DNA from: Ichthyophthirius multifiliis
Lineage: Eukaryota; Ciliophora; Oligohymenophorea; Hymenostomatida
Length of the DNA: 64,000 nt
Assembly: GCF_000220395.1 (NCBI RefSeq)
Contig: NW_004086123.1
Coordinates: 1-64,000 of the forward strand
Reading direction: 5' to 3'
Shown here: piece by piece, positions 1-64,000 of the stretch
How positions within the stretch are numbered: position 1 is the first letter of the stretch
Layout of the letters: the number at the start of each line of letters is the position of its first letter
Notes under the pieces: model-generated
The model's database searches: none
What the model saw: the letters and a program-made list of their open reading frames with translations, nothing else
Told to the model about the DNA's origin: nothing
Made by a program: the position numbers and the translations under genes

Positions 1-34
1 TGTATATGTACATGTGTATGTATATGTACATGTG

Positions 35-82
<48 letters not shown>
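1..82. repeat. TGTATA-type satellite at window edge
   Basis: The window opens with a hexamer tract of TGTATA. Two copies of a variant with TACATG inside it precede a pure run. It does not match the G-rich telomere repeats of ciliates, so it is an internal simple repeat rather than a chromosome end. Confidence 0.8.
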
Positions 83-85
<3 letters not shown>

Positions 86-1007
86 ATATATCTATATTAT
101 ATATTTTATTTATTTTAAATTATATTATAAATTTCTTTATTATTTATTTCTATTATATTAATTTTTAAATTATATATATATAATTTTATTTTATAAATTA
201 TTAAATATAAGATTATTTATTTATTTATTTTTTAAATATTAATTATTAAATATTTCAAAATATTTTTTATATTATTTTATATTTTATATTTTTTATATTT
301 AATAATATTTAAATTATCAATTTAGATATTATGAATCTTTTTATAATTCATTTTAATATTTAATAATTTTTTAAATTATATTTATATTTACTTGTTTGTA
401 ATTATTTAATTTTTGTCTGATATTAATCTTTTTAAATTTACTTTATATACATATCTTATTAATTAATAATTTATTGAAATTTATTTTAATTATTAAGATT
501 ATTTTTTAAAACAAAAATTTATTTATATCTTCTTACAAAAAAAATATATTTTATCTGATGTTTTTTACTACATATTTATATGAATAATCGTTCTTTAAGT
601 TTATTTTTAAAATATTTATTAAATTAATTTTTAAAAAATTAATCTTTATAATTAACATTTTTTATTTAAAATAAAAATAATTTCATATGTATAATCTGAT
701 CTTTAAATTTATATTTAAAAAAATTAAATGTATTTTATTTAAAAAATATTTGATTATTAATATAATTTTTATAAATATCTAATAAATATATTTCTTTATT
801 ATTTAAAAAATTAAAGACATATTTTAATTTTATTTTTTAATAATTATATTTTTTTATATTTTATATTTCAAATATTAAATATAAATTATTTACATATTTT
901 AGTTAAGAAATATTTATTAATATATAGAAAATATATTTATGTTATTATAATAAAATAAACTTTTTTTGTTTTTTATATAAAATATATAAAATTATTTGAA
1001 TAAATAA

Positions 1008-1039
<32 letters not shown>

Positions 1040-1123
1040 CTATATTATTCAAATATTATTTTAAATAAATAAATAATTTTTATATAAAATTTATAAATAA
1101 GTATTTAATATATAAAAAATAAA
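83..1123. other. AT-rich intergenic DNA
   Basis: Almost pure A/T with short homopolymers and a TA-dinucleotide run near 1013-1038. No stretch shows codon structure on either strand in the ciliate code. It lies downstream of the minus-strand WRAP73 gene. Confidence 0.6.
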
Positions 1124-3141
1124 TCATTAATTAAAATTATCTTAATCTTCTTCTACTAAACTAGGAGGGTAGGCAATAATAATATCTTTTTTATCTTATA
1201 AGACCATGCAATTGTTATCATTACTCCATTAAATTTTATTAGCTTAAAATTATTTTTTATCTAATAATAAAATGCTATAAAATATAATAAAATTTTTATT
1301 ACCACATGGAATTTCACAAACACTTGAACCATCAGGATTCCAAAAATATACTTTATTATTTCCAGTTATTATAATTAAATTATTAGATTTCTTGCTCCAT
1401 ACAATTTCTTTAATTAAATTTGCAAATATAATTATATATCTTAATTCTAATAAACTTATTTCCCATATAAAAACTGCGTTTGGAATACTTGCTTATATTT
1501 TTTTAATTAATAAACATAATATCCTTATTTCATTTTTTTTTAATCATACCACATTTCGAACATAAATAATAAGAATCATGGCTAAATTATAAGTATTGTA
1601 TATATTATTATTATACAAATTTATCATTTGGAATCGGTTGAGTTTTCTGTTATATTTTAAAACTATTATCAACCATAATAACTTTTTATTTGTTTAAAAA
1701 ATAAAATATTAATGATTTTCATAATTTTTACATTATGAATTTTATTTAGGAACGGATGTTATTATGTTTTCTTGTTTTACTAAAATTTCTTCTTTATATA
1801 TTAGCTTTAATTTATATAAATTAAGTTGAATTTTTTTAATAAAAAATACTGCATTTGGATAATATTGAAAATTTTATTTATGTTCAAAATCAATTATAGT
1901 TTTCCAAGTTAATGTATTAATTAATTTTATCTTCATATTTTTATAAATTTAAAATTAAGAATATAAAAGCTTATTACTTTTTCATCATATCCTCCTATTG
2001 CCACATAACCGGGATTATTTGCTAAATCAATTAAAGATATTCCTAAAATTTAATCTTATATTTAAATACGAGAAATTAATCCCTTAGAAGGGTGATAAAT
2101 CAAAAGCTTATACTATAAAATTTTATGTGAAAAAAATTAATAAAAAAATAATACATATAAGTCAACTATCCCAAACTAATATATATTTATTATCTTTACT
2201 CCAAGTTAAATCTTATAAATCAAAAGTATCCACAAATAAATGCTTTAAATATATATTACTATTTTTTAATAAAAAAAAAATTATAATAATATATGATTTA
2301 CATTTTGAAGCTTCCAATGAAATGTATAATATATACCAATACAATCTTTTGTTTCTCTTCTTTCGGCTAAGGCTAAAAACTTTCCATCTTTAGTAAAACT
2401 TAAACCTTTTTTATATTTTTTATTTTATTTTAATAAGAAATATTGTAAAATAAACCTTTATCATAATACTTCGGATTTAAAATCGTATATTATTTTTTCT
2501 CAGTTAAATCATATATAGTAGCTTTTATCTTTATTTAACAAAAATTTCATTATAAATTAAAAATATATTCATATTTTTACTTAGTTTTCAGAAAAAACTA
2601 TTATATTTCTTGAATCTTAACACCATATAGCATGCTAAATGCCAAGAGAAGGCTCTTATATTTTACAACCCCATTCAGAATCATAAATGTTATATATTTC
2701 GATTTATGCTGTAGTAGAAAGAATAATTAATATTAATTGACTATCATAAGAAAACGAAATTTGGGTTATTTAATCTTAAAATTAATATACTTTTGTGTTA
2801 GTCAATTCTTTTGTGTCTTTTAACTTATTAAAAAATAATAATTATTTTAGGAATATTTTGATAGATTTTGATAGAGTTTTTTCAAAAAATCATAAATATA
2901 TAAAATAATATTATATTTTTCCAAATAATTAAAATAAATATAATGAATTTCATTATATTTTTTTATTCCAATTATTTAAAAATAAGTTAAAATTTTATAT
3001 TTAGATTGCTTAAAAATAATAATCTTTTTTTTTTGTTTAAAGTTTTACCAAAATTTTTGTTCCATTAGAAATCGCTATAAAATTAGAATCTGGAGAAAAA
3101 ACGACATGTGTAATTCCTGTTATTATGCTTGAAAAATTCAT
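1124..3141 (-). CDS. WRAP73: WRAP73 (WDR8) WD40-repeat protein
   Basis: Homologue of WRAP73/WDR8, a WD40 beta-propeller of centrosomes and basal bodies that works with SSX2IP-type partners in microtubule anchoring and cilium formation. The first exon (3141 to 3049, 31 codons) starts MNFSSIITG and has the propeller blade FSPDSNFIA, as WRAP73 starts MNFSE...FSPDG. A later stretch (2730-2600) has SEWGCKIQEPS, the counterpart of the WRAP73-specific blade PEWHCKIDEGSAG. Near the C-terminus (about 1420-1290) VWSKKSNNLII followed by VYFWNPDGSSVCEIP matches the last blades of the family. The first intron opens with GTAAAAC at 3048. The stop TGA is at 1126-1124 after SLVEEDQDNFNQ. TAA and TAG codons occur throughout in Gln positions. 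Inner exon edges were not all resolved. The WD40 class is certain and the WRAP73 assignment strong. Confidence 0.82.
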
Positions 3142-3441
3142 TTTCAATATAAATTTAAATTTTGAAATTTAATTTCTTTTTTTTTGTTTTATTTATAAAA
3201 CAAATTCTAATTTTAGAATTTTTAATATTAATTAGAAAATATATACTATTTTTTTTTTTGAATTTACTTAAATTAAGTAAAATATTTGTTTTATTAAAAA
3301 TTATATATAATAGTATTTTTATTTATTTAAATATTTTTTATAAAGGAAAAAAGAAGTAATAAAATTACATTAAAACAAAACTAAAAACCAAAAAAAAAAA
3401 ACTTTAAAAATTTTTATATTTATAAAAAATTACAAATATTT
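3142..3441. other. Intergenic spacer
   Basis: 300 bases of A/T-rich DNA between the start of WRAP73 and the stop of the pseudokinase/Kelch gene. Nothing recognisable; it must hold the WRAP73 promoter. Confidence 0.6.
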
Positions 3442-5278
3442 TCAACTAAAATAATCTCCATTAAAATAAAAGCTTTCATTAGATTGATTTTCATTATAAG
3501 AAACTTAATCATGTTCAATTTTTTCTTTTCCTATAATCCCACAAGGTTATTTTTCAATTCTTACATTTATATAATTATCAAAGATAACTTTTACAAGATT
3601 CTTAGTTAACTCATCAAAGAAATACATAGTATCCTTGATAAAAATCATACTTAATTCATCTTAGAAAGCTTAATAATATTCTAAACCTTTATATTCATTA
3701 AATACATCTTAATCTTTAATTTAATCTTTTAATAGTTTATCCCTTTCATCATCAATAATGAATTTTAGATTTATTCCTCCTTTTTCAAGTTCAAAAAATC
3801 TTATAATGATTTTATCAGAAGATCTTTAAACAGTAAGAAAAATATTAAACCCAATTTAATCCACCACAGGTTTAATAAACCTATTATTTACAAAGGGACT
3901 TTTTATAGATAAGTCTACATTCAAGCTCCATTCATCATATTCTACATTATAAATAATAACATTTAATTCTTTTCTTCTTAATTCGACATCATCCGATATA
4001 CCTCCTAATAGATAAATGCTTTGACCATTCTAGGATTAAAGAGCAGTAGAGTTTACAATTCCAATAGGAATATCAGCTAATTGTTCCCAATCATTTTCTT
4101 TTATTGAATATCTAAAAGCTTTCTTATTAATATGTTTCGAACCATCAAACTAAATTTCATATCCCCCAATACAATAAACCCAACCGTTTAGCCACAACAA
4201 AGTAGGGGATAAACACGCAAAAGGAATATCTTTTAATTTTCTCAATCTAGATGTAGATTAATTTACATATGTAAATTCCAAAGAATAAAATGTTTAATAT
4301 TTAAACTCTTCTTTTTAAGCTCCAGAAATATACATAGTAGTTTCTCCATCAAAAGCAAACATATTATATTTAGAGAATTTATAAGGAATATGATTTTATT
4401 AAATAACTTCAGTTTTACAAAAACCAATATCATCATAAAAATTTGTAATTATATAATTCGAATTGTATCCAATCCAAAATATTCTCTTGTTTAGCGAAAT
4501 AAGTCCATTCTTTAAATCTTTTAATTCTTTTACTTATAATGATTAATAAACTTCCTTTATCTAAATACTTAACTAATCTACATCTATTTATTCCTATTAA
4601 TGTTATGCACTAATCAAACAATTATTCAAAAATTAAAAAAGACCCGGATATTCATCCAGTTTATTCCTATTTAATTATAAAATATCATTAGTAAGTGCAA
4701 AATCGCTATTTTCATCAAAATTTAATGTTGCGGTTTGATATATTAATGTGCAAGCATCGTAAAGATCATTTTAGAATTCACTTCTATTTTCCAAATACCA
4801 GCCTGCAATTTTTATTTCATCTCGATTTGTGTAATAGACAAATTTAGGTACGATATTTCCGTGTAATATACTTATGTCTTGAAGACATAAAATTGTCTTG
4901 AATACTGCTTTTAAAATATAAGCTATATGTTTTGATTTAAATGGCTTTTGTTAATTCTAGCGTTGTAATATTTCGTCCATTAAACTCATTTTACAATATT
5001 CTTCTATTAATACAACATAGTACTACACTGATGAAGTTGAAATTTCTTCTTATTCTAAATAACATTATTTAATTCCTATTAAATGCTTTGTTTATATAGT
5101 TTATTCTAGTAAAATTACAAAGTTTTAAAAATCACTTAATGATTAGATTTTAATTTTCCGCATTGAATATATATTGTCTTATATTAGAATTTAAAAAAGT
5201 GAATATTATTTTGTTTAAGAAATTAATCTTATTATTTAAATTTCTTATTATAGTTATTGTTATTGTTATTATTATTGC

Positions 5279-5327
<49 letters not shown>

Positions 5328-6495
5328 TTTGTTATTGCTATTATGGTTATTGTTATTTTTATTATTGTTATTTTTATTCCTTTTTTATTTTTTATTGTTA
5401 TTGTTATTGTTATTGTTATTGTTATTGTTATTGTTATTGTTATTGTTATTGTTATTGTTATTGTTATTGTTATTGTTATTGTTATTGTTATTGTTATTGT
5501 TATTGTTATTGTTATTGTTATTGTTATTGTTATTGTTATTGTTATTGTTATTGTTATTGTTATTGTTATTGTTATTGTTATTGTTATTGTTATTGTTATT
5601 GTTATTATTATTGTTGTTTTTCTTATTATTTATATTATTATAATTTTTATATATTTATACTTTTAGATGTATTTTTTTTTTAAATATTTTATTCTTTTAT
5701 ATCTTTTGTATCTTTTTAGCTTTTATTTATTTAAGATTATTATTCATAAAGTATGTTTTTTTGATTTTTAATATTATTAGTTTTTATTTTTTATTAATAA
5801 GTTACAATATCTTGTATATCTTTAGGAATTCTTTATAATAAATCTTCAAAGAAATGTAAAGATTTACATTTTCTTAATACCATAGTTCCTTATTATGGAA
5901 AAAGTTCATAAGAACATAGAACAGTTTCTATTTCCTTTCTTCCTAAAATATGTAACAATCCTTACTAAAAAGTGACATTTGAACCAAAGTTATATTAATT
6001 GTAGAATTTTATTTCAAAAGGTTAGTTTAAAATTTTATATGTATATTAATATTAGCGGGGATGATTAGTATTATTTAATTTATAATTTTATAATTATTTT
6101 AAAGAACTAAATGAATAAAAGCATTTATAATTAAAATCTAATGTATAAATGTTTTTTGAAGCATGCATTAAAAAAACCCCATGTTATATTTCCGTACAAT
6201 AATTTACTTATTATATTTACATTGTTAAGTTTATAAAACTTTCATATATTTCTTCTGTAGAACATGCAAAACGCAAGTTACCTTCTTTAAAATCTCCATT
6301 TTATAAAGATGTGTCAAAATAAGAATATCTTATTCCTTTTTCGAATATATTATTCGAATCATTTATACAATATATAAATTTATTATGAGGATCGTAAAAA
6401 TGAAAGGCATTTCTTCTCCATAAATAATTTCTAGGACCTTCATATACTTTATTTAATTAGTAAAAATAAATAAATATATATATATATATGTAATA

Positions 6496-6532
<37 letters not shown>

Positions 6533-8415
6533 ATTAGTTTGTTATATTTTTATATCTTTACTTTATATTTCTTCTTTCCAATCATTAGCATTAGCATTTT
6601 ATTATGTATATAAATTATTAATAATAAATGAATTATAATAAATATCGTTCGTTTCTTCATCAATGTTTATTCTATTGTTGAATATATAAACTTAAAAAAA
6701 GTAATCACTATTTGTAACACAAATGATTTAAGCATCTTATATTTCCATATTTTTTATTGATTTATAAAAAATTACTTCTGATTTTTAATTTATAATATGT
6801 CTTTATTTAGAAGTAGTATTTAGCATAACTTTTACAACTTTATTAGAATTAGGTGTAGCTAAAAAATAAAACGAATTATCAAAATTGCAAAAATTGATTT
6901 AACTTTTAAGGTTGTATTTAGCTTTTTTTCTAAATATTTTAATTAATTTGAATGTTTTACTTTCAAACTCATAAAAATGAATTTAATTTTTCCTTTTAAA
7001 AAATACATGATTATTATCATTTTTTAACATTCTTGTCCCATGATACGACAAAAAAGCTGATAAAGAATCATGTCTAAATGCTGTTTAAGGCCCTTTTTCC
7101 ATAACTCCATTAAGAGTCGTGCGTATTTATTCAATAGGTTTGCTACTTTTGACATCTGGTGAATAAATTTATTTAATAGTTTCCAAAATAATTTACGGAA
7201 GGTTCATATAATTTAGTTTTTATTCGATTTCGTCTTATGAAAAATAAAAGAAGTTTTAGAAAGAAATCTATTCTTATTTAGCCTTCATATTGTTTATTGC
7301 ACAGAAAAAATATATCATCAAATGACCAATACAAAGACAATCATATAGAAAAAAATCATAGTCCGATTTAACTTATTCATATAAAAAATGCATTTCAGAT
7401 TCGTTCCATATAAAATCAGGATTGTCTAAAAAAATCTAAATCTCATTATGGTGCAGAGTCAATATTTGAACATTTTCTGGTCTTAAATTTCTATAAGAGA
7501 ATCCTCTTGTATGCATTTTTTATATGATTTTGGCTATTTCATTCATTATATATAGTATTTTACCATAAAGTTTTATCGGGTCATCTATTAAGGCATATTT
7601 TTGTATTAATTCCGTTAATTAAATTCCCTACTCAGTAAAAGCGCGGTCTACATAGTATATTTCATTCTTTTTTATTCATAATTATTATCATTTTCTAAGT
7701 TTTCTTAAGGATCTTCCAAAAGAACATTTCCGATTTTGTAATTTTCATTATTTACATTAATGAAGGAAAAATTTAACAAGTTTTAAATTTACAAACGCTT
7801 TAATTATAGTAAATATGATAAAAAGGCTGACATTTTTGTAAAGTCTTCAAAATAACGTCTTTTGAATAAATATACATATACTTAACTTTTTATTTCTGCT
7901 TTACAAACTACTTTATGTGCCCAATAATTATAGGTAACATATTAAATCACGGCATCTTTATTACGGTTTATTGTAATTTCATTTGATTATTGCAATATAG
8001 ATAAATTATTATTGTTTTTTTCTAAGCTTTCCTCATAGCTTTGTTGTTCTTCATCTTCTTGTTCATTTTAATGTGCAATTTCTTGGCATTTTTAAATGAA
8101 TTATACCATTTGTTTTGAACGAAATTCATCATCATTTAATAAACAATTCGGAAATTATTCTTCATATGATAAAATAAAATTCTTAAATAATGGTCTGAAT
8201 AGTTTTTATAATTTTTATTTAGATTGTTAAGTGTTGTTTTTTGCTATAAATTTTTCATATTAATCTAATTTTAATGATATTTATAAATATGTTCCTAAAT
8301 AAAATTAATCATCACTTTAATTTTATTTATTATCTTTTTATAAAATCAATTTTCGCCTTTTTACTATGCTTTTGTCTTTTATTTATTATTCATTCATTGA
8401 AGCACATCCTCCCAT
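3442..8415 (-). CDS. Tandem pseudokinase/Kelch protein with poly-Gln linker and N-terminal acylation signal
   Basis: One continuous reading of about 1,619 residues. It starts at 8415 with MGGCASMN, a textbook N-myristoylation signal (Gly2, Ser6) with Cys4 for palmitoylation. Unit 1 (about 8000-6000): protein-kinase-like fold with MHTRGFSYRNLRPENV where HRDLKPEN should be and NPDF where DFG should be, then a beta-rich, probably Kelch-like propeller. A 115-base intron lies at 6561-6447. Next comes a Gln-rich linker (5640-5240). Unit 2 starts at once in the same frame: kinase-like fold with LHGNIVPKF in the catalytic loop and IAGW instead of DFG, then clear Kelch blades (VYCIGGYE, IYLLGGIS). Stop TGA at 3444-3442. 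Both kinase domains lack the catalytic Asp and DFG Asp, so they are probably scaffolds. One frame break at the 6-base T-run 7668-7673 is cured by one added base. What could be wrong: two genes could have been merged, but no TGA separates the units and the frame is open across the linker. Confidence 0.78.
5240..5616 (-). repeat. (TTATTG)n microsatellite coding poly-Gln
   Basis: A pure TTATTG hexamer array covers about 5391-5608 (about 36 copies), flanked by TTA trinucleotide runs at about 5281-5330. On the minus strand it reads CAA TAA CAA TAA, i.e. Gln only when TAA means Gln, giving about 75 uninterrupted Gln plus further Gln blocks. Because the unit is six bases, copy-number change never breaks the frame. 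The plus-strand readings (Ile-Val or poly-Leu) are shadows. Confidence 0.9.
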
Positions 8416-9360
8416 TTATTTATAATAATTAAATAGATTTATATATATAAATTATTACTATTGTAATTATTTAATTTTTTTTTTTAAAAAAAAAATTATA
8501 CTTTTCTTATTATAAAAAATTATTATTAATAATTTTTATAGTATCAAATAGAAGTAGTTTTATTTTTTTATTAATCAACATATAATTTAATAAAAAAAAA
8601 AAATATTTAATTTGTAAAATAAAATATAAGCAAAAGAAATAAATAATTATATTATTAATTAAAAAAATAATATTATAATTGTTAAAAATATAAATATTTT
8701 TAAAAAAATACTAATTATATAAAGAAAAGAAAATAAATATACAAATGTATTTATATATATATAATAATATAAATTTATGTATTATAATAAATATTTAAGT
8801 TATATATAAAAAAATGTATAATTTTTATATTATAAATTATGATTTTTATAATATTTTATATTATATTTATTAAATTTTTATTATATTTAAATATTTTTTT
8901 TATTCTATTTAATAAAAATGTAAATTAATTTGACTTTAAAGTAAAATATTAAATTTTATGTTTATTAATTTTTTTTTGTATATAAACATTAAATATTTGT
9001 TTTATAATATATCTATCAATTCCTTTTTACATTTTTATTAATTTAATAATTTCTATTTTTAAAAAAAAAAAAATTATAATTTTAATTTTTTAATGTTTTA
9101 TATATTATATTCTTAGAAATATTTTTTATGTAGTATTTGTATTTATTTCAATTAAAAACTTAGAAATTACATTTTTTATACATATAATAATAATTATTAG
9201 CTAAAAATAAAATTATAAATAAATTTGTTAATATATTTTTTTTCAAAACTTAAATTATATATTTTTTATTATATAATTAATTAAACTTATACATAATAAA
9301 TACAAAACTTTAACTATATAAAACTATGTTGTATATTAAATTATAAATATTATAATTTTC
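8416..9360. other. Intergenic spacer upstream of the pseudokinase/Kelch gene
   Basis: About 945 bases of homopolymer-rich A/T sequence with no codon structure on either strand. It contains the promoter side of the gene starting at 8415 and the 3' side of the coiled-coil gene. Confidence 0.6.
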
Positions 9361-11498
9361 TCAATTGAAAGCAATTTAGAATTATTTTATAATTTCTTAA
9401 AACAATTTTTTACCTTGAACAATAAGTTAACAAATTCCTCTATCTAATACAAATAACTCAATTAAGAATTGAAATTATTTTTTATTAGTTGCATTGCAAA
9501 CAATTAGTTTTTGAATCATTTCAATAGGGATACATATCTGAAAATTATCCTATTTTAACTCAATTACTTTATTTTCAAAGAATAATTAGAAAGCAAAAAA
9601 TCCACTTTTTATAGCATCATTATAAGTCCTAGAATTAAAATGAAACGGTTTATTAAATTTTTAGCTTTATTATCTGAAAAGTATATTATATCCTATATTT
9701 TTTTTGACTATGCAGTTTTTGAATGACTCTTTTGTATTTATTTGGCTTAAATTTGTTGATACAGTTGTTCCAAATAGAGTATTGGTCGAATTTTTTTTAT
9801 TTGTTATATCATTAAAAACTGTTTCTTGTTATATAGAATAATTTGTTATTTCTTTCACAAATAAAAAGTCATTATCAATTATATATTATATTACATTTTG
9901 ATCATTTAAAGAATCAAAAGTAGTTTCTATTAACTAAAATATTTCTTAGGTTTCTTAATAAATTTATATTTCTGTACATAAAAGTTCACTTTTTGCTTAT
10001 TCTTCAATTATTTTTTCGTTTTTTTTACGAATTTATTCCAGATGGTTTATCTCTTCTTTTATTTTTTACCCTTCTTTTTTTCTATTGTCGTTTTTTTTAT
10101 AATTTTATTCGATTATTTCTTTATCTTAATGCGCTTTTTTTAACTATACTTATATTATTTTTTTTTCTTTTTTTTTTTTCTTACATTATTTTATAAATCA
10201 ATAGTTTCCTTTGAAAATGCATGAGTTTTTAAAATATTAACTCTTAATTAATAAATAAGATTTTACATTTAATTAATTTTTGGTTAAAATACTTTTATTT
10301 TGGAAATTATATTTTTAAATTTTTACTTTTTTATCTTAAGTTAGGCTAAAATCATATTTTAAATTTCTTCTTGCTCTTTTCCGTTATTATATTTTTTAAA
10401 TGAGTGAAAAAACATATCAAAAATAGATTAAAAATTAACGTAGTTTTTTAAAAAGCTCATTAAATCTGGAAACATAAACTGATCTAATTAAAAAATAAGT
10501 GACTAAATTTCTTATTAAATTTAATAAACAAATGAGTTAAATTATTGGTTTAATTATTAAAGTTATTTTTGATGTTTTTAAACGAAAATATAATAAAATT
10601 CGCTTTTGTTTTTATTAGGAGAAAAGCTTTAGGTAAAAATATTTAACTATTACTTTATAATATTTTAATTTTCTATATATCGAAAATTTGCTAATATTTA
10701 TTTTATAATAAGGTTTTGTAATTATTCAATAACTTCTAATACATTTAAATTACAAACTTTTATGTTAAAAAACTAATCGTTTTCTTAAATATAAACTTTT
10801 TATTTCATTAAATTATAATCGAATAATATTAATATTAAATCATAAATTTATTTTCCTCCCATTATCAATTATAATTTTATATGATCTTCTATGATTTAAG
10901 CATCTTTTTATTCCTATAAAATTTTAAACAAAATATTTTTTTTTTTTTTTTAATTAAAACTATAATTTTAATATTTTATAAATTACATATATATCAACTT
11001 CAATTTATTACACCAATTGTAAAAAGTCTTATTTTTATTAATTGAATTATTCTTTCAAATATTAAGTTAATTAATTTATATTATTTAATTATCTTTGTTT
11101 GATTTCGATTTCAACATTATACCTTATTATTTATACTTCATTCAAATCATTTAAATTTATTATTTTTTATTATAGAAAATCAATATTTTAAACAATCTCT
11201 TATTAACGCATTTTTCTTGAAAACAAATCCTCGTCTAGCATATTTTTTTTTCTTTTAAATTCATTAATATCTCTCCTTTTTACAGTAAAGGTAGGATATG
11301 ACAAACATTTGCTAATAATATTTATTGTGCTTATTAACGTAAATTTAATTTTCGAATTTAAATTGATTATCTTAAATTAAATTTTTGTTAAAAAAATATC
11401 TTATTTTATTAAATATTAAAATTATTTTATTTATTTTAAGAAATTGAATGTTATAATCTTGTTTAAGATTTTGAAAAATGTTTTTATTTAAATTCCAT
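9361..11498 (-). CDS. Coiled-coil protein of unknown family
   Basis: Long, Gln- and Lys-rich, mostly helical protein of about 700 residues, not recognised. The candidate start is ATG at 11498 (MEFKQKHFSK); the stop is TGA at 9363-9361 after FQEIIKQFQIAFN. The middle has heptad-like stretches such as EINHLEQIRKKNEKIIEEQ. The last 100 residues look more globular (SGFFAFQLFFENKVIEL, LIELFVLDRGICQLIVQG). Two frame breaks occur, at a 9-base run (11243-11251) and at the paired runs 10158-10166 and 10168-10179. Each is repaired by one extra A on the coding strand, and the reading on both sides is equally protein-like. A stretch near 10945-10880 may be a 72-base intron (GTAATTTATAAA to TTTTATAG) or coding. 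Confidence 0.6.
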
Positions 11499-11628
11499 TT
11501 AAATATATATAATTAATTTTAATATTTTGTATAATATATAAATATTATATATTATATATTAATTAAAAAATATTCATTATTTTTAATTAAAAAATAATAA
11601 TAAATATATTATTAAAAAATATATAAAT

Positions 11629-11669
<41 letters not shown>

Positions 11670-13131
11670 TTATATAAAAAATAATAATAAATCAATTTAA
11701 ATAACATTTATAAATTTTATTTATAATTACAAATATTAATAATATAAATTATTAGGTAAATTCAATGCAATCATATGAAAAAATAATAATAAATGAAATA
11801 AAAATTTATAATATTTTATTTACAATTTAAAAGTATTAATAAAATGATTAATTAAATAAAATAAATTATATTGTAAATATATTAAAAATATAATAAATAA
11901 ATATATATTTATAAAAAATGTTTATTTTTGTGTTTTATATATAATAACAAATTTATATAATTAAATTTAAAAATAAATTATATCTATTTTCAAAATATAT
12001 AAAATAAGTAAAATATAATATTTTTTTCAATTCAATATTATTTTTGTTTCTTTTTTTAATTTTAATAAATAATTCTATAATTAAATTTAATATATTTTTT
12101 TCTTAATTTTATTTTAAAAAAAATATATAACTTAATATTAATTAATATAAAAATAAAAACTAAAATATATATATATATAAATATATATATTTTTTAAGAT
12201 CTTATCAAATTAATTGTCATTATAATTTGTAATAGTTCTTATTCTGTTTAAAATCAAGATATTAAATAAGTATTTGCGAAAATAAAAAATAAATATAATG
12301 TCTATTATATAAAAATATTAAAGAAATGCATTTAAATCCTATTTAATTAATTATTGAATTTTAATTAAAGGAATTTTAGATTTGCCTCATTATTTTTGTT
12401 ACTATTTTTATATTTTTATTGTATCTTTTTAATTACCTAATAAAAAAAAACACTAAAAATATATTATCCTATTTTTCTCACTTTTTTCTTTTTTTTGATT
12501 AAGATTTAAAAAAAATACAATATATAATAAATATGAACAATATTTCTTTAAATTATATAAATCTTATATTTTTATTTTGTTAAATTTTTGAAAACGTAAT
12601 TTGTATATTTTTATTCCATTTTATTTTTTCATTTATTATTTTTTAGTTTATTTTTTTGAGGGAAATCATTTTTATTTACATTTTAATAAAAATAATTTAA
12701 TTTTCTTCCAAAAAATTATTTTCTTAGGATAAATATTAATTTTTTCTATTTTTTTTTATTTTTGGCACTTTATTAATTTAAAAAAATATTTTTTATGAAA
12801 TGCTTTTTGTATAAAGTGTCCATGATGAAAAATACAGTAATTTAATTTTCTCTTATGAAAATAATGATATTTTCTAAAGTAATATCGAAAAAAAATAGTT
12901 GAACATATATTTAGATTTTTTTTCTTAAATTTCATTTAATTTAACTTTTTTTATCAGAATTCAAATGAATATATAAATAATCATTGCATATATTAATCCT
13001 TGAATATATAAATATATATTAATAATTATTAACTATATAATTATTTTATCTTATTATCTTATTTTTAAACATATATAAAAACATATATCCAATATATAGT
13101 ATATATATATTTGTTTTTTTCGTTAATTATA
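11499..13131. other. Long intergenic region
   Basis: 1.6 kb of A/T-rich DNA with TA and TATAA repeats (11636-11660, 12165-12190). The only open reading with start and TGA stop is a 57-residue frame at 12390-12217 on the minus strand, with no family resemblance. Nothing else is supported. Confidence 0.5.
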
Positions 13132-15180
13132 TCATATTCTACTACTATTATTTGGAATTAAATAATGTGGAACATCTGGAATAGTTGGTTTAATATTATA
13201 TGCACCTGGACCTTTATTTTAATTATAATTGATAACTAAAATATTAAAATCTTAAAATACCTGGTTCTTATAAATGAGATTTTCCAAGAACATCTGATCT
13301 TTACTGACTAGTTCCAAATCCCCATTTAGGTCCTTCTATATCCTATTTTAAGTTATAATTTCCAGGTCCTGGCACTTTATTTGTAGCATTGAAATTAGAT
13401 CTCTAACTGTTACCGATCCTTTATTTTTTAATTAATCATTTAGTATTTAATATTTATCAGTTTTTTTATTATTTTTACTTTGCTGTAGCTGGTCTAAGTT
13501 TTTAACTTGAATAATTTTCACTTGGTTTATAAGCTCCTGGCCCCGGAATGCCCTACTTTTAAGCATTAAATAAACTATCATTATTAAAGCCTTTAATTGT
13601 TAACTTTTTTATTATTTAAAAAAATATAAGTTATTTATAAAAAATACTTTAGGACCATTATTAGTCCCTGGTATATTATATTAGCCAGGACCTGGTGTCA
13701 TTTCGGACATATTTAAAGGCTTTCTTGTATCAGCTCCTAATCTATAGGAAGGAATATTTGGTCTATGGTAGAACTTTGGTTAATATCTATTAATAAATTT
13801 ATAAAGGTTAATTTTTATGTAATGTATTTTACGATCCTGGTCCTGGAAGGTTGTTATTAATATTTCCATCTCTTGATGCTGTTCCGATTCTTTAATTTTG
13901 AAAAATTTAATTATTTTTAAAAATATTTTTTTTTTTAAAAAAAAAAAAAACTTATATCGAGGAGCAGATTATTTAACTATGAGCAGAGGATTGTATCTGA
14001 TAATTATTAATAATATATTATTTATAATTATTATTATTTTTATTACGCTCCTGGTCCTGGCACTAGCTCCTAATTTGTTTAATTCTACCTAGAAACCATT
14101 GAGAAACCTTTATTAGTATTAAAACTACTATTCATGTTATAATTTCCAGCTTAAAAAATTATTAATATTAAATTTATATTATGTTTTTTATTACGTCCTG
14201 GTACAAAACAATTATTATTTTTATCTCTTCTGCTTGTTCCAAATCCGTATTTAGGTCCTTATGTCTAATTCAACATATTTTTATAACCTTTATTTATTTT
14301 ATTATATATTTTTTTGGTATTTTTTATTACTTCCTGGACCAGGAAACTATTGATTTTGCCACATTTCAGCTCTGTTTGATTTTGGAAATATCATTGAAGG
14401 TCTATTTAAAACAGTTGATTAATGCTAATATTGTCCTGGCCCTGGTGTTCTACCACGAGCACTAGATATATATCTTTTACTTATTCTTTAATCATTAATA
14501 ATATATATTAAAAAAAGTAATAATTATTTATATAAAATAACGAATATTAAGGCAATTATTTCATCGAAAAAGAATAATTTGGTTAATAAGCTCCTGGACC
14601 AGGTTCTTTAATTTTATTATTTTATTTTGTTAAAATAAATATATTTTTTTTAGTATACTTATATCAAATTTATTTTCATTAGGTTTACCTGCAAAACTAT
14701 ATTTTTCACCTTCATTTGTCTATTAAAGGATTTAATATATATTTCTTTAATGTTTATGTATATTTTTACAAATTTAGGCTTTATTTAGTAACTATATTTT
14801 CATAAAAAATTAAAAGAACATATATATATATATATATATTACGATCCTGGGCCTGGAGAATTATTTACATTAGAATTTCCTCTAGATTAAGTCCCTATCC
14901 TAATATTTATTATATAAAATAAATAATTTTTAAAATAATTAAATTCTATTAACTTCCATTAGGGTGGAATAAATTTTTGTTTTTTCTAAGGTGTGTATGC
15001 ACCTGGACCCTTATTTTGTTAATTTATTTATATTATAACAACTATATATATTACGGGAGTATTATTTGTAAGTAAATAACCTTTTTTTTAATTAATATTA
15101 TTATTGAGATATTAAAATCTTATGTTTTATATTTATAAATTACCTCTTTAGGCTGTTCCTATTGACCATGCACTAACCAT
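13132..15180 (-). CDS. SHIPPO / sperm-tail PG-rich repeat protein (ODF3/CIMAP-like)
   Basis: Protein built from SHIPPO (sperm-tail PG-rich) repeats. Family members line the inside of doublet microtubules of cilia (ODF3/CIMAP, STPG). Exon 1 encodes MVSAWSIGTAQR (start 15180). About eleven PGPG(A/N)Y motifs follow, at plus-strand positions near 15000, 14846, 14593, 14433, 14334, 14049, 13835, 13687, 13535, 13352 and 13206, separated by typical GFGTSQQRSD-type segments. The end is VPHYLIPNNSSRI with TGA at 13134-13132. The gene is cut by many short introns, several placed exactly within the PGPG motif, for example P|GPGAY near 15045 and PG|PGAY near 13260. The regular exon lengths fit growth by exon duplication. 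Family assignment is firm; the exact paralogue is not. Confidence 0.85.
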
Positions 15181-15903
15181 TTTTTTCTTATATTTTTTTA
15201 TTTTTTTTCTTATTTTATTAATATTTTTGAATAATCTTTTAAAAATTACAAAAGTTTCAGAAAAATTAAATAATAAATTTTTATTTTCTTTTTAAAAAAA
15301 TAATAATAAAAAGAAGTTTAAATAAAATATTAATAAAAATATAATAATATATAATAAAATAAATTTTTATATTCATATTAGTTTTTACTAATAATATTTT
15401 ATGTAATTATACTCAATGACTATTTAAAATAAATTCTAATATATAATATATATTTAAATAAATATAAATATAACAAATATATTTTAAAAGTTATTATTTT
15501 TATTTAAGTTTTTTTTTTTTTTTTTTTTTTTTTCATTAATTTTATTTAAATAAATTGATATTTTTTTATTTTTTTTTGGATTATGGCTTAAATAATTAAT
15601 ATTATTAATAATATAATATGCATTTTAATTTAGTTTGATCGTTTTATTTATTGTTTAATTTAAAAATTTAAATTAAATAAGATTATATTATTATTTTCCA
15701 TATTTTTATCAAAATACATATAATTATATAATATTTTAATGAAATTAAATATATGTAAATTAATAAAAAAATTTATAAAATAAATAAATTAATTTAAATT
15801 TCATAAAAATAAAAGTGAAATATTATCATATATATATATATTTATTATTAAAAGCCAAAAAGAACATCTAAAACTAATTTTATATTTATATTTTATATTA
15901 TAA
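15181..15903. other. Intergenic spacer with long T-run
   Basis: A/T-rich spacer including a T-run at about 15509-15533. No coding structure seen. It lies between the SHIPPO gene start and the Sec14 gene stop. Confidence 0.6.
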
Positions 15904-17660
15904 TCAGAAAATAGTACATGCTATACCTCCACAGCATCTACTATTCTATATTATATTATGATCTATTTCCGGAATACTATTTTTTTTATTATCTTTATTT
16001 TCAGCTTGTGTTTCATCATCATTATAAATACAATTTTTCTTTATATTTTTATTTTTTTTAACATATTCTTATTCTTCTTATTCTTCTTATGCTACTATGC
16101 CATGTTATTACTGATTATTTTCTTTAATAAGACTATATTAAACTAAATTAGTATATTCAATAGCATTATCTTCAACTTTAGTAACCGTAATTAAATAAAA
16201 AGGTAGGGCATCATTCTTTTAATTTTGCTTTTTTTGATTACTTTCTTATTTTTAATGATTATTTATTTCATCATCTTATAACTTTAAAGCATTTGGATTA
16301 TTATTTTTTTGACTAGAAAAAGAATTTTTTTAAATTGGAGAAGCATTATCTTTCAAAGATTAATTTTTTTCTTTTATTTTTTCTATTTAGACTATATTAT
16401 TTTTCTATTCACTTTCATGTTAATAATCCTTTTCTTAGGTAAGATTTTTTCCTCTTTTTTATTTTAATATTCTTCCACTTTTATAGGTGTATTATACTCT
16501 CTTAACAATTTCTCTTACTCAGAAATGTTAATTTTTTAATTATTGACATTAATTTCTTTTTATTCAACAATTTTATTACTATTTTAAATTGAAATTTTTT
16601 ATTATTATATTTACTCTTCTGAAGTAAAAATATTCTGAGGAGGCCTTAATTTAAACAAAAAAATAAAATATTAATAAAAAAAATATACCAAAATTAAGTA
16701 ATATTAGGCATATTACCTCCATATTATTTTTATACTTATTCTTTAGGAATTTATTCATACAGTTTTTCCATTTTTCCTTTTTTTGCAAAAGTAATTTTCG
16801 CCGCAGCTTCTTCATCAATCATTTTTTCAATAATACTCCACGAAGTATTTAGTCCAAAAGAAGGATTTAAAACAAACATTTTTTCTAAGTGACCTCCAAA
16901 GTTTATTTACATTGTTTAAATAATTATATTTAAAGCTTTGAGAGGTAAATCAAATATACCTTTTTCCTTTACATCAATAATAAAAATCCAATTTTCTATT
17001 TTTCCATTTACAAACATATGCTTTTTAATGATATTTAAAAAATAACTCATTGCTCTTATCAAAGAATCACCAGTTTATTTCTTCATATTTAACTTAGAAC
17101 AATCCATTATTAAAACAGGACGATATTTTTTATCTCTTCCTGCTAAATAAACAGTTCCTTCCTTTAAAAAATTAAGAGAAGGTTGATCTAAAGAATGCAT
17201 ATCTGGATTATTTTTCCATTATATGTGTATTTCAAGGTTCTTTTTTTTTATATAATTATATATATATATAAATAAATATATTTATATTACTTTTAATGCT
17301 TTTTTATGATTAAATTATCCAGACTGTAAAATTTTTAAATATGTACTATCACTTTAACTTTATAAAATATATATGTAATTGTTTTATATTAATTCAATAA
17401 AGGATATGTGTTTTTTTACTTTAATAATTCCTTGTTATGTTAAGAAACATATTAAATAAATTCTTGTATTTATTGCTTTTCAAATTAATCATATTCTATT
17501 CCTTCATATATTTTTCTACAGATTTTTTTTTTTTCACCATGCTTAATATAATAATCTTTTAATTAAAAAATAATATAATTAAATTTAAATTAAATATAAA
17601 AATATTATATAAACCATCATGTTGTATTTAACAAACAGCTTATTGGGAAGGAATTAAATA
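15904..17660 (-). CDS. Sec14/CRAL-TRIO lipid-binding protein with CaaX terminus
   Basis: CRAL-TRIO (Sec14) domain protein, expected to bind or move phosphatidylinositol-type lipids. The CRAL-TRIO N-terminal helix region gives YLKILQSGQFNHKKAL and IHIQWKNNPDM (about 17350-17210). The lipid-binding domain runs 17190-16740 with RPVLIMDCSKLNMKK, WIFIIDVKEKGIFDLPLKAL and NFGGHLEKMFVLNPSFG. After an intron near 16730-16670 comes a long charged, Gln/Glu-rich tail. The protein ends CCGGIACTIF with TGA at 15906-15904. The last four residues, CTIF, fit a CaaX prenylation box, with two further Cys nearby for palmitoylation. A frame break at the T7 run 17411-17417 is cured by one base. The true start was not found: the first exon seen ends upstream at a splice acceptor at 17661, so an upstream exon is likely. 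Confidence 0.82.
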
Positions 17661-18975
17661 CTAAAATAAAATAAGATTAATTCATAAAAATATGAAATAA
17701 TTTTAATTTATATATTTATATATATAAAAATATATAAAATTTTATTATATAAAAATTAAAATATATTATTATAAATTTTTAATATATTATATAAATATAT
17801 TAATATATAAAATATAAATATTTTAAATTATAAATATACAAAATTTTTATTTTTTAATATATAATTATTTATTTTATAAATATATAAATATTTAAACATT
17901 ATTTTTGTTTTATAAATTTAAATTAATCAACTAATATTTAATATTTATTTATAATTGTATAATAATATTAATTTTTTTTTCTAATTAATTTGTAAATATT
18001 TTTTTAAGTATGACAGATATCTTTTTTTTGATATAATTATTAAAAAAATTAATAAATATTTTTATTTTTAATTTTAAATTATTTTATTTGTTTTTTTATT
18101 TTAAAATATATATATTTAATTTATTAGAAAGTCATTAATTTTATTTATTATCACAAAAAAAAATTATTATACTTATTTTATATTTATAAGTTATTTATAA
18201 AAATTATTTATTATTAATATATTATCTTATTTTTTTTCAAATATTATTTTATTTTTCTTTAATATTTTAAAATCAAATCTGAACAAATTATTATTTAACA
18301 AATTTTTATTATTAAAAATATATTCATTTATCTTATTTTTTTTAATATTAATATATATTTTCGTTTAAATATTTTAAAATTTTATTTATAATAATTAAAA
18401 TCTTTATAAATTAATTTCATTAAATTATTTATCAAATTTAATGCTTTTATTAAAATCCATAGCTAACTAACTTTAAACTTATAAATATAGAACATATATA
18501 TAACTATATATTATTTTTTTGATATATAAATATATATATGTAAATAAATTATTAAGTTTAGGATAATAATTTATATTTTATATTAATATAATTTAAATAA
18601 ATATTAAATAAATTTTTATTTTAATATATTATAAATATATAATAAATATATATATTTATAATTTTAAATTATTTTATTTATAATTTAATAATATATTAAT
18701 AAATTAAGTATATAATTATTTAATTACATAGTAAAATATAAAATAATAGTTTTGGACACTTTTTATTTACTATTTAATTTTTTATATTGATTTATTATAT
18801 TTATTACAATAAAAATATAAATTTTATTAATAAGTATTTAATAATATAAATATATTATATTTTATATTTACTATAAATTATTTATTATCTTAATGTTATT
18901 TTTATTTTTATATATTTTTTTTATATTTTTTTAATTATATTTTTTTTGTTTTATTAAAATATTTCATTTTATTAT
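17661..18975. other. Intergenic region
   Basis: 1.3 kb of A/T-rich DNA, mostly TTTAT/AATAA mixtures. It may hide a short 5' exon of the Sec14 gene. No coding structure was recognised. Confidence 0.5.
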
Positions 18976-21135
18976 TCATATGTTTCTTAAATAATCATTA
19001 TATTTAATATTTATATCATAAAGAACAGAAATTAAAATCTTATTTTCTTCTTATAATTACTTAATTTTGATTTCTTGATCATCTTTTAAAATATTCTATT
19101 ATTTTTTAGTTTTAATAATTCTATTTTATATTAAAACACATCTTCCTTTTTATTTTAATTATAAATTAAGTATTAAAACAAAATTCGTACCTCTTATTCA
19201 TTTTAGTAAATTTGTTCTTTTAAATTTTTAATAATTTCTTAATTTGTTTTATTCGTTTAATCGCTTTGTTCCAATTATTATTAATATTTCTACAATTAAA
19301 ATAAAAAAATTTAATATATTATTTTTATAAAACCTATTAAAGAAAATAAATTTATTCTTCTAGACATTCGACTTACTCTTTGAATGAATTTATTTATTTA
19401 GTTTATTCATTAATAATAGAATTTTTTTTAACTTTTTCTTATTCACTTTTAATTATAGAACTTTTTAAATTTTCATTTTCAAATTTTAATAATTCCAACT
19501 AATCTTAAAGAGATTCAATATCTTAATTTTAAAATTCTTAGTTATTTAAAGTTTGTATGTTTTCTGCTTGCTCTATCTCTTGTTATTATTATGTTTATAT
19601 AACTTTACTATTATTATTTTTTCTATTCGAAAATTCATCATCTTCTATTGTATTAAAAAATACAATATTGTTAAAAGAATCATTTTTTTCATTATTTTTG
19701 AATTTCGAAAAATTTTTTGTTTTAAGTTCTTCTGCTAAATTACTTTATTTATTTTGTGTAAAAATCCTTGTTGAATTAATTAAAACCTTTTTGCTTAATT
19801 ATTTTATTGTTTCTTCTTATTTTTATGAAATTTAATTAAGTTCTTCATAATTTTTCTAAATATTTTCTAATTAATTTGTTTTTTCTACAAGTAATTCTTC
19901 CATTTATTAAATTTTCAGGATTTTATTTTAATATTTCTAATCATTTAATTATATTTTTTAATTTAACTCATTAATAATTCTTTTTGTTTCTTCAAGATAT
20001 TTATCTAATTCTGCATTTTTTTTTTCAAGAAAAATATTTTCTTCACTTATAACTTTAATTGTTTAAGTCAATTTTGTGTAATTTTTTTACTTTTCCAATT
20101 ACTCATTTAATTATTTATTCTTTTCCTTTTTTTATTCAACAAAAATAAAAAAAAATAAAATTCTAATTATAATTATTACAGTTAAATTATTTATTTATTA
20201 AAAATATTAATTATCAGATTGATCTAATAATTTTTTTATTTAAGAAATTTCATTTTATAAATTCTCTTTCTAAATTAAAACTTCATCAAAATTTTCGTAA
20301 CCTCCAATTTATATTAAAAAGTTTTCCTTATCTTTTAATATTTTTTATATGTTTGTTTCTCTAATTATTATTTGTTCCTATAAATCTTTATTTTTTTCAA
20401 TTAGAATTTATTTTTCGTCTTTTAATATTAGATTTTTTTTATTTATTTCAAAATTTTGAATTTCTAAATCATCTATTTTTTTCAGAATATGCTTATTTGT
20501 AATATCTTATTTAAATGATAATCTTCTATAAAAAGTTTAATTATCTTCTATTTACTATTCTTCATTATCATAATCATCTTCACTTTTTATTAAACTTGCA
20601 ACAAAATCTTTTAAGTTTATTTTATCTTCTTCCTTTAAATTTATAACTGCAGTTATAAATTCATTTTTTTTTCACTTTGTAATGCTATTTATAATACTTA
20701 TTTTATCAGTTCAAGCATTATAGTATGATCATCATTTTAAAATATATCTAATAAATTTAATTCTTTTTTTTCTAATTTATTAACTTAATTTTGATTAAAT
20801 AATTAAATCTAATCCCACAAATTATTCAAATTTTCTAAAAATAATACAATATTATCATCAATATAATCATCATTTATTTTTTAGTTAATTTAAAATTAAT
20901 TCTATACACTTTTTTATTTTTATTTATTTACTAAAATAATAATTTAATTACCAAACATTAAATATATGTGTTAAAATTATTCCATTTTTTAAATCCATAA
21001 TATCGTGGATTTCCTATTCGTTATGGATATTTTAAACTTTTAATGAATTTATCTTTTTATTTTATAAAATTTATTATTTTAATTTTTAATTATTACCCAA
21101 TTCACAACAGATTATTATAAAAGAGTTTCGTTCAT
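18976..21135 (-). CDS. HOOK-like protein (N-terminal HOOK domain plus long coiled coil)
   Basis: N-terminus MNETLLQQSVVNW, intron (GTAATAATT... to AAAAAG, about 21096-21053), then INSLKVQNIHNEQEI and MDLKNGIILTHIFNVW. This is the layout of the HOOK domain (W.NS/TF... L..G..L..I...), a calponin-homology-like dynein/dynactin adaptor domain. The second half, NDDHTIMLELIKQVLQIAL followed by EKK-NEFITAVINLKEED, matches the HOOK helix 'LILGCA..CE.K...I..I..LEE'. The remaining 500 residues are coiled coil rich in Gln, Asn and Glu. Stop TGA at 18978-18976. Two frame breaks lie at T-runs 20664-20672 (one base missing) and 20877-20882. HOOK proteins link cargo to dynein or intraflagellar machinery; a cargo end cannot be identified here. 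CCDC88-type proteins share this domain and are the alternative. Confidence 0.66.
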
Positions 21136-22064
21136 TTTATATTTAAAAAGTGTATTTTAGAATTACAATATAATAAAGCTTTTTAATTTTTTAATAAAAT
21201 AAATTATAATAAAAATAATGCAATTATCTTATTTTATTTTTTATATAATTATAATTTTTATTTATATTATTTTATTAAAAAAAATATATTTCATATAAAT
21301 AAAGTAGTATTTTTAAAAATATTTATATACTAATATATATATTTTATATATATCATTAGATTTACTCATTTTTTATTTTTTCTATAATTTTTTTAAAAAC
21401 TCTGTCTATAAAAAATTTATTTTTTCTATATTTTCTCGCATTTTTTTTATTGATAAAGATTATAAAAAAAAAAATATTTGTATTTAATAAATTAAATAGA
21501 TTTTAATTTTATTAAAAAATTAGATAACAAAAATTTATATTTTAAAACATATATTCATATTAATATATATTTTATTTAAAATTAATTATATTTTATTTTA
21601 AATAAATTAAAATATTTTTGTATTAATATGCTTTTTAATTTTAAAAAAAAATTGAATTAAAGATAAATTAGCTTACAATATTAAAAATGCTAAAAAAAAA
21701 ATTATATATGATAATTCTTGCATTATATAATAACTTTAAGGACTTTTAAAAATAAAAATAATCTAAAAATAAATCTCAAATCATAAATTAATATATTATT
21801 AGATAAAAATTCATTTACACTAAAAAACATATAATTATGAAGAAATAATAATTATATTAATAAAGAAAATTTCGAATATGCAAAAATGAATTAAATATTT
21901 ATAAATTTTTTAATTTTATAAAAAAAAAATTAATTTTAAAAAAATATAAACAAAATACAAATAAAATTATTGAAATAAAAAATAATAACAAAAACATAAA
22001 AAAAAATAATTAAATAAAGAAAATAGTAAAAATAAAATAAAAATCAAATAAAAATATATAAAAA

Positions 22065-22099
<35 letters not shown>

Positions 22100-22688
22100 T
22101 TAATAATAATAATAATAATAATAATAAAATAATGAAAATAAAATATTTATTTATTTATATTTATATTTATATTTATATTTATATTTATATTTATATTTTT
22201 TTTTTGTATTTAAACATTAATTCTTTTTACTAAAAAAAATAATTTTTTTTTCCTAATTTTTTTTTAAAATAGATTTAAATTAAACAATTATATATATCAT
22301 ATTATAAATCTATTATTAATTTATTATTTATTCTATTTTTTATAAAATTTATCTACAAATGTTTCTATTTTAAATTTAATATTTATAATATAATATTTAT
22401 GTTTCTCTATTAACATTTATTAATTTATATTATAATTTTTTAAGGATTAATTAATTTTATAATTAGTTTTCTGAATATATTTTTTTTAATATTTTTATAT
22501 TTTTTTTATATAAGTCATTTATTAATAAAATTTTTAATTTTATAATGTATTTATTTTACATTTATAAAAATAAAAATAAAAAAATCTTCTTAAATTTTTT
22601 ATATAAAATATATAAAAAGAATTATGATAATTTTAAAAATTTTTCTTATTTATAATAATTAAATATTTATTTGTTAATTATTTATTTT
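21136..22688. other. Intergenic region with microsatellites
   Basis: 1.55 kb without recognisable genes. It contains an (AAT)n tract split in two at about 22062-22133 and a (TTTATA)n tract at about 22148-22198, besides many A- and T-runs. Confidence 0.6.
22062..22198. repeat. Two adjacent simple repeats, (AAT)n and (TTTATA)n
   Basis: Read directly: AAT trimer arrays at 22062-22133 followed by TTTATA hexamers at 22148-22198. They are not within a recognised gene. Confidence 0.85.
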
Positions 22689-23526
22689 TCAATGTTTTTA
22701 ATTGTCGCAACAGATCTTAAAAAATATATAAATAAAATTAATTCATAATATAATTTTACCTAACACATTTACATTAAGAGCACTCTATCATAAAAAGACG
22801 AGTATTAGTATCTTTTGTTAATGTAGTATTTGGGCTTTTGCAAATATAGCATTAAACATATTCAGAAATATATTTTTTAATGATTGATTCAATATGCTTT
22901 GCATTAAATCTATTTTTTAAAACTAAAAATATGTTATATATTAATTTTCATAATTAATTTTTTTATTATTACTCAACTATTCACTAGCGATAGAAGCATC
23001 AGTACCTAATTCAGACATGAAAAATTATTGAACGTGAACTGGATCTCTTTTAATTTTTTTGCAAATTTCAATAAAATTACACCATCCAGTTTTTTTAGTA
23101 CCAATTTTTTAAACAATTGGTGGTTTTACAGCAATTTTTGTTTTTCCCTCTAATTTTTTCAAAAAAATATTTGTTTCTTTTTATTAATTATATTTATAAA
23201 AACCTATTAAAGTTGGATTGTTTTTCTTTAATAATTCATTAATTCTATCTAAAAGTTAAAAATATTCTTTTTCAAACTATTTTTTTTGTTTTTCTTGTAA
23301 AATTTCTAATTTTTAAATAATATATAATTTTTTTTTTAATTAAATCAATTTATCATATTTTTAACAAAAAAAAGATACAATTTTAAATTTTCTATTCTTC
23401 TTCGGCTATTTTTATTTAAATAAATTAATTTTATTGTTTTATTTATATTTTACTAATTTAAATATTATCTGTAGTTTATTATGTGTTTGTTTCAGGTTTT
23501 TTTCCAGTCTTTTTAGTTTTCTTCAT
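22689..23526 (-). CDS. EIF2S2: Translation initiation factor eIF2 subunit beta
   Basis: Beta subunit of eIF2, which binds GTP/Met-tRNAi and eIF5/eIF2B. A Lys-rich N-terminus (MKKTKKTGKKPETN) follows the family pattern. The core domain has KPPIVQKIGTKKTGWCNF, then FIEICKKIKRDPVHVQQFF and MSELGTDASIA, matching 'KPP.V.RVGTKKT...NF.DICK...R.P.H...F...ELGT.GSID'. After an intron near 22960-22910, RFNAKHIESIIKKYI leads into the C2-C2 zinc ribbon YVQCYICKSPNTTLTKD ... CSQCKC. The last exon (after the intron at about 22760-22717) gives RSVATIKK and ends at TGA 22691-22689 if one base is added to the 5-base run 22695-22699; without it the frame stays open into intergenic DNA. Identity is secure. An alternative upstream ATG at 23557 reads in another frame. 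Confidence 0.92.
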
Positions 23527-23898
23527 AGCCCCGAAATCTAATATTTGTATCTAACATTTTTTATTTAATAAATAATAAATATTTTATAATTGTTAAATGG
23601 CGTTATTTTTATTATTTTATTTTTTGTATATAAGTTTATTTATATTTACATCTTTCATTTATTTACTCATTTTTTATTTTGACTATAAGTATTTATTATA
23701 TTTTTGTTTTTTTTTATTATGATATTAACTAATATTATATTATTTTTAATTATTATATTAAAATTAGACTTATTATTTTATATAAAATTAAATAATAAAA
23801 GATTTTTTTTTAAAATATACTATTAATTTAATTATTTATTTATAATTAATATATTTTTGTTATAAATATTTAATATAAAAAAATTATACTAACTAAAA

Positions 23899-24105
23899 AT
23901 GATAGAAAACTCAATAAGTAAGATTTGTCCAACTAAAAATAGATTAAATTGTATTTTTCATTAAATTTCAAAGAAAATTAATTTTTAATGGCTATTTCTA
24001 TAAAAATAATATAAAATAATTATTTGTTCTTTTATCAAAAATTTATGTGAAATTAATATAGTATAAGCATATTTAGATTACGCATAGAATTTTAAAATAT
24101 AATGA
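23899..24105 (+). CDS. Possible small ORF of unknown function
   Basis: A 68-codon frame with ATG and TGA in the ciliate code, starting MIENSISKICPTKN. Composition is less A/T-monotonous than its surroundings (three Cys, two Trp-like positions). No family is recognised. It may be a chance frame, since TGA is rare in DNA this rich in A and T. Confidence 0.25.
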
Positions 24106-24435
24106 ATTATTTTTAATTTAAAATTGATAATAATAATTATAAAAAATATTTATTTTTTTTATTTATTTTTTTAAAACTCAATAAATTAAAATAAAAAAAG
24201 GAGAGAAAAATATATAATGATTGTTGATTGAGTTTTTTAATATAAAGTAAAAAAAAATACGGTTAATTAATTTATGATATTTTGATATATAAATTCTAAT
24301 ATAATATATACTATATTTATATTTAACTAAAAAATAATTCATATTATTTACATAAAATTAAATATTAATAAAAACATTTTATTTTAATTTATATTATGAA
24401 TATGATATGATTGTAAAAATTATTTATTTTAATTA

Positions 24436-24723
24436 GTTTCCAAAACTAATATCATTACGTTCTAAAAAAATTAAATTTTAATATTTTTTATTAAAGTTCT
24501 AAATTTCTTAATGAATATTACTTAAATTAGTTTAATTTTTCAAATAAGAACTTTTAAAAAAATTAAAAGCATCAGTTTTAAAATTCGAAGCAAAATCTTT
24601 ATATTCTTCTTTAATAAAATAATTAATATTTTATTTTAAAAGCATTATAGGTTTATTTTTAAATTTTTTTGTTCTTCAGAAAAATATTTATTTTATTTTT
24701 ATTATCTCAACTCAGTATTTTGA
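24436..24723 (-). CDS. Exon of an unidentified protein
   Basis: Coding-like stretch that follows a good splice acceptor (TTTCTATAG at 24732-24724). It reads SQNTELRQQ and, after one base is added to the T7 run 24664-24670, KPIMLLKQNINYFIKEEY, DFASNFKTDAFNFFKSSY and LIFLERNDISFGNQ. The amino-acid mix and codon pattern look real. No TGA closes the frame nearby, so the 3' end is unresolved, and no family was recognised. Confidence 0.45.
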
Positions 24724-24894
24724 CTATAGAAAAAAATGATAATTAATAATTATTTTTCTTTATTAATTAAAATAAATATTACTTTTATAATTATTTATGT
24801 CATAATTAATTATTAATTAATACTTGTGAATCTATTAATAAAAATATTTTTATTTATTATTTTTTATTTTTTTCTGTTATTTTTTTTAAAAAAA

Positions 24895-25110
24895 AATAAG
24901 TGATTGTCTGTCCTGAGTTTTTTAAAAAAACTAAAGAAGAAATCAAAAAGCAAGTAATATTACTTTATTAAAAGTATACTAACTTAGGCACTTAGGCTTT
25001 TAAATTAGAATTATAGGCATTATAACTTGGTATAAATTCTTTATAATCTATTACATCGGATATATCTACAGTTATAAATTATGAACTTTTTTTAATGATA
25101 AATAATTAGT
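24895..25110. other. Coding-like island, strand unresolved
   Basis: Both strands can be read. Plus gives CPEFFKKTKEEIKKQ and NLGTQAFKLELQALQLG. Minus gives VDISDVIDYKEFIPSYNAYN. Its base composition is richer than the flanks. It could be an upstream exon of the minus-strand exon at 24436-24723 or part of a separate plus-strand gene. Confidence 0.35.
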
Positions 25111-26330
25111 TTATTTTAATTGTTATTAAATAAATTTTATTTTTGAAAAAAAATATAAATATTTATGATCTCCTTAAACTATTTTCAAATATATAAGAAT
25201 GTTTTATTTTAAAAATTTTAATTTATTTTTTTATGGATATTAAATTTAATTATATTATATTTTTATTAATAATGTTAAAATTAACTAAATAATATAGATA
25301 TATAAATATAATAGTATTTTAATTAATTTAATTACTACACTATTAATTAAATACTAATTTTTATAAAAGTAATTTATTTGGCTTTAAATTGAAAAATTAT
25401 GAATTTTAAATAATTTATAAATTAGATATATTTTAAATTATAATTTTAATATAATGTAATTATAATTTTCTTATAAATTAAAAAAATCTAGTGAAAATTT
25501 TAAAATCCTTAATTTAATTTTTTATAAAGAAATCATTGTATTATTATAGTATTTTTTTTAAAAAGTAATTATTTTAAAATCTAAAAGTATTTTATATTTA
25601 GTTTATATTATTTTATTAATTTTTTTTATAATTATGTTTTTAAATAAAAAATTAAAAAAATAGTATTAAATAAAATATTAAATTATAAAAAATCATATGT
25701 TTATTAATATTTAATTTTGATTTTAAAACTAAATAAATATAATTATAAGAAATAAAATATTTTTTATATATTATAAAATGTTAAATTATAGATTTTATAT
25801 ATTTATTTTGTAATAATTTTATAATATAAATCAAAAACATTATATTGTATTATTTTTTAAATTTAATATTACCTAAAGAATAAAATAATTTTATATATTT
25901 TTTACTTATTAAAAAAAATTAAATTAATTATATATTTATAAAGAATTTATTTAATATTTAATTTAATTTATATTTAATAAAATATTTAAACCAATAATAA
26001 TTAAAAAGTTAACATTATACCTCTCAAATTCATAATAAAAAACTGAAAAAATTAATAAAACTCTTCAGTTTTTCTTATTTTTTAAAAGGAATAAAAATAA
26101 ATTTATATATTAAAAATTATTTATTTTTGATATTAAAACTTATTATTTAAAGTTAATAAATTTAATTTATAATATTAATACTATTTAAATAACTATAATT
26201 ATTAATTTTATATTAATTATTAATGTTAATTACACAAATTTTCAATTTACATATATTTTTTTATTTATATTTTCTAATTTTAATTTAAATTAATTCTTGA
26301 AACAAAAAATCTAATATAATATATTATTTT
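25111..26330. other. Intergenic region
   Basis: 1.2 kb of A/T-rich DNA. The plus frame stays open a long way only because TGA is rare; the residues encoded are almost only Asn, Lys, Ile, Leu, Phe and Tyr. Nothing is supported. Confidence 0.5.
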
Positions 26331-27257
26331 TCATTTTATAAAATAAGTATTAAGTTTTTCATATAAATCTTATATTCTTTAATTTTGATTTTTATCATTT
26401 ATTTAAAATCCTATAATTGTTTCTTTGAGAAGATTTAAAAATATTATAGTCTAATTAATTTCTTTTTTACTTAAGAATTTAGGGATAACATACTAAAATT
26501 CTTTAACAAGGGTAATTTAATGCAAAAAGTTAAGCAAAAATTCAAATTCTTATAAATTTTAATTAAGAACTAAAGATTTAGTAATAATAAAAGCAAAAAC
26601 TTACAAAATTTTGATAAAGTAAGAAGCATCAAAATCAAGTGAGAATATTTTTTTGATATTGTCTATTTTTTAGGATTTCAAAATTAAATAAATATTTTGT
26701 GCACAAATTTCATCTATATCTTCTTTATATTGTTAATCAAACATTTTTTTAAAATCTCTAAATGTATTTGCTTACAGTTCATTATTTTATAACATTTCGG
26801 CTATTTTCATATTTATTTATGTATTTTCTTCTTATTTATACATATTTAAATCTATAACATTATTAAAAGTTGTTAAATTGGAATTTAATACAACATCTTT
26901 TTTTTATTTTTTAAATATAAAAAATGTGCTATATGTTTATTTTTACCATTTCTCTTGTTAGTTTTAGTTTCAGCTGAAAGATTTATTAAATCTTTTGATT
27001 TTATTGTAAATAAATTGGCCCCTAAAACCATTTGTCTAAATCCTTCATAATCCATACCTTTTTTTTAAATATGTTTTTTAAAAAAATTTATAAAATTCTT
27101 TTATAAATACCATATAAAACTGCTTTCTTTTTGCTGAATCTACATTTACCCTTTTATTCTCGTAATCAATTGATTCTGCTAATTCATTTTTTAAATTAGA
27201 GACTGAAAAATCTAAATCAGCAGTTCTGAGTTTTTTTTCTTTAAGTTTTCCATACAT
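26331..27257 (-). CDS. CCDC103: CCDC103-like dynein-arm assembly factor
   Basis: Homologue of CCDC103, needed for attachment or assembly of axonemal dynein arms. The first exon (start 27257) MYGKLKEKKLRTADLDFSV has the helix LKNELAESIDYENKRVNVD, equal in place to CCDC103 '[22 protein letters not shown]'. Across the intron (27110-27058) the frame gives KAVLYGMDYEGFRQMVLGANL, matching 'YEEFRGIVLASHL'. One base must be added at the T5 run 27128-27132 for this join. The C-terminal half is a helical RPAP3_C-like domain: NTFRDFKKMFDQQYKED, then FDASYFIKILQVFAFI, EFLLNFLHQITLVKEFQ, and LSKKEINQTIIFLNLL, parallel to CCDC103 'LLGELLVALADHV...LLSRAERESCKGLFQKL'. Stop TGA 26333-26331. Length (about 300 residues) fits the family. 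It pairs in theme with WRAP73 and the SHIPPO protein. Confidence 0.76.
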
Positions 27258-27612
27258 TTTTTTTGTTTACTTTTAAAAAAATTCTTTGAATATTTTTTTT
27301 TTTTCTTTTTTTTTTAATTTTTTCTTTTTTTAAATAAAAAATTAAAGACCCTTAATTATTTTAATTTGATATATTATAGTTTTTTTAAATTTTGAAAAAG
27401 ATAATATTATATGAATTATTATATATAAAAAATTATTTAAAAATACTAATGATGTATTATATACTTTCGTTCTACTGAATATTAAATTATATTGAGGAGA
27501 ATATATATTAAAAATCTGAATGTATATATAATTTATATTTTTTATTAAAAAAAATAAATAAACATAAACTTATAATAGTAAATAAAAAATAAGAGATAAT
27601 TATCTTATTTAT

Positions 27613-28250
27613 TCATAAATTAATTTCGTTTCGAGTTTCTAATTTTTATTTTAATTAAAATATTTTATTTTCAAACATATTTTGTAAATTTTGTGATTTT
27701 TCTAAATAAATTCTGTCCAACTTTTATTTTTCTAAAAAATCTTTTATTTTTTAAAGAATGAACTCTTCAATATTTTAAAGTTGACTTTTACTCAAATTAC
27801 TAAAATCTTGATTAATAATTTTATTTGAAATAAATTATTAAAGAAAATGTTATAATTAAATATCAAATAAACAACTCTCTTTATTCATTTAATTTATTAT
27901 ATTTTATTATTTATCTAAATTTTTATTTTTTTAAAAAATAATGTTTTTTAGAATGTCTATATTTAAATAAGTTTTATATATATTTGTTTATTAAATATAA
28001 TTCTAATAAAATTATTTTTTTTCATTAATTTTTATCTTTTCTGGTTATGGTAAATATAATATTGTTTTTGTTTTTTCTTAAATTATTGTTTCAGTTTATG
28101 TAGGAGATGGTATATTTTATTCAGTAAAGTTCATTTTTTTATCTGTAGTTTATTCTACAAAAGATTTTTTTTATTTTAATTTTTTAATATTGTACTTTCT
28201 ATTAAGAAAGATTCAAATACTAAACTGTTTAATGAAAATTAATCATCCAT
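27613..28250 (-). CDS. Hypothetical Gln/Lys-rich coiled-coil protein
   Basis: About 212 residues, start MDDQFSLNSLVFESF at 28250, stop TGA 27615-27613. One missing base in the T8 run 28165-28172 divides it; repaired, it reads on through NIPSPTQTETIIQEK to a C-terminal coiled coil (IKDFLEKQKLDRIYLEK, QNMFENKIFQLKQKLE). It contains many TAA and TAG codons as Gln. No family recognised. It lies between CCDC103 and syntaxin, both on the same strand. Confidence 0.6.
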
Positions 28251-28575
28251 ATCTATATATTTAAAAATCGTATAATTTTTTTATAGTAAAGAATAATTTA
28301 TTGATTATAATATTTAATTAACTAAATTAATAAAAAAAAAATCAATAATAACCATAAAATATAAATTATTTCAATTTATTTTTTAAAATATTGAAAACCA
28401 ATTATTTCATAATAACATATAAAAATATAAAAAAAAATTCTTAAAAAATATCAATTAAAAAATAATTATGTGTAGATTTTATTTAATATTTTATATATAA
28501 ATCAATTGAATAGTTTAATATTTTAAATTTAAGCAAAATTTATTATAATTAAAATAAAATTAATATTTATACAAT

Positions 28576-29035
28576 TCAAAAACATGTAAGCTTTATAATA
28601 ATAAAAATTGTAATAATTACATTAATTAAAACAAGCCATAAAATGCACTTTTAAGCCCTTCCTCCTTAAATCTATTTTTCGTTTCCCTTTAAAAAAATAA
28701 AAAACATATAATTTATAAAATATATAAAGAAATAAAAATATATAATTTATAGTATATAAAGAATTAAAAATATATAATTTATTGTATATAAAGTATATAT
28801 ACATTTATTATAAAAAAATTACTTGTTTTAATTAATTTTTTCCTTTCTTTGTATTTTTAAACGTCATCTCAATATTCGCATCAATTCTGTCAATTATAGT
28901 GCCTTATTCAATTACCATAGTATTTGTTTATTAAAGTATTTAGAATATAGCTTATATTTATTAACTTATTTAAGTGATTCTTTATGATCTTTCCTATTAA
29001 TAATTATTATTGTAATGCTAATATTATTGTTATTA

Positions 29036-29091
<56 letters not shown>

Positions 29092-29830
29092 ACTGATATT
29101 ATTCATATTGTTTTTGTGCTTTTTGTAATGATTATGATATTTATTACATTTTATTCAAAAGTTAAAGTTACATATTTCTTTATACTTTTAAATCATTATC
29201 AGTATTGTCAGATTAAGATATTATATTTATTGATTATCTAATTTAATTTATTTACTTTTTTTTATTAAAATTAATATAATTTAATTTTTTTTTTTACTTT
29301 ATATATGTAATCTAAATTTGCTTTTATTCTTTCTTCTTTAATTTATTCTAATTTTTAGTTTTTATTTTATGTGATTTCGTTTAGCAATTAATTTACTTTA
29401 TTTACTTATTTTAATAAATTATAGAAATTAAATTAAACTATATTTTTACCTTCCTCATCTATTTATTATATTTCCAATTGAGCAAAATAAAACTTATCTA
29501 TATATTAAGGAGGTAATTAAAAACTAGCATTTAGAGATGTACTTCCTTATATATTTTTAATAATAAGATAAAAAATTTTTATTTATTTTTATAGAAAATT
29601 TAATTTAATTTTAATAAATTTATGTTATTAATTATTTTTATAAAAAGTTTATTTAGCTATTATTTACTTTACGAATGATGTTACCTAAATTATAATTTAA
29701 TATTATTTTTGTAGTAAACTTTTGTTATTTTACTTTTAATTTCTGTAGTATTATTTGCTTTGATTTAATAAAATGCTTTTGTTTTTCGAATATCCAAGAT
29801 AATTTAAATTTATAAGGTTACTTGCTTATT
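28576..29830 (-). CDS. STX16: Syntaxin-16/Tlg2-type t-SNARE with poly-Gln insert
   Basis: Qa-SNARE of the TGN/endosome type. An exon at about 29545-29450 has LPPQYIDKFYFAQLEIQQ, the counterpart of Stx16 'LPPKYVDEVQYEVKRIQQ' just after the N-terminal peptide. The Habc-like helices follow. After QKAQKQYEQYQYQ comes a poly-Gln tract written in TAA codons (29034-29090), then ITQISQQIQAIFQILQQ and the t-SNARE core TNTMVIEQGTIIDRIDANIE; the zero-layer Gln is expected in that core. The last intron (about 28805-28690) precedes the membrane anchor CILWLVLINVIITIFIII and the end KLTCF with TGA at 28578-28576. Intron at about 29450-29405 begins GTAAAAATATAG. The N-terminal exon and start were not fixed; 29830 is approximate. 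Identity is strong. The Gln insertion sits in the linker between Habc and SNARE motif. Confidence 0.85.
29034..29090 (-). repeat. (TTA)n microsatellite coding poly-Gln in syntaxin
   Basis: TTA trimers on the plus strand read TAA TAA TAA on the coding strand, in frame with the SNARE domain downstream and the helices upstream, giving about 20 Gln. Frame is kept whatever the copy number. Confidence 0.85.
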
Positions 29831-30073
29831 ATTTTTTATCCTAATAATTATTATATTTATAGTACATTTTATTTTTTATAATTAATAAAAAAATTTGTAA
29901 TTTTTTTTAAAAAAAAAAAAAAATACAAAATTCAAAAGTAATAAATAATATATGATATTTTTTAAAAAAATATTTATTTTAATATTATAAATAAAAATTT
30001 TTACAATTAAAGAACATATTATCAAAATTCGATATATCATTATCATCACAAGAGTAAATATTATATTTCATTA

Positions 30074-30477
30074 TCAAAAATTAAAAGTATAAAAAAAAAC
30101 ACATTCATATATATATTCATCCTTAAGGAATTTTTTTTTTTTATTTTTATCAAGTTCATAATTATTATATATTTTTATTTTTTATTTTTTATTTTTTATT
30201 TGTTTATGAAGTTCATTTTTTCCAGTATAGTAATATTTAAACTAAATAGCTTTTTTATTTTATTAATTTAAGAATCTGTTTTACAATCTTAAATAGCAAG
30301 TATTTTAACATTTCAGTCTATTTTATTTCTCTACATTTTCAATCTATTTAATTTTTTTTTCAGAACATTAAGTTAATTTTATTTACGCATTTTTTATTAC
30401 TAAACTGTCTTCTTACATAATTCATCAGCTTCTATAAAATATTTTCTTTTATGAACTAACATGAATACATTTCTCAT
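30074..30477 (-). CDS. Small basic protein, unknown
   Basis: About 134 residues from ATG at 30477 (MRNVFMLVHKRKYFIEADE) to TGA at 30076-30074. One missing base in the T9 run 30352-30360 splits the frame. Cys- and Lys-rich, with KTVQQQKMRKQNQLNVLKK and CQNTCYLRLQNRFLNQQNK. It could be a nucleic-acid-binding or ribosomal-type small protein, but no family was recognised. Same strand as syntaxin, about 240 bases upstream of its probable start. Confidence 0.5.
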
Positions 30478-30791
30478 TTAAATAAAAAATTAATTGTGAT
30501 GAAAAAAAAAAAAAAAAAAAAAATTAAATTAAAAAGCATTTCAATTATCACATATTTATTTAATAAATATATTATTATATTCAAAGATAAAAAAAATCTA
30601 ATTCGTGTAGTCATTCATAATAACCATTTGAGATATACAAAAAACATATTTATACCAACGAGTGTTAAATACCAAACTAAATGAATATATTAATTTTAAT
30701 ATATACAGCCAAAGTCTGAAAAAATAATAACTTTAATGTTCACAGAACTTCAATATAGTTAAACAAAGATTATTTATATAATAAAAACTAA

Positions 30792-32297
30792 TCAAAGAAT
30801 AGTAAATAAACAAAATAAGTATAAAGAAAAAAATCCCTTAATAAGAAAATCTTAATCATAAAAAGTCAAAATAATTATTATTATTGTTTTAAGATAAATT
30901 TTCACAAAAATAAGCTCTAGATTATATTCTAATGTATAAATAAGTCTATTTTTAATTATTGGCAATATTGCCTATTAGTTTCTATTAACATATAATTTCT
31001 AAAGAGTAAAAAGCGGTATAAAAGTAAACTCGAAAAATAAAATTGGAATAATCAATACTGTAATCTAAAAAACATGTTCTTAATATTAACATAAATACGT
31101 AATATTTTATTTTGTATATTTCTTATTGCCTAATACTCTAGAGGACAATGCCGAAAAGATAAATTAAAGATAGAATTTAAAGTAAAAAAATACATATTTA
31201 TGGATGAAACTATAATAAATAAACTCTTTTTTGTTAAAAAACTATAAACAAGAGCAAGAAGATATAAATTAAAGACAAAAAGTAAAAAAAAAACTAATAT
31301 TATTTAATAAAAGTAAAAATTAGCCTTAAATATAAAAAGTTAATGTTTAAATTAAACAATCTATTGAAAAACCCATTTATTAAGTTGAATTTCTAAATCT
31401 GAAAATAAATTTGTTAGTTCTAATTGGAGATTTAAAATTGGAGCTATTTATGATTAGACATAAGTAATAAAAATCATCAATATAATCATATTTATAATAT
31501 CTAATTCCCCATATATATATCACTATTTTTATTTATTTTTGGTTAAATTTTGTAGTAAGAAACAAAGATTATAATCCATATAATTTATAAAAAATCCTTT
31601 TATTACTTACACTCCCTCTAATATTGTTGCAAGATTAGCATTAATAATGATTTATATTTCTGTATTATAAAGGCCAAAAAGAAACATTATATATCACAGC
31701 TTTCATATAAAGCACCTAATCTTTACACTACTTATTTCCAGAATTATATCCCCGAGGTTATTATCGGGATTATTTTTATATATTTAGATTTCATCAAAAA
31801 GACTAAAATATTACATATAGTGGATTATTTGACATCCTTTTTCAATGTATTGCTAGCAGTGGTTATATTTTATAAGAATTTAGGTTATTGAAAGGCATTT
31901 TTCACATTTAAATGTCTTATTGTTGAAAATTTCACCTAAAAAACAGGGGTCTTCAAAGCTATATAGTAAAATAGGTTCTTTGAAAAAAAGAATAACAGAT
32001 TTTGAGAGATAAATGCTGAGTTATTCGATTCCTTTTTTTTGGAGAATTAGTGCTGATTTCGTTTATTTAAAATCATATTCTTAGGGAGAAATTATAGTTT
32101 TTTAATATAATAATTTTATTTGTAATTATTCTTTCTCTCTAGAAGGCAATTGAGAATTAAAAGAAGGTTATTATTGTTTCTTTATTAATATTATTCTAGT
32201 TTCAAATTTTTATAGTTTATGTGTTTTAAGATTAAATTTTTTATTACTAAAGATTGTTTTGTGCCTTTTATTTATTAAAAATAAGTATATATAACAT
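30792..32297 (-). CDS. Cys-rich multi-pass membrane protein, ciliate-expanded type
   Basis: Resembles the large family of ciliate 'putative transmembrane proteins' with Cys-rich extracellular repeats (CxxC, N-rich) followed by several membrane helices. The extracellular part has EDPCFLGEIFNNKTFKCEKC, HCQQYIEKGCQ and, after one base is added at T5 31773-31777, YRNINHYQCQSCNN. The second half is strongly hydrophobic: FLLLLNNISFFFTFCLQFI, ITVLIIPILFFEFTFIPLF and IYLKTIIIIILTFY. It carries the conserved basic loop AILPIIKNRLIYTLEYNLEL before the last helices and ends FCLFTIL with TGA 30794-30792. The start is uncertain (ATG at 32297 is out of frame by one). Without the frame repair the protein would end early at 31705-31703. 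No ligand or function can be inferred. Confidence 0.62.
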
Positions 32298-33468
32298 ATA
32301 AATTTATGAGTATTGTTTTTATTAATTTTATATATTTTTTGGAATTACTTTAAAGATCCCAATAAAAACACAAATAAAATTTAAAATATCTTAATATTAA
32401 TAAAAATTATATATTAAGTATATTATTATATTATCACTTAAAAATATACATCGTTATTTTATGATTTAGTATATTGTTTCTCGCCGGATTTATAATATTT
32501 AAGATTCAATTCAAAGATTTTTAAGTTTCTCGCCGGATTTATAATATTTAAGATTCAATTCAAAGATTTTTAAATTTCCTGTGAATTATTAATCGTTGTT
32601 TAGATAAATTGCTTATCTATTTATTTTTTAATATTTTTAATTTTAAAATAATAAATTAAGTTATTTATTTTTATTTATATTCTAATTATCAAATATTTTT
32701 TAATATAAATTAAATATAATATAAATTTAAATATCTATTATTATTGTTATTGTTAATAAAATTTATTTGATAAATAATTAATATTTTTTATAAAAATTAT
32801 ATATATATGTATATATTAAATTTTTTATATATAACATAGATATTTTTTTCAAATCAAATCATATGTGATTTTGATTATAAATTTAGGAGTATTATTGATG
32901 TTAATTTTGACAGTCTTTTTTAATAATAGCTCAAAATGAGTTTTTATAGTATGAAATTGATATTATCTAATTAATTTTTTATTTCATTTGGGTCTTACAA
33001 ATAAATTTTGACATCACATATATTTAATAATTATAATTTTTTGATGACATAAATTAAAGTGTTTCATTAAAAAAATACTTTTAATATTTATTAAAAAATA
33101 TTATTTTATTGCTCTTTAATTTTATAATATAATATCATTTTAAAAAATAATATAAATAAAAAATCATATTTATTGTATTCTATTTAACTAATTTTTTAAT
33201 ATGAAAATCATAAAGAAGTTTTATTTTGATATTTCCTAATATAATTTTAAATATATAAACTGTTATATTGATTTAAGTATTTTTAATAATTTAATTTATA
33301 AAAAGTTAGAAATAAAATTATTAACTTAATATTAAGTGTAAAAGTTTTATTTCCTTTTAACTATAGTTAATAATATATTGAAACATAACTTTTTGTATTT
33401 ATATTTATTTATAAATAATATTTGAAATTTTTTAATTTTAATTAATTTTTGATTTTAAACGAATAATA
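32298..33468. other. Divergent intergenic region
   Basis: Separates the minus-strand membrane-protein gene from the plus-strand gene at 33469, so it should hold both promoters. Apart from the 49-bp duplication it shows a short inverted repeat CTCAAAATGAG near 32930 and ordinary A/T-rich DNA. Confidence 0.6.
32477..32574. repeat. Perfect 49-bp direct tandem duplication with CTCGCCGG core
   Basis: Two head-to-tail copies, starting at 32477 and 32526, differing at most in the last base. Each starts TTTCTCGCCGG and ends in AAAGATTTTTAA. The CGCCGG core is by far the most G/C-rich word in the surrounding kilobase. It lies about 180 bases upstream of the minus-strand membrane-protein gene, where a promoter could be. 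Confidence 0.9.
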
Positions 33469-34062
33469 ATGAAAAAAGGTATAATATTTATTCCAGATTA
33501 AAGAAATATAGGAGGAAGAAAATTATTAGTAGATTAAATGTATAATCATAAATATTCATTAGATTAAATAAAATTAGAGCATAAATCAATATTAAATTAA
33601 TCCACTTAAAAAAATATATCTGTACAATTTTTTCCTAAATAAAATAAATAAACAAAGTTTATGATTGAAGAACATAACAAAAATTTAATAGCACTTAAAA
33701 ACCATATATTAGATATATAATGCAAAAAGAAAAATAATATTTAAAATTCTCCAATATTTTTTAGAAGGAGCAATATAAAAAATCAAAATTAATTTAAAAG
33801 CGAAAATAAATAATAATATAGCTAAATTATTTAAAAAAACGAAAATTTAAAATGGAATTAAATTGAGCTAGACATTAAAAATAATATTTATTAATGCTAA
33901 AATCTAAAAAATTATATAATTAATTTAATTGTTTAATTTAGACTTTATAAACTTGAAGAATATTAAAAATTAAAATAATTAATTTTAGAAAATAGTAAAT
34001 AAATTTAAGAAGATTTTCTAGATAAAATTTTTGATGAAATTATTATAACTTTGAATGAATGA
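33469..34062 (+). CDS. Hypothetical 197-residue Gln/Asn/Lys-rich protein
   Basis: Intact single-exon frame from ATG to TGA in the ciliate code (198 codons), beginning MKKGIIFIPDQRNIGGRK. Internally it has an IEEHNKNLIALKNHILD helix, and the last 60 residues are helical (LYKLEEYQKLKQLILENSK, EDFLDKIFDEIIITLNE). No signal peptide or membrane segment. No family recognised. The even spread of TAA/TAG codons at polar positions supports real coding. Confidence 0.6.
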
Positions 34063-35074
34063 TAAATTGTGTTTTTATTGTAAATTAATTTAATAAAATA
34101 TTAAAAATATTAACATATTCATATTATTCATTTTAAAAAAATACTTAATTATTAATTTAAATTTTTTAAAAAAATATATTTATTAAAGATTTAACTATTT
34201 TTATTAAAATGAATTAAAAATTAATGTTATCTTATAATTATTATTTATAACTTTATTTTATTAAACTTAAATAAAAATAAAATTAATACTATGTTAATAT
34301 ATATGAAAAAGTTAAAAAATATAAACATAAAAGTATTTTTATAGTTATAAACAAAATGAAATAAATTATTAAAATTAAGAAAAAAATTAATTATCAATTA
34401 TATTTATAACATAAATTAATTTTATATAATAAATATTTATAACTTAATATTAAGATATTTAATTTTTAATTTAAAAAATTATTGTTTCTAAATGATATTT
34501 AAATATGAAAAACGACTATTAATTTTTAAGTATTCAGGATCTATAATATCTTTAATGAATTAATTATATATACATATTATTATTAATTTATTTTTAAGAG
34601 TTTATGACTAAATATTTTTGTAAATATCTTAAAATAAATGGGAATTATATAATTCAAAACTATTAATTAAATTTTATTCTTTTGCTTTTTTTATTTAAAC
34701 AATAAGTGGAGTTTAATTTAAAAAAATAATTATATAAATTATTATTCTAAATTTTTTTTTCTATCATTTCTAAATTATAAATATATATTTCAAGTAAAAT
34801 TCTGAATTTCTAAATTATTCTTTTACTTTCACAAATTGTATTTTCTTTTTATCAATTCATAAAGAGTTAGACTTAATAATAATTTATTATTACATTAAAT
34901 TATGTTCTTTTGGATTATTAATACATAAATTAAACCTAAAGATTTGAAATAAAATTTTTATTGAGATGATATTAAAAAAAATTATAAAAAAAAATACTGA
35001 AATATCTGCTCAAATAAAAAATATATTGAATGTAATTAATAATAAATTAAAAAAATATATTATAATATTTTAAT
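34063..35074. other. Intergenic region
   Basis: A/T-rich. A 37-residue frame at about 34968-35081 (MILKKIIKKNTEISAQ) precedes the next gene in another frame and may be part of its 5' end. Nothing else is seen. Confidence 0.45.
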
Positions 35075-35289
35075 ATGGCTGATTAAGCAGACTTTTTAAA
35101 ATAATTAAAAAATAAGAATTATTTAATTTACTTTCAACTATATCTCTTGATAATATTAAAGGGATGGTAGAATTAAATCCAAAAAATTAAAATCTATGTA
35201 AATAAATAATTAAAAGAATTAAAAATAAACAATATAAATATTATCTTTAAGAATTTTCAGCATAAAATATAAATATTATAAAAATATGA
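35075..35289 (+). CDS. Small helical protein, unknown (about 71 residues)
   Basis: Starts MADQADFLKQLKK. After one A is added to the A6 run 35107-35112 it continues QELFNLLSTISLDNIKGM, VELNPKNQNLCKQIIKRIKN and ends FSAQNINIIKI with TGA at 35287-35289. The read-through in the repaired frame is clearly protein-like. Could be a fragment of a larger helical-repeat protein; no family assigned. Confidence 0.5.
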
Positions 35290-35718
35290 GACTAAAATTT
35301 AAGTTCGAGAGATTTTTTTAAATTTTGTAATTCTAAATTATTTAAAAAAGGAATAATGCATAATTAAAATAATTGTTTTTTTACATAATAAGCTATAAAA
35401 AAATTGCAAAATATAATGTATTAAAACTTATGATAATATATATAGTTCCACACCTTCAATAAAATAAAAAATAATTGGCTATAATATATAAAAATAAATA
35501 ATGATAATATAAATACGAAGCTTGTTTCAAGCTTATTAAAAGTTTTGAAATTCCATGTAATTATTAAATTAAATAATTATTATTTGGTTAAAATAATTAA
35601 TTCATAGTTTAAATATAATTATGTTTTACTAAAAAATTTAAACTAACTTCTTATTTTTAAATAAAATAAACACAATAATTTTTATATATATTAGATAAAT
35701 ATTTAATTTCAAAATAAT

Positions 35719-36546
35719 TCAATAATTTTAAATATTAGATAAAATTCCAGATATTCCTCCGATAATTCCTACTGATAAAATAAGGTAATTTAAAAAGGAA
35801 TTAGAAATTTAATTTTGAAATTACTTTTCAAATAAAACAATCGGAAACACAAAACCTAAGCCTACTGAAGTAATACATCCTGAAAATCCAAAAACAGTAG
35901 TAATATTAGGCGTATATATAGAGATGGAATATATAGTTAAAATAAATAATATTCTTGTTATTAATCTATTTAATTTTATATTTTCATCAATTAAATTTAA
36001 AAAATTAAATCCATATAGAACAATACTAGATAATAAACTTAATGAATATAAAATCTTCATAAAAAATCCGAATCCATTTAAATTTCCTATATTCTTAAAT
36101 ATCTATTCATTTGTTTTTTCTTAAAATGAATAATAGCCCACACTACCAACTAAAACACAACTCAAGAACATAATTAAAATATATCTTTTTTATTTATTTA
36201 AATAAATTACTAAATTTAATTTTTACCTTTTTAAAATAACATTAAATTAGTTCTTTTCCTTCATTGAAGCATATATATTTGTTATTGTTCCATTTATATC
36301 ATATGCACCTAAAAATACTCCAAAAAATATTGGGATTTGTCCCAAATTAGAAAAATAATATTGGTATTAGTCATCTTTTTTAATTTAAACTGAAGCACTA
36401 ATAATTGAAAAAACAGCTCCAAACAAAGCAAGAATTCCAATTTTACTAAAAATTGATATTTTTTCTAAATTTGGCATTAAAGCAAATGGAGTATATAAAA
36501 TTGTCAATATAAAAACTAAATTTATTATATATATAAAAATGAATAT

Positions 36547-36606
<60 letters not shown>

Positions 36607-37445
36607 ATATTAAAATAAAAAAACCTAGAATATAGTTGCTTTATACAAATTCACTTAATAAACTTTAAATATAAACCATATAGCATATAATAATAGTAAG
36701 ATTCCCAAAATAAATAAAAAATGTAGACAAAAATTTTGCTTTTGGACCTAATAAAATTTCTGATGCAGTAATTAAAGTAATTTTTTATATTTTATGAGTT
36801 TGTTCAAGCTATTTTATTACTTTTATGAGCTAAATCCATGCAAAATATGATAAAAAACCAGTGAAAGATAACATTAAAATAGTAATTAAAAAACCTGATT
36901 TTAAAAAAACATATGGCATAAAAAGAATTCCAGTTCCAAATCCTGTTTTACAAATATTAATTGTAGCATTAAATGTAGATGTGAGTTATTAAGTTTGTTC
37001 AGGTTCCTTAAATAATATATATAAATATTTATAAATATAGATAATTATATATATAAAAATATATATATATATAATTAAATATTTATTTTATATATTTAAG
37101 TATATATATATATTTATATTTATTATAATTTAAATATAAATAATATTTTATATTTTATATTTTATATATTATTATTTTATTTTATTATGTTTTTTATTTA
37201 TAAATTATATAATAAAATGTTATAATTATTTATAAAAAACCTATATTTATTCTTTTTGATCTATTTTTTCACTGTTTTCTTTATCTTAATCTTCATTTTA
37301 ATTTTTTATTTCAATATCTTGAGTTTATTCTTTTTCTTTTATTATTTCCGTGTTTTATTCTTCCCTTATTTCTAATGATTGTTTTTAATGTGGCTTTACT
37401 TCTTCTATTTATATATATGAATTCTTATCTGTCCTTTTTTTTCAT
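35719..37445 (-). CDS. Amino-acid permease of the AAAP (SLC36/38) family
   Basis: Multi-pass amino-acid transporter. Start at 37445; a charged, Gln/Glu-rich cytosolic N-terminus fills exon 1, followed by an intron of about 220 bases ending TTATTTAAG near 37012. TM1 has the family signature TFNATINICKTGFGTGILFM. Further TMs: GFLITILMLSFTGFLSYFAW and FLSTFFIYFGNLTIIICYM. After a second intron (about 36650-36515, containing a long TA repeat) come FILTILYTPFALMP, IGILALFGAVFSIISASV and IPIFFGVFLGAYDINGTI (the conserved GAYEG-like TM6 segment). A third intron lies at about 36245-36190, then TPNITTVFGFSGCITSVGLG. Stop TGA 35721-35719. The N-terminal frame needs two extra bases in the T8 run 37437-37444. 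Substrate cannot be told from sequence. Confidence 0.85.
36541..36602. repeat. (TA)n tract inside an intron
   Basis: A nearly pure TA dinucleotide array within the second intron of the permease gene. Similar TA arrays occur in the intron at 6474-6530 and at 63121-63162 and 63916-63952. Confidence 0.85.
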
Positions 37446-37808
37446 AAATAAATAGATTTTAAATTATATTGATTATTATTTATTTAAAAAAACTAAATTT
37501 TTAATAATACATTAGTTTAACTTTAATAGTAATTTTTTTTAAAAAAATATTTTTATTTTTACAGCTTTTATTTTATATAAAGATATTAAAATATAATTAA
37601 TTGAACATTTATTTAAAATTAATAAATAATTATTTTAATAATATATTATATTATTATAATCATTAATAAACTTTTTAGTATTATTTATTTATAATAATTT
37701 TTTTTATGAATTTTTAAAAAATTTGATATCAAAATGAAATGGAATATATACATAAATGTAATTTTTTTTTTTTTTAATAAAATAATTTATATATGTATAA
37801 ATTTTAAA

Positions 37809-38624
37809 TCAGAATATTGATTTTTTTCTATTTAATAAATAATTTTGATTGTTTTACTAATATAAAATTTTATTTTTTGTTTCTGTTAATTTACATAGTT
37901 AATTATTAATGTTATTTAATGTAATATTTTCTTTGATGTTTACTTTTTTTTATTGATTTAATTATTCTTTAATTTATAAAAAAACTTAATTTATTTTATT
38001 TTAAAGCATATATACTTCTTCATACATTGAACTGTTTCCTTTTTAATTAAAATCGATTGAATCATTTAGTTATAATTAATTTTTTTTATAGTTGTTTTTT
38101 TGACATTAATTATATGAAAATGAATTGCTTCTTAATTTTTATAATTAAAATTTATCTTATTAAAATTTTCCCAAAGCTTAGCAATTAAATTATGAGCTTT
38201 TTTTCAATTTTAGTAATGGATTTTAGACATTTTCCTTATTTATTTTGTCACATATTTTTATTATTTTAGGCTTTTATTTAGAATCGAGTATTTATTTATT
38301 TTTTTAAACAATTTAGAATACTTATTAATTCTTTCTTTCGAAAATTTAGTTAATGATTTATATTTATCTTTCTGTTGTTATGTTTGTAATATTTTATTTT
38401 TTATAATAATTATATTCCATTATTTATTATTAATAATTTTTTATATAATTAATTATAAATATCTCTCTCTAACTTAATATTATTATTTATTATAAAATTT
38501 GTTAATAAAATATATTGCTTTCTGCTATTTTATTGTATTTAAAAAAAAGGTATTTATTTCAATTTTTTTTTTCTTTTTCTTGTTTTACCAAATTAAGATG
38601 ATTAAATATAATATAGTAATACAT
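37809..38624 (-). CDS. Basic coiled-coil protein, disrupted
   Basis: Starts MYYYIIFNHLNLVKQEKEKK at 38624 and ends near LTETKNKILYQQNNQ with TGA 37811-37809. Inner parts are convincing (KDKYKSLTKFSKERINKYSK, AHNLIAKLWENFNKINF, MYEEVYML) but lie in different frames, with breaks at A/T runs. An in-frame TGA at 38206-38204 also splits two good segments. It may be a real gene with several sequence errors or a decaying one. No family recognised. Confidence 0.45.
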
Positions 38625-39100
38625 GAATTTATTGAAAAAATTAAAAAAAATCAGTAAATAAATAATAAGTAAAAATATATATTACTTTCTTTTTAATATT
38701 TTTTTTTTAAAGCACATTTAATAAAAAAATAGATGAGAAAAAATTGATAATGTTCTTTTTTTATATATACTTTTCAAATAAAAAAAAACCTGTTGAAAAG
38801 TAATATTAGAAAACCTCAAATGTTGTTTTCTACTGTTTAATAGTAAGTGTTTTTTGTATTTTTTACTAATTTATATAAAAATAATTTTAATTTAGTATTA
38901 TTACTATTTTTTTTGTTTCATTAACCAAACGAAAAAAACATATTAGAATATGAATATAAATAGTTTTAAATACTTTCAAATAAATGGTTATTTAAAAAAA
39001 AAATACTTAAGGTTATATATAAATAATAATTACAATATATTTTATGAAATAACTTATAATATAAGTTAAAATTTAAGATTTTGTTTTGCTAATATGTTAA

Positions 39101-39353
39101 TCATGTAAAATTAATTTCTTAATTATATAATATACGATAATAATATTATTTTAAATTTTCTGGAAAAAGTATATCTGATTTTTTTCTAGATTAACCTTTA
39201 TTTTTTAAATTTAAGTATATTTTTAAAATTTTGAAATGCTTTGATATTAATTTTTTTAATTTCAAATTCATCTTTTTTATATCATATTCATTCTTTTTAT
39301 TTTAATATTAATATTTTATTTTGTTTTTTATTAATATTAATATTTTTATTCAT
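39101..39353 (-). CDS. Small Lys-rich protein, frame-disrupted
   Basis: Starts MNKNININKKQNK at 39353 and ends YRILYNQEINFT with TGA 39103-39101. Intermediate segments FEIKKINIKAFQNFKNILKF and SRKKSDILFPENLKQYYY need extra bases in A-runs to be joined. Function unknown. The good composition of the C-terminal part argues for a real gene. Confidence 0.4.
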
Positions 39354-39578
39354 ATGTTAAAAGATTCTTGTAATATTATGTATTGGTTATGTTTTTATTA
39401 ATACATTTTAAAGCCTCAAAGATTAATGTTAAATGAAAATTCTTTAAAAATAATTAAAAAAGACTTTTAATATTAAAAAATCTTTATTTAATTTTTTAAA
39501 TATAAATAATACTATATAAAAATATTATCAATAAAATAAAATACAAAAGATATTTAAAATAAAAAAAAATACAAAAAA

Positions 39579-39869
39579 ATGAGTTTATCGATAGAATAAT
39601 TTATGAATAGTATAGGAGCTCATAAAATGAAAGATTATAAATCATATATAAAGCATTCAGTTTCTGAATAATATTTTATGAATTGTATATAAAGATGTTT
39701 TACAAATTATGAGTAGCCACTTTAAGGTAAAGAAAAAGTATGTTTAGCAAAATGTATAGATAGAGCAAGTGATTTACATGTAGTTGCTTAGTCCTATATA
39801 AACCCATATACAGAATAAAATAGAAAAAATTATTATTATCATTTAGTAGATGTATAGAATAAAAAATGA
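39579..39869 (+). CDS. Small Tim chaperone (Tim8/9/10/13 family)
   Basis: Intact single exon, 96 residues. It carries the twin CX3C motif of small Tim proteins: CIQRC, 14 residues, CLAKC, inside a helical hairpin (YFMNCIQRCF ... KEKVCLAKCIDRASDLHVV). Such proteins form hexamers in the mitochondrial intermembrane space and escort hydrophobic precursors. Start MSLSIEQFMN; stop TGA. No N-terminal presequence, as expected for Mia40-pathway substrates. The subtype (8, 9, 10 or 13) cannot be told. The gene sits tail-to-tail with the TauE gene, whose stop is 129 bases away. Confidence 0.83.
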
Positions 39870-39997
39870 AAATTTAATTTTATTATAAAAAATATTAAAC
39901 CAGAAAAAATTTTTTTAACCCTTTTTTTTTTTTTTTATATAAACATAAATTTTTTATGTTTAATACTAATTAAATATTTTTAAATTGTAAAAAAAAA

Positions 39998-41260
39998 TCA
40001 ACAAACGTTTCCAAAAGTAATTATAGTTTCAAAGTCTTAAAAAGCATGACAGATAGTAACCCCAGTCATAATGAAAAAGGCCACAATCATAAAACAGAAA
40101 ATAATTAAAAGCAATATTGAAAACTTTTGGTATTTATGTACATAACGAGTAACTTTTTATGAAATAAAAGAACTAAATATAGCCAAAATAGAAAAATATA
40201 TTACTTCATCAATTTCATACATATCTGCCAAGTAGTTTTAGATAAAGTTATTAAAAGAAGTCAGAAAAATAAGGAAAAGGGAACAGGCAGTTACCCTGCT
40301 AGCCGAAATCCCTTATTCAATCCATAAAGGAATAAGTATCATACCACCCCCAATGCCAATAATAGCTCCAATAGTTCCCGCTTTTAGGGCATTTTAGGAA
40401 TTTTTTAATATAATAGTTTCATTAACTTCAAATGGTTTTTGAATAAGATTATTTTACTAAAGATCATTTAAAAAATAGAGTGTCCTTTAATTAAGAAAAT
40501 ATACTAAAGGAATTAGTGATAAATTTATAATCCAATAGGTAAATCCACAAAATGGAAGTCCTATTATAGATTTAAATTTTTTGCTTCCTCTAATTATCGA
40601 AATAAATATAAAAAGAATAATAATAAGAATAATTCTTTTTAGTAAAATATAATTTTTTGAGAGGAAATTTGTTTCATTTGGTGTTTCTTAGTAATTATTT
40701 TAAATATTTTATATTTGATCTTCTTTCCTTTTTTCGGCTTTATATTGTTTATGGGTCTTAAGTACATTTTTGGATATAAAATATATGAAAAGGGCTGTTA
40801 TTATTATTTCTGGGATAAACAAATTAATAAAAACGCCAAAAGTAGAGCCTAAATATAAGGCAGGTAGGCATATCAAAACTAAATTGTAATCTATTAATGA
40901 ATTACCTTCTTATGTTCTTTTCTTTGATAATTAATATATGTTTGCAAATGAGGCTACAAATATTATCACAAATATTAGTGATATACTCTTTTTTGTTTCA
41001 TATCCAAATACTGATATTAAAATTGGAACTACAATCATACCTCCTCCTGCGCCAGCTGATTACCCTATTCCTACACAGACTATTATTATTATGCTGGCAT
41101 AAATTTTTTAGATATTTAATTAATCTATTATGTTAGGGTTATATTAAACTTCAGGATCTGTTTATTATAATTTTCTTGTTAATATCTAAGATTAATAAAC
41201 CTGTAAATTTTGGAACAAATTTATAAACTGTACTATAAATTATTATAAATAAATATCCAT
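39998..41260 (-). CDS. TauE/SafE-family sulfite exporter-like permease
   Basis: Intact, intron-free, 420 residues (start MDIYLQQF at 41260, TGA 40000-39998). Two TauE/SafE halves are visible. The first has SAGAGGGMIVVPILISVFGY with SLIFVIIFVASFANIY. The second has GAIIGIGGGMILIPLWIEQG with ASRVTACSLFLIFLTSFNNF. Between them lie membrane helices (LLKRIILIIILFIFIS) and a charged loop rich in Lys, Gln and Glu. Proteins of this family move sulfite, sulfonates or other anions and are widespread in protists. The lack of introns and of frame breaks makes this one of the cleanest genes in the window. Confidence 0.9.
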
Positions 41261-41605
41261 TATATTTTATTTTATTTTAATTTTATAAAATTAAATATTA
41301 TGTATATTATTTTATCATAATAAAAAATCTTTAAAAACTGAAATCAAAAAAAAAAAATGATAAAAAAATTGGATAATAGCCTATTTTTTTCAAAAAATAA
41401 AAAAATACAGAACAAATGACAAACTTAAACCATTAACAAGTCATATTTAAAAAAAAAGAATAAATAAATTAATTTGTTAAATAGTAAAATCATTTTTTTT
41501 ATATAAATTAAAAGAATTAAAATAAATTATTTATATTTGATGAGATTTACAAATTTATATATATATATAATTTAATTATTAATTATAGTAAAGGTAAATT
41601 TATAT
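41261..41605. other. Intergenic spacer
   Basis: 345 bases of A/T-rich DNA between the TauE gene start and the MYB gene stop. No features seen. Confidence 0.6.
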
Positions 41606-42775
41606 TCATTTTAGGCTAGAATATTGATAAGATAATTATTATAAAATATTAGCTTATTCGTTTTTATCATAAGACTTAAATTATTAAATAAATTATTTTG
41701 TGATTAATTATTATTTTAAAATTTATTATTATTACTACTATTATTAATTTAAAAAATAAATGTTGTCAATATTGGTTAAAGAAGAGCAAGTTTATAAGGA
41801 TGTGATAGAAGGAGGACTATATTATTGTTGAGAATATAAACTGCTATTAAAAATACTATTATTATTTAGATTTATATTTTATAAAGTATTAAATGATTAA
41901 TTGAAATTATTCTTACTTAATATTTAATTTTATATAAGATTATAATTAATATTAGTATCTAATATATTTTAAATTTAAACAGGTCTTATTTAAGAAGAAT
42001 GAATATTCAAAAAAGGCACTTAAAGATTTCTTCTTTTTAATTATTCACTAATATTAAATTCATCTAATTAAAAAGGTTTTACTAAAGAGATATTATTATT
42101 TTTTAAAATATAGTTATTATTTTGAGATAACAAAGAGTTTGAAGACGATTATTTTTCTTCTTTTGTAATAATAGATTATTCACTGTTTATTTATTATAAA
42201 TTTTTTGGAGAAGGATTTTGTGTATTATTATTATTAGAAAAAGTATAATATTTCTTAATATGTGAATAAAATCTGTTTTTGACCATATTTTCAGGTCTAT
42301 TTTATAAAAGAGAAGAAATTTTTTTCCATTTAGTACCCATTTATAAATAATTATCTAGAATTATTTAATCTTCTTATTCTGTCCAAGGTTATTTATTTAT
42401 ATTTTTATCTAAGTTATTTATATATCTTTCTCTTATCTATTTTCCACGCTTATTCATGTGTAAAGATAGCTCTTTCCAATTTTTACCATATGTTTCCATT
42501 AATTAAAGAAGTTTTTAATCTTCTTCTTTTGTCCATAAAAATTTAAATTTCTATTATTTCGGTTTCATTCTACGCCATCTTTATGAAAGCTAAGATATCG
42601 TTCTTTCAGGCATTATTTTAGCAATAATATTCCATTTTCCTTCGTATTTTTTATATAAGGTTTATAAGAGTTCTATCTCATCTTTTGACCAAGTTTTTAT
42701 TATGCGTTTGGATTTACATATATATTTATGAGATACTTTTATTTAAGGTTTTTAGATATTTTATTAATTTTCCAT
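41606..42775 (-). CDS. Three-repeat (3R) MYB transcription factor
   Basis: Intact, intron-free, 389 residues (start MENQQNIQKPQIKV at 42775, TGA 41608-41606). Three MYB repeats lie in tandem from about residue 28 to 175. R1: TWSKDEIELLQTLYKKYEGK with W-N-I-I-A-K and RWRRM. R2: LWTKEEDQKLLQLMETYGKN with WKELS and IRERYINNL. R3: PWTEQEDQIILDNYLQMGTK with WKKIS and VKNRFYSHIKK. The regularly spaced Trp of each repeat are present. The rest is a low-complexity Asn/Gln/Ser-rich tail with a Gln block written in TAA and TAG codons near 41745-41720. Such 3R-MYB proteins bind DNA and often control cell-cycle genes; targets cannot be inferred here. Confidence 0.93.
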
Positions 42776-44307
42776 TTTTTTGTTTTTAAGTTTTTTTTTT
42801 TTTTATAGATTATTATTCATATATTTTTTTTTAGTAAATGTTTAATATATTATGTTTTTTTTTAGGTTAGATAATATATAATTAACTTATTTTTTTTAAT
42901 AAAAATCTACTTATTTTAATTTTAAATTAAACGTGAATCTTTATTTTAATGCTTGATATTATATAATAAAATTTTTTTATGATATTTTTTAAAATTAAAT
43001 ATTTATTTCCAGACCAAAACGAATGTATATTGTTTAATTATTCATTTAGCTAAAAATAAATACATATAAATTATAATTATGTTATTTCATTTTTTTTAAT
43101 TAACTTTTGTATTTATATATTATAAAAAAATAAGTTATTATTATATTAAATTACTAATTTTATATAGAACATGCTATAGTAAAGTTATTTAAATATATTT
43201 AATTTAAATAATTTAAAATATTAATAATTATTAAATTTTTATATTTAAACTAACTTATTTTTTAATATTAACGATAATTGTAATTATAGTTAAAATCTAT
43301 TTAAAGAAATTAATATAATCAAATAACTTAATTAATAAATTTTATGAGATAAAGAATTAACTTAGTAATTGAAAATAACATAAATAAAAATTATAATTAA
43401 TATATAAAATTTAAATAATAATAATAATAATATAAAAAAAATGAAATACTAATAATTTCTATAAAATTTCATTTAATTATTAAAGAAATTTTATAATTTA
43501 TTTTCTATTAAATAATTTCGAATTAATTATTTATTTTAAATAATATTTTAATTATATATTTTAAAATTGAATTTTTTTATTTTATATAATTTTTATAATA
43601 AATATATATTTAAAATATTCTTCTATAAATATAGATCATTAATTTAAAAAACATAAATTATGTTTTCTTATATTTTATATATAATACTAATTAATTATAA
43701 TAAAAATATATTTAAATAATAATTATAAAAAAGACAAAGTAAATAAAAAAGAAACAATTATGAAGTATTTTTATAAAAATTATCAAACTTTAATAGAAAT
43801 TAAAAAATATTAAAAAAATTATTTAATTATATTTATTTATATTAAAAATGTTTTATAATAATAATTTATTAGAGAATATATTATTTTAAATAATTAGTTA
43901 TCTTTAAAAATTATGAAAATAATTAAAAAATTCGTTTCTTTAAAATTTAATTAATAAAATTGTTATTATCAATCACACTATATTTCATATTAATTTTAAT
44001 ATATTTTATTTTTCTATAATACTGCTTACAATTTTTATTTTTTTTATGTAAATTTTTTATAAAAACTTAATCAACAAGTAAGAATATAATTAATTAATAA
44101 AGAACTTTTTTTATTTATTTATTTTTAAAAAATCTATAAACAAGTAATATTTAAGTATCCTTCTATATAAAACTAATATTATATTATTATTAATAATATT
44201 GATATTTTACATTTTTTTAATTTTATAAATATAAATTTATATCATTGATTTTTTTAAGTGATAAAAATAGTAAAATTAAAATAAAGTTGATATAAATAAG
44301 TATTTTT
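42776..44307. other. Intergenic region
   Basis: 1.5 kb, very A/T-rich, between the MYB gene start and the channel gene stop. No codon structure beyond chance was seen on either strand. Confidence 0.55.
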
Positions 44308-47300
44308 TCAATCGAATTATATTATTTTTAAATTTCCTACTTATTTAATTTTATAAAATTAAGTATATTCCTCATCACTTGCTTGAGTTTTTAATTTTTA
44401 TAAATCAATTTTTTTTGTAATCATATTTTAAGAAGGATCATATTATATATTATCAGTTTATTTTAAAGATTTCATTTTTTTTATATTTTTTGAAATTTGT
44501 TATATGAATTTCTTTTTTGTGGATTGACTAGTAGCCGGATTTTCACTATCATAATCCTTATTTATTTATTTTAGAGAAAAAAAAAAATATATATAAATTA
44601 AAAAGTTACTTGTTTAAAATGAGATTAAGCTTATTGATAAGTTTATTAATTAGGCTCAGGTTCTTAAACCTTGAAAAAATATTCATTAAATTTATGCATA
44701 GGTAAAAAGGCATGAATTAATCCTATACATACACCTATTAGAGCTATATAGGGAGCCCTAGTATCGTCGCTAGAAATATAAACGAAAAAAATAAAATTAC
44801 TAGCAGAAAATAAAGGTAATACATATTCAATCATTTCTGTCATTTCAATAGAAAGTTCAGATCCTTATGAATTTTTTATAGTTCTTCTATATAAAATATT
44901 ATATTTATCACACCAATACTATGAAATGACTGAAATGAACGAATAAATAAGTGAAATAGGCAAGATTGGGGAATAAAATGCGGTCATAAGCATTGTATTA
45001 TTTAATTAAGAATATCTTATAGGAATATTATATTCTGGATCTTCATATAATCTTTTAAATAAAATATTAACAAAAAAGTAAAAATAAAAAAAGAAAATAC
45101 AAATTCAATTAAGATTAAGTTAAAATAGATAAATTTTACTTTTTAATTCGATTTTTCTTAGGAATTTTTTCTTTATACCTTCAATATCTATAAGTTGTGT
45201 TATAAGAGGAGCTATTATATTCGAAATAAAAACATAATTTTAATTCTCTGCTAAACCTCCTTCTCCAAAAATCTTCATAAATTTACTTTTTTTATCATCA
45301 AGTATTACAATTACTACTAAAAATGTAACTAAAGATGTATTGCAAAAACTTGCTACTGTTATTTTTTTAGCTAAAGATGTGTTAAATGATGTCATTGTAG
45401 GATGTCCTTCTAATCTATATTATTAAAAAATATAAATACTTTTAATATTATAGTATTATTAAAAAAATCAATTAGAATAAAAAATTATTAATAGACTGTT
45501 TAATCTTATTAATTAAGTTCTGAAATTAAAATTAAAAAAAAATAATAAAAATATATGTATATATAAATATAAATATATGTTTATATTTATAATTTACTTC
45601 GACACATATACTAAAATATTTTATAAAACTCCATTTAAAATAGTTATTATTATTGAAATTAATATTCCAATAAATTAAACAATTATTTAATCTTCAGTTT
45701 CCTTTTCACTAATAGCTTTTTATTTTAAGATAAGTCCATATATAGCCATAAAGCAAACAGATAAAACTATTATTGTAATAAAAATTCCCATAATATTTTT
45801 CTTTTTTCTTTATTTTTCTGTTAATTTAAGATTTTCCCAAAAAACATCGGTTGGATATGGCGCTTATTGAACTATTAGTTTATTACCGTGATAAATAAGA
45901 GGATATTTTTTAATTTAGGCCATTTGTAAAAATTCTTCTTTTTCACATTCAGTTTAGAGGCTTAAAAAAGTCCAGCCTGCGAAATATTTTTTCATAAATT
46001 CTTTTCCTTTACCTTCTTAAAACTTATTTTCTAAATTTTGAATTTCTTAGTCTATTTATTCAATTTTGAGATCTGTTTAGTTCACTTTTTCGAGATTTTT
46101 TTTCGTCCTATAATGTATAAGTAGATTTCGCTATTTTCTTTTTATTAAATTAGCTTTCTTTTATTTTAATTAATAAAGCTCATCTAAATTATAACATAAA
46201 TTTAACTTCACTATGTTTAATTTTTTATCAGGTAAACCGTTTTTTCTAGAAAATCTTTCAAATCATCATCATAATCGTCATTTAATGCATCATATTCCCT
46301 TTTTTGTTTTTTTTGTTTTTTTTTTAATTTTTTTTTACTTTGGTATATTGCTTATCATTACTGTGTAATCATTTACACTGATATCTGCAATATCACATTC
46401 TACGTTTACTTTTCTTTAAACATAACGAAAGTACTAGAGAAGGAGGATAACTAGGAATATACATATTATATTGACAATGCTTTAATAATCCATTAAATCT
46501 GTTTAATTTCTTTTATTTGCTAATGATAATTTTATTATCCAATTTTAATTATTACAAAAATCTTATTTGTTTTCATTATCCTTTTTATTTTATTTATTAT
46601 TATATACTTTTTTGCTTATTTATTACTTTTATTGCTTTTTAAGTTTGTAAACAATAGGAACCGAAAAAAAGATTCGTTAAAGCATTGAAAATTCCACTAG
46701 ACATAAAAATAACTAAAATCATATAACTACAGAATTTTATATAAGTAAAGAATAAAGGAAACCCGCTTCCTAGAAATGAGAGTTAAGTCAAATTGCAAAA
46801 AATCGGAAGTCTTACATTTTCTACTCTTCTAGCACAGCATTCACAAAACGTTATTTTTATGTCTGGTTATTTTTATTCAGGGCCTGTTCTTAGTGCCAGC
46901 TTTTTTTTTTTTTTTTTTTTTCTTAAAAAATAAATACTTTATGATTTTAGGCTATTTGAAAATTCGGAGGGATAGCATCTGGATTATATTAAGGCTTTTT
47001 TTAATGATTTTTTTTTGCATCAATTATCATTTATTAAAGTTTGCTATTTTTTACTTTGATGCGTTGGGGCGGCATTATGTCCACAAACATATCATTTGTT
47101 AATAAAGTATTATTATTTTCAGTTTTAATGTTTTCTGGCTTTAATTATAGTTATCTTATTTTTGCTATTATTTTAGAATCTGAAGATTATTTTTTATCTT
47201 CTTCTTAATTTTTTTATTGTTCATCTTAATTTTTCTATTTTTCTTTTTTATTTTTTTATTCTTCTTCTTAATTTTTTTAATCTAGTTCTTTTTTATAAAA

Positions 47301-47408
47301 AATAAAATAATCTAATATTAAATGCTTTTTATATATATTGTTTGTTTTTTATAGTTTTTTTTTTTTTTTTTGTGAACCTACTTATAATAAATTGTTTTTA
47401 TTTTCCAT
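44308..47408 (-). CDS. OSCA/TMEM63-like mechanosensitive cation channel (DUF221/CSC1)
   Basis: Large multi-pass protein. Start MENKNNLLQVGSQ at 47408 with a charged Lys/Glu/Gln N-terminus, a possible intron beginning GTAGGTTCAC, and a 21-base T-run at 46901-46921. The first membrane part has FCECCARRVENVRLPIFCN then MILVIFMSSGIFNALTNLFF. The cytosolic loop has KPLNCKKKEF and the OSCA hallmark APYPTDVFWENLKLTEKQR (about 45880-45810). The pore region follows: IMGIFITIIVLSVCFMAIYG, SFCNTSLVTFLVVIVI, FISNIIAPLITQLI, and PILPISLIYSFISVISQYWC. Then DKYNILYRRTIKNSQGSEL leads to the last helices, as in DUF221. The C-terminal tail ends QFYKIK... with TGA 44310-44308. Introns near 45480-45600 and elsewhere were not all mapped. 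Family is firm. It is predicted to pass cations in response to membrane tension or osmotic change. Confidence 0.84.
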
Positions 47409-47778
47409 TTTTTTTATTTTAATGTTTAAATAGTCTATATATATTTATTATATATAATATTGTATAAAAGAAATATTTTATTTTTTAAATATTTATATTA
47501 AAACGATTATATTTTATTTAAAATTATGTTTTGTATATAAAAATTTGACATAATAAATATTGTTTATATATTTTTTACTTTTTCCGTTAAAATTTATGAA
47601 AAAGTAGTAGATCAATACTTTAAAAAATAATTAATTTGCTAATATAATAATAAAAAATTAATCGTAATACAGAATTTCTGCCATAAAATAATTATTAATT
47701 TTAAGTTTAGAAATAATACGAAAAATGTAAAAAATAAAATATATAATTAATTTATAAAAAAATAAATAATTTCGGCAA
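47409..47778. other. Intergenic spacer
   Basis: 370 bases of A/T-rich sequence between the channel gene start and the stop of the modular giant gene. No features seen. Confidence 0.6.
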
Positions 47779-50700
47779 TCATTTTTCTCCATTATCATAT
47801 TTTATTTGAATTTTTTATTATTCTTTAGTACAATTAACGGGCTTATTGTCAATTGTAGTCAAAGGAATCTATCCTAAATCAATTTATAAATTCTAGCTGA
47901 ACTTAAGAAGTACTTTAGAGTCTCTAAACCCTTCTTTTTAAAATAAAAGGAAAACTTATTAATTAAAAAAAGGTTTTCTTAACTCAATATTGAAATCTCC
48001 TGATAAATTAGCCATAGTGAATGTAATAATATTTTCTTTAAAATCATCATTATCTTAATAAAAAGCACTAACTTTGACAAAAGATAAGTCCATTTAAGGG
48101 AAAAGTTTACATTTAGTTTAAGTAAAAATTTTTCCGAAAAAATTAAAAATATTAAAATCTTGTTTATCTAGTGGATTTTCTTCTTCTAATTTAAGTATTA
48201 AGTCTTAAAGAAGATAGTTCTTTTCAAAAGTAATTTTATGTTTTTATTTTATATTCTAGATTAATATATCAGGCTCATAATCAAGGCCTTTGGAAACTCT
48301 TCCTGTTATAGAAAATTTATAAGAATTTTAAGATGTTATAGTAAAGAATGAATTTTAAGCATTAAATTAGTCATAGAAATATGTGTAAATGTTCTCACTT
48401 TTTTATTTTAAGTTTAACACTTTTCCTTATATGTAATATTATTCTTAGTATCGGCTTGTAAATAGTAATAAATCGTCTATTTAATAATCATTATTTTCCG
48501 ATAAAACGACTTCTTTGAAGCCTTTTCGGTAAAAAGAAGCATCTTTTTTCGGTTTGAATTCTAGTCTTATTAAATAGTTGTTTTATTTGATTAAATTGTC
48601 CATTTTTACGTAAAAAAAACCCTTATCATCTGATGTAAAAAACTTTTTGTCAGTTTTTATTACCTCATTGTACATGAAAATTTCACAGTTTGGTAATATA
48701 TTATTCATATTGTCCACAGTATGCCCTTTAATGTAACCTTATGTCAAGTGGGTATTCTCATGAAGCTTAATAACGTTATTTTCTGATACATATTTATTCA
48801 AAACGGAAATATGAATGGTTTTTTGGGCATCTTAAGTACCAGGATATTAAGCAGTAATATTAATATCATACGAGTATCCATATTCTTTGTAAAAAGAAAA
48901 GATGAAAAGACCTTCAGAATCGGTATAAATAGGTTTAATATAATTTTATTTATCCAAAATATGGCTTTTTCCTCCAAAATTGACATCTTCTTTAATATGT
49001 TAAACATCTAGATGAACAAATGCATTTTCTAAGGCTTTTTTATTGAATAAGACTTTTCCGGATACTTTTGCAAGATTTTTTTATCTATACATCACTATTA
49101 TAGAGTCTTCGACTAAGTAACTATTTTCATAATTAAAATCGATTTTTTCAAATGATTCTTCATATTAGTCATCAGTTATTGTGACAGAAGTCCTACACAT
49201 ATATTAGTAACCGACTTCGACTTCTTATAAAATTATTACTTTTCCAAATTCATCTGATTAACTTTTAACTGTTTATTTAAATGTATTTACTGAAATATCT
49301 TCGTCTTCTTCAACTTCATCTTAATTATTACTATTAACAGCTGCTATTTGTACTTCTGCAATAGCATTAGCTAAAGGTTAATGGAAGATATTAATAATCT
49401 TCGCTTTTAAGGTCAACATGATAATTTTTCTATCTAAATTGTATTTTTAAAATGGTAAAACGTAATTATTTTCAGAAAGTAGTTTAAAATTATAAATTTT
49501 GCTATAAAAAAAGTCATGAACAAAATGAAAAGCACCTTCATATTCCTCATTATTATTAATATTAAATTTAACGGTAAAAAATCCTTTTTTTTCTGATATA
49601 GAGGTTAGTTTTTATTCTTTTTTGGAATCTTTTAAAATTAGAATAATTTATACATTTTTAATTCCATAAAATTGTTTTTCGACTACTTATCCTTTTAATT
49701 CGTGTTAGAATTCCATAGAGTTCATATTTATTTACAATTTTTCGATTTTAAAGTTTTTATTTTTTTCGAAAATTAAATCTTAAGTATATTCTTCAAATCC
49801 TTTGGCTTAAACTTTCAATTAACCTTTTATTTATTCCAAATCTTTTAATTTTAATACCATATTTAATACAAAATCTCCATTTTTATCTGAAATAATAGCA
49901 AATTCCTATTTATTAATGGCAAAAAAAACTATTATTTTGGCTGCATTTATTGGCCTTTTTCTCATTGTTTGTACTTTTCCTGTTAACACTAGTTTAATTG
50001 GGGAAATTAAGGTCACTTAAGCATTTTGAACTAAATAGTTATTAGTCTAATCTAATCCAAAGCATTAATTTGTTTCCAAAAAATTATCAGAAGTAAATAA
50101 AATGCAAACTTTATAAGAAAATCCTTTTGTTAAATTTATTTTTGCATTGAAGTTTCCTTACAAAATTTCCACTTTAGTTTTTGCAAAAAACACTTTTTCA
50201 TTAGGTTCTTCTTTATTTTCGACAGTTAATATTTCTAAGAAACTTTTTTCTACAATTTTTTACCCTTATTAATCCTTAAGACTTCCTTATATACTAGCAT
50301 TTACCATTTCTTCAATTAAATCAATCGATACATGCCCACTTTAACTGATATATTGGTTTGTTGGGTTTATGTTTCCACTAAAAGAGCCTTTTTGACCGTT
50401 TTTGGCTTATATTTTGGCCATAAAAGTATAAGAAACACCATCGTCTACTTAAAATTCGCATAAAATAGCTCCTTTATCATTTGAACTAGGACAAGTTTAT
50501 TAATTAGTACTACTGGTACTTATTTGTGGCGTTATTTCTATTTAAATATTAGCTTCTGATATTGGTTTTTAGTTTTTTTTGTTTATTAAAACGGCATTAA
50601 TTTATGCTTTTGTTTATGCGAATAAAAGCTAAAGATTATGATTTTCCATTTTGTATTTATTGTCTTTGGATAATATTAAAGAATTATCCTTAAAAATGAC

Positions 50701-51484
50701 TTTTTATCCGATTTTAGTTCTGAAATCTAAAAAATAAGTATACTAAGGCCCTTCATCTAATACCACTTAGCACGAAAATTCTCCTTTTGAAGAGGTTTTT
50801 TATTAACATCTGTTAATTTTGTTTGCTACAATGAGAAAAACATCTGCATTTTCAACAGGTTTTTGTTGACTTTTTTCTATAAAAATACCCGATACAGTTG
50901 CTGTTACTTCCTTATTGGTAATAACTGCCTTTAAATTTTCTATCTTGTATTTATTAGTAAAAGATAATGGATCAGGACCTTAAAATGAACCTACTTATCC
51001 AGTTTATTAGGTCACTAATAAAGCATAAGAGTATTATAATCCAGACAAAACGATAAAATTTATGGAAAAAGAACCTGAAGAACTAGATGAAGTTGTTGGT
51101 ATAGGTTATTCCAATGATGGACTTGTACTAATTTAGATTTTAGAATTGATAATAGGCTTTTAAGTTTTAGAATCTATTAATTATCCTGAAATTAATGCAG
51201 GTATGCTTTTTCTTTTTAATTTAATAATAAGGAAGTCTATTAGCTTAGTAGTAGTGGATACAGTAATATCCTTTTTTGATAAAAAAGTAATAAAATGCTC
51301 TAAATCATTTATTTCTATAGTGATTTCATACATAATTTTTTCTTATAATTAGATTTTTAATGAAAATACACCAGTTTAATTAGAAATAACAGTTAAAGTT
51401 TATAGTTTATTATCTATATAATTAAATGAAATATAAAAATTTATATATAGAAAAAATATTAATATATTTAGATAATTAAATATT

Positions 51485-51517
<33 letters not shown>

Positions 51518-53235
51518 TTATATTTTTTTTATCTTTTTTTTATATATTTAACCTGCTTTCGATAAAATCTTAATTAATATTTTTACGTCTTTTAAAGGTG
51601 TTTATTTCATATTATCTTCTTGAATTTTTCCTTGAATTGTAATTTCTTACATATTTGGTTAATATACTAAGGAAATAATTCCTAGATCTTCTGTAAATTT
51701 ATTTTAATCATTTAATTTTAATTCTAAGCTTTTTGATTCATATTCACTTTTTGAAAATGTTGCTTTTCCTATGTATTCTAGACCAATTTATCCATGGATA
51801 TTTATCTAAAAAGCTCCTTTACTATCAGTTAATGCTTGTAATTTTTAATTTTAATCTTTATCATTATATTCTAATAATATCTATACACCTTATAAATATA
51901 ATTTAGTTATACTATCAACTAATTTTCCTGATACTTTACCCTAAACGCTTATATAAATTAATTATATATTTCCAAGATCTAATGTAAACTTATTTTAATC
52001 ATTTAGTTTTAAATCTTAAGTTATAGTTTTATATTCATTTTTAGAAAATGTAATATTTCCTATATATTCTAATCCAGTATATCCTTGAATATTAAAAGAA
52101 TAAGCTCCTCCGCTATCTGTTAAAGCTTATAATTTTTATTTTTAAACTTTATCATTGTATTCTAATAATACTTAAACACCTTATAAAGGTAATTTAGTTA
52201 CACTATCGACTAATTTTCCCGAAACTTTACCTTAAATTTTTTAAGGAGTTAATTTTATACTCAAGGGTAAATTATCAAAATAATTAGATTCTTTAATAAT
52301 TATTGATTATTAATAAGGATGAGGCTTAGTTATTATTAATTGACATTAAAGTGTTTATATAGGCGAATTTTAGGAAATCAAAAATGGCGAATTTTCTGAT
52401 AGGAAAGCGAAATCTCCTTTAGAATCTGAAGTTGCAGAGAGTGAAAAATCAATGTTTTTTTTTTTTTTATAGAAAATTTTTTTTAGAAGTGTTGTTTATG
52501 AATTACATTTTTCCAATTTTACTTCGACTGCATTTAAAGGCTAATTATCTTAATCTTTAATTTATCCTTTTATATTAATAGGCACAGAATTCGTTTTTAA
52601 AATTATTTTTTCGTCCAATTAAAATTTCAAGTCGTTCAAAATATAAAATCCAGTTTTATAATTTAAACTATTTTATATTAAATTATAGACTGGATAATTG
52701 CTTCTTTCGGCAATTATATTGCCTTCTATAGGTATGAATTCCTTTAAATCTTATATATTCTCAAAACATCCAGTCGTAATGTCACTTTATAATACTACCT
52801 AGTCTTAGAATATTGGCTTATCGTAACTTATCGTCACTTCTACTTTAGGAAAGGCTTTCCCAAAGCGGTCATATACACATCCTTTTACTGTTGTAGGTTT
52901 TGGATAAGGTTCTGGTTTTAAATAAAATGTTTGTTTTATATTATTCGTACTATCTAGTGTTATTGGAAATACATTTATTATTTAATATGGCGATTGACCC
53001 ACTACTAATGTTATTTTTCCTTCTTTCGATGAGGAAATTGATGAGAGACTAGATGTATGTTATATTAATCCTGTAGATGGAGATGGTGTTAATTAAAATT
53101 TTTAATTATCCAATTCTATTATTACCTATATGATTTTTTTTTTTTTTTTTTGATGGAAGTTTTTTTATTTGGCTTTTTTTTTTTTTACTTAAGCATCCTT
53201 TAATGGGTATTAGTGAACAGTTAAAAAATATGCAT
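47779..53235 (-). CDS. Giant multi-module protein with carboxypeptidase-regulatory-like/CNA-B-type beta domains
   Basis: About 1,770 residues in one strand-consistent reading. The start (53235) MHIFQLFTNTHQRM is in frame through two Lys runs to the first module. It is built from many beta-sandwich modules of about 95 residues of the carboxypeptidase-regulatory-like (CarboxypepD_reg/CNA-B) kind, recognisable by VKGCVYDRFGKAFPKVEVTI, IKGQIKDQDNQPLNAVEVKL and VSGKLVDSITKLPLQGVQVLL, each followed by a D(S/T)-G turn such as LTDSGGAYSFNIQGY. One intron (about 51553-51425; GTTAAATATAT to AATTATATAG) separates ILSKAG from DNKLQTLTV. Stop TGA 47781-47779. No membrane segment was noticed. A signal peptide is not evident from the start chosen, so an upstream exon may exist. 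Such domains usually build adhesive or surface stalks; function is not known here. Confidence 0.72.
51660..52245 (-). repeat. Two recent copies of a 291-bp (97-residue) coding module
   Basis: Within the giant gene, matching landmarks such as GATCTnnTGTAAA at 51685 and 51976 show a 291-base period (97 codons). The two modules share most residues, including GKLVDSITK and LLEYNDK, and are much closer to each other than to the other modules. Confidence 0.8.
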
Positions 53236-53951
53236 GGATTGTGTAAGTTAAGCTTTATTTTAATATCTAAATAGTTTAATGCTTGCCTTTTTAAAAAAAT
53301 TTAATTTAATTTTTTTTTTGTTTTTATACTATAAAATGCAGTTTGAAAATATTCTTATTAGATAGTTTAGTATTATGAATATAAAATTGTTGATAATATT
53401 AATGATGTTATTAAAAGGAGGAAAATTATTATTTAAGATGTTTTCATTATTTTTAATTTTTTTTATGAAATTTTAAATTTATAAATTTTATGTTTATTTA
53501 AATAAATTGTTGATTAAATATTTTTTTTATTTTTTCCTTATTTTATTCACAAATATGTTTTATTTTAATTTTCGTTTCGTTTTTTTTATTTTTATTAGAA
53601 ATAAAATATTAAATACTTAAATGAAATAAATTGTAATAAATAAATTTTTGCTATTTGCAATTTAAAGCCATTTATATAAAAAATATGTTTTATTAATATA
53701 TTAAATTAATAAATATAAAAAATAAATAAAAATTTGATAAAGATAAAAGTATTATTTTTTAAATAAAAAAATTAAATTTAAAAGAAAAATATATCTTTAT
53801 TTATTATTTAAAATATATAAGTATATATTTAAAATTAATCAGCATTAAAATGATTAAAATTAGAGGTTTTTGCAAAAATTAATATTTAAATGTATTTATT
53901 TATAAAATATTAAAAAAAAAATTTAAAAATTTTATAATAAAATAATAATAA
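53236..53951. other. Intergenic region
   Basis: About 700 bases of A/T-rich DNA upstream of the modular giant gene. It might hold a short leader exon, but none is supported. Confidence 0.5.
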
Positions 53952-54945
53952 TCAATTATTAATTAAAACATCTTATTTGCATATTGGGCAGCTTTTTTCA
54001 TTTAAAAGCCAATTATCAATACAATTAATATGATAAATGTGTTTACAAGGCAATTATTTAATATTTTCATTATTATGAAATTCGCTTATACATATACTAC
54101 AACTTTCCTATTAATTTTTTTTTACATATTTCGATACTTTAATTTTATCAATTTAATCTTATTTTAAACCTTTATTAACTTTTCCATTTCTTTCTTCTAA
54201 TTCAAGTAATTGCTATATTTAAAAATATATAATTAAATATATAATATATATATATATTTATATATTTATATATTTATATTATTATTCTAGTTTTTTATAT
54301 TATTTTTTATTTTTATTTTTTTATATTTTTTTTTTTACTTCATATGTCATCTAATCAGGATTTATTATTTATTAATCTTACATAGATTATTAAAGAGCAA
54401 TTTAAAGCATTTATTCTTCCTATTGTCTAGCTCTTATTGCGATGAGTGTTTGAAAAATAAATTCATTTTCTTTATGTTCTTCTTCATTTTAATTCGAATT
54501 ACTTCTTTAAACTTAAGATTATCTTATTTAATTATTTAAAGATTGTATTTCAGTTTTTAAATTGTTTTTCTCATTTTTTAAATTTGCATTTTCAATTTTT
54601 ATTTATTATAATTCTTTTTTTGTATTTGAAAGTTCTTATATTTATTCCTTTATTTATAAATTTTCTTATCTAAGTTTTTTTATTTAATCGTCTTTTTAAA
54701 ATAAAGCTGAAAGTAAATTATCTTTATCCTTTTTATTTAAAAAAAAAAATATTTAAATAAAATATATAATTTTAAATTTAAACAAATCAATACATTTTTT
54801 AAATTTTAATTATTTTCGCACATTGTTTCATATTTTAATAGTAAATCTTTATATATTTGTGTATTTTTTATTTCAATATCTGATGTTTATTATATATTTA
54901 ATATTTAGGTTCAATTATACTTTAAAAATTTTATTCTTAATTATT
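53952..54945 (-). CDS. RING-H2 finger protein with coiled coil (probable E3 ubiquitin ligase)
   Basis: The C-terminal 75 residues form a RING-H2 finger: CSICISEF, then LPCKHIYHINCIDNWL, then CPIC, giving the C-x2-C ... C-x-H-x2-H-x2-C ... C-x2-C zinc ligand order. It ends KQDVLINN with TGA 53954-53952. Upstream exons (54760-54310) encode a long coiled coil (KKLRQENLQIKEQIQEL, NANLKNEKNNLKTEIQSLNN) and a helix with IAIRARQQEEQ. Introns lie at about 54790-54725 (start GTATTGATTTG) and 54290-54215. The first exon contains IYKDLLLKYETMCENN; its upstream end is a probable acceptor (ACATCAG), so the start codon is in an exon not identified. RING-H2 proteins transfer ubiquitin from an E2; the substrate is unknown. 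Confidence 0.85.
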
Positions 54946-55555
54946 TTATAAATATGTATTTTTTATTATTAAATTTCGGGTTTTTTAATTATTATTATTA
55001 TAAAAGGATGATTATTTTTATTATTATTAAGGTTTTATTGTTTAGAATACCTATTTTTATATTTATTTTAATTTTTAAGACATTTATTCATTATTATTTG
55101 TTTATCTTTATTAATCTAATGATGGATTATATAATTACCTTTAATTGTACATTTTAAATAATTGAAATTTAACTTTATATTATTTATAATTTTTTATACA
55201 ATTAAATAAAGTATTGTAAAACCCTAAGTTATTACTTTTATATATTATTTTTGTTTTGTTTTTTTCTATAATTTTTTTTATAAAAACTTAATTAATAAAA
55301 AAAAGAGGTTGTGGGTGGGGGTTGAAAGAAAAATAAATAATATCATTTATATTTTTATATATTAAGTTTTTTAAAAAAAAAATTATAGAAAATAAAACTA
55401 AAAATATGAACGAATAATATAATTTATAATTACAAATATATATATGACTTTTATTTAAAAAATATTAACTTATTTTTTCATATATTTTTACATTAATAAA
55501 TAAATATTAAATTAATTTTAGATAAAAAAATAAATAAAAAAAAAAATTTAAAAAA
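54946..55555. other. Divergent intergenic region with a G-rich element
   Basis: Shared upstream region of the RING gene (-) and the TMEM135-like gene (+). It carries the only G-rich strand-asymmetric element of the window (55305-55324). The rest is A/T-rich. Confidence 0.6.
55305..55324 (+). promoter_or_regulatory. G-rich element, telomere-like / possible G-quadruplex
   Basis: GAGGTTGTGGGTGGGGGTTG stands alone in A/T-rich DNA, about 230 bases upstream of the TMEM135-like start. It has runs of two, three and five G and resembles a degenerate ciliate G4T2 telomere word. Role unknown: promoter element, remnant of an internal telomere, or chance. Confidence 0.4.
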
Positions 55556-56398
55556 ATGAAAAGTCAATTAGAGAATTCAGCAAAGCAAAATAATTTGCCA
55601 AATTCTGAAACACCTTATAGATACGAAAAATATTTGAAAATTTCAGAAATCTTGAAATATTTAAAAATATAAGATTCTAAAAAAATTGATTAATGTAAAC
55701 ATGAAAACTGTTGTTTTTATAATATAATAAACTAAACATTTAAAGCTTTTACTTTAGGATATTCAGCAAATACAATATTATATATGGCTTAATTAATTAT
55801 TAATTATAATAAAACAATTAAGAGTCCTTTTAAAAATATTTTTTTTGCTTTTTTTAATTAAGAATCTTTCCGATTTGCATTATTTCCTGGTGTTTATAAT
55901 TTAGTATTATAATCTAGTTGTTGTTTAATGAGAACGAGTTAATTAAATTAACATTTGTAATGCTTTATTAGTGGATTTTTAGCTGGATTTTTATCATTAG
56001 CTACTCGCTAAAAAGTTAATAGATAAATTTGGGGAATTTTTCTACTTTCTAGAGCTTTAGATTGTATATACAGGAGTTTTTGTAAAAGGTATTTAAATGT
56101 GTATATATATATTATTATAATATATATATTATTTTTTAGGGGTTATATAAAAAGTAATCCTAATCATTATACTTTTCTTTTTATGATTCTTTATTTACTT
56201 TTGGGTTATGCTTATGGGAATGAACCTACTATTTTACCTAAGAGTTTCAATAAATTTTTAAGAGGTTTTAGCCATGAAGATGAAAATGAACTTATACATA
56301 GAAAATTAATGATTATGAAGACTGATAATTAATTAGTTAGTTAAGGTTTTTAAGGGACTAATTTTAATAAATATATGTTTCTTAATAAAAATAAATGA
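55556..56398 (+). CDS. TMEM135-like protein (C-terminal type)
   Basis: Two exons, 263 codons before the stop. The intron at 56089-56139 (51 bases, GTATTTAA...TTTTTAG) splits a codon of KR|GYIK. Residues about 45-62 hold the Cys-rich segment CKHENCCFYN, followed by FKAFTLGYSANTILYMAQL, matching the middle of TMEM135 ('C.HY.DNC....GF.R.F.VGYLI...L'). Then ESFRFALFPGVYNLVL and the signature FISGFLAGFLSLATRQK (TMEM135 'IIAGFLAGISMMFYKS'), RALDCIYRSF, and after the intron HYTFLFMILYLLLGYAYG with KSFNKFLRGF. TMEM135 relatives act in peroxisomes and mitochondria and are related to Tim17-type membrane proteins. The N-terminal half of animal TMEM135 is missing, so this is a short form. Stop TGA after MFLNKNK. 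Confidence 0.74.
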
Positions 56399-56643
56399 GT
56401 TTGCTATATTTTATATATTAATAAATTATATAGACTTTATTTTGTTGTTGTTGTTTTTTTTTTTTTTTCGTTATTTAAATAGTGTTTTATTATATATTTA
56501 TAATTTTAATTAAATTGTAATTATTTATTTTGTTTGAGATATTTTTTTTTTTTAAAAATGAAAAAAAATCTTATATAATTAATAAATACTAATAATTTCA
56601 ATTATATAAAAAATAAAATATTTATATTAAATTTCAAAATTAT
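56399..56643. other. Intergenic spacer
   Basis: Short A/T-rich spacer between two plus-strand genes, with a T-run at 56455-56468. Nothing else seen. Confidence 0.6.
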
Positions 56644-57176
56644 ATGGGAAAAAAAAATAAAAGATAAGAATCCGAATAAAAATCGGAATAACAAGAAGAT
56701 TTTAATGAAGGAGAAAATGATGAAGAAGAGTAAGAAAGTGATTTCGAAGAAAAAAAAATTAAAGTAAATCCAAAAAACCAGCTCCTAGAAAAAAACAGAG
56801 ATAAAAAAAATAAAGTACAAAAAAGAAAACAGATAATAATAATAAAAAAAAGAATCAATCAAAAAACAAAAATTCAATGTCTTCGTAAAAAAAAGGCGCT
56901 AATAATAATAATTCAAAAAAAACTAAAAAAACAAATAATGATAATAATGAAAACGAAAATAATGATGATGAAGATTCTTATGATTATAAATAAGACTTTA
57001 TGCCAGGATAAAAATATTAAACTCCAGATGATGATAATGGAATTAGAGTTTTCTATGAAACTTTATATAAATAAAATGCAAATAGTGAAATGGCTATAAA
57101 ATATTGCCTTGAAAATGGATTATTAGAAGAAGAAGAAGCAATTAAATATTTAAAAAAAATTTCAAAGAAAAAATGA
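56644..57176 (+). CDS. Low-complexity Lys/Asn/Glu protein with a conserved C-terminal domain of unknown function
   Basis: About 177 residues. The first 115 are low-complexity (acidic EGENDEEEQESDFEE, then KSKKPAPRKK and Lys/Asn/Gln runs). The last 60, DFMPGQKYQTPDDDNGIRVF, YETLYKQNANSEMAIKYCLE and NGLLEEEEAIKYLKKI, form a compact helical unit. In my recollection a similar C-terminal sequence occurs in uncharacterised proteins of other eukaryotes (pattern PG...TP...G.R.FYE.L..Q...S.MA..), but I cannot name it. One base is missing in the A9 run 56750-56758; without the repair the acidic part and the conserved part are in different frames. Stop TGA 57174-57176. Basic/acidic tracts suggest a nuclear protein. 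Confidence 0.68.
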
Positions 57177-59574
57177 TAATTATATTCTTTTTTATTTTTA
57201 AAAAAATATATATATATATATATATATTCGTTTTTATATATATATATTTTAGTCTAGTAATTATATTATGTTTATTAAGCATTCATTATTTTTATTTTTT
57301 TATTTTATTTATATATATATATTTATATATAAAAAAAATAAAAAAATATTTCCTATTTATATGAATTTTTTTTAAGTAATTATATTAATTATATTTATAT
57401 ATTTATTTTTAAATAAAAGTTTTATTAAATAAAGTACTATAAGAATTATATAAATAATTGTAAATTTCTTTCAAAATACAAAATATTGTATTTATATAAA
57501 CTAAATATTTTTAGTATATTTTTTATAAAAGTTTAATTTTAATTTTTAATAATAGAATGAAAAAATAAACTATACTAAAAACATATTTAAATCTAAATAA
57601 ATATAAACTATGAAAAAATATAATTAATAATATAAAAATCAAATAAAATTATTAACTAAAAAAAAAGAAATTTAAAAATATTAAAGTTTTGTAAAAAAAG
57701 ATAATATAAGATAGTTTAAAATAAATAGAATAACATTAAATTAAAATATAATTATAAACAATTTTAGTTTTTTAAAGACTTTATTTCAATCCATTAAAAA
57801 TATTAATATTAAAGGATTTTAAAAATTATATTATTAATTTATTATTTATCTGAAGAGAATAATACTTTTAGAATAAAATATTTATTTATAAATAATTAAG
57901 AAGAGAAAAAAAAATTTAAAAAATAATATAATAGTAATTAATGTACTATAGTAATAATATTAAATAAACAAAATAAATAATTTAAATAAAAATTATATAT
58001 ATTATTAAAATTACATATATAATTAAAATTATAAATTTAATGAATATAATAAATCAAATGAAAACTTAATAAAATTATGAATAATTATAAACAAGAAGAA
58101 AAAAAAAAAATATGAATATATCATAATATAAAACTTCTAATATAAATTAAAATAAAATAATAAATATAAGAAAAAATAATCAATTGTAAGTATTTTTTGT
58201 TAAAATAATGTTTTTGATTAAAGATTTATTTAAAATCAGAATAGAATTAAAATTTTACAAAACCAAATTATCATTTAATTAATATATAAGCTCGTAATAA
58301 ATTAAATAATTATGAATACATATATATTTTTTTGATATTATTTTTAATAAAAAGCTTTCTTTATTTTAATCTAAAATATTAACTTTTAAAATAAAAATAA
58401 TTTAATTGCAAATAAAATACTAAAAATTTAAATAAATAAAAATTAGAAAATAAAGTAAAAAAAATAAATATAAATATGTTTTTATACAAACACATATATA
58501 TATTTAAATATTTAGATTTTTTAAAAATAATTTTAATTATAAGAAAACGACCTTTTTTTTGTATTTTTTTTTAATTTCGAACTACTCTTAGGTAAAATAA
58601 GTGACTATTGAAATAATAGATAAAAAATATATGGAGATCGAAAGTACTAAAACAAGATTTTAAATTTAAGTTTTGATAATCAAAAAGATAAAGAAAATTC
58701 CGAATATATTTTAAATATATGAATTAGTTTAAAACAAAAGTATTATTTTTATAATAAAAGATAACTTTTTTCAAGGAAACTGTATAATTAAATTTATCAA
58801 AATGTAAAAAATATATCTTTTGACATAAAGTAAGAAATATTTGTTTAGAAATCCTAAATTATATTTCTTTATTAAGAAAAAATAATATTTTATAAAACAA
58901 TCTAATCTTAATATAAATGCTATTTATTTGATATTTTAATAAACGAGTTTTTTTTGAACAACGGTTTTTTTAGCTCCTGAAATTGCAAAAAATGAAGAGT
59001 ATAAAAGATTCCAAAGTGTTTTTGAGCTGCTTTATTTATTTTGGGGGAGTGTAAAAATACCTTTTAGTGTAAATTATTTCAAATAATTATAAAATAATAT
59101 GTATAACAAGTTATAAATTAATATTGAAAAAAAGTTTTGGTCTGTTTTAACAAAATAAAGAGGGAAATTTTCAAAAATAATATAAAATGAAAAATAAAAA
59201 AAAACTAATGAAGAATATTTTTTTCTACAAAAAAAAAAAAAAAAATTAATAAAATTTTGAATATTTTGAAAATATTATATATAATATATTTTCATATAAA
59301 ATAAAGATCTTTATTTTAATAGTATTTATGTATTTATATGAAAGCTTTAGAATTTAATATATATAATAATTTAAATAAATTCGAAATCTAATATATATTT
59401 TTTTATTTTTACTTATATATACTGAAAAATTAATATTTAAAAACTTATTATTTATATAATGAAAAATTATTAAAATTTTTTAGAAAATAAAAATAAAAAA
59501 TAAATAAATATATATAAATTAAATTTGAAAAAAAATAAAAAATATATTAAATTTATTTTTATTTTTTTTAAAAA
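57177..59574. other. Long region without recognised genes
   Basis: 2.4 kb of A/T-rich DNA. At 58540-59060 composition changes: words such as GAACAACGG, TAGCTCCTGAAATTGC and GGGGGAGTG occur. On the minus strand this part is open for about 170 codons in the ciliate code, but the product (rich in Phe, Tyr, Ile, Lys) matches nothing. It could be an untranslated RNA gene or an exon; neither is established. Confidence 0.4.
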
Positions 59575-59794
59575 AATAGAAATTAGTTTCTTTTATTTCT
59601 GGTTTTATATATTTTAGGTAAATATTTACGAATTTTTTTCTTTAAAGTGTTAAGATTCTTATTGTTTTTTAATTTGTATTTAAGTTTTTTAATTTTTATT
59701 TAAAATTGTTTGATTTTAATTGAGTATTTTTATGTATTTATTTGTTTAATTTTAAAGCATTTGTTTCTTATCTCTCTATTTTATAAATTTTCAT
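59575..59794 (-). CDS. Possible Lys-rich coiled-coil exon
   Basis: From ATG at 59794 the minus strand reads MKIYKIERQETNALKLNKQ and continues with KLKNLNTNQKTIRILTLQRK and YLKYIKPEIKETNF. No TGA closes it nearby, so its 3' end is not defined. The polar helix-like composition is better than chance readings in the neighbourhood, but the call is weak. Confidence 0.3.
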
Positions 59795-59899
59795 TGTTAT
59801 TTTAGTATTTTATTTATTTAATATTTTTTATTTTATTTTGAGATTTATATTCTATTTATTAGATTATGCTTTTTTTTTTAAAAAAAAAATATATTATTA

Positions 59900-60762
59900 T
59901 TCAATCTTTTTCTTTTCTTTTAAATTATTTCTTATTTATTATAATTTTCAATTATAAAATAAGGTTTTTAATTTATATATATTATTATTTTTTAAAAATA
60001 TTATTGCTTAAAAGCTATAATGTTTTTATTTTCAGTTTAATTTTTAATATTATTTCTATTATAATAAAAATAGATTCTAATTTGAATTAAAGTTAAAACT
60101 AAATTTCTTATAAAGATATTTTGGAATTATTATTAAATGATTAAAAATTATTTTTTTGTATAAATTTAAGAAATATTATCCTATATAATATTATTATGAA
60201 ATTGATTTTATAATATTTCTTTCAAATAAATAATATATTATTTTTATTAATTCAGTTTTGTAGAATTAGGTTTAATAGAGCTTTAGCATAAATTCATAAA
60301 AATTTATTAAATTTTTTAATTAATAAAATAATTTATATATGATTTTAATATTTTAATATTATATCTAAATTTATATAAAAAGACAAAACAAAAAAATAAA
60401 TAATTAAATTTTATAATGTATATTAATTTTTTTTAAAAAATATCTAAAAAATAGTAAATAAAAGATAAAAATAATAAAATATGTATTTGTATATTTGTAT
60501 ATTTAAAGAATATATTAATTTATATATTTAATAATTTAAATAATTTTATTTTATAATTATATGATTAAATTGTAAAACAAAATTATATTATATTATATTA
60601 TATTATATTATATATTTATATATTATATATATTATTTATTTATATTTATTTTAAATGTATATTATTTTTTAAAAATATATTTTTCTTTTACTTATATATA
60701 AATCTAAATAATATCTAATTAATGATAATTAAATTTATATTTAAATATTTTTTTAATTTATT
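59900..60762. other. Intergenic region with ATTAT repeat
   Basis: A/T-rich; a TATTA pentamer run lies at about 60586-60612. No gene recognised. Confidence 0.5.
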
Positions 60763-61116
60763 TCATTAATTTTTGATATAGTTATTATTCATCTTTATTT
60801 TTAATGAATAATTTATATATTCATATCTTTTTAATTAAAATATAATATCCTTTTTATTTATTAACTTTATTTATTTGCTTTTATAATTCAATATTATATT
60901 TAAATATAGTTATTATTATATAAAATGTTATTTTAATTATTTTTTATTATACTTTTTTTTTACCATCTTTTTATTTTAGATTTCTTTATCATAAAGTCTG
61001 AAAATGGAATATTTACTTTATTTTATATTTATTTTTTATTTTTTATTTTATAATAATTATTTATAAATAATTATATTAAAGCGGGATTTTTTGGCAATAT
61101 TTCTATTTACGCGCAT
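60763..61116 (-). CDS. Small basic protein, unknown
   Basis: 117-residue frame with ATG at 61116 and TGA at 60765-60763, starting MRVNRNIAKKSRFNI. Strongly basic, rich in Lys, Gln, Ile and Tyr. The G/C-richer first codons (CGC, GCC, TCC, CGC) mark a clear step from the spacer and support a real start. No family recognised; ribosomal or mitochondrial protein cannot be excluded. It is divergent from the MT-A70 gene with a 223-base gap. Confidence 0.42.
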
Positions 61117-61339
61117 TTTTCAAAATAATTAAATATATAACAAATAGAAAAATACATTACAACCAAAATAAATAAAATATATATATATATTAAACAATCA
61201 AAAACTTAAAAAAATAAATTCAAAAATAACTTTAAATTCTAAATAACCTAATAAACTCATCAAAAATTAAATATTTATTAAATGGTAAAAAACAAATAAT
61301 AAATATAAATAAAAAATCTTATTAAAAAAGAAACATTAA

Positions 61340-62321
61340 ATGGAAGAACCTTTATTAGCAAAAAAATAAAACCAAACACTGACTCATAGTAAAGATAACA
61401 ATTAATATATTTAAATTATATTCTAAAAATTAAAAAAAGAGAAAGTTAATTAAGTTTATTATTAAACTGGAAAACAGAAATGCAAATAAATGAAAAACCT
61501 TAATCTTACTAATATAAAGAAATAATAACCAACAATATAATAGAATAGAATTTAGATGAATATGGTAATAACCTTCAAGGGATTTTAATAAACATAAAAT
61601 GGCAAAAAAACAATAAATAAAATGGAAAAACGATAGAAGAGTTTGAGAAAATAAAACTTTCTGAAAAATTAATGAATAATGGTATCGTATTTATATGGAG
61701 TGAAAAAAATTTATTAAGTTAATTATTAGCTATAATGGAATAAAAGGGTTTTTAATATATAGAAAATTTTATGGTTGCATAATTAAATTCTTAAAAATCA
61801 TTAGAAATACAAAGAAAGAAAATTAATTAAAATAAAGAAAAAAAAATTACTGATTTTTTTAAAAGATTGTAGCCTAATAAAAGTATATGGGATAGTTTGA
61901 CTCCTTAATAAATAGTTATTTAAGAAAAATATCCTGAAATTAATAATGTAGTAGAAATTTTCCTTAATGAAGATGATAATTATTTTAAAAGAGCAAAGAA
62001 AGTTATACTTATGTTCAGGAAATTTAATAAAGATGCTTAATTAGAACTTAGACATTAGAGAACTTCTGATGTTTTTTTTGATATTTTTAATGAATAAAAA
62101 CCTGATGGTACTTTTTTCTTTATATAAAATTTATTCATTTTTTAATAGATTTAAGTTAAAAAGGTATGCAATTTATATATAAAATGATTGAAACTTTATT
62201 ACCGAAAGCTAATTATTCGGAAGATAATAAATAATCATTAAAATTAATGGAATTATGGGCAAATCCTGAAATTTTACCTTAAAAAGGATGGATTAGAATT
62301 ATTGAAAATGAATAAAATTGA
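61340..62321 (+). CDS. MTA9: MT-A70 family protein lacking DPPW, MTA9-like subunit of the ciliate DNA 6mA methyltransferase
   Basis: About 313 residues: MEEPLLAKKQNQTLTHSKD ... ending GWIRIIENEQN, TGA 62319-62321. The MT-A70 fold is visible: GILINIKW (residues 81-88, codons up to 61602) at the position of 'DVIxxDPPW', then LSEKLMNNGIVFIWSEKNLL ('..GFLFLW'), GFQYIENFMVAQLN, a linker with TDFFKRLQPNKSIWDSL, ELRHQRTSDVFFDIF, and the C-terminal core MIETLLPKANYSEDNKQSLK and LMELWANPEILPQKGWIRII. The catalytic DPPW is NIKW, so methyl transfer by this chain is not expected. In Tetrahymena a catalytically inactive MT-A70 protein (MTA9) partners MTA1 in DNA adenine methylation, much as METTL14 partners METTL3. 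A 41-base intron lies at 62108-62148. One base is missing in the A7 run 61432-61438. Alternative: another inactive MT-A70 paralogue. Confidence 0.74.
62108..62148 (+). other. 41-base intron in the MTA9-like gene
   Basis: GTACTTTTTTC to TTTTAATAG. Removal joins KPD and DLSQKGMQFIYKMIE in frame; retention puts a TGA into the frame. Among the shortest introns seen in this window. Confidence 0.75.
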
Positions 62322-62493
62322 TATTTTATACAATTTTTATTTTATTTTATTATTTAATAAAAAATATAAATATATATATAAAATATAAATTATATTGAGT
62401 TAGATTTTTATTTAATAAAAATTCGGTTATAATATTTTATTTAATAAATAATTTTTAATTTTATTTATATTGTATTATTTATAAATATATTTC

Positions 62494-63117
62494 TCAAATT
62501 TATTGAATTATTTTAAGAAATTCTTAAATATTATTATAATTAATAACATTATCTAAAAATAAAAACATTTCGTGTTTTAATTTTATTAATTTATCGGTAT
62601 CATTAGCAAAACTAGATTAATATTTTTCTAAAGTTTCATGTAATTTCTTAATTAGAAATCTGTATTATCTACAATTATTTATCTTTATAATTAATTATTA
62701 TTCAATGACTTTTTTATATAAATAAATTATAATTATATTTATATTTTACATTATCTTTTATTTGAATTGATTGTTTATTCATCTTTTAATTTGTATATTT
62801 ATTCTTATATTTTTAAATTTCTAAATTGAGTTTTTATGCTTCATTTTAATATTAATCTTCAATATCCTTTTAATAAAAAAATAAATTATAAATTTTTCTT
62901 ATTTTTAAAATAAATATACTTGTATTTTTTCTTTAAGATCTTGTATATCATATTCCACTTATTATCTCTAACCAATATTTTCAGTGTTTAATAAATTTTA
63001 GTTTTCTTTTTTTTATCTTTCTTATAAATTTATTGAAGTAACTAAATATAAATTTTAATCTTTTAATTCTTGTATTCTCAACTATTAAAATATAAATTTA
63101 TATAAAAATATATAAAA

Positions 63118-63165
<48 letters not shown>

Positions 63166-63908
63166 TTTTAATATTAATAAAAATTTACAATTAACTCATT
63201 AATTTTTTTTTCTATATCTATTATTTTCTAATCCTTATTTTTTATTTATTCTTCAATATTTAATAGTTCAGCTTTTTTTTTTAATATTATTTAAATAAAA
63301 TATTTATATATAAAAGTTTATTTTTACTTTTTAATTATAAAATTTCTAATTATAATTAATCTAATGATTTTTCCACTGTCTGAATAGAAAAGTTTTTTAT
63401 AACTTTACATTAACTAAGTTTACAATTTATTTAAATTTTTAAGTTATTTTTAATCACTTTCAAAAGTTTCTGTTAATGAAGGGTCTATAATTTACCCTTA
63501 ATTATTATTTTTATGAAGTTCAATTAATTTTATTCTTCTAAATAACTATTAGGTAAGTTTTTTAATATTATCAAGGTGTTCTTCTCTTTATTTATTATTA
63601 ATAATACTGTCTATTTCATGATTTAATAATATTCTTTAATATCCTATTTTTATATTATATTTTTTTTAAAAAATAAAAATAATATCAATTATTTTACATA
63701 TTCGTATTATTTTATTTATTAATATATACTTCTATAAGATTCTAAATTAATTTCATGTTTTTTAATAATGAATTATTTTTCATCTTCAAGGTTTTAAATT
63801 TCAAGTTCTAATTCTTCTATAGTTTAATTATTTTTAGTCCATTATATTTATAAATTTTATCTTTTTTTTATTTAAATATAAAAAAAAAATATTAATATAT
63901 ATTTATTA

Positions 63909-63955
<47 letters not shown>

Positions 63956-64000
63956 CTTATTTACATTTCCCTATCTAAATTTTATTAAATTTCAATATAT
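62494..64000 (-). CDS. Long coiled-coil protein, 5' part beyond the window
   Basis: Partial gene. The 3' end is clear: RFLIKKLHETLEKYQSSF, ANDTDKLIKLKHEMFLFLD, NNIQEFLKIIQQI, TGA 62496-62494. Upstream exons (62760-62900, 63200-63280, 63360-63660, 63730-63860) are all heptad-rich with Glu, Gln, Lys and Asn (ELEIQNLEDEKQFIIKKHE). They are split by short introns, two of which carry long TA tracts (63121-63162, 63916-63952). The first exon in the window reads IEIQQNLDREM before a donor GTAAATAAG. No domain other than coiled coil is visible; it may be structural or basal-body related. The start lies past position 64000. Confidence 0.6.
63916..63952. repeat. (TA)n tract in intron
   Basis: Pure TA array inside an intron of the partial coiled-coil gene; a second one lies at 63121-63162. 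Confidence 0.8.

What the first reader, a model, noticed from the sequence alone, without database searches (positions are those of the whole stretch)
3442..8415. Dually acylated protein with two pseudokinase/Kelch units in tandem
The reading frame joins MGGCASMN (myristoylation plus palmitoylation signal), a kinase-like fold with YRNLRPEN and no DFG, a propeller, a poly-Gln linker, a second kinase-like fold with LHGNIVPKF and no DFG, and Kelch blades. I know of no described family with this order. Both kinase units have lost the catalytic Asp, suggesting a membrane-bound scaffold or sensor. Total coding length after removing the 115-base intron and restoring one base is an exact multiple of three.
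Basis: partly seen in the sequence, partly recalled or inferred. Interest (0 to 1): 0.85.

Follow-up and report, generated by a model that had tools for sequence, protein, structure and literature searches.

The report
Ciliate double-pseudokinase membrane scaffold protein
A single ciliate gene encodes a probably membrane-tethered protein with two dead protein-kinase domains and a Kelch propeller; the same unnamed architecture is conserved in Paramecium and Pseudocohnilembus, so it is a real and apparently unstudied protein family, probably a signalling scaffold.

Summary
The window is DNA of the fish parasite Ichthyophthirius multifiliis. The gene at 8415-3442 (minus strand, TAA/TAG = Gln) is real and is one gene. 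Proteins of Paramecium (1374 aa) and Pseudocohnilembus (1043 aa, incomplete in kinase 1) share the order: Met-Gly start, kinase-like domain 1, conserved region, kinase-like domain 2, Kelch propeller. Neither has the poly-Gln joint. Profile comparison shows both kinase-like domains are kinase homologues (probability 97 and 96; shuffles at most 2). Catalytic Asp and DFG are missing wherever they can be read. Domain 2 has also lost nearly its whole activation segment: 12 residues from the DFG position to helix F in all three species, against 36-46 in 28 measured Ich kinases. 'Tandem Kelch units' is not supported: the two kinase domains do not resemble each other in sequence, and the region after kinase 1 shows no Kelch signal; it is an unrecognised, strongly conserved domain, perhaps a propeller. 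The public Ich model omits the start and kinase 1. Structure models did not themselves recover a kinase fold, so that rests on profiles. Most likely function: membrane-anchored signalling scaffold (inferred). New variant of a known kind.

The parts
8392..8415 (-). N-terminal acylation signal MGGCASMN
   Evidence: Orthologues begin MGVCVSQN and MGSICGTN; all three fit the N-myristoylation pattern (pattern recalled; regex test) and carry a nearby Cys
7621..7974 (-). Kinase-like domain 1, N-lobe (frame A), with beta-3 Lys in FKR
   Evidence: 24% identity to Paramecium over 111 columns; BLASTP E 0.001 over 40 residues
7546..7675 (-). Overlap of the two open frames; the reading frame changes once here
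   Evidence: the Paramecium orthologue is one frame across it
7040..7618 (-). Kinase-like domain 1, C-lobe (frame B): YRNLRPEN at 7495-7472, DNP at 7426-7418
   Evidence: BLASTP to Paramecium E 9e-35 (whole frame B piece) and to Pseudocohnilembus E 8e-19; hhalign of domain 1 to canonical Ich kinases probability 97.0
6562..7039 (-). First half of an unrecognised, probably all-beta region (end of exon 2)
6447..6561 (-). Intron, 115 bases, GT-AG, 5% GC
   Evidence: Paramecium coding runs on across this point
5806..6446 (-). Most conserved block of the protein (FxDPHN, QHGVF, NQPFE, EIETV); no known family
   Evidence: 49-55% identity among four sequences, 66 invariant columns; no Pfam family over cut-off
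5248..5641 (-). Poly-Gln joint coded by CAA-TAA hexamers; absent from the orthologues; translated or intronic not settled
   Evidence: TRF 65.7 copies; the public model skips 483 bases here in frame
4486..5235 (-). Kinase-like domain 2: HGN (4863-4855), GWY (4803-4795), activation segment almost absent
   Evidence: hhalign probability 96.2; spacing 12 in all three species
3532..4497 (-). C-terminal Kelch propeller
3442..3444 (-). TGA stop codon

Best explanation
It is one gene for a membrane-tethered scaffold protein that predates the split of these three ciliates. Shown by computation: the order Met-Gly start with a nearby Cys, pseudokinase 1, conserved beta-rich region, pseudokinase 2, Kelch propeller is shared, and the catalytic residues are absent in every orthologue where they can be read. 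Inferred: Gly2 is myristoylated and the nearby Cys palmitoylated, which holds the protein on a membrane; the two kinase folds do not phosphorylate and serve as docking or switching modules; the Kelch propeller and the strongly conserved central block bind partners, assembling a signalling complex at the cortex or ciliary membrane. The single frame change in this assembly is most likely a sequencing indel.
For: Orthologues: P0006, 40% identity over unit 2 and 51% over the central block, and P0007, E 7e-198. N-termini match the acylation pattern in 3 of 3. Both kinase domains match a profile of the 30 best of 135 Ich kinase matches (hhalign scores 74.9 and 65.1; 30 shuffles each, maxima 21.7 and 21.8). 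A library kinase model (NF047741) matches P0007 in two stretches, E 1.8e-9, far below its curated cut-off; the best is residues 167-341 in unit 1, the place of the other is not printed. HGN and GWY in 3 of 3 for domain 2; spacing to helix F 12 in 3 of 3, against 36-46 in the 28 of 30 canonical Ich kinases that could be measured. Kelch propeller by sequence and model. The published Ich genome was sequenced mainly by 454.
Against: No expression, localisation or binding data; scaffold function rests on analogy. Unit 1 keeps the beta-3 Lys in Ich and Paramecium, so residual nucleotide binding is possible. The kinase parts of both AlphaFold models have low confidence and no kinase is among the rows listed by the fold searches, so the kinase fold rests on profiles. 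The NCBIfam kinase model does not match Ich frame B (P0003) and matches Ich unit 2 only at E 0.079. The Pseudocohnilembus model lacks the N-lobe and a readable catalytic loop of kinase 1, so that loop is seen in two species only.
Confidence: 0.65

Rival explanations
1. Two neighbouring genes read as one: a kinase-like gene and a Kelch gene separated by the poly-Gln repeat.
For: A long low-GC repeat separates the halves; GC of the joint is 12%, like introns.
Against: No TGA in frame from 6446 to 3445; P0006 and P0007 are single predicted proteins spanning both halves without the repeat; the public Ich model also joins them.
Confidence: 0.03
2. A decaying pseudogene in I. multifiliis.
For: One frame change; catalytic motifs absent.
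Against: Motif loss is shared with Paramecium and Pseudocohnilembus, so it is ancestral. The four pieces tested stay open where few or none of 2000 simulations do. The central block is 54-55% identical between Ich and the other two.
Confidence: 0.05
3. An atypical active kinase that uses other residues for catalysis.
For: Unit 1 keeps FKR at the beta-3 Lys position in Ich and Paramecium.
Against: The DFG position is DNP, RTP or SNP in unit 1 and GWY in unit 2; the activation segment is shortened (28) or nearly gone (12).
Confidence: 0.06
4. A Kelch-type substrate adaptor for protein degradation, with the pseudokinases as substrate receptors.
For: The closest solved folds listed for the C-terminal propeller are Kelch domains, many from BTB-Kelch proteins.
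Against: No BTB, F-box or other ligase-binding domain listed in Pfam scans at E up to 1.
Confidence: 0.1
5. The frame change is real biology: a 47-base GT-AG intron, 7631-7585.
For: Of 4 GT-AG stretches of 16 or more bases inside the overlap, it is the only one whose length (47) fits the frame change; the shortest Ich intron reported is 16 bases.
Against: Its GC is 25.5%, like exons; Ich introns have 12.3% overall. It would delete residues that align with Paramecium coding sequence (my reading of the alignment).
Confidence: 0.1

Closest known systems
Plant BRASSINOSTEROID-SIGNALING KINASES (BSK3; PMC6336344, abstract and section list read)
   Same: N-myristoylated, kinase-fold protein proposed to act as a plasma-membrane scaffold, with a C-terminal protein-binding repeat domain
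   Different: One kinase domain and TPR repeats, no Kelch; no sequence link was tested
DFG-less MGN/MGQ kinase-like family of I. multifiliis (loci L058-L072; no name known to me)
   Same: Met-Gly start; no DFG in 15 of 15; kinase 2 matches its profile at probability 96.7 over 81 columns; all 4 non-self own-genome matches to unit 2 are at loci of this family
   Different: 12 of 15 keep the catalytic-loop Asp as HxDxRPxN; a long activation segment (50-51 in the 7 of 15 measured, counted from a motif start about 4 residues before the DFG position); the member scanned, L005, has one kinase domain over the Pfam cut-off and no Kelch
PPKL / BSU Kelch phosphatases, present in Tetrahymena (PMC3143110, passages read)
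   Same: Kelch propeller fused to a signalling-enzyme domain
   Different: Phosphatase rather than kinase folds; no phosphatase match here
BTB-Kelch proteins such as KBTBD4, KLHL7, Keap1
   Different: No BTB domain found; 11-14% identity

Membership tests
Protein kinase superfamily, as pseudokinases | Profile similarity to protein kinases | tested here: met
   hhalign probability 97.0 (domain 1) and 96.2 (domain 2) vs 30 Ich kinases; shuffles at most 2.2
Protein kinase superfamily, as pseudokinases | Kinase fold in a structure model | tested here: inconclusive
   Low pLDDT in the kinase parts; no kinase among listed rows, which were filled by propellers
Protein kinase superfamily, as active kinases | Catalytic Asp (HRD) | tested here: not met
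   YRN (Ich) and YRF (Paramecium) in domain 1, unreadable in Pseudocohnilembus; HGN in 3 of 3 in domain 2
Protein kinase superfamily, as active kinases | DFG motif | tested here: not met
   DNP, RTP, SNP in domain 1; GWY in 3 of 3 in domain 2
Protein kinase superfamily, as active kinases | Activation segment of normal length | tested here: not met
   28 (domain 1) and 12 (domain 2) residues to helix F, vs 36-46 in 28 of 30
Kelch propeller (C-terminal domain) | Kelch repeats and propeller fold | tested here: met
Kelch propeller (region after kinase 1) | Kelch repeats or propeller fold | tested here: inconclusive
Tandem duplication of one kinase-Kelch unit | Sequence similarity between the two units | tested here: not met
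   Kinase 1 vs 2 hhalign score 18.9, probability 0.7 (no shuffle control for this pair); beta regions 20.9, within shuffles (max 25.2); BLASTP nothing
N-acylated membrane protein | N-myristoylation and palmitoylation | tested here: inconclusive
   Pattern met in 3 of 3; the modification itself cannot be tested here
Plant BSK family | C-terminal TPR repeats | tested here: not met
   No TPR match listed at E up to 1 in P0007
PPKL Kelch phosphatase | Phosphatase domain | tested here: not met
   No phosphatase match listed
BTB-Kelch | BTB domain | tested here: not met
   No BTB match listed
Ich MGN/HGDIRP DFG-less family | Catalytic-loop Asp and a long activation segment | tested here: not met
   HGN and spacing 12 in domain 2; the profile match shows kinship, not membership

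The most novel reading that the evidence does not exclude
An ancient ciliate family of membrane-anchored proteins carrying two different dead kinases and no live one, in which pseudokinase 2 has shed its activation segment and the conserved block between the kinases is a new domain family that does the main work, with the kinases acting as intramolecular or partner-controlled switches.
Probability: 0.4. Interest if true: 0.6.

Novelty: new variant of a known kind. Interest (0 to 1): 0.5.

Why it matters
It gives ciliates a conserved protein (whole in the Paramecium record) with two dead kinases in one chain, a combination I do not recall elsewhere. It makes testable what pseudokinases do once catalysis and substrate binding both look impossible. 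It also shows that public gene models hide it: the Ich model starts in the wrong frame and lacks kinase 1, the Pseudocohnilembus model lacks part of it, and the Pfam scans run here put only Kelch repeats above cut-off.

Tried and rejected
BLASTP between the two units and hhalign of kinase 1 vs 2 and of the two beta regions found no duplication. PDB profile search with the central block listed only two chains, E 0.02 and 0.084, unrelated in kind. The PDB search with P0003 alone gave kinases only at E about 1, with two ribosomal-protein rows above them; with unit 2, PLK4 at E 0.073 was the best kinase. No kinase appears among the 50 rows shown; the tool says a missing fold is not excluded. The own-genome search with P0007 matched only this gene (only best candidates are scored). 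One weak non-self match to P0003 (L007, E 4e-4) covers its end, which includes the intron read as codons, and was set aside. Profile search A3 listed four proteins and no Tetrahymena protein, but only the 7994 candidates sharing most words were scored, so absence from Tetrahymena is not shown. In one search I read L002, L003 and L004 on the wrong strand; later showed that all three places belong to the MGN family. One search's own motif column misread some of these loci; the alignment is used instead. Alignments A1, A2, A5, A8 and A9 misplaced short pieces and were not used for conclusions. Nine paper searches listed no paper on this architecture; three listings were cut (20 of 32, 10 of 117, 10 of 165), and only listings were seen apart from passages of PMC3341644 and PMC3143110 and the abstract and section list of PMC6336344.

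Full report
What the window is. The protein search returned a 100% identical protein named 'kelch motif family protein, putative [Ichthyophthirius multifiliis]' on a contig of 74916 bases (P0005). The window lies on contig C701, also 74916 bases, of a 45 Mb, 937-contig assembly. TAA and TAG read as Gln. GC is 15.9%, the value the genome paper gives for Ich (PMC3341644, passages). That paper describes mostly 454 sequencing; that this assembly is the same one is likely but not shown.

The gene. On the minus strand, frame A is open from 8415 to 7546, frame B from 7675 to 6443, and the last exon runs from 6446 to the TGA at 3444. A 115-base GT-AG intron (6561-6447, 5% GC) joins frame B to the last exon. 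Exon pieces outside the linker have 20-24% GC, the linker 12%, the intron 5% and the flanks 7-11%; the paper gives 24.1% for exons and 12.3% for introns. Frames A and B overlap over 7675-7546, so the frame changes once there. The Paramecium orthologue aligns on both sides of that point in one reading frame, so a sequencing indel is the simplest cause. A 47-base intron is possible but weaker.

The public model is incomplete. P0005 (886 aa) maps to 6585-5662 and 5175-3445. It starts in a wrong frame, reads through the intron as coding, and skips 483 bases with the poly-Gln stretch. It therefore lacks the acylated start, kinase-like domain 1 and, if that stretch is coding, about 20 residues at the start of kinase-like domain 2 that align with Paramecium.

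Orthologues. A search with unit 2 found P0006 of Pseudocohnilembus persalinus (1043 aa, E 1.3e-107). It matches the central block at 51% and unit 2 at 40%, the C-lobe of kinase 1 at E 8e-19, and starts MGVCVSQN. Its N-lobe of kinase 1 and part of the next region are missing from the model. A profile search found P0007 of Paramecium pentaurelia (1374 aa, a cluster of 18 sequences, E 7e-198) and a 204-aa fragment, P0008. P0007 starts MGSICGTN and contains both kinase-like domains; frame B matches it at E 9e-35 over 394 columns, and the N-lobe of frame A at E 0.001 over 40 residues. Neither orthologue has the poly-Gln tract between the units. A two-gene reading is therefore very unlikely.

Are they kinases? 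Pfam sees them only below cut-off: E 0.0026 in Ich unit 2 and 0.0087 in Paramecium unit 2; no kinase family in unit 1. Profile-profile comparison with 30 canonical Ich kinases (the 30 best of 135 matches) gives probability 97.0 and score 74.9 for domain 1, and 96.2 and 65.1 for domain 2; 30 column shuffles each reach at most 21.7 and 21.8. One NCBIfam kinase model matches P0007 in two stretches at E 1.8e-9, the best in unit 1, far under its curated cut-off; it does not match Ich P0003 and gives E 0.079 for Ich unit 2. The AlphaFold model of unit 2 has a kinase-like order of strands and helices (my reading) but low confidence there; unit 1 is lower still. No kinase is among the fold-search rows shown. 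The kinase assignment therefore rests on profiles.

Are they dead? In domain 1 the catalytic loop is YRN (Ich) or YRF (Paramecium), the DFG position is DNP, RTP or SNP, and the spacing to helix F is 28 in 3 of 3. In domain 2 the loop is HGN in 3 of 3, the DFG position GWY in 3 of 3, and the spacing 12 in 3 of 3. Canonical Ich kinases measure 36-46 in 28 of 30 (two did not fit my pattern). The loss is shared by these species, and domain 2 has little room for an activation segment. Domain 1 keeps the beta-3 Lys in Ich and Paramecium.

Relatives in the same genome. Searching Ich with L005 gave 85 matches, of which the weaker ones may be ordinary kinases. Fifteen were fetched, the query's own locus included. 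All 10 whose match reaches query residues 1-4 begin MG; 14 of 15 have an in-frame MG at or before the start, which for partial matches may be chance. HxDxRPxN is present in 12 of 15, LGE at the DFG position in 9 of 15, and DFG in none. All 4 non-self own-genome matches to unit 2 fall on loci of this family. Kinase 2 matches the family profile at probability 96.7, score 75.8 over 81 columns; kinase 1 less well (62.5, score 41.0); no shuffles were run for these two. Kinase 2 may derive from this family.

Function. Membrane anchoring is inferred from the N-terminus; loss of catalysis from sequence; partner binding from the Kelch propeller and the conserved block. The closest working analogue is plant BSK3, an N-myristoylated kinase-fold protein proposed as a scaffold (PMC6336344, abstract). 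It is an analogy only: TPR repeats were not found here. I put about 0.9 on one conserved gene with two dead kinase domains and about 0.65 on the scaffold mechanism.

Novelty. No paper with this architecture appeared in the nine search listings. Ciliate pseudokinases as a class are known (38 suspected in Ich), so this is a new variant of a known kind.

Noticed in passing
loci L058-L072 (own genome): An I. multifiliis family of kinase-like proteins that begin MGN or MGQ, with HxDxRPxN in 12 of 15 and no DFG in 15 of 15 fetched (85 matches at E up to 0.001, the weaker ones perhaps ordinary kinases).
   Followed up: partly
window 6585-3445: The public gene model P0005 starts in a wrong frame, reads the 115-base intron as coding (YIYIYI run) and skips the poly-Gln stretch.
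   Followed up: yes
window 5641-5248: A hexamer array of CAATAA read as Gln-Gln through the reassigned TAA codon; about 66 copies.
   Followed up: partly
window 3140 downwards, minus strand: The next gene seems to start MNFSSIITGITHVVFSPDSNFIAISNG, which looks like a WD-repeat protein with introns (recalled resemblance, not tested).
   Followed up: no
window 47782-53443, minus strand: Two long overlapping frames each with a carboxypeptidase-regulatory-like domain (Pfam E 1e-11 and 1e-13).
   Followed up: no
window 35722-37659, minus strand: Amino-acid transporter domain (Aa_trans, E 2.3e-13).
   Followed up: no
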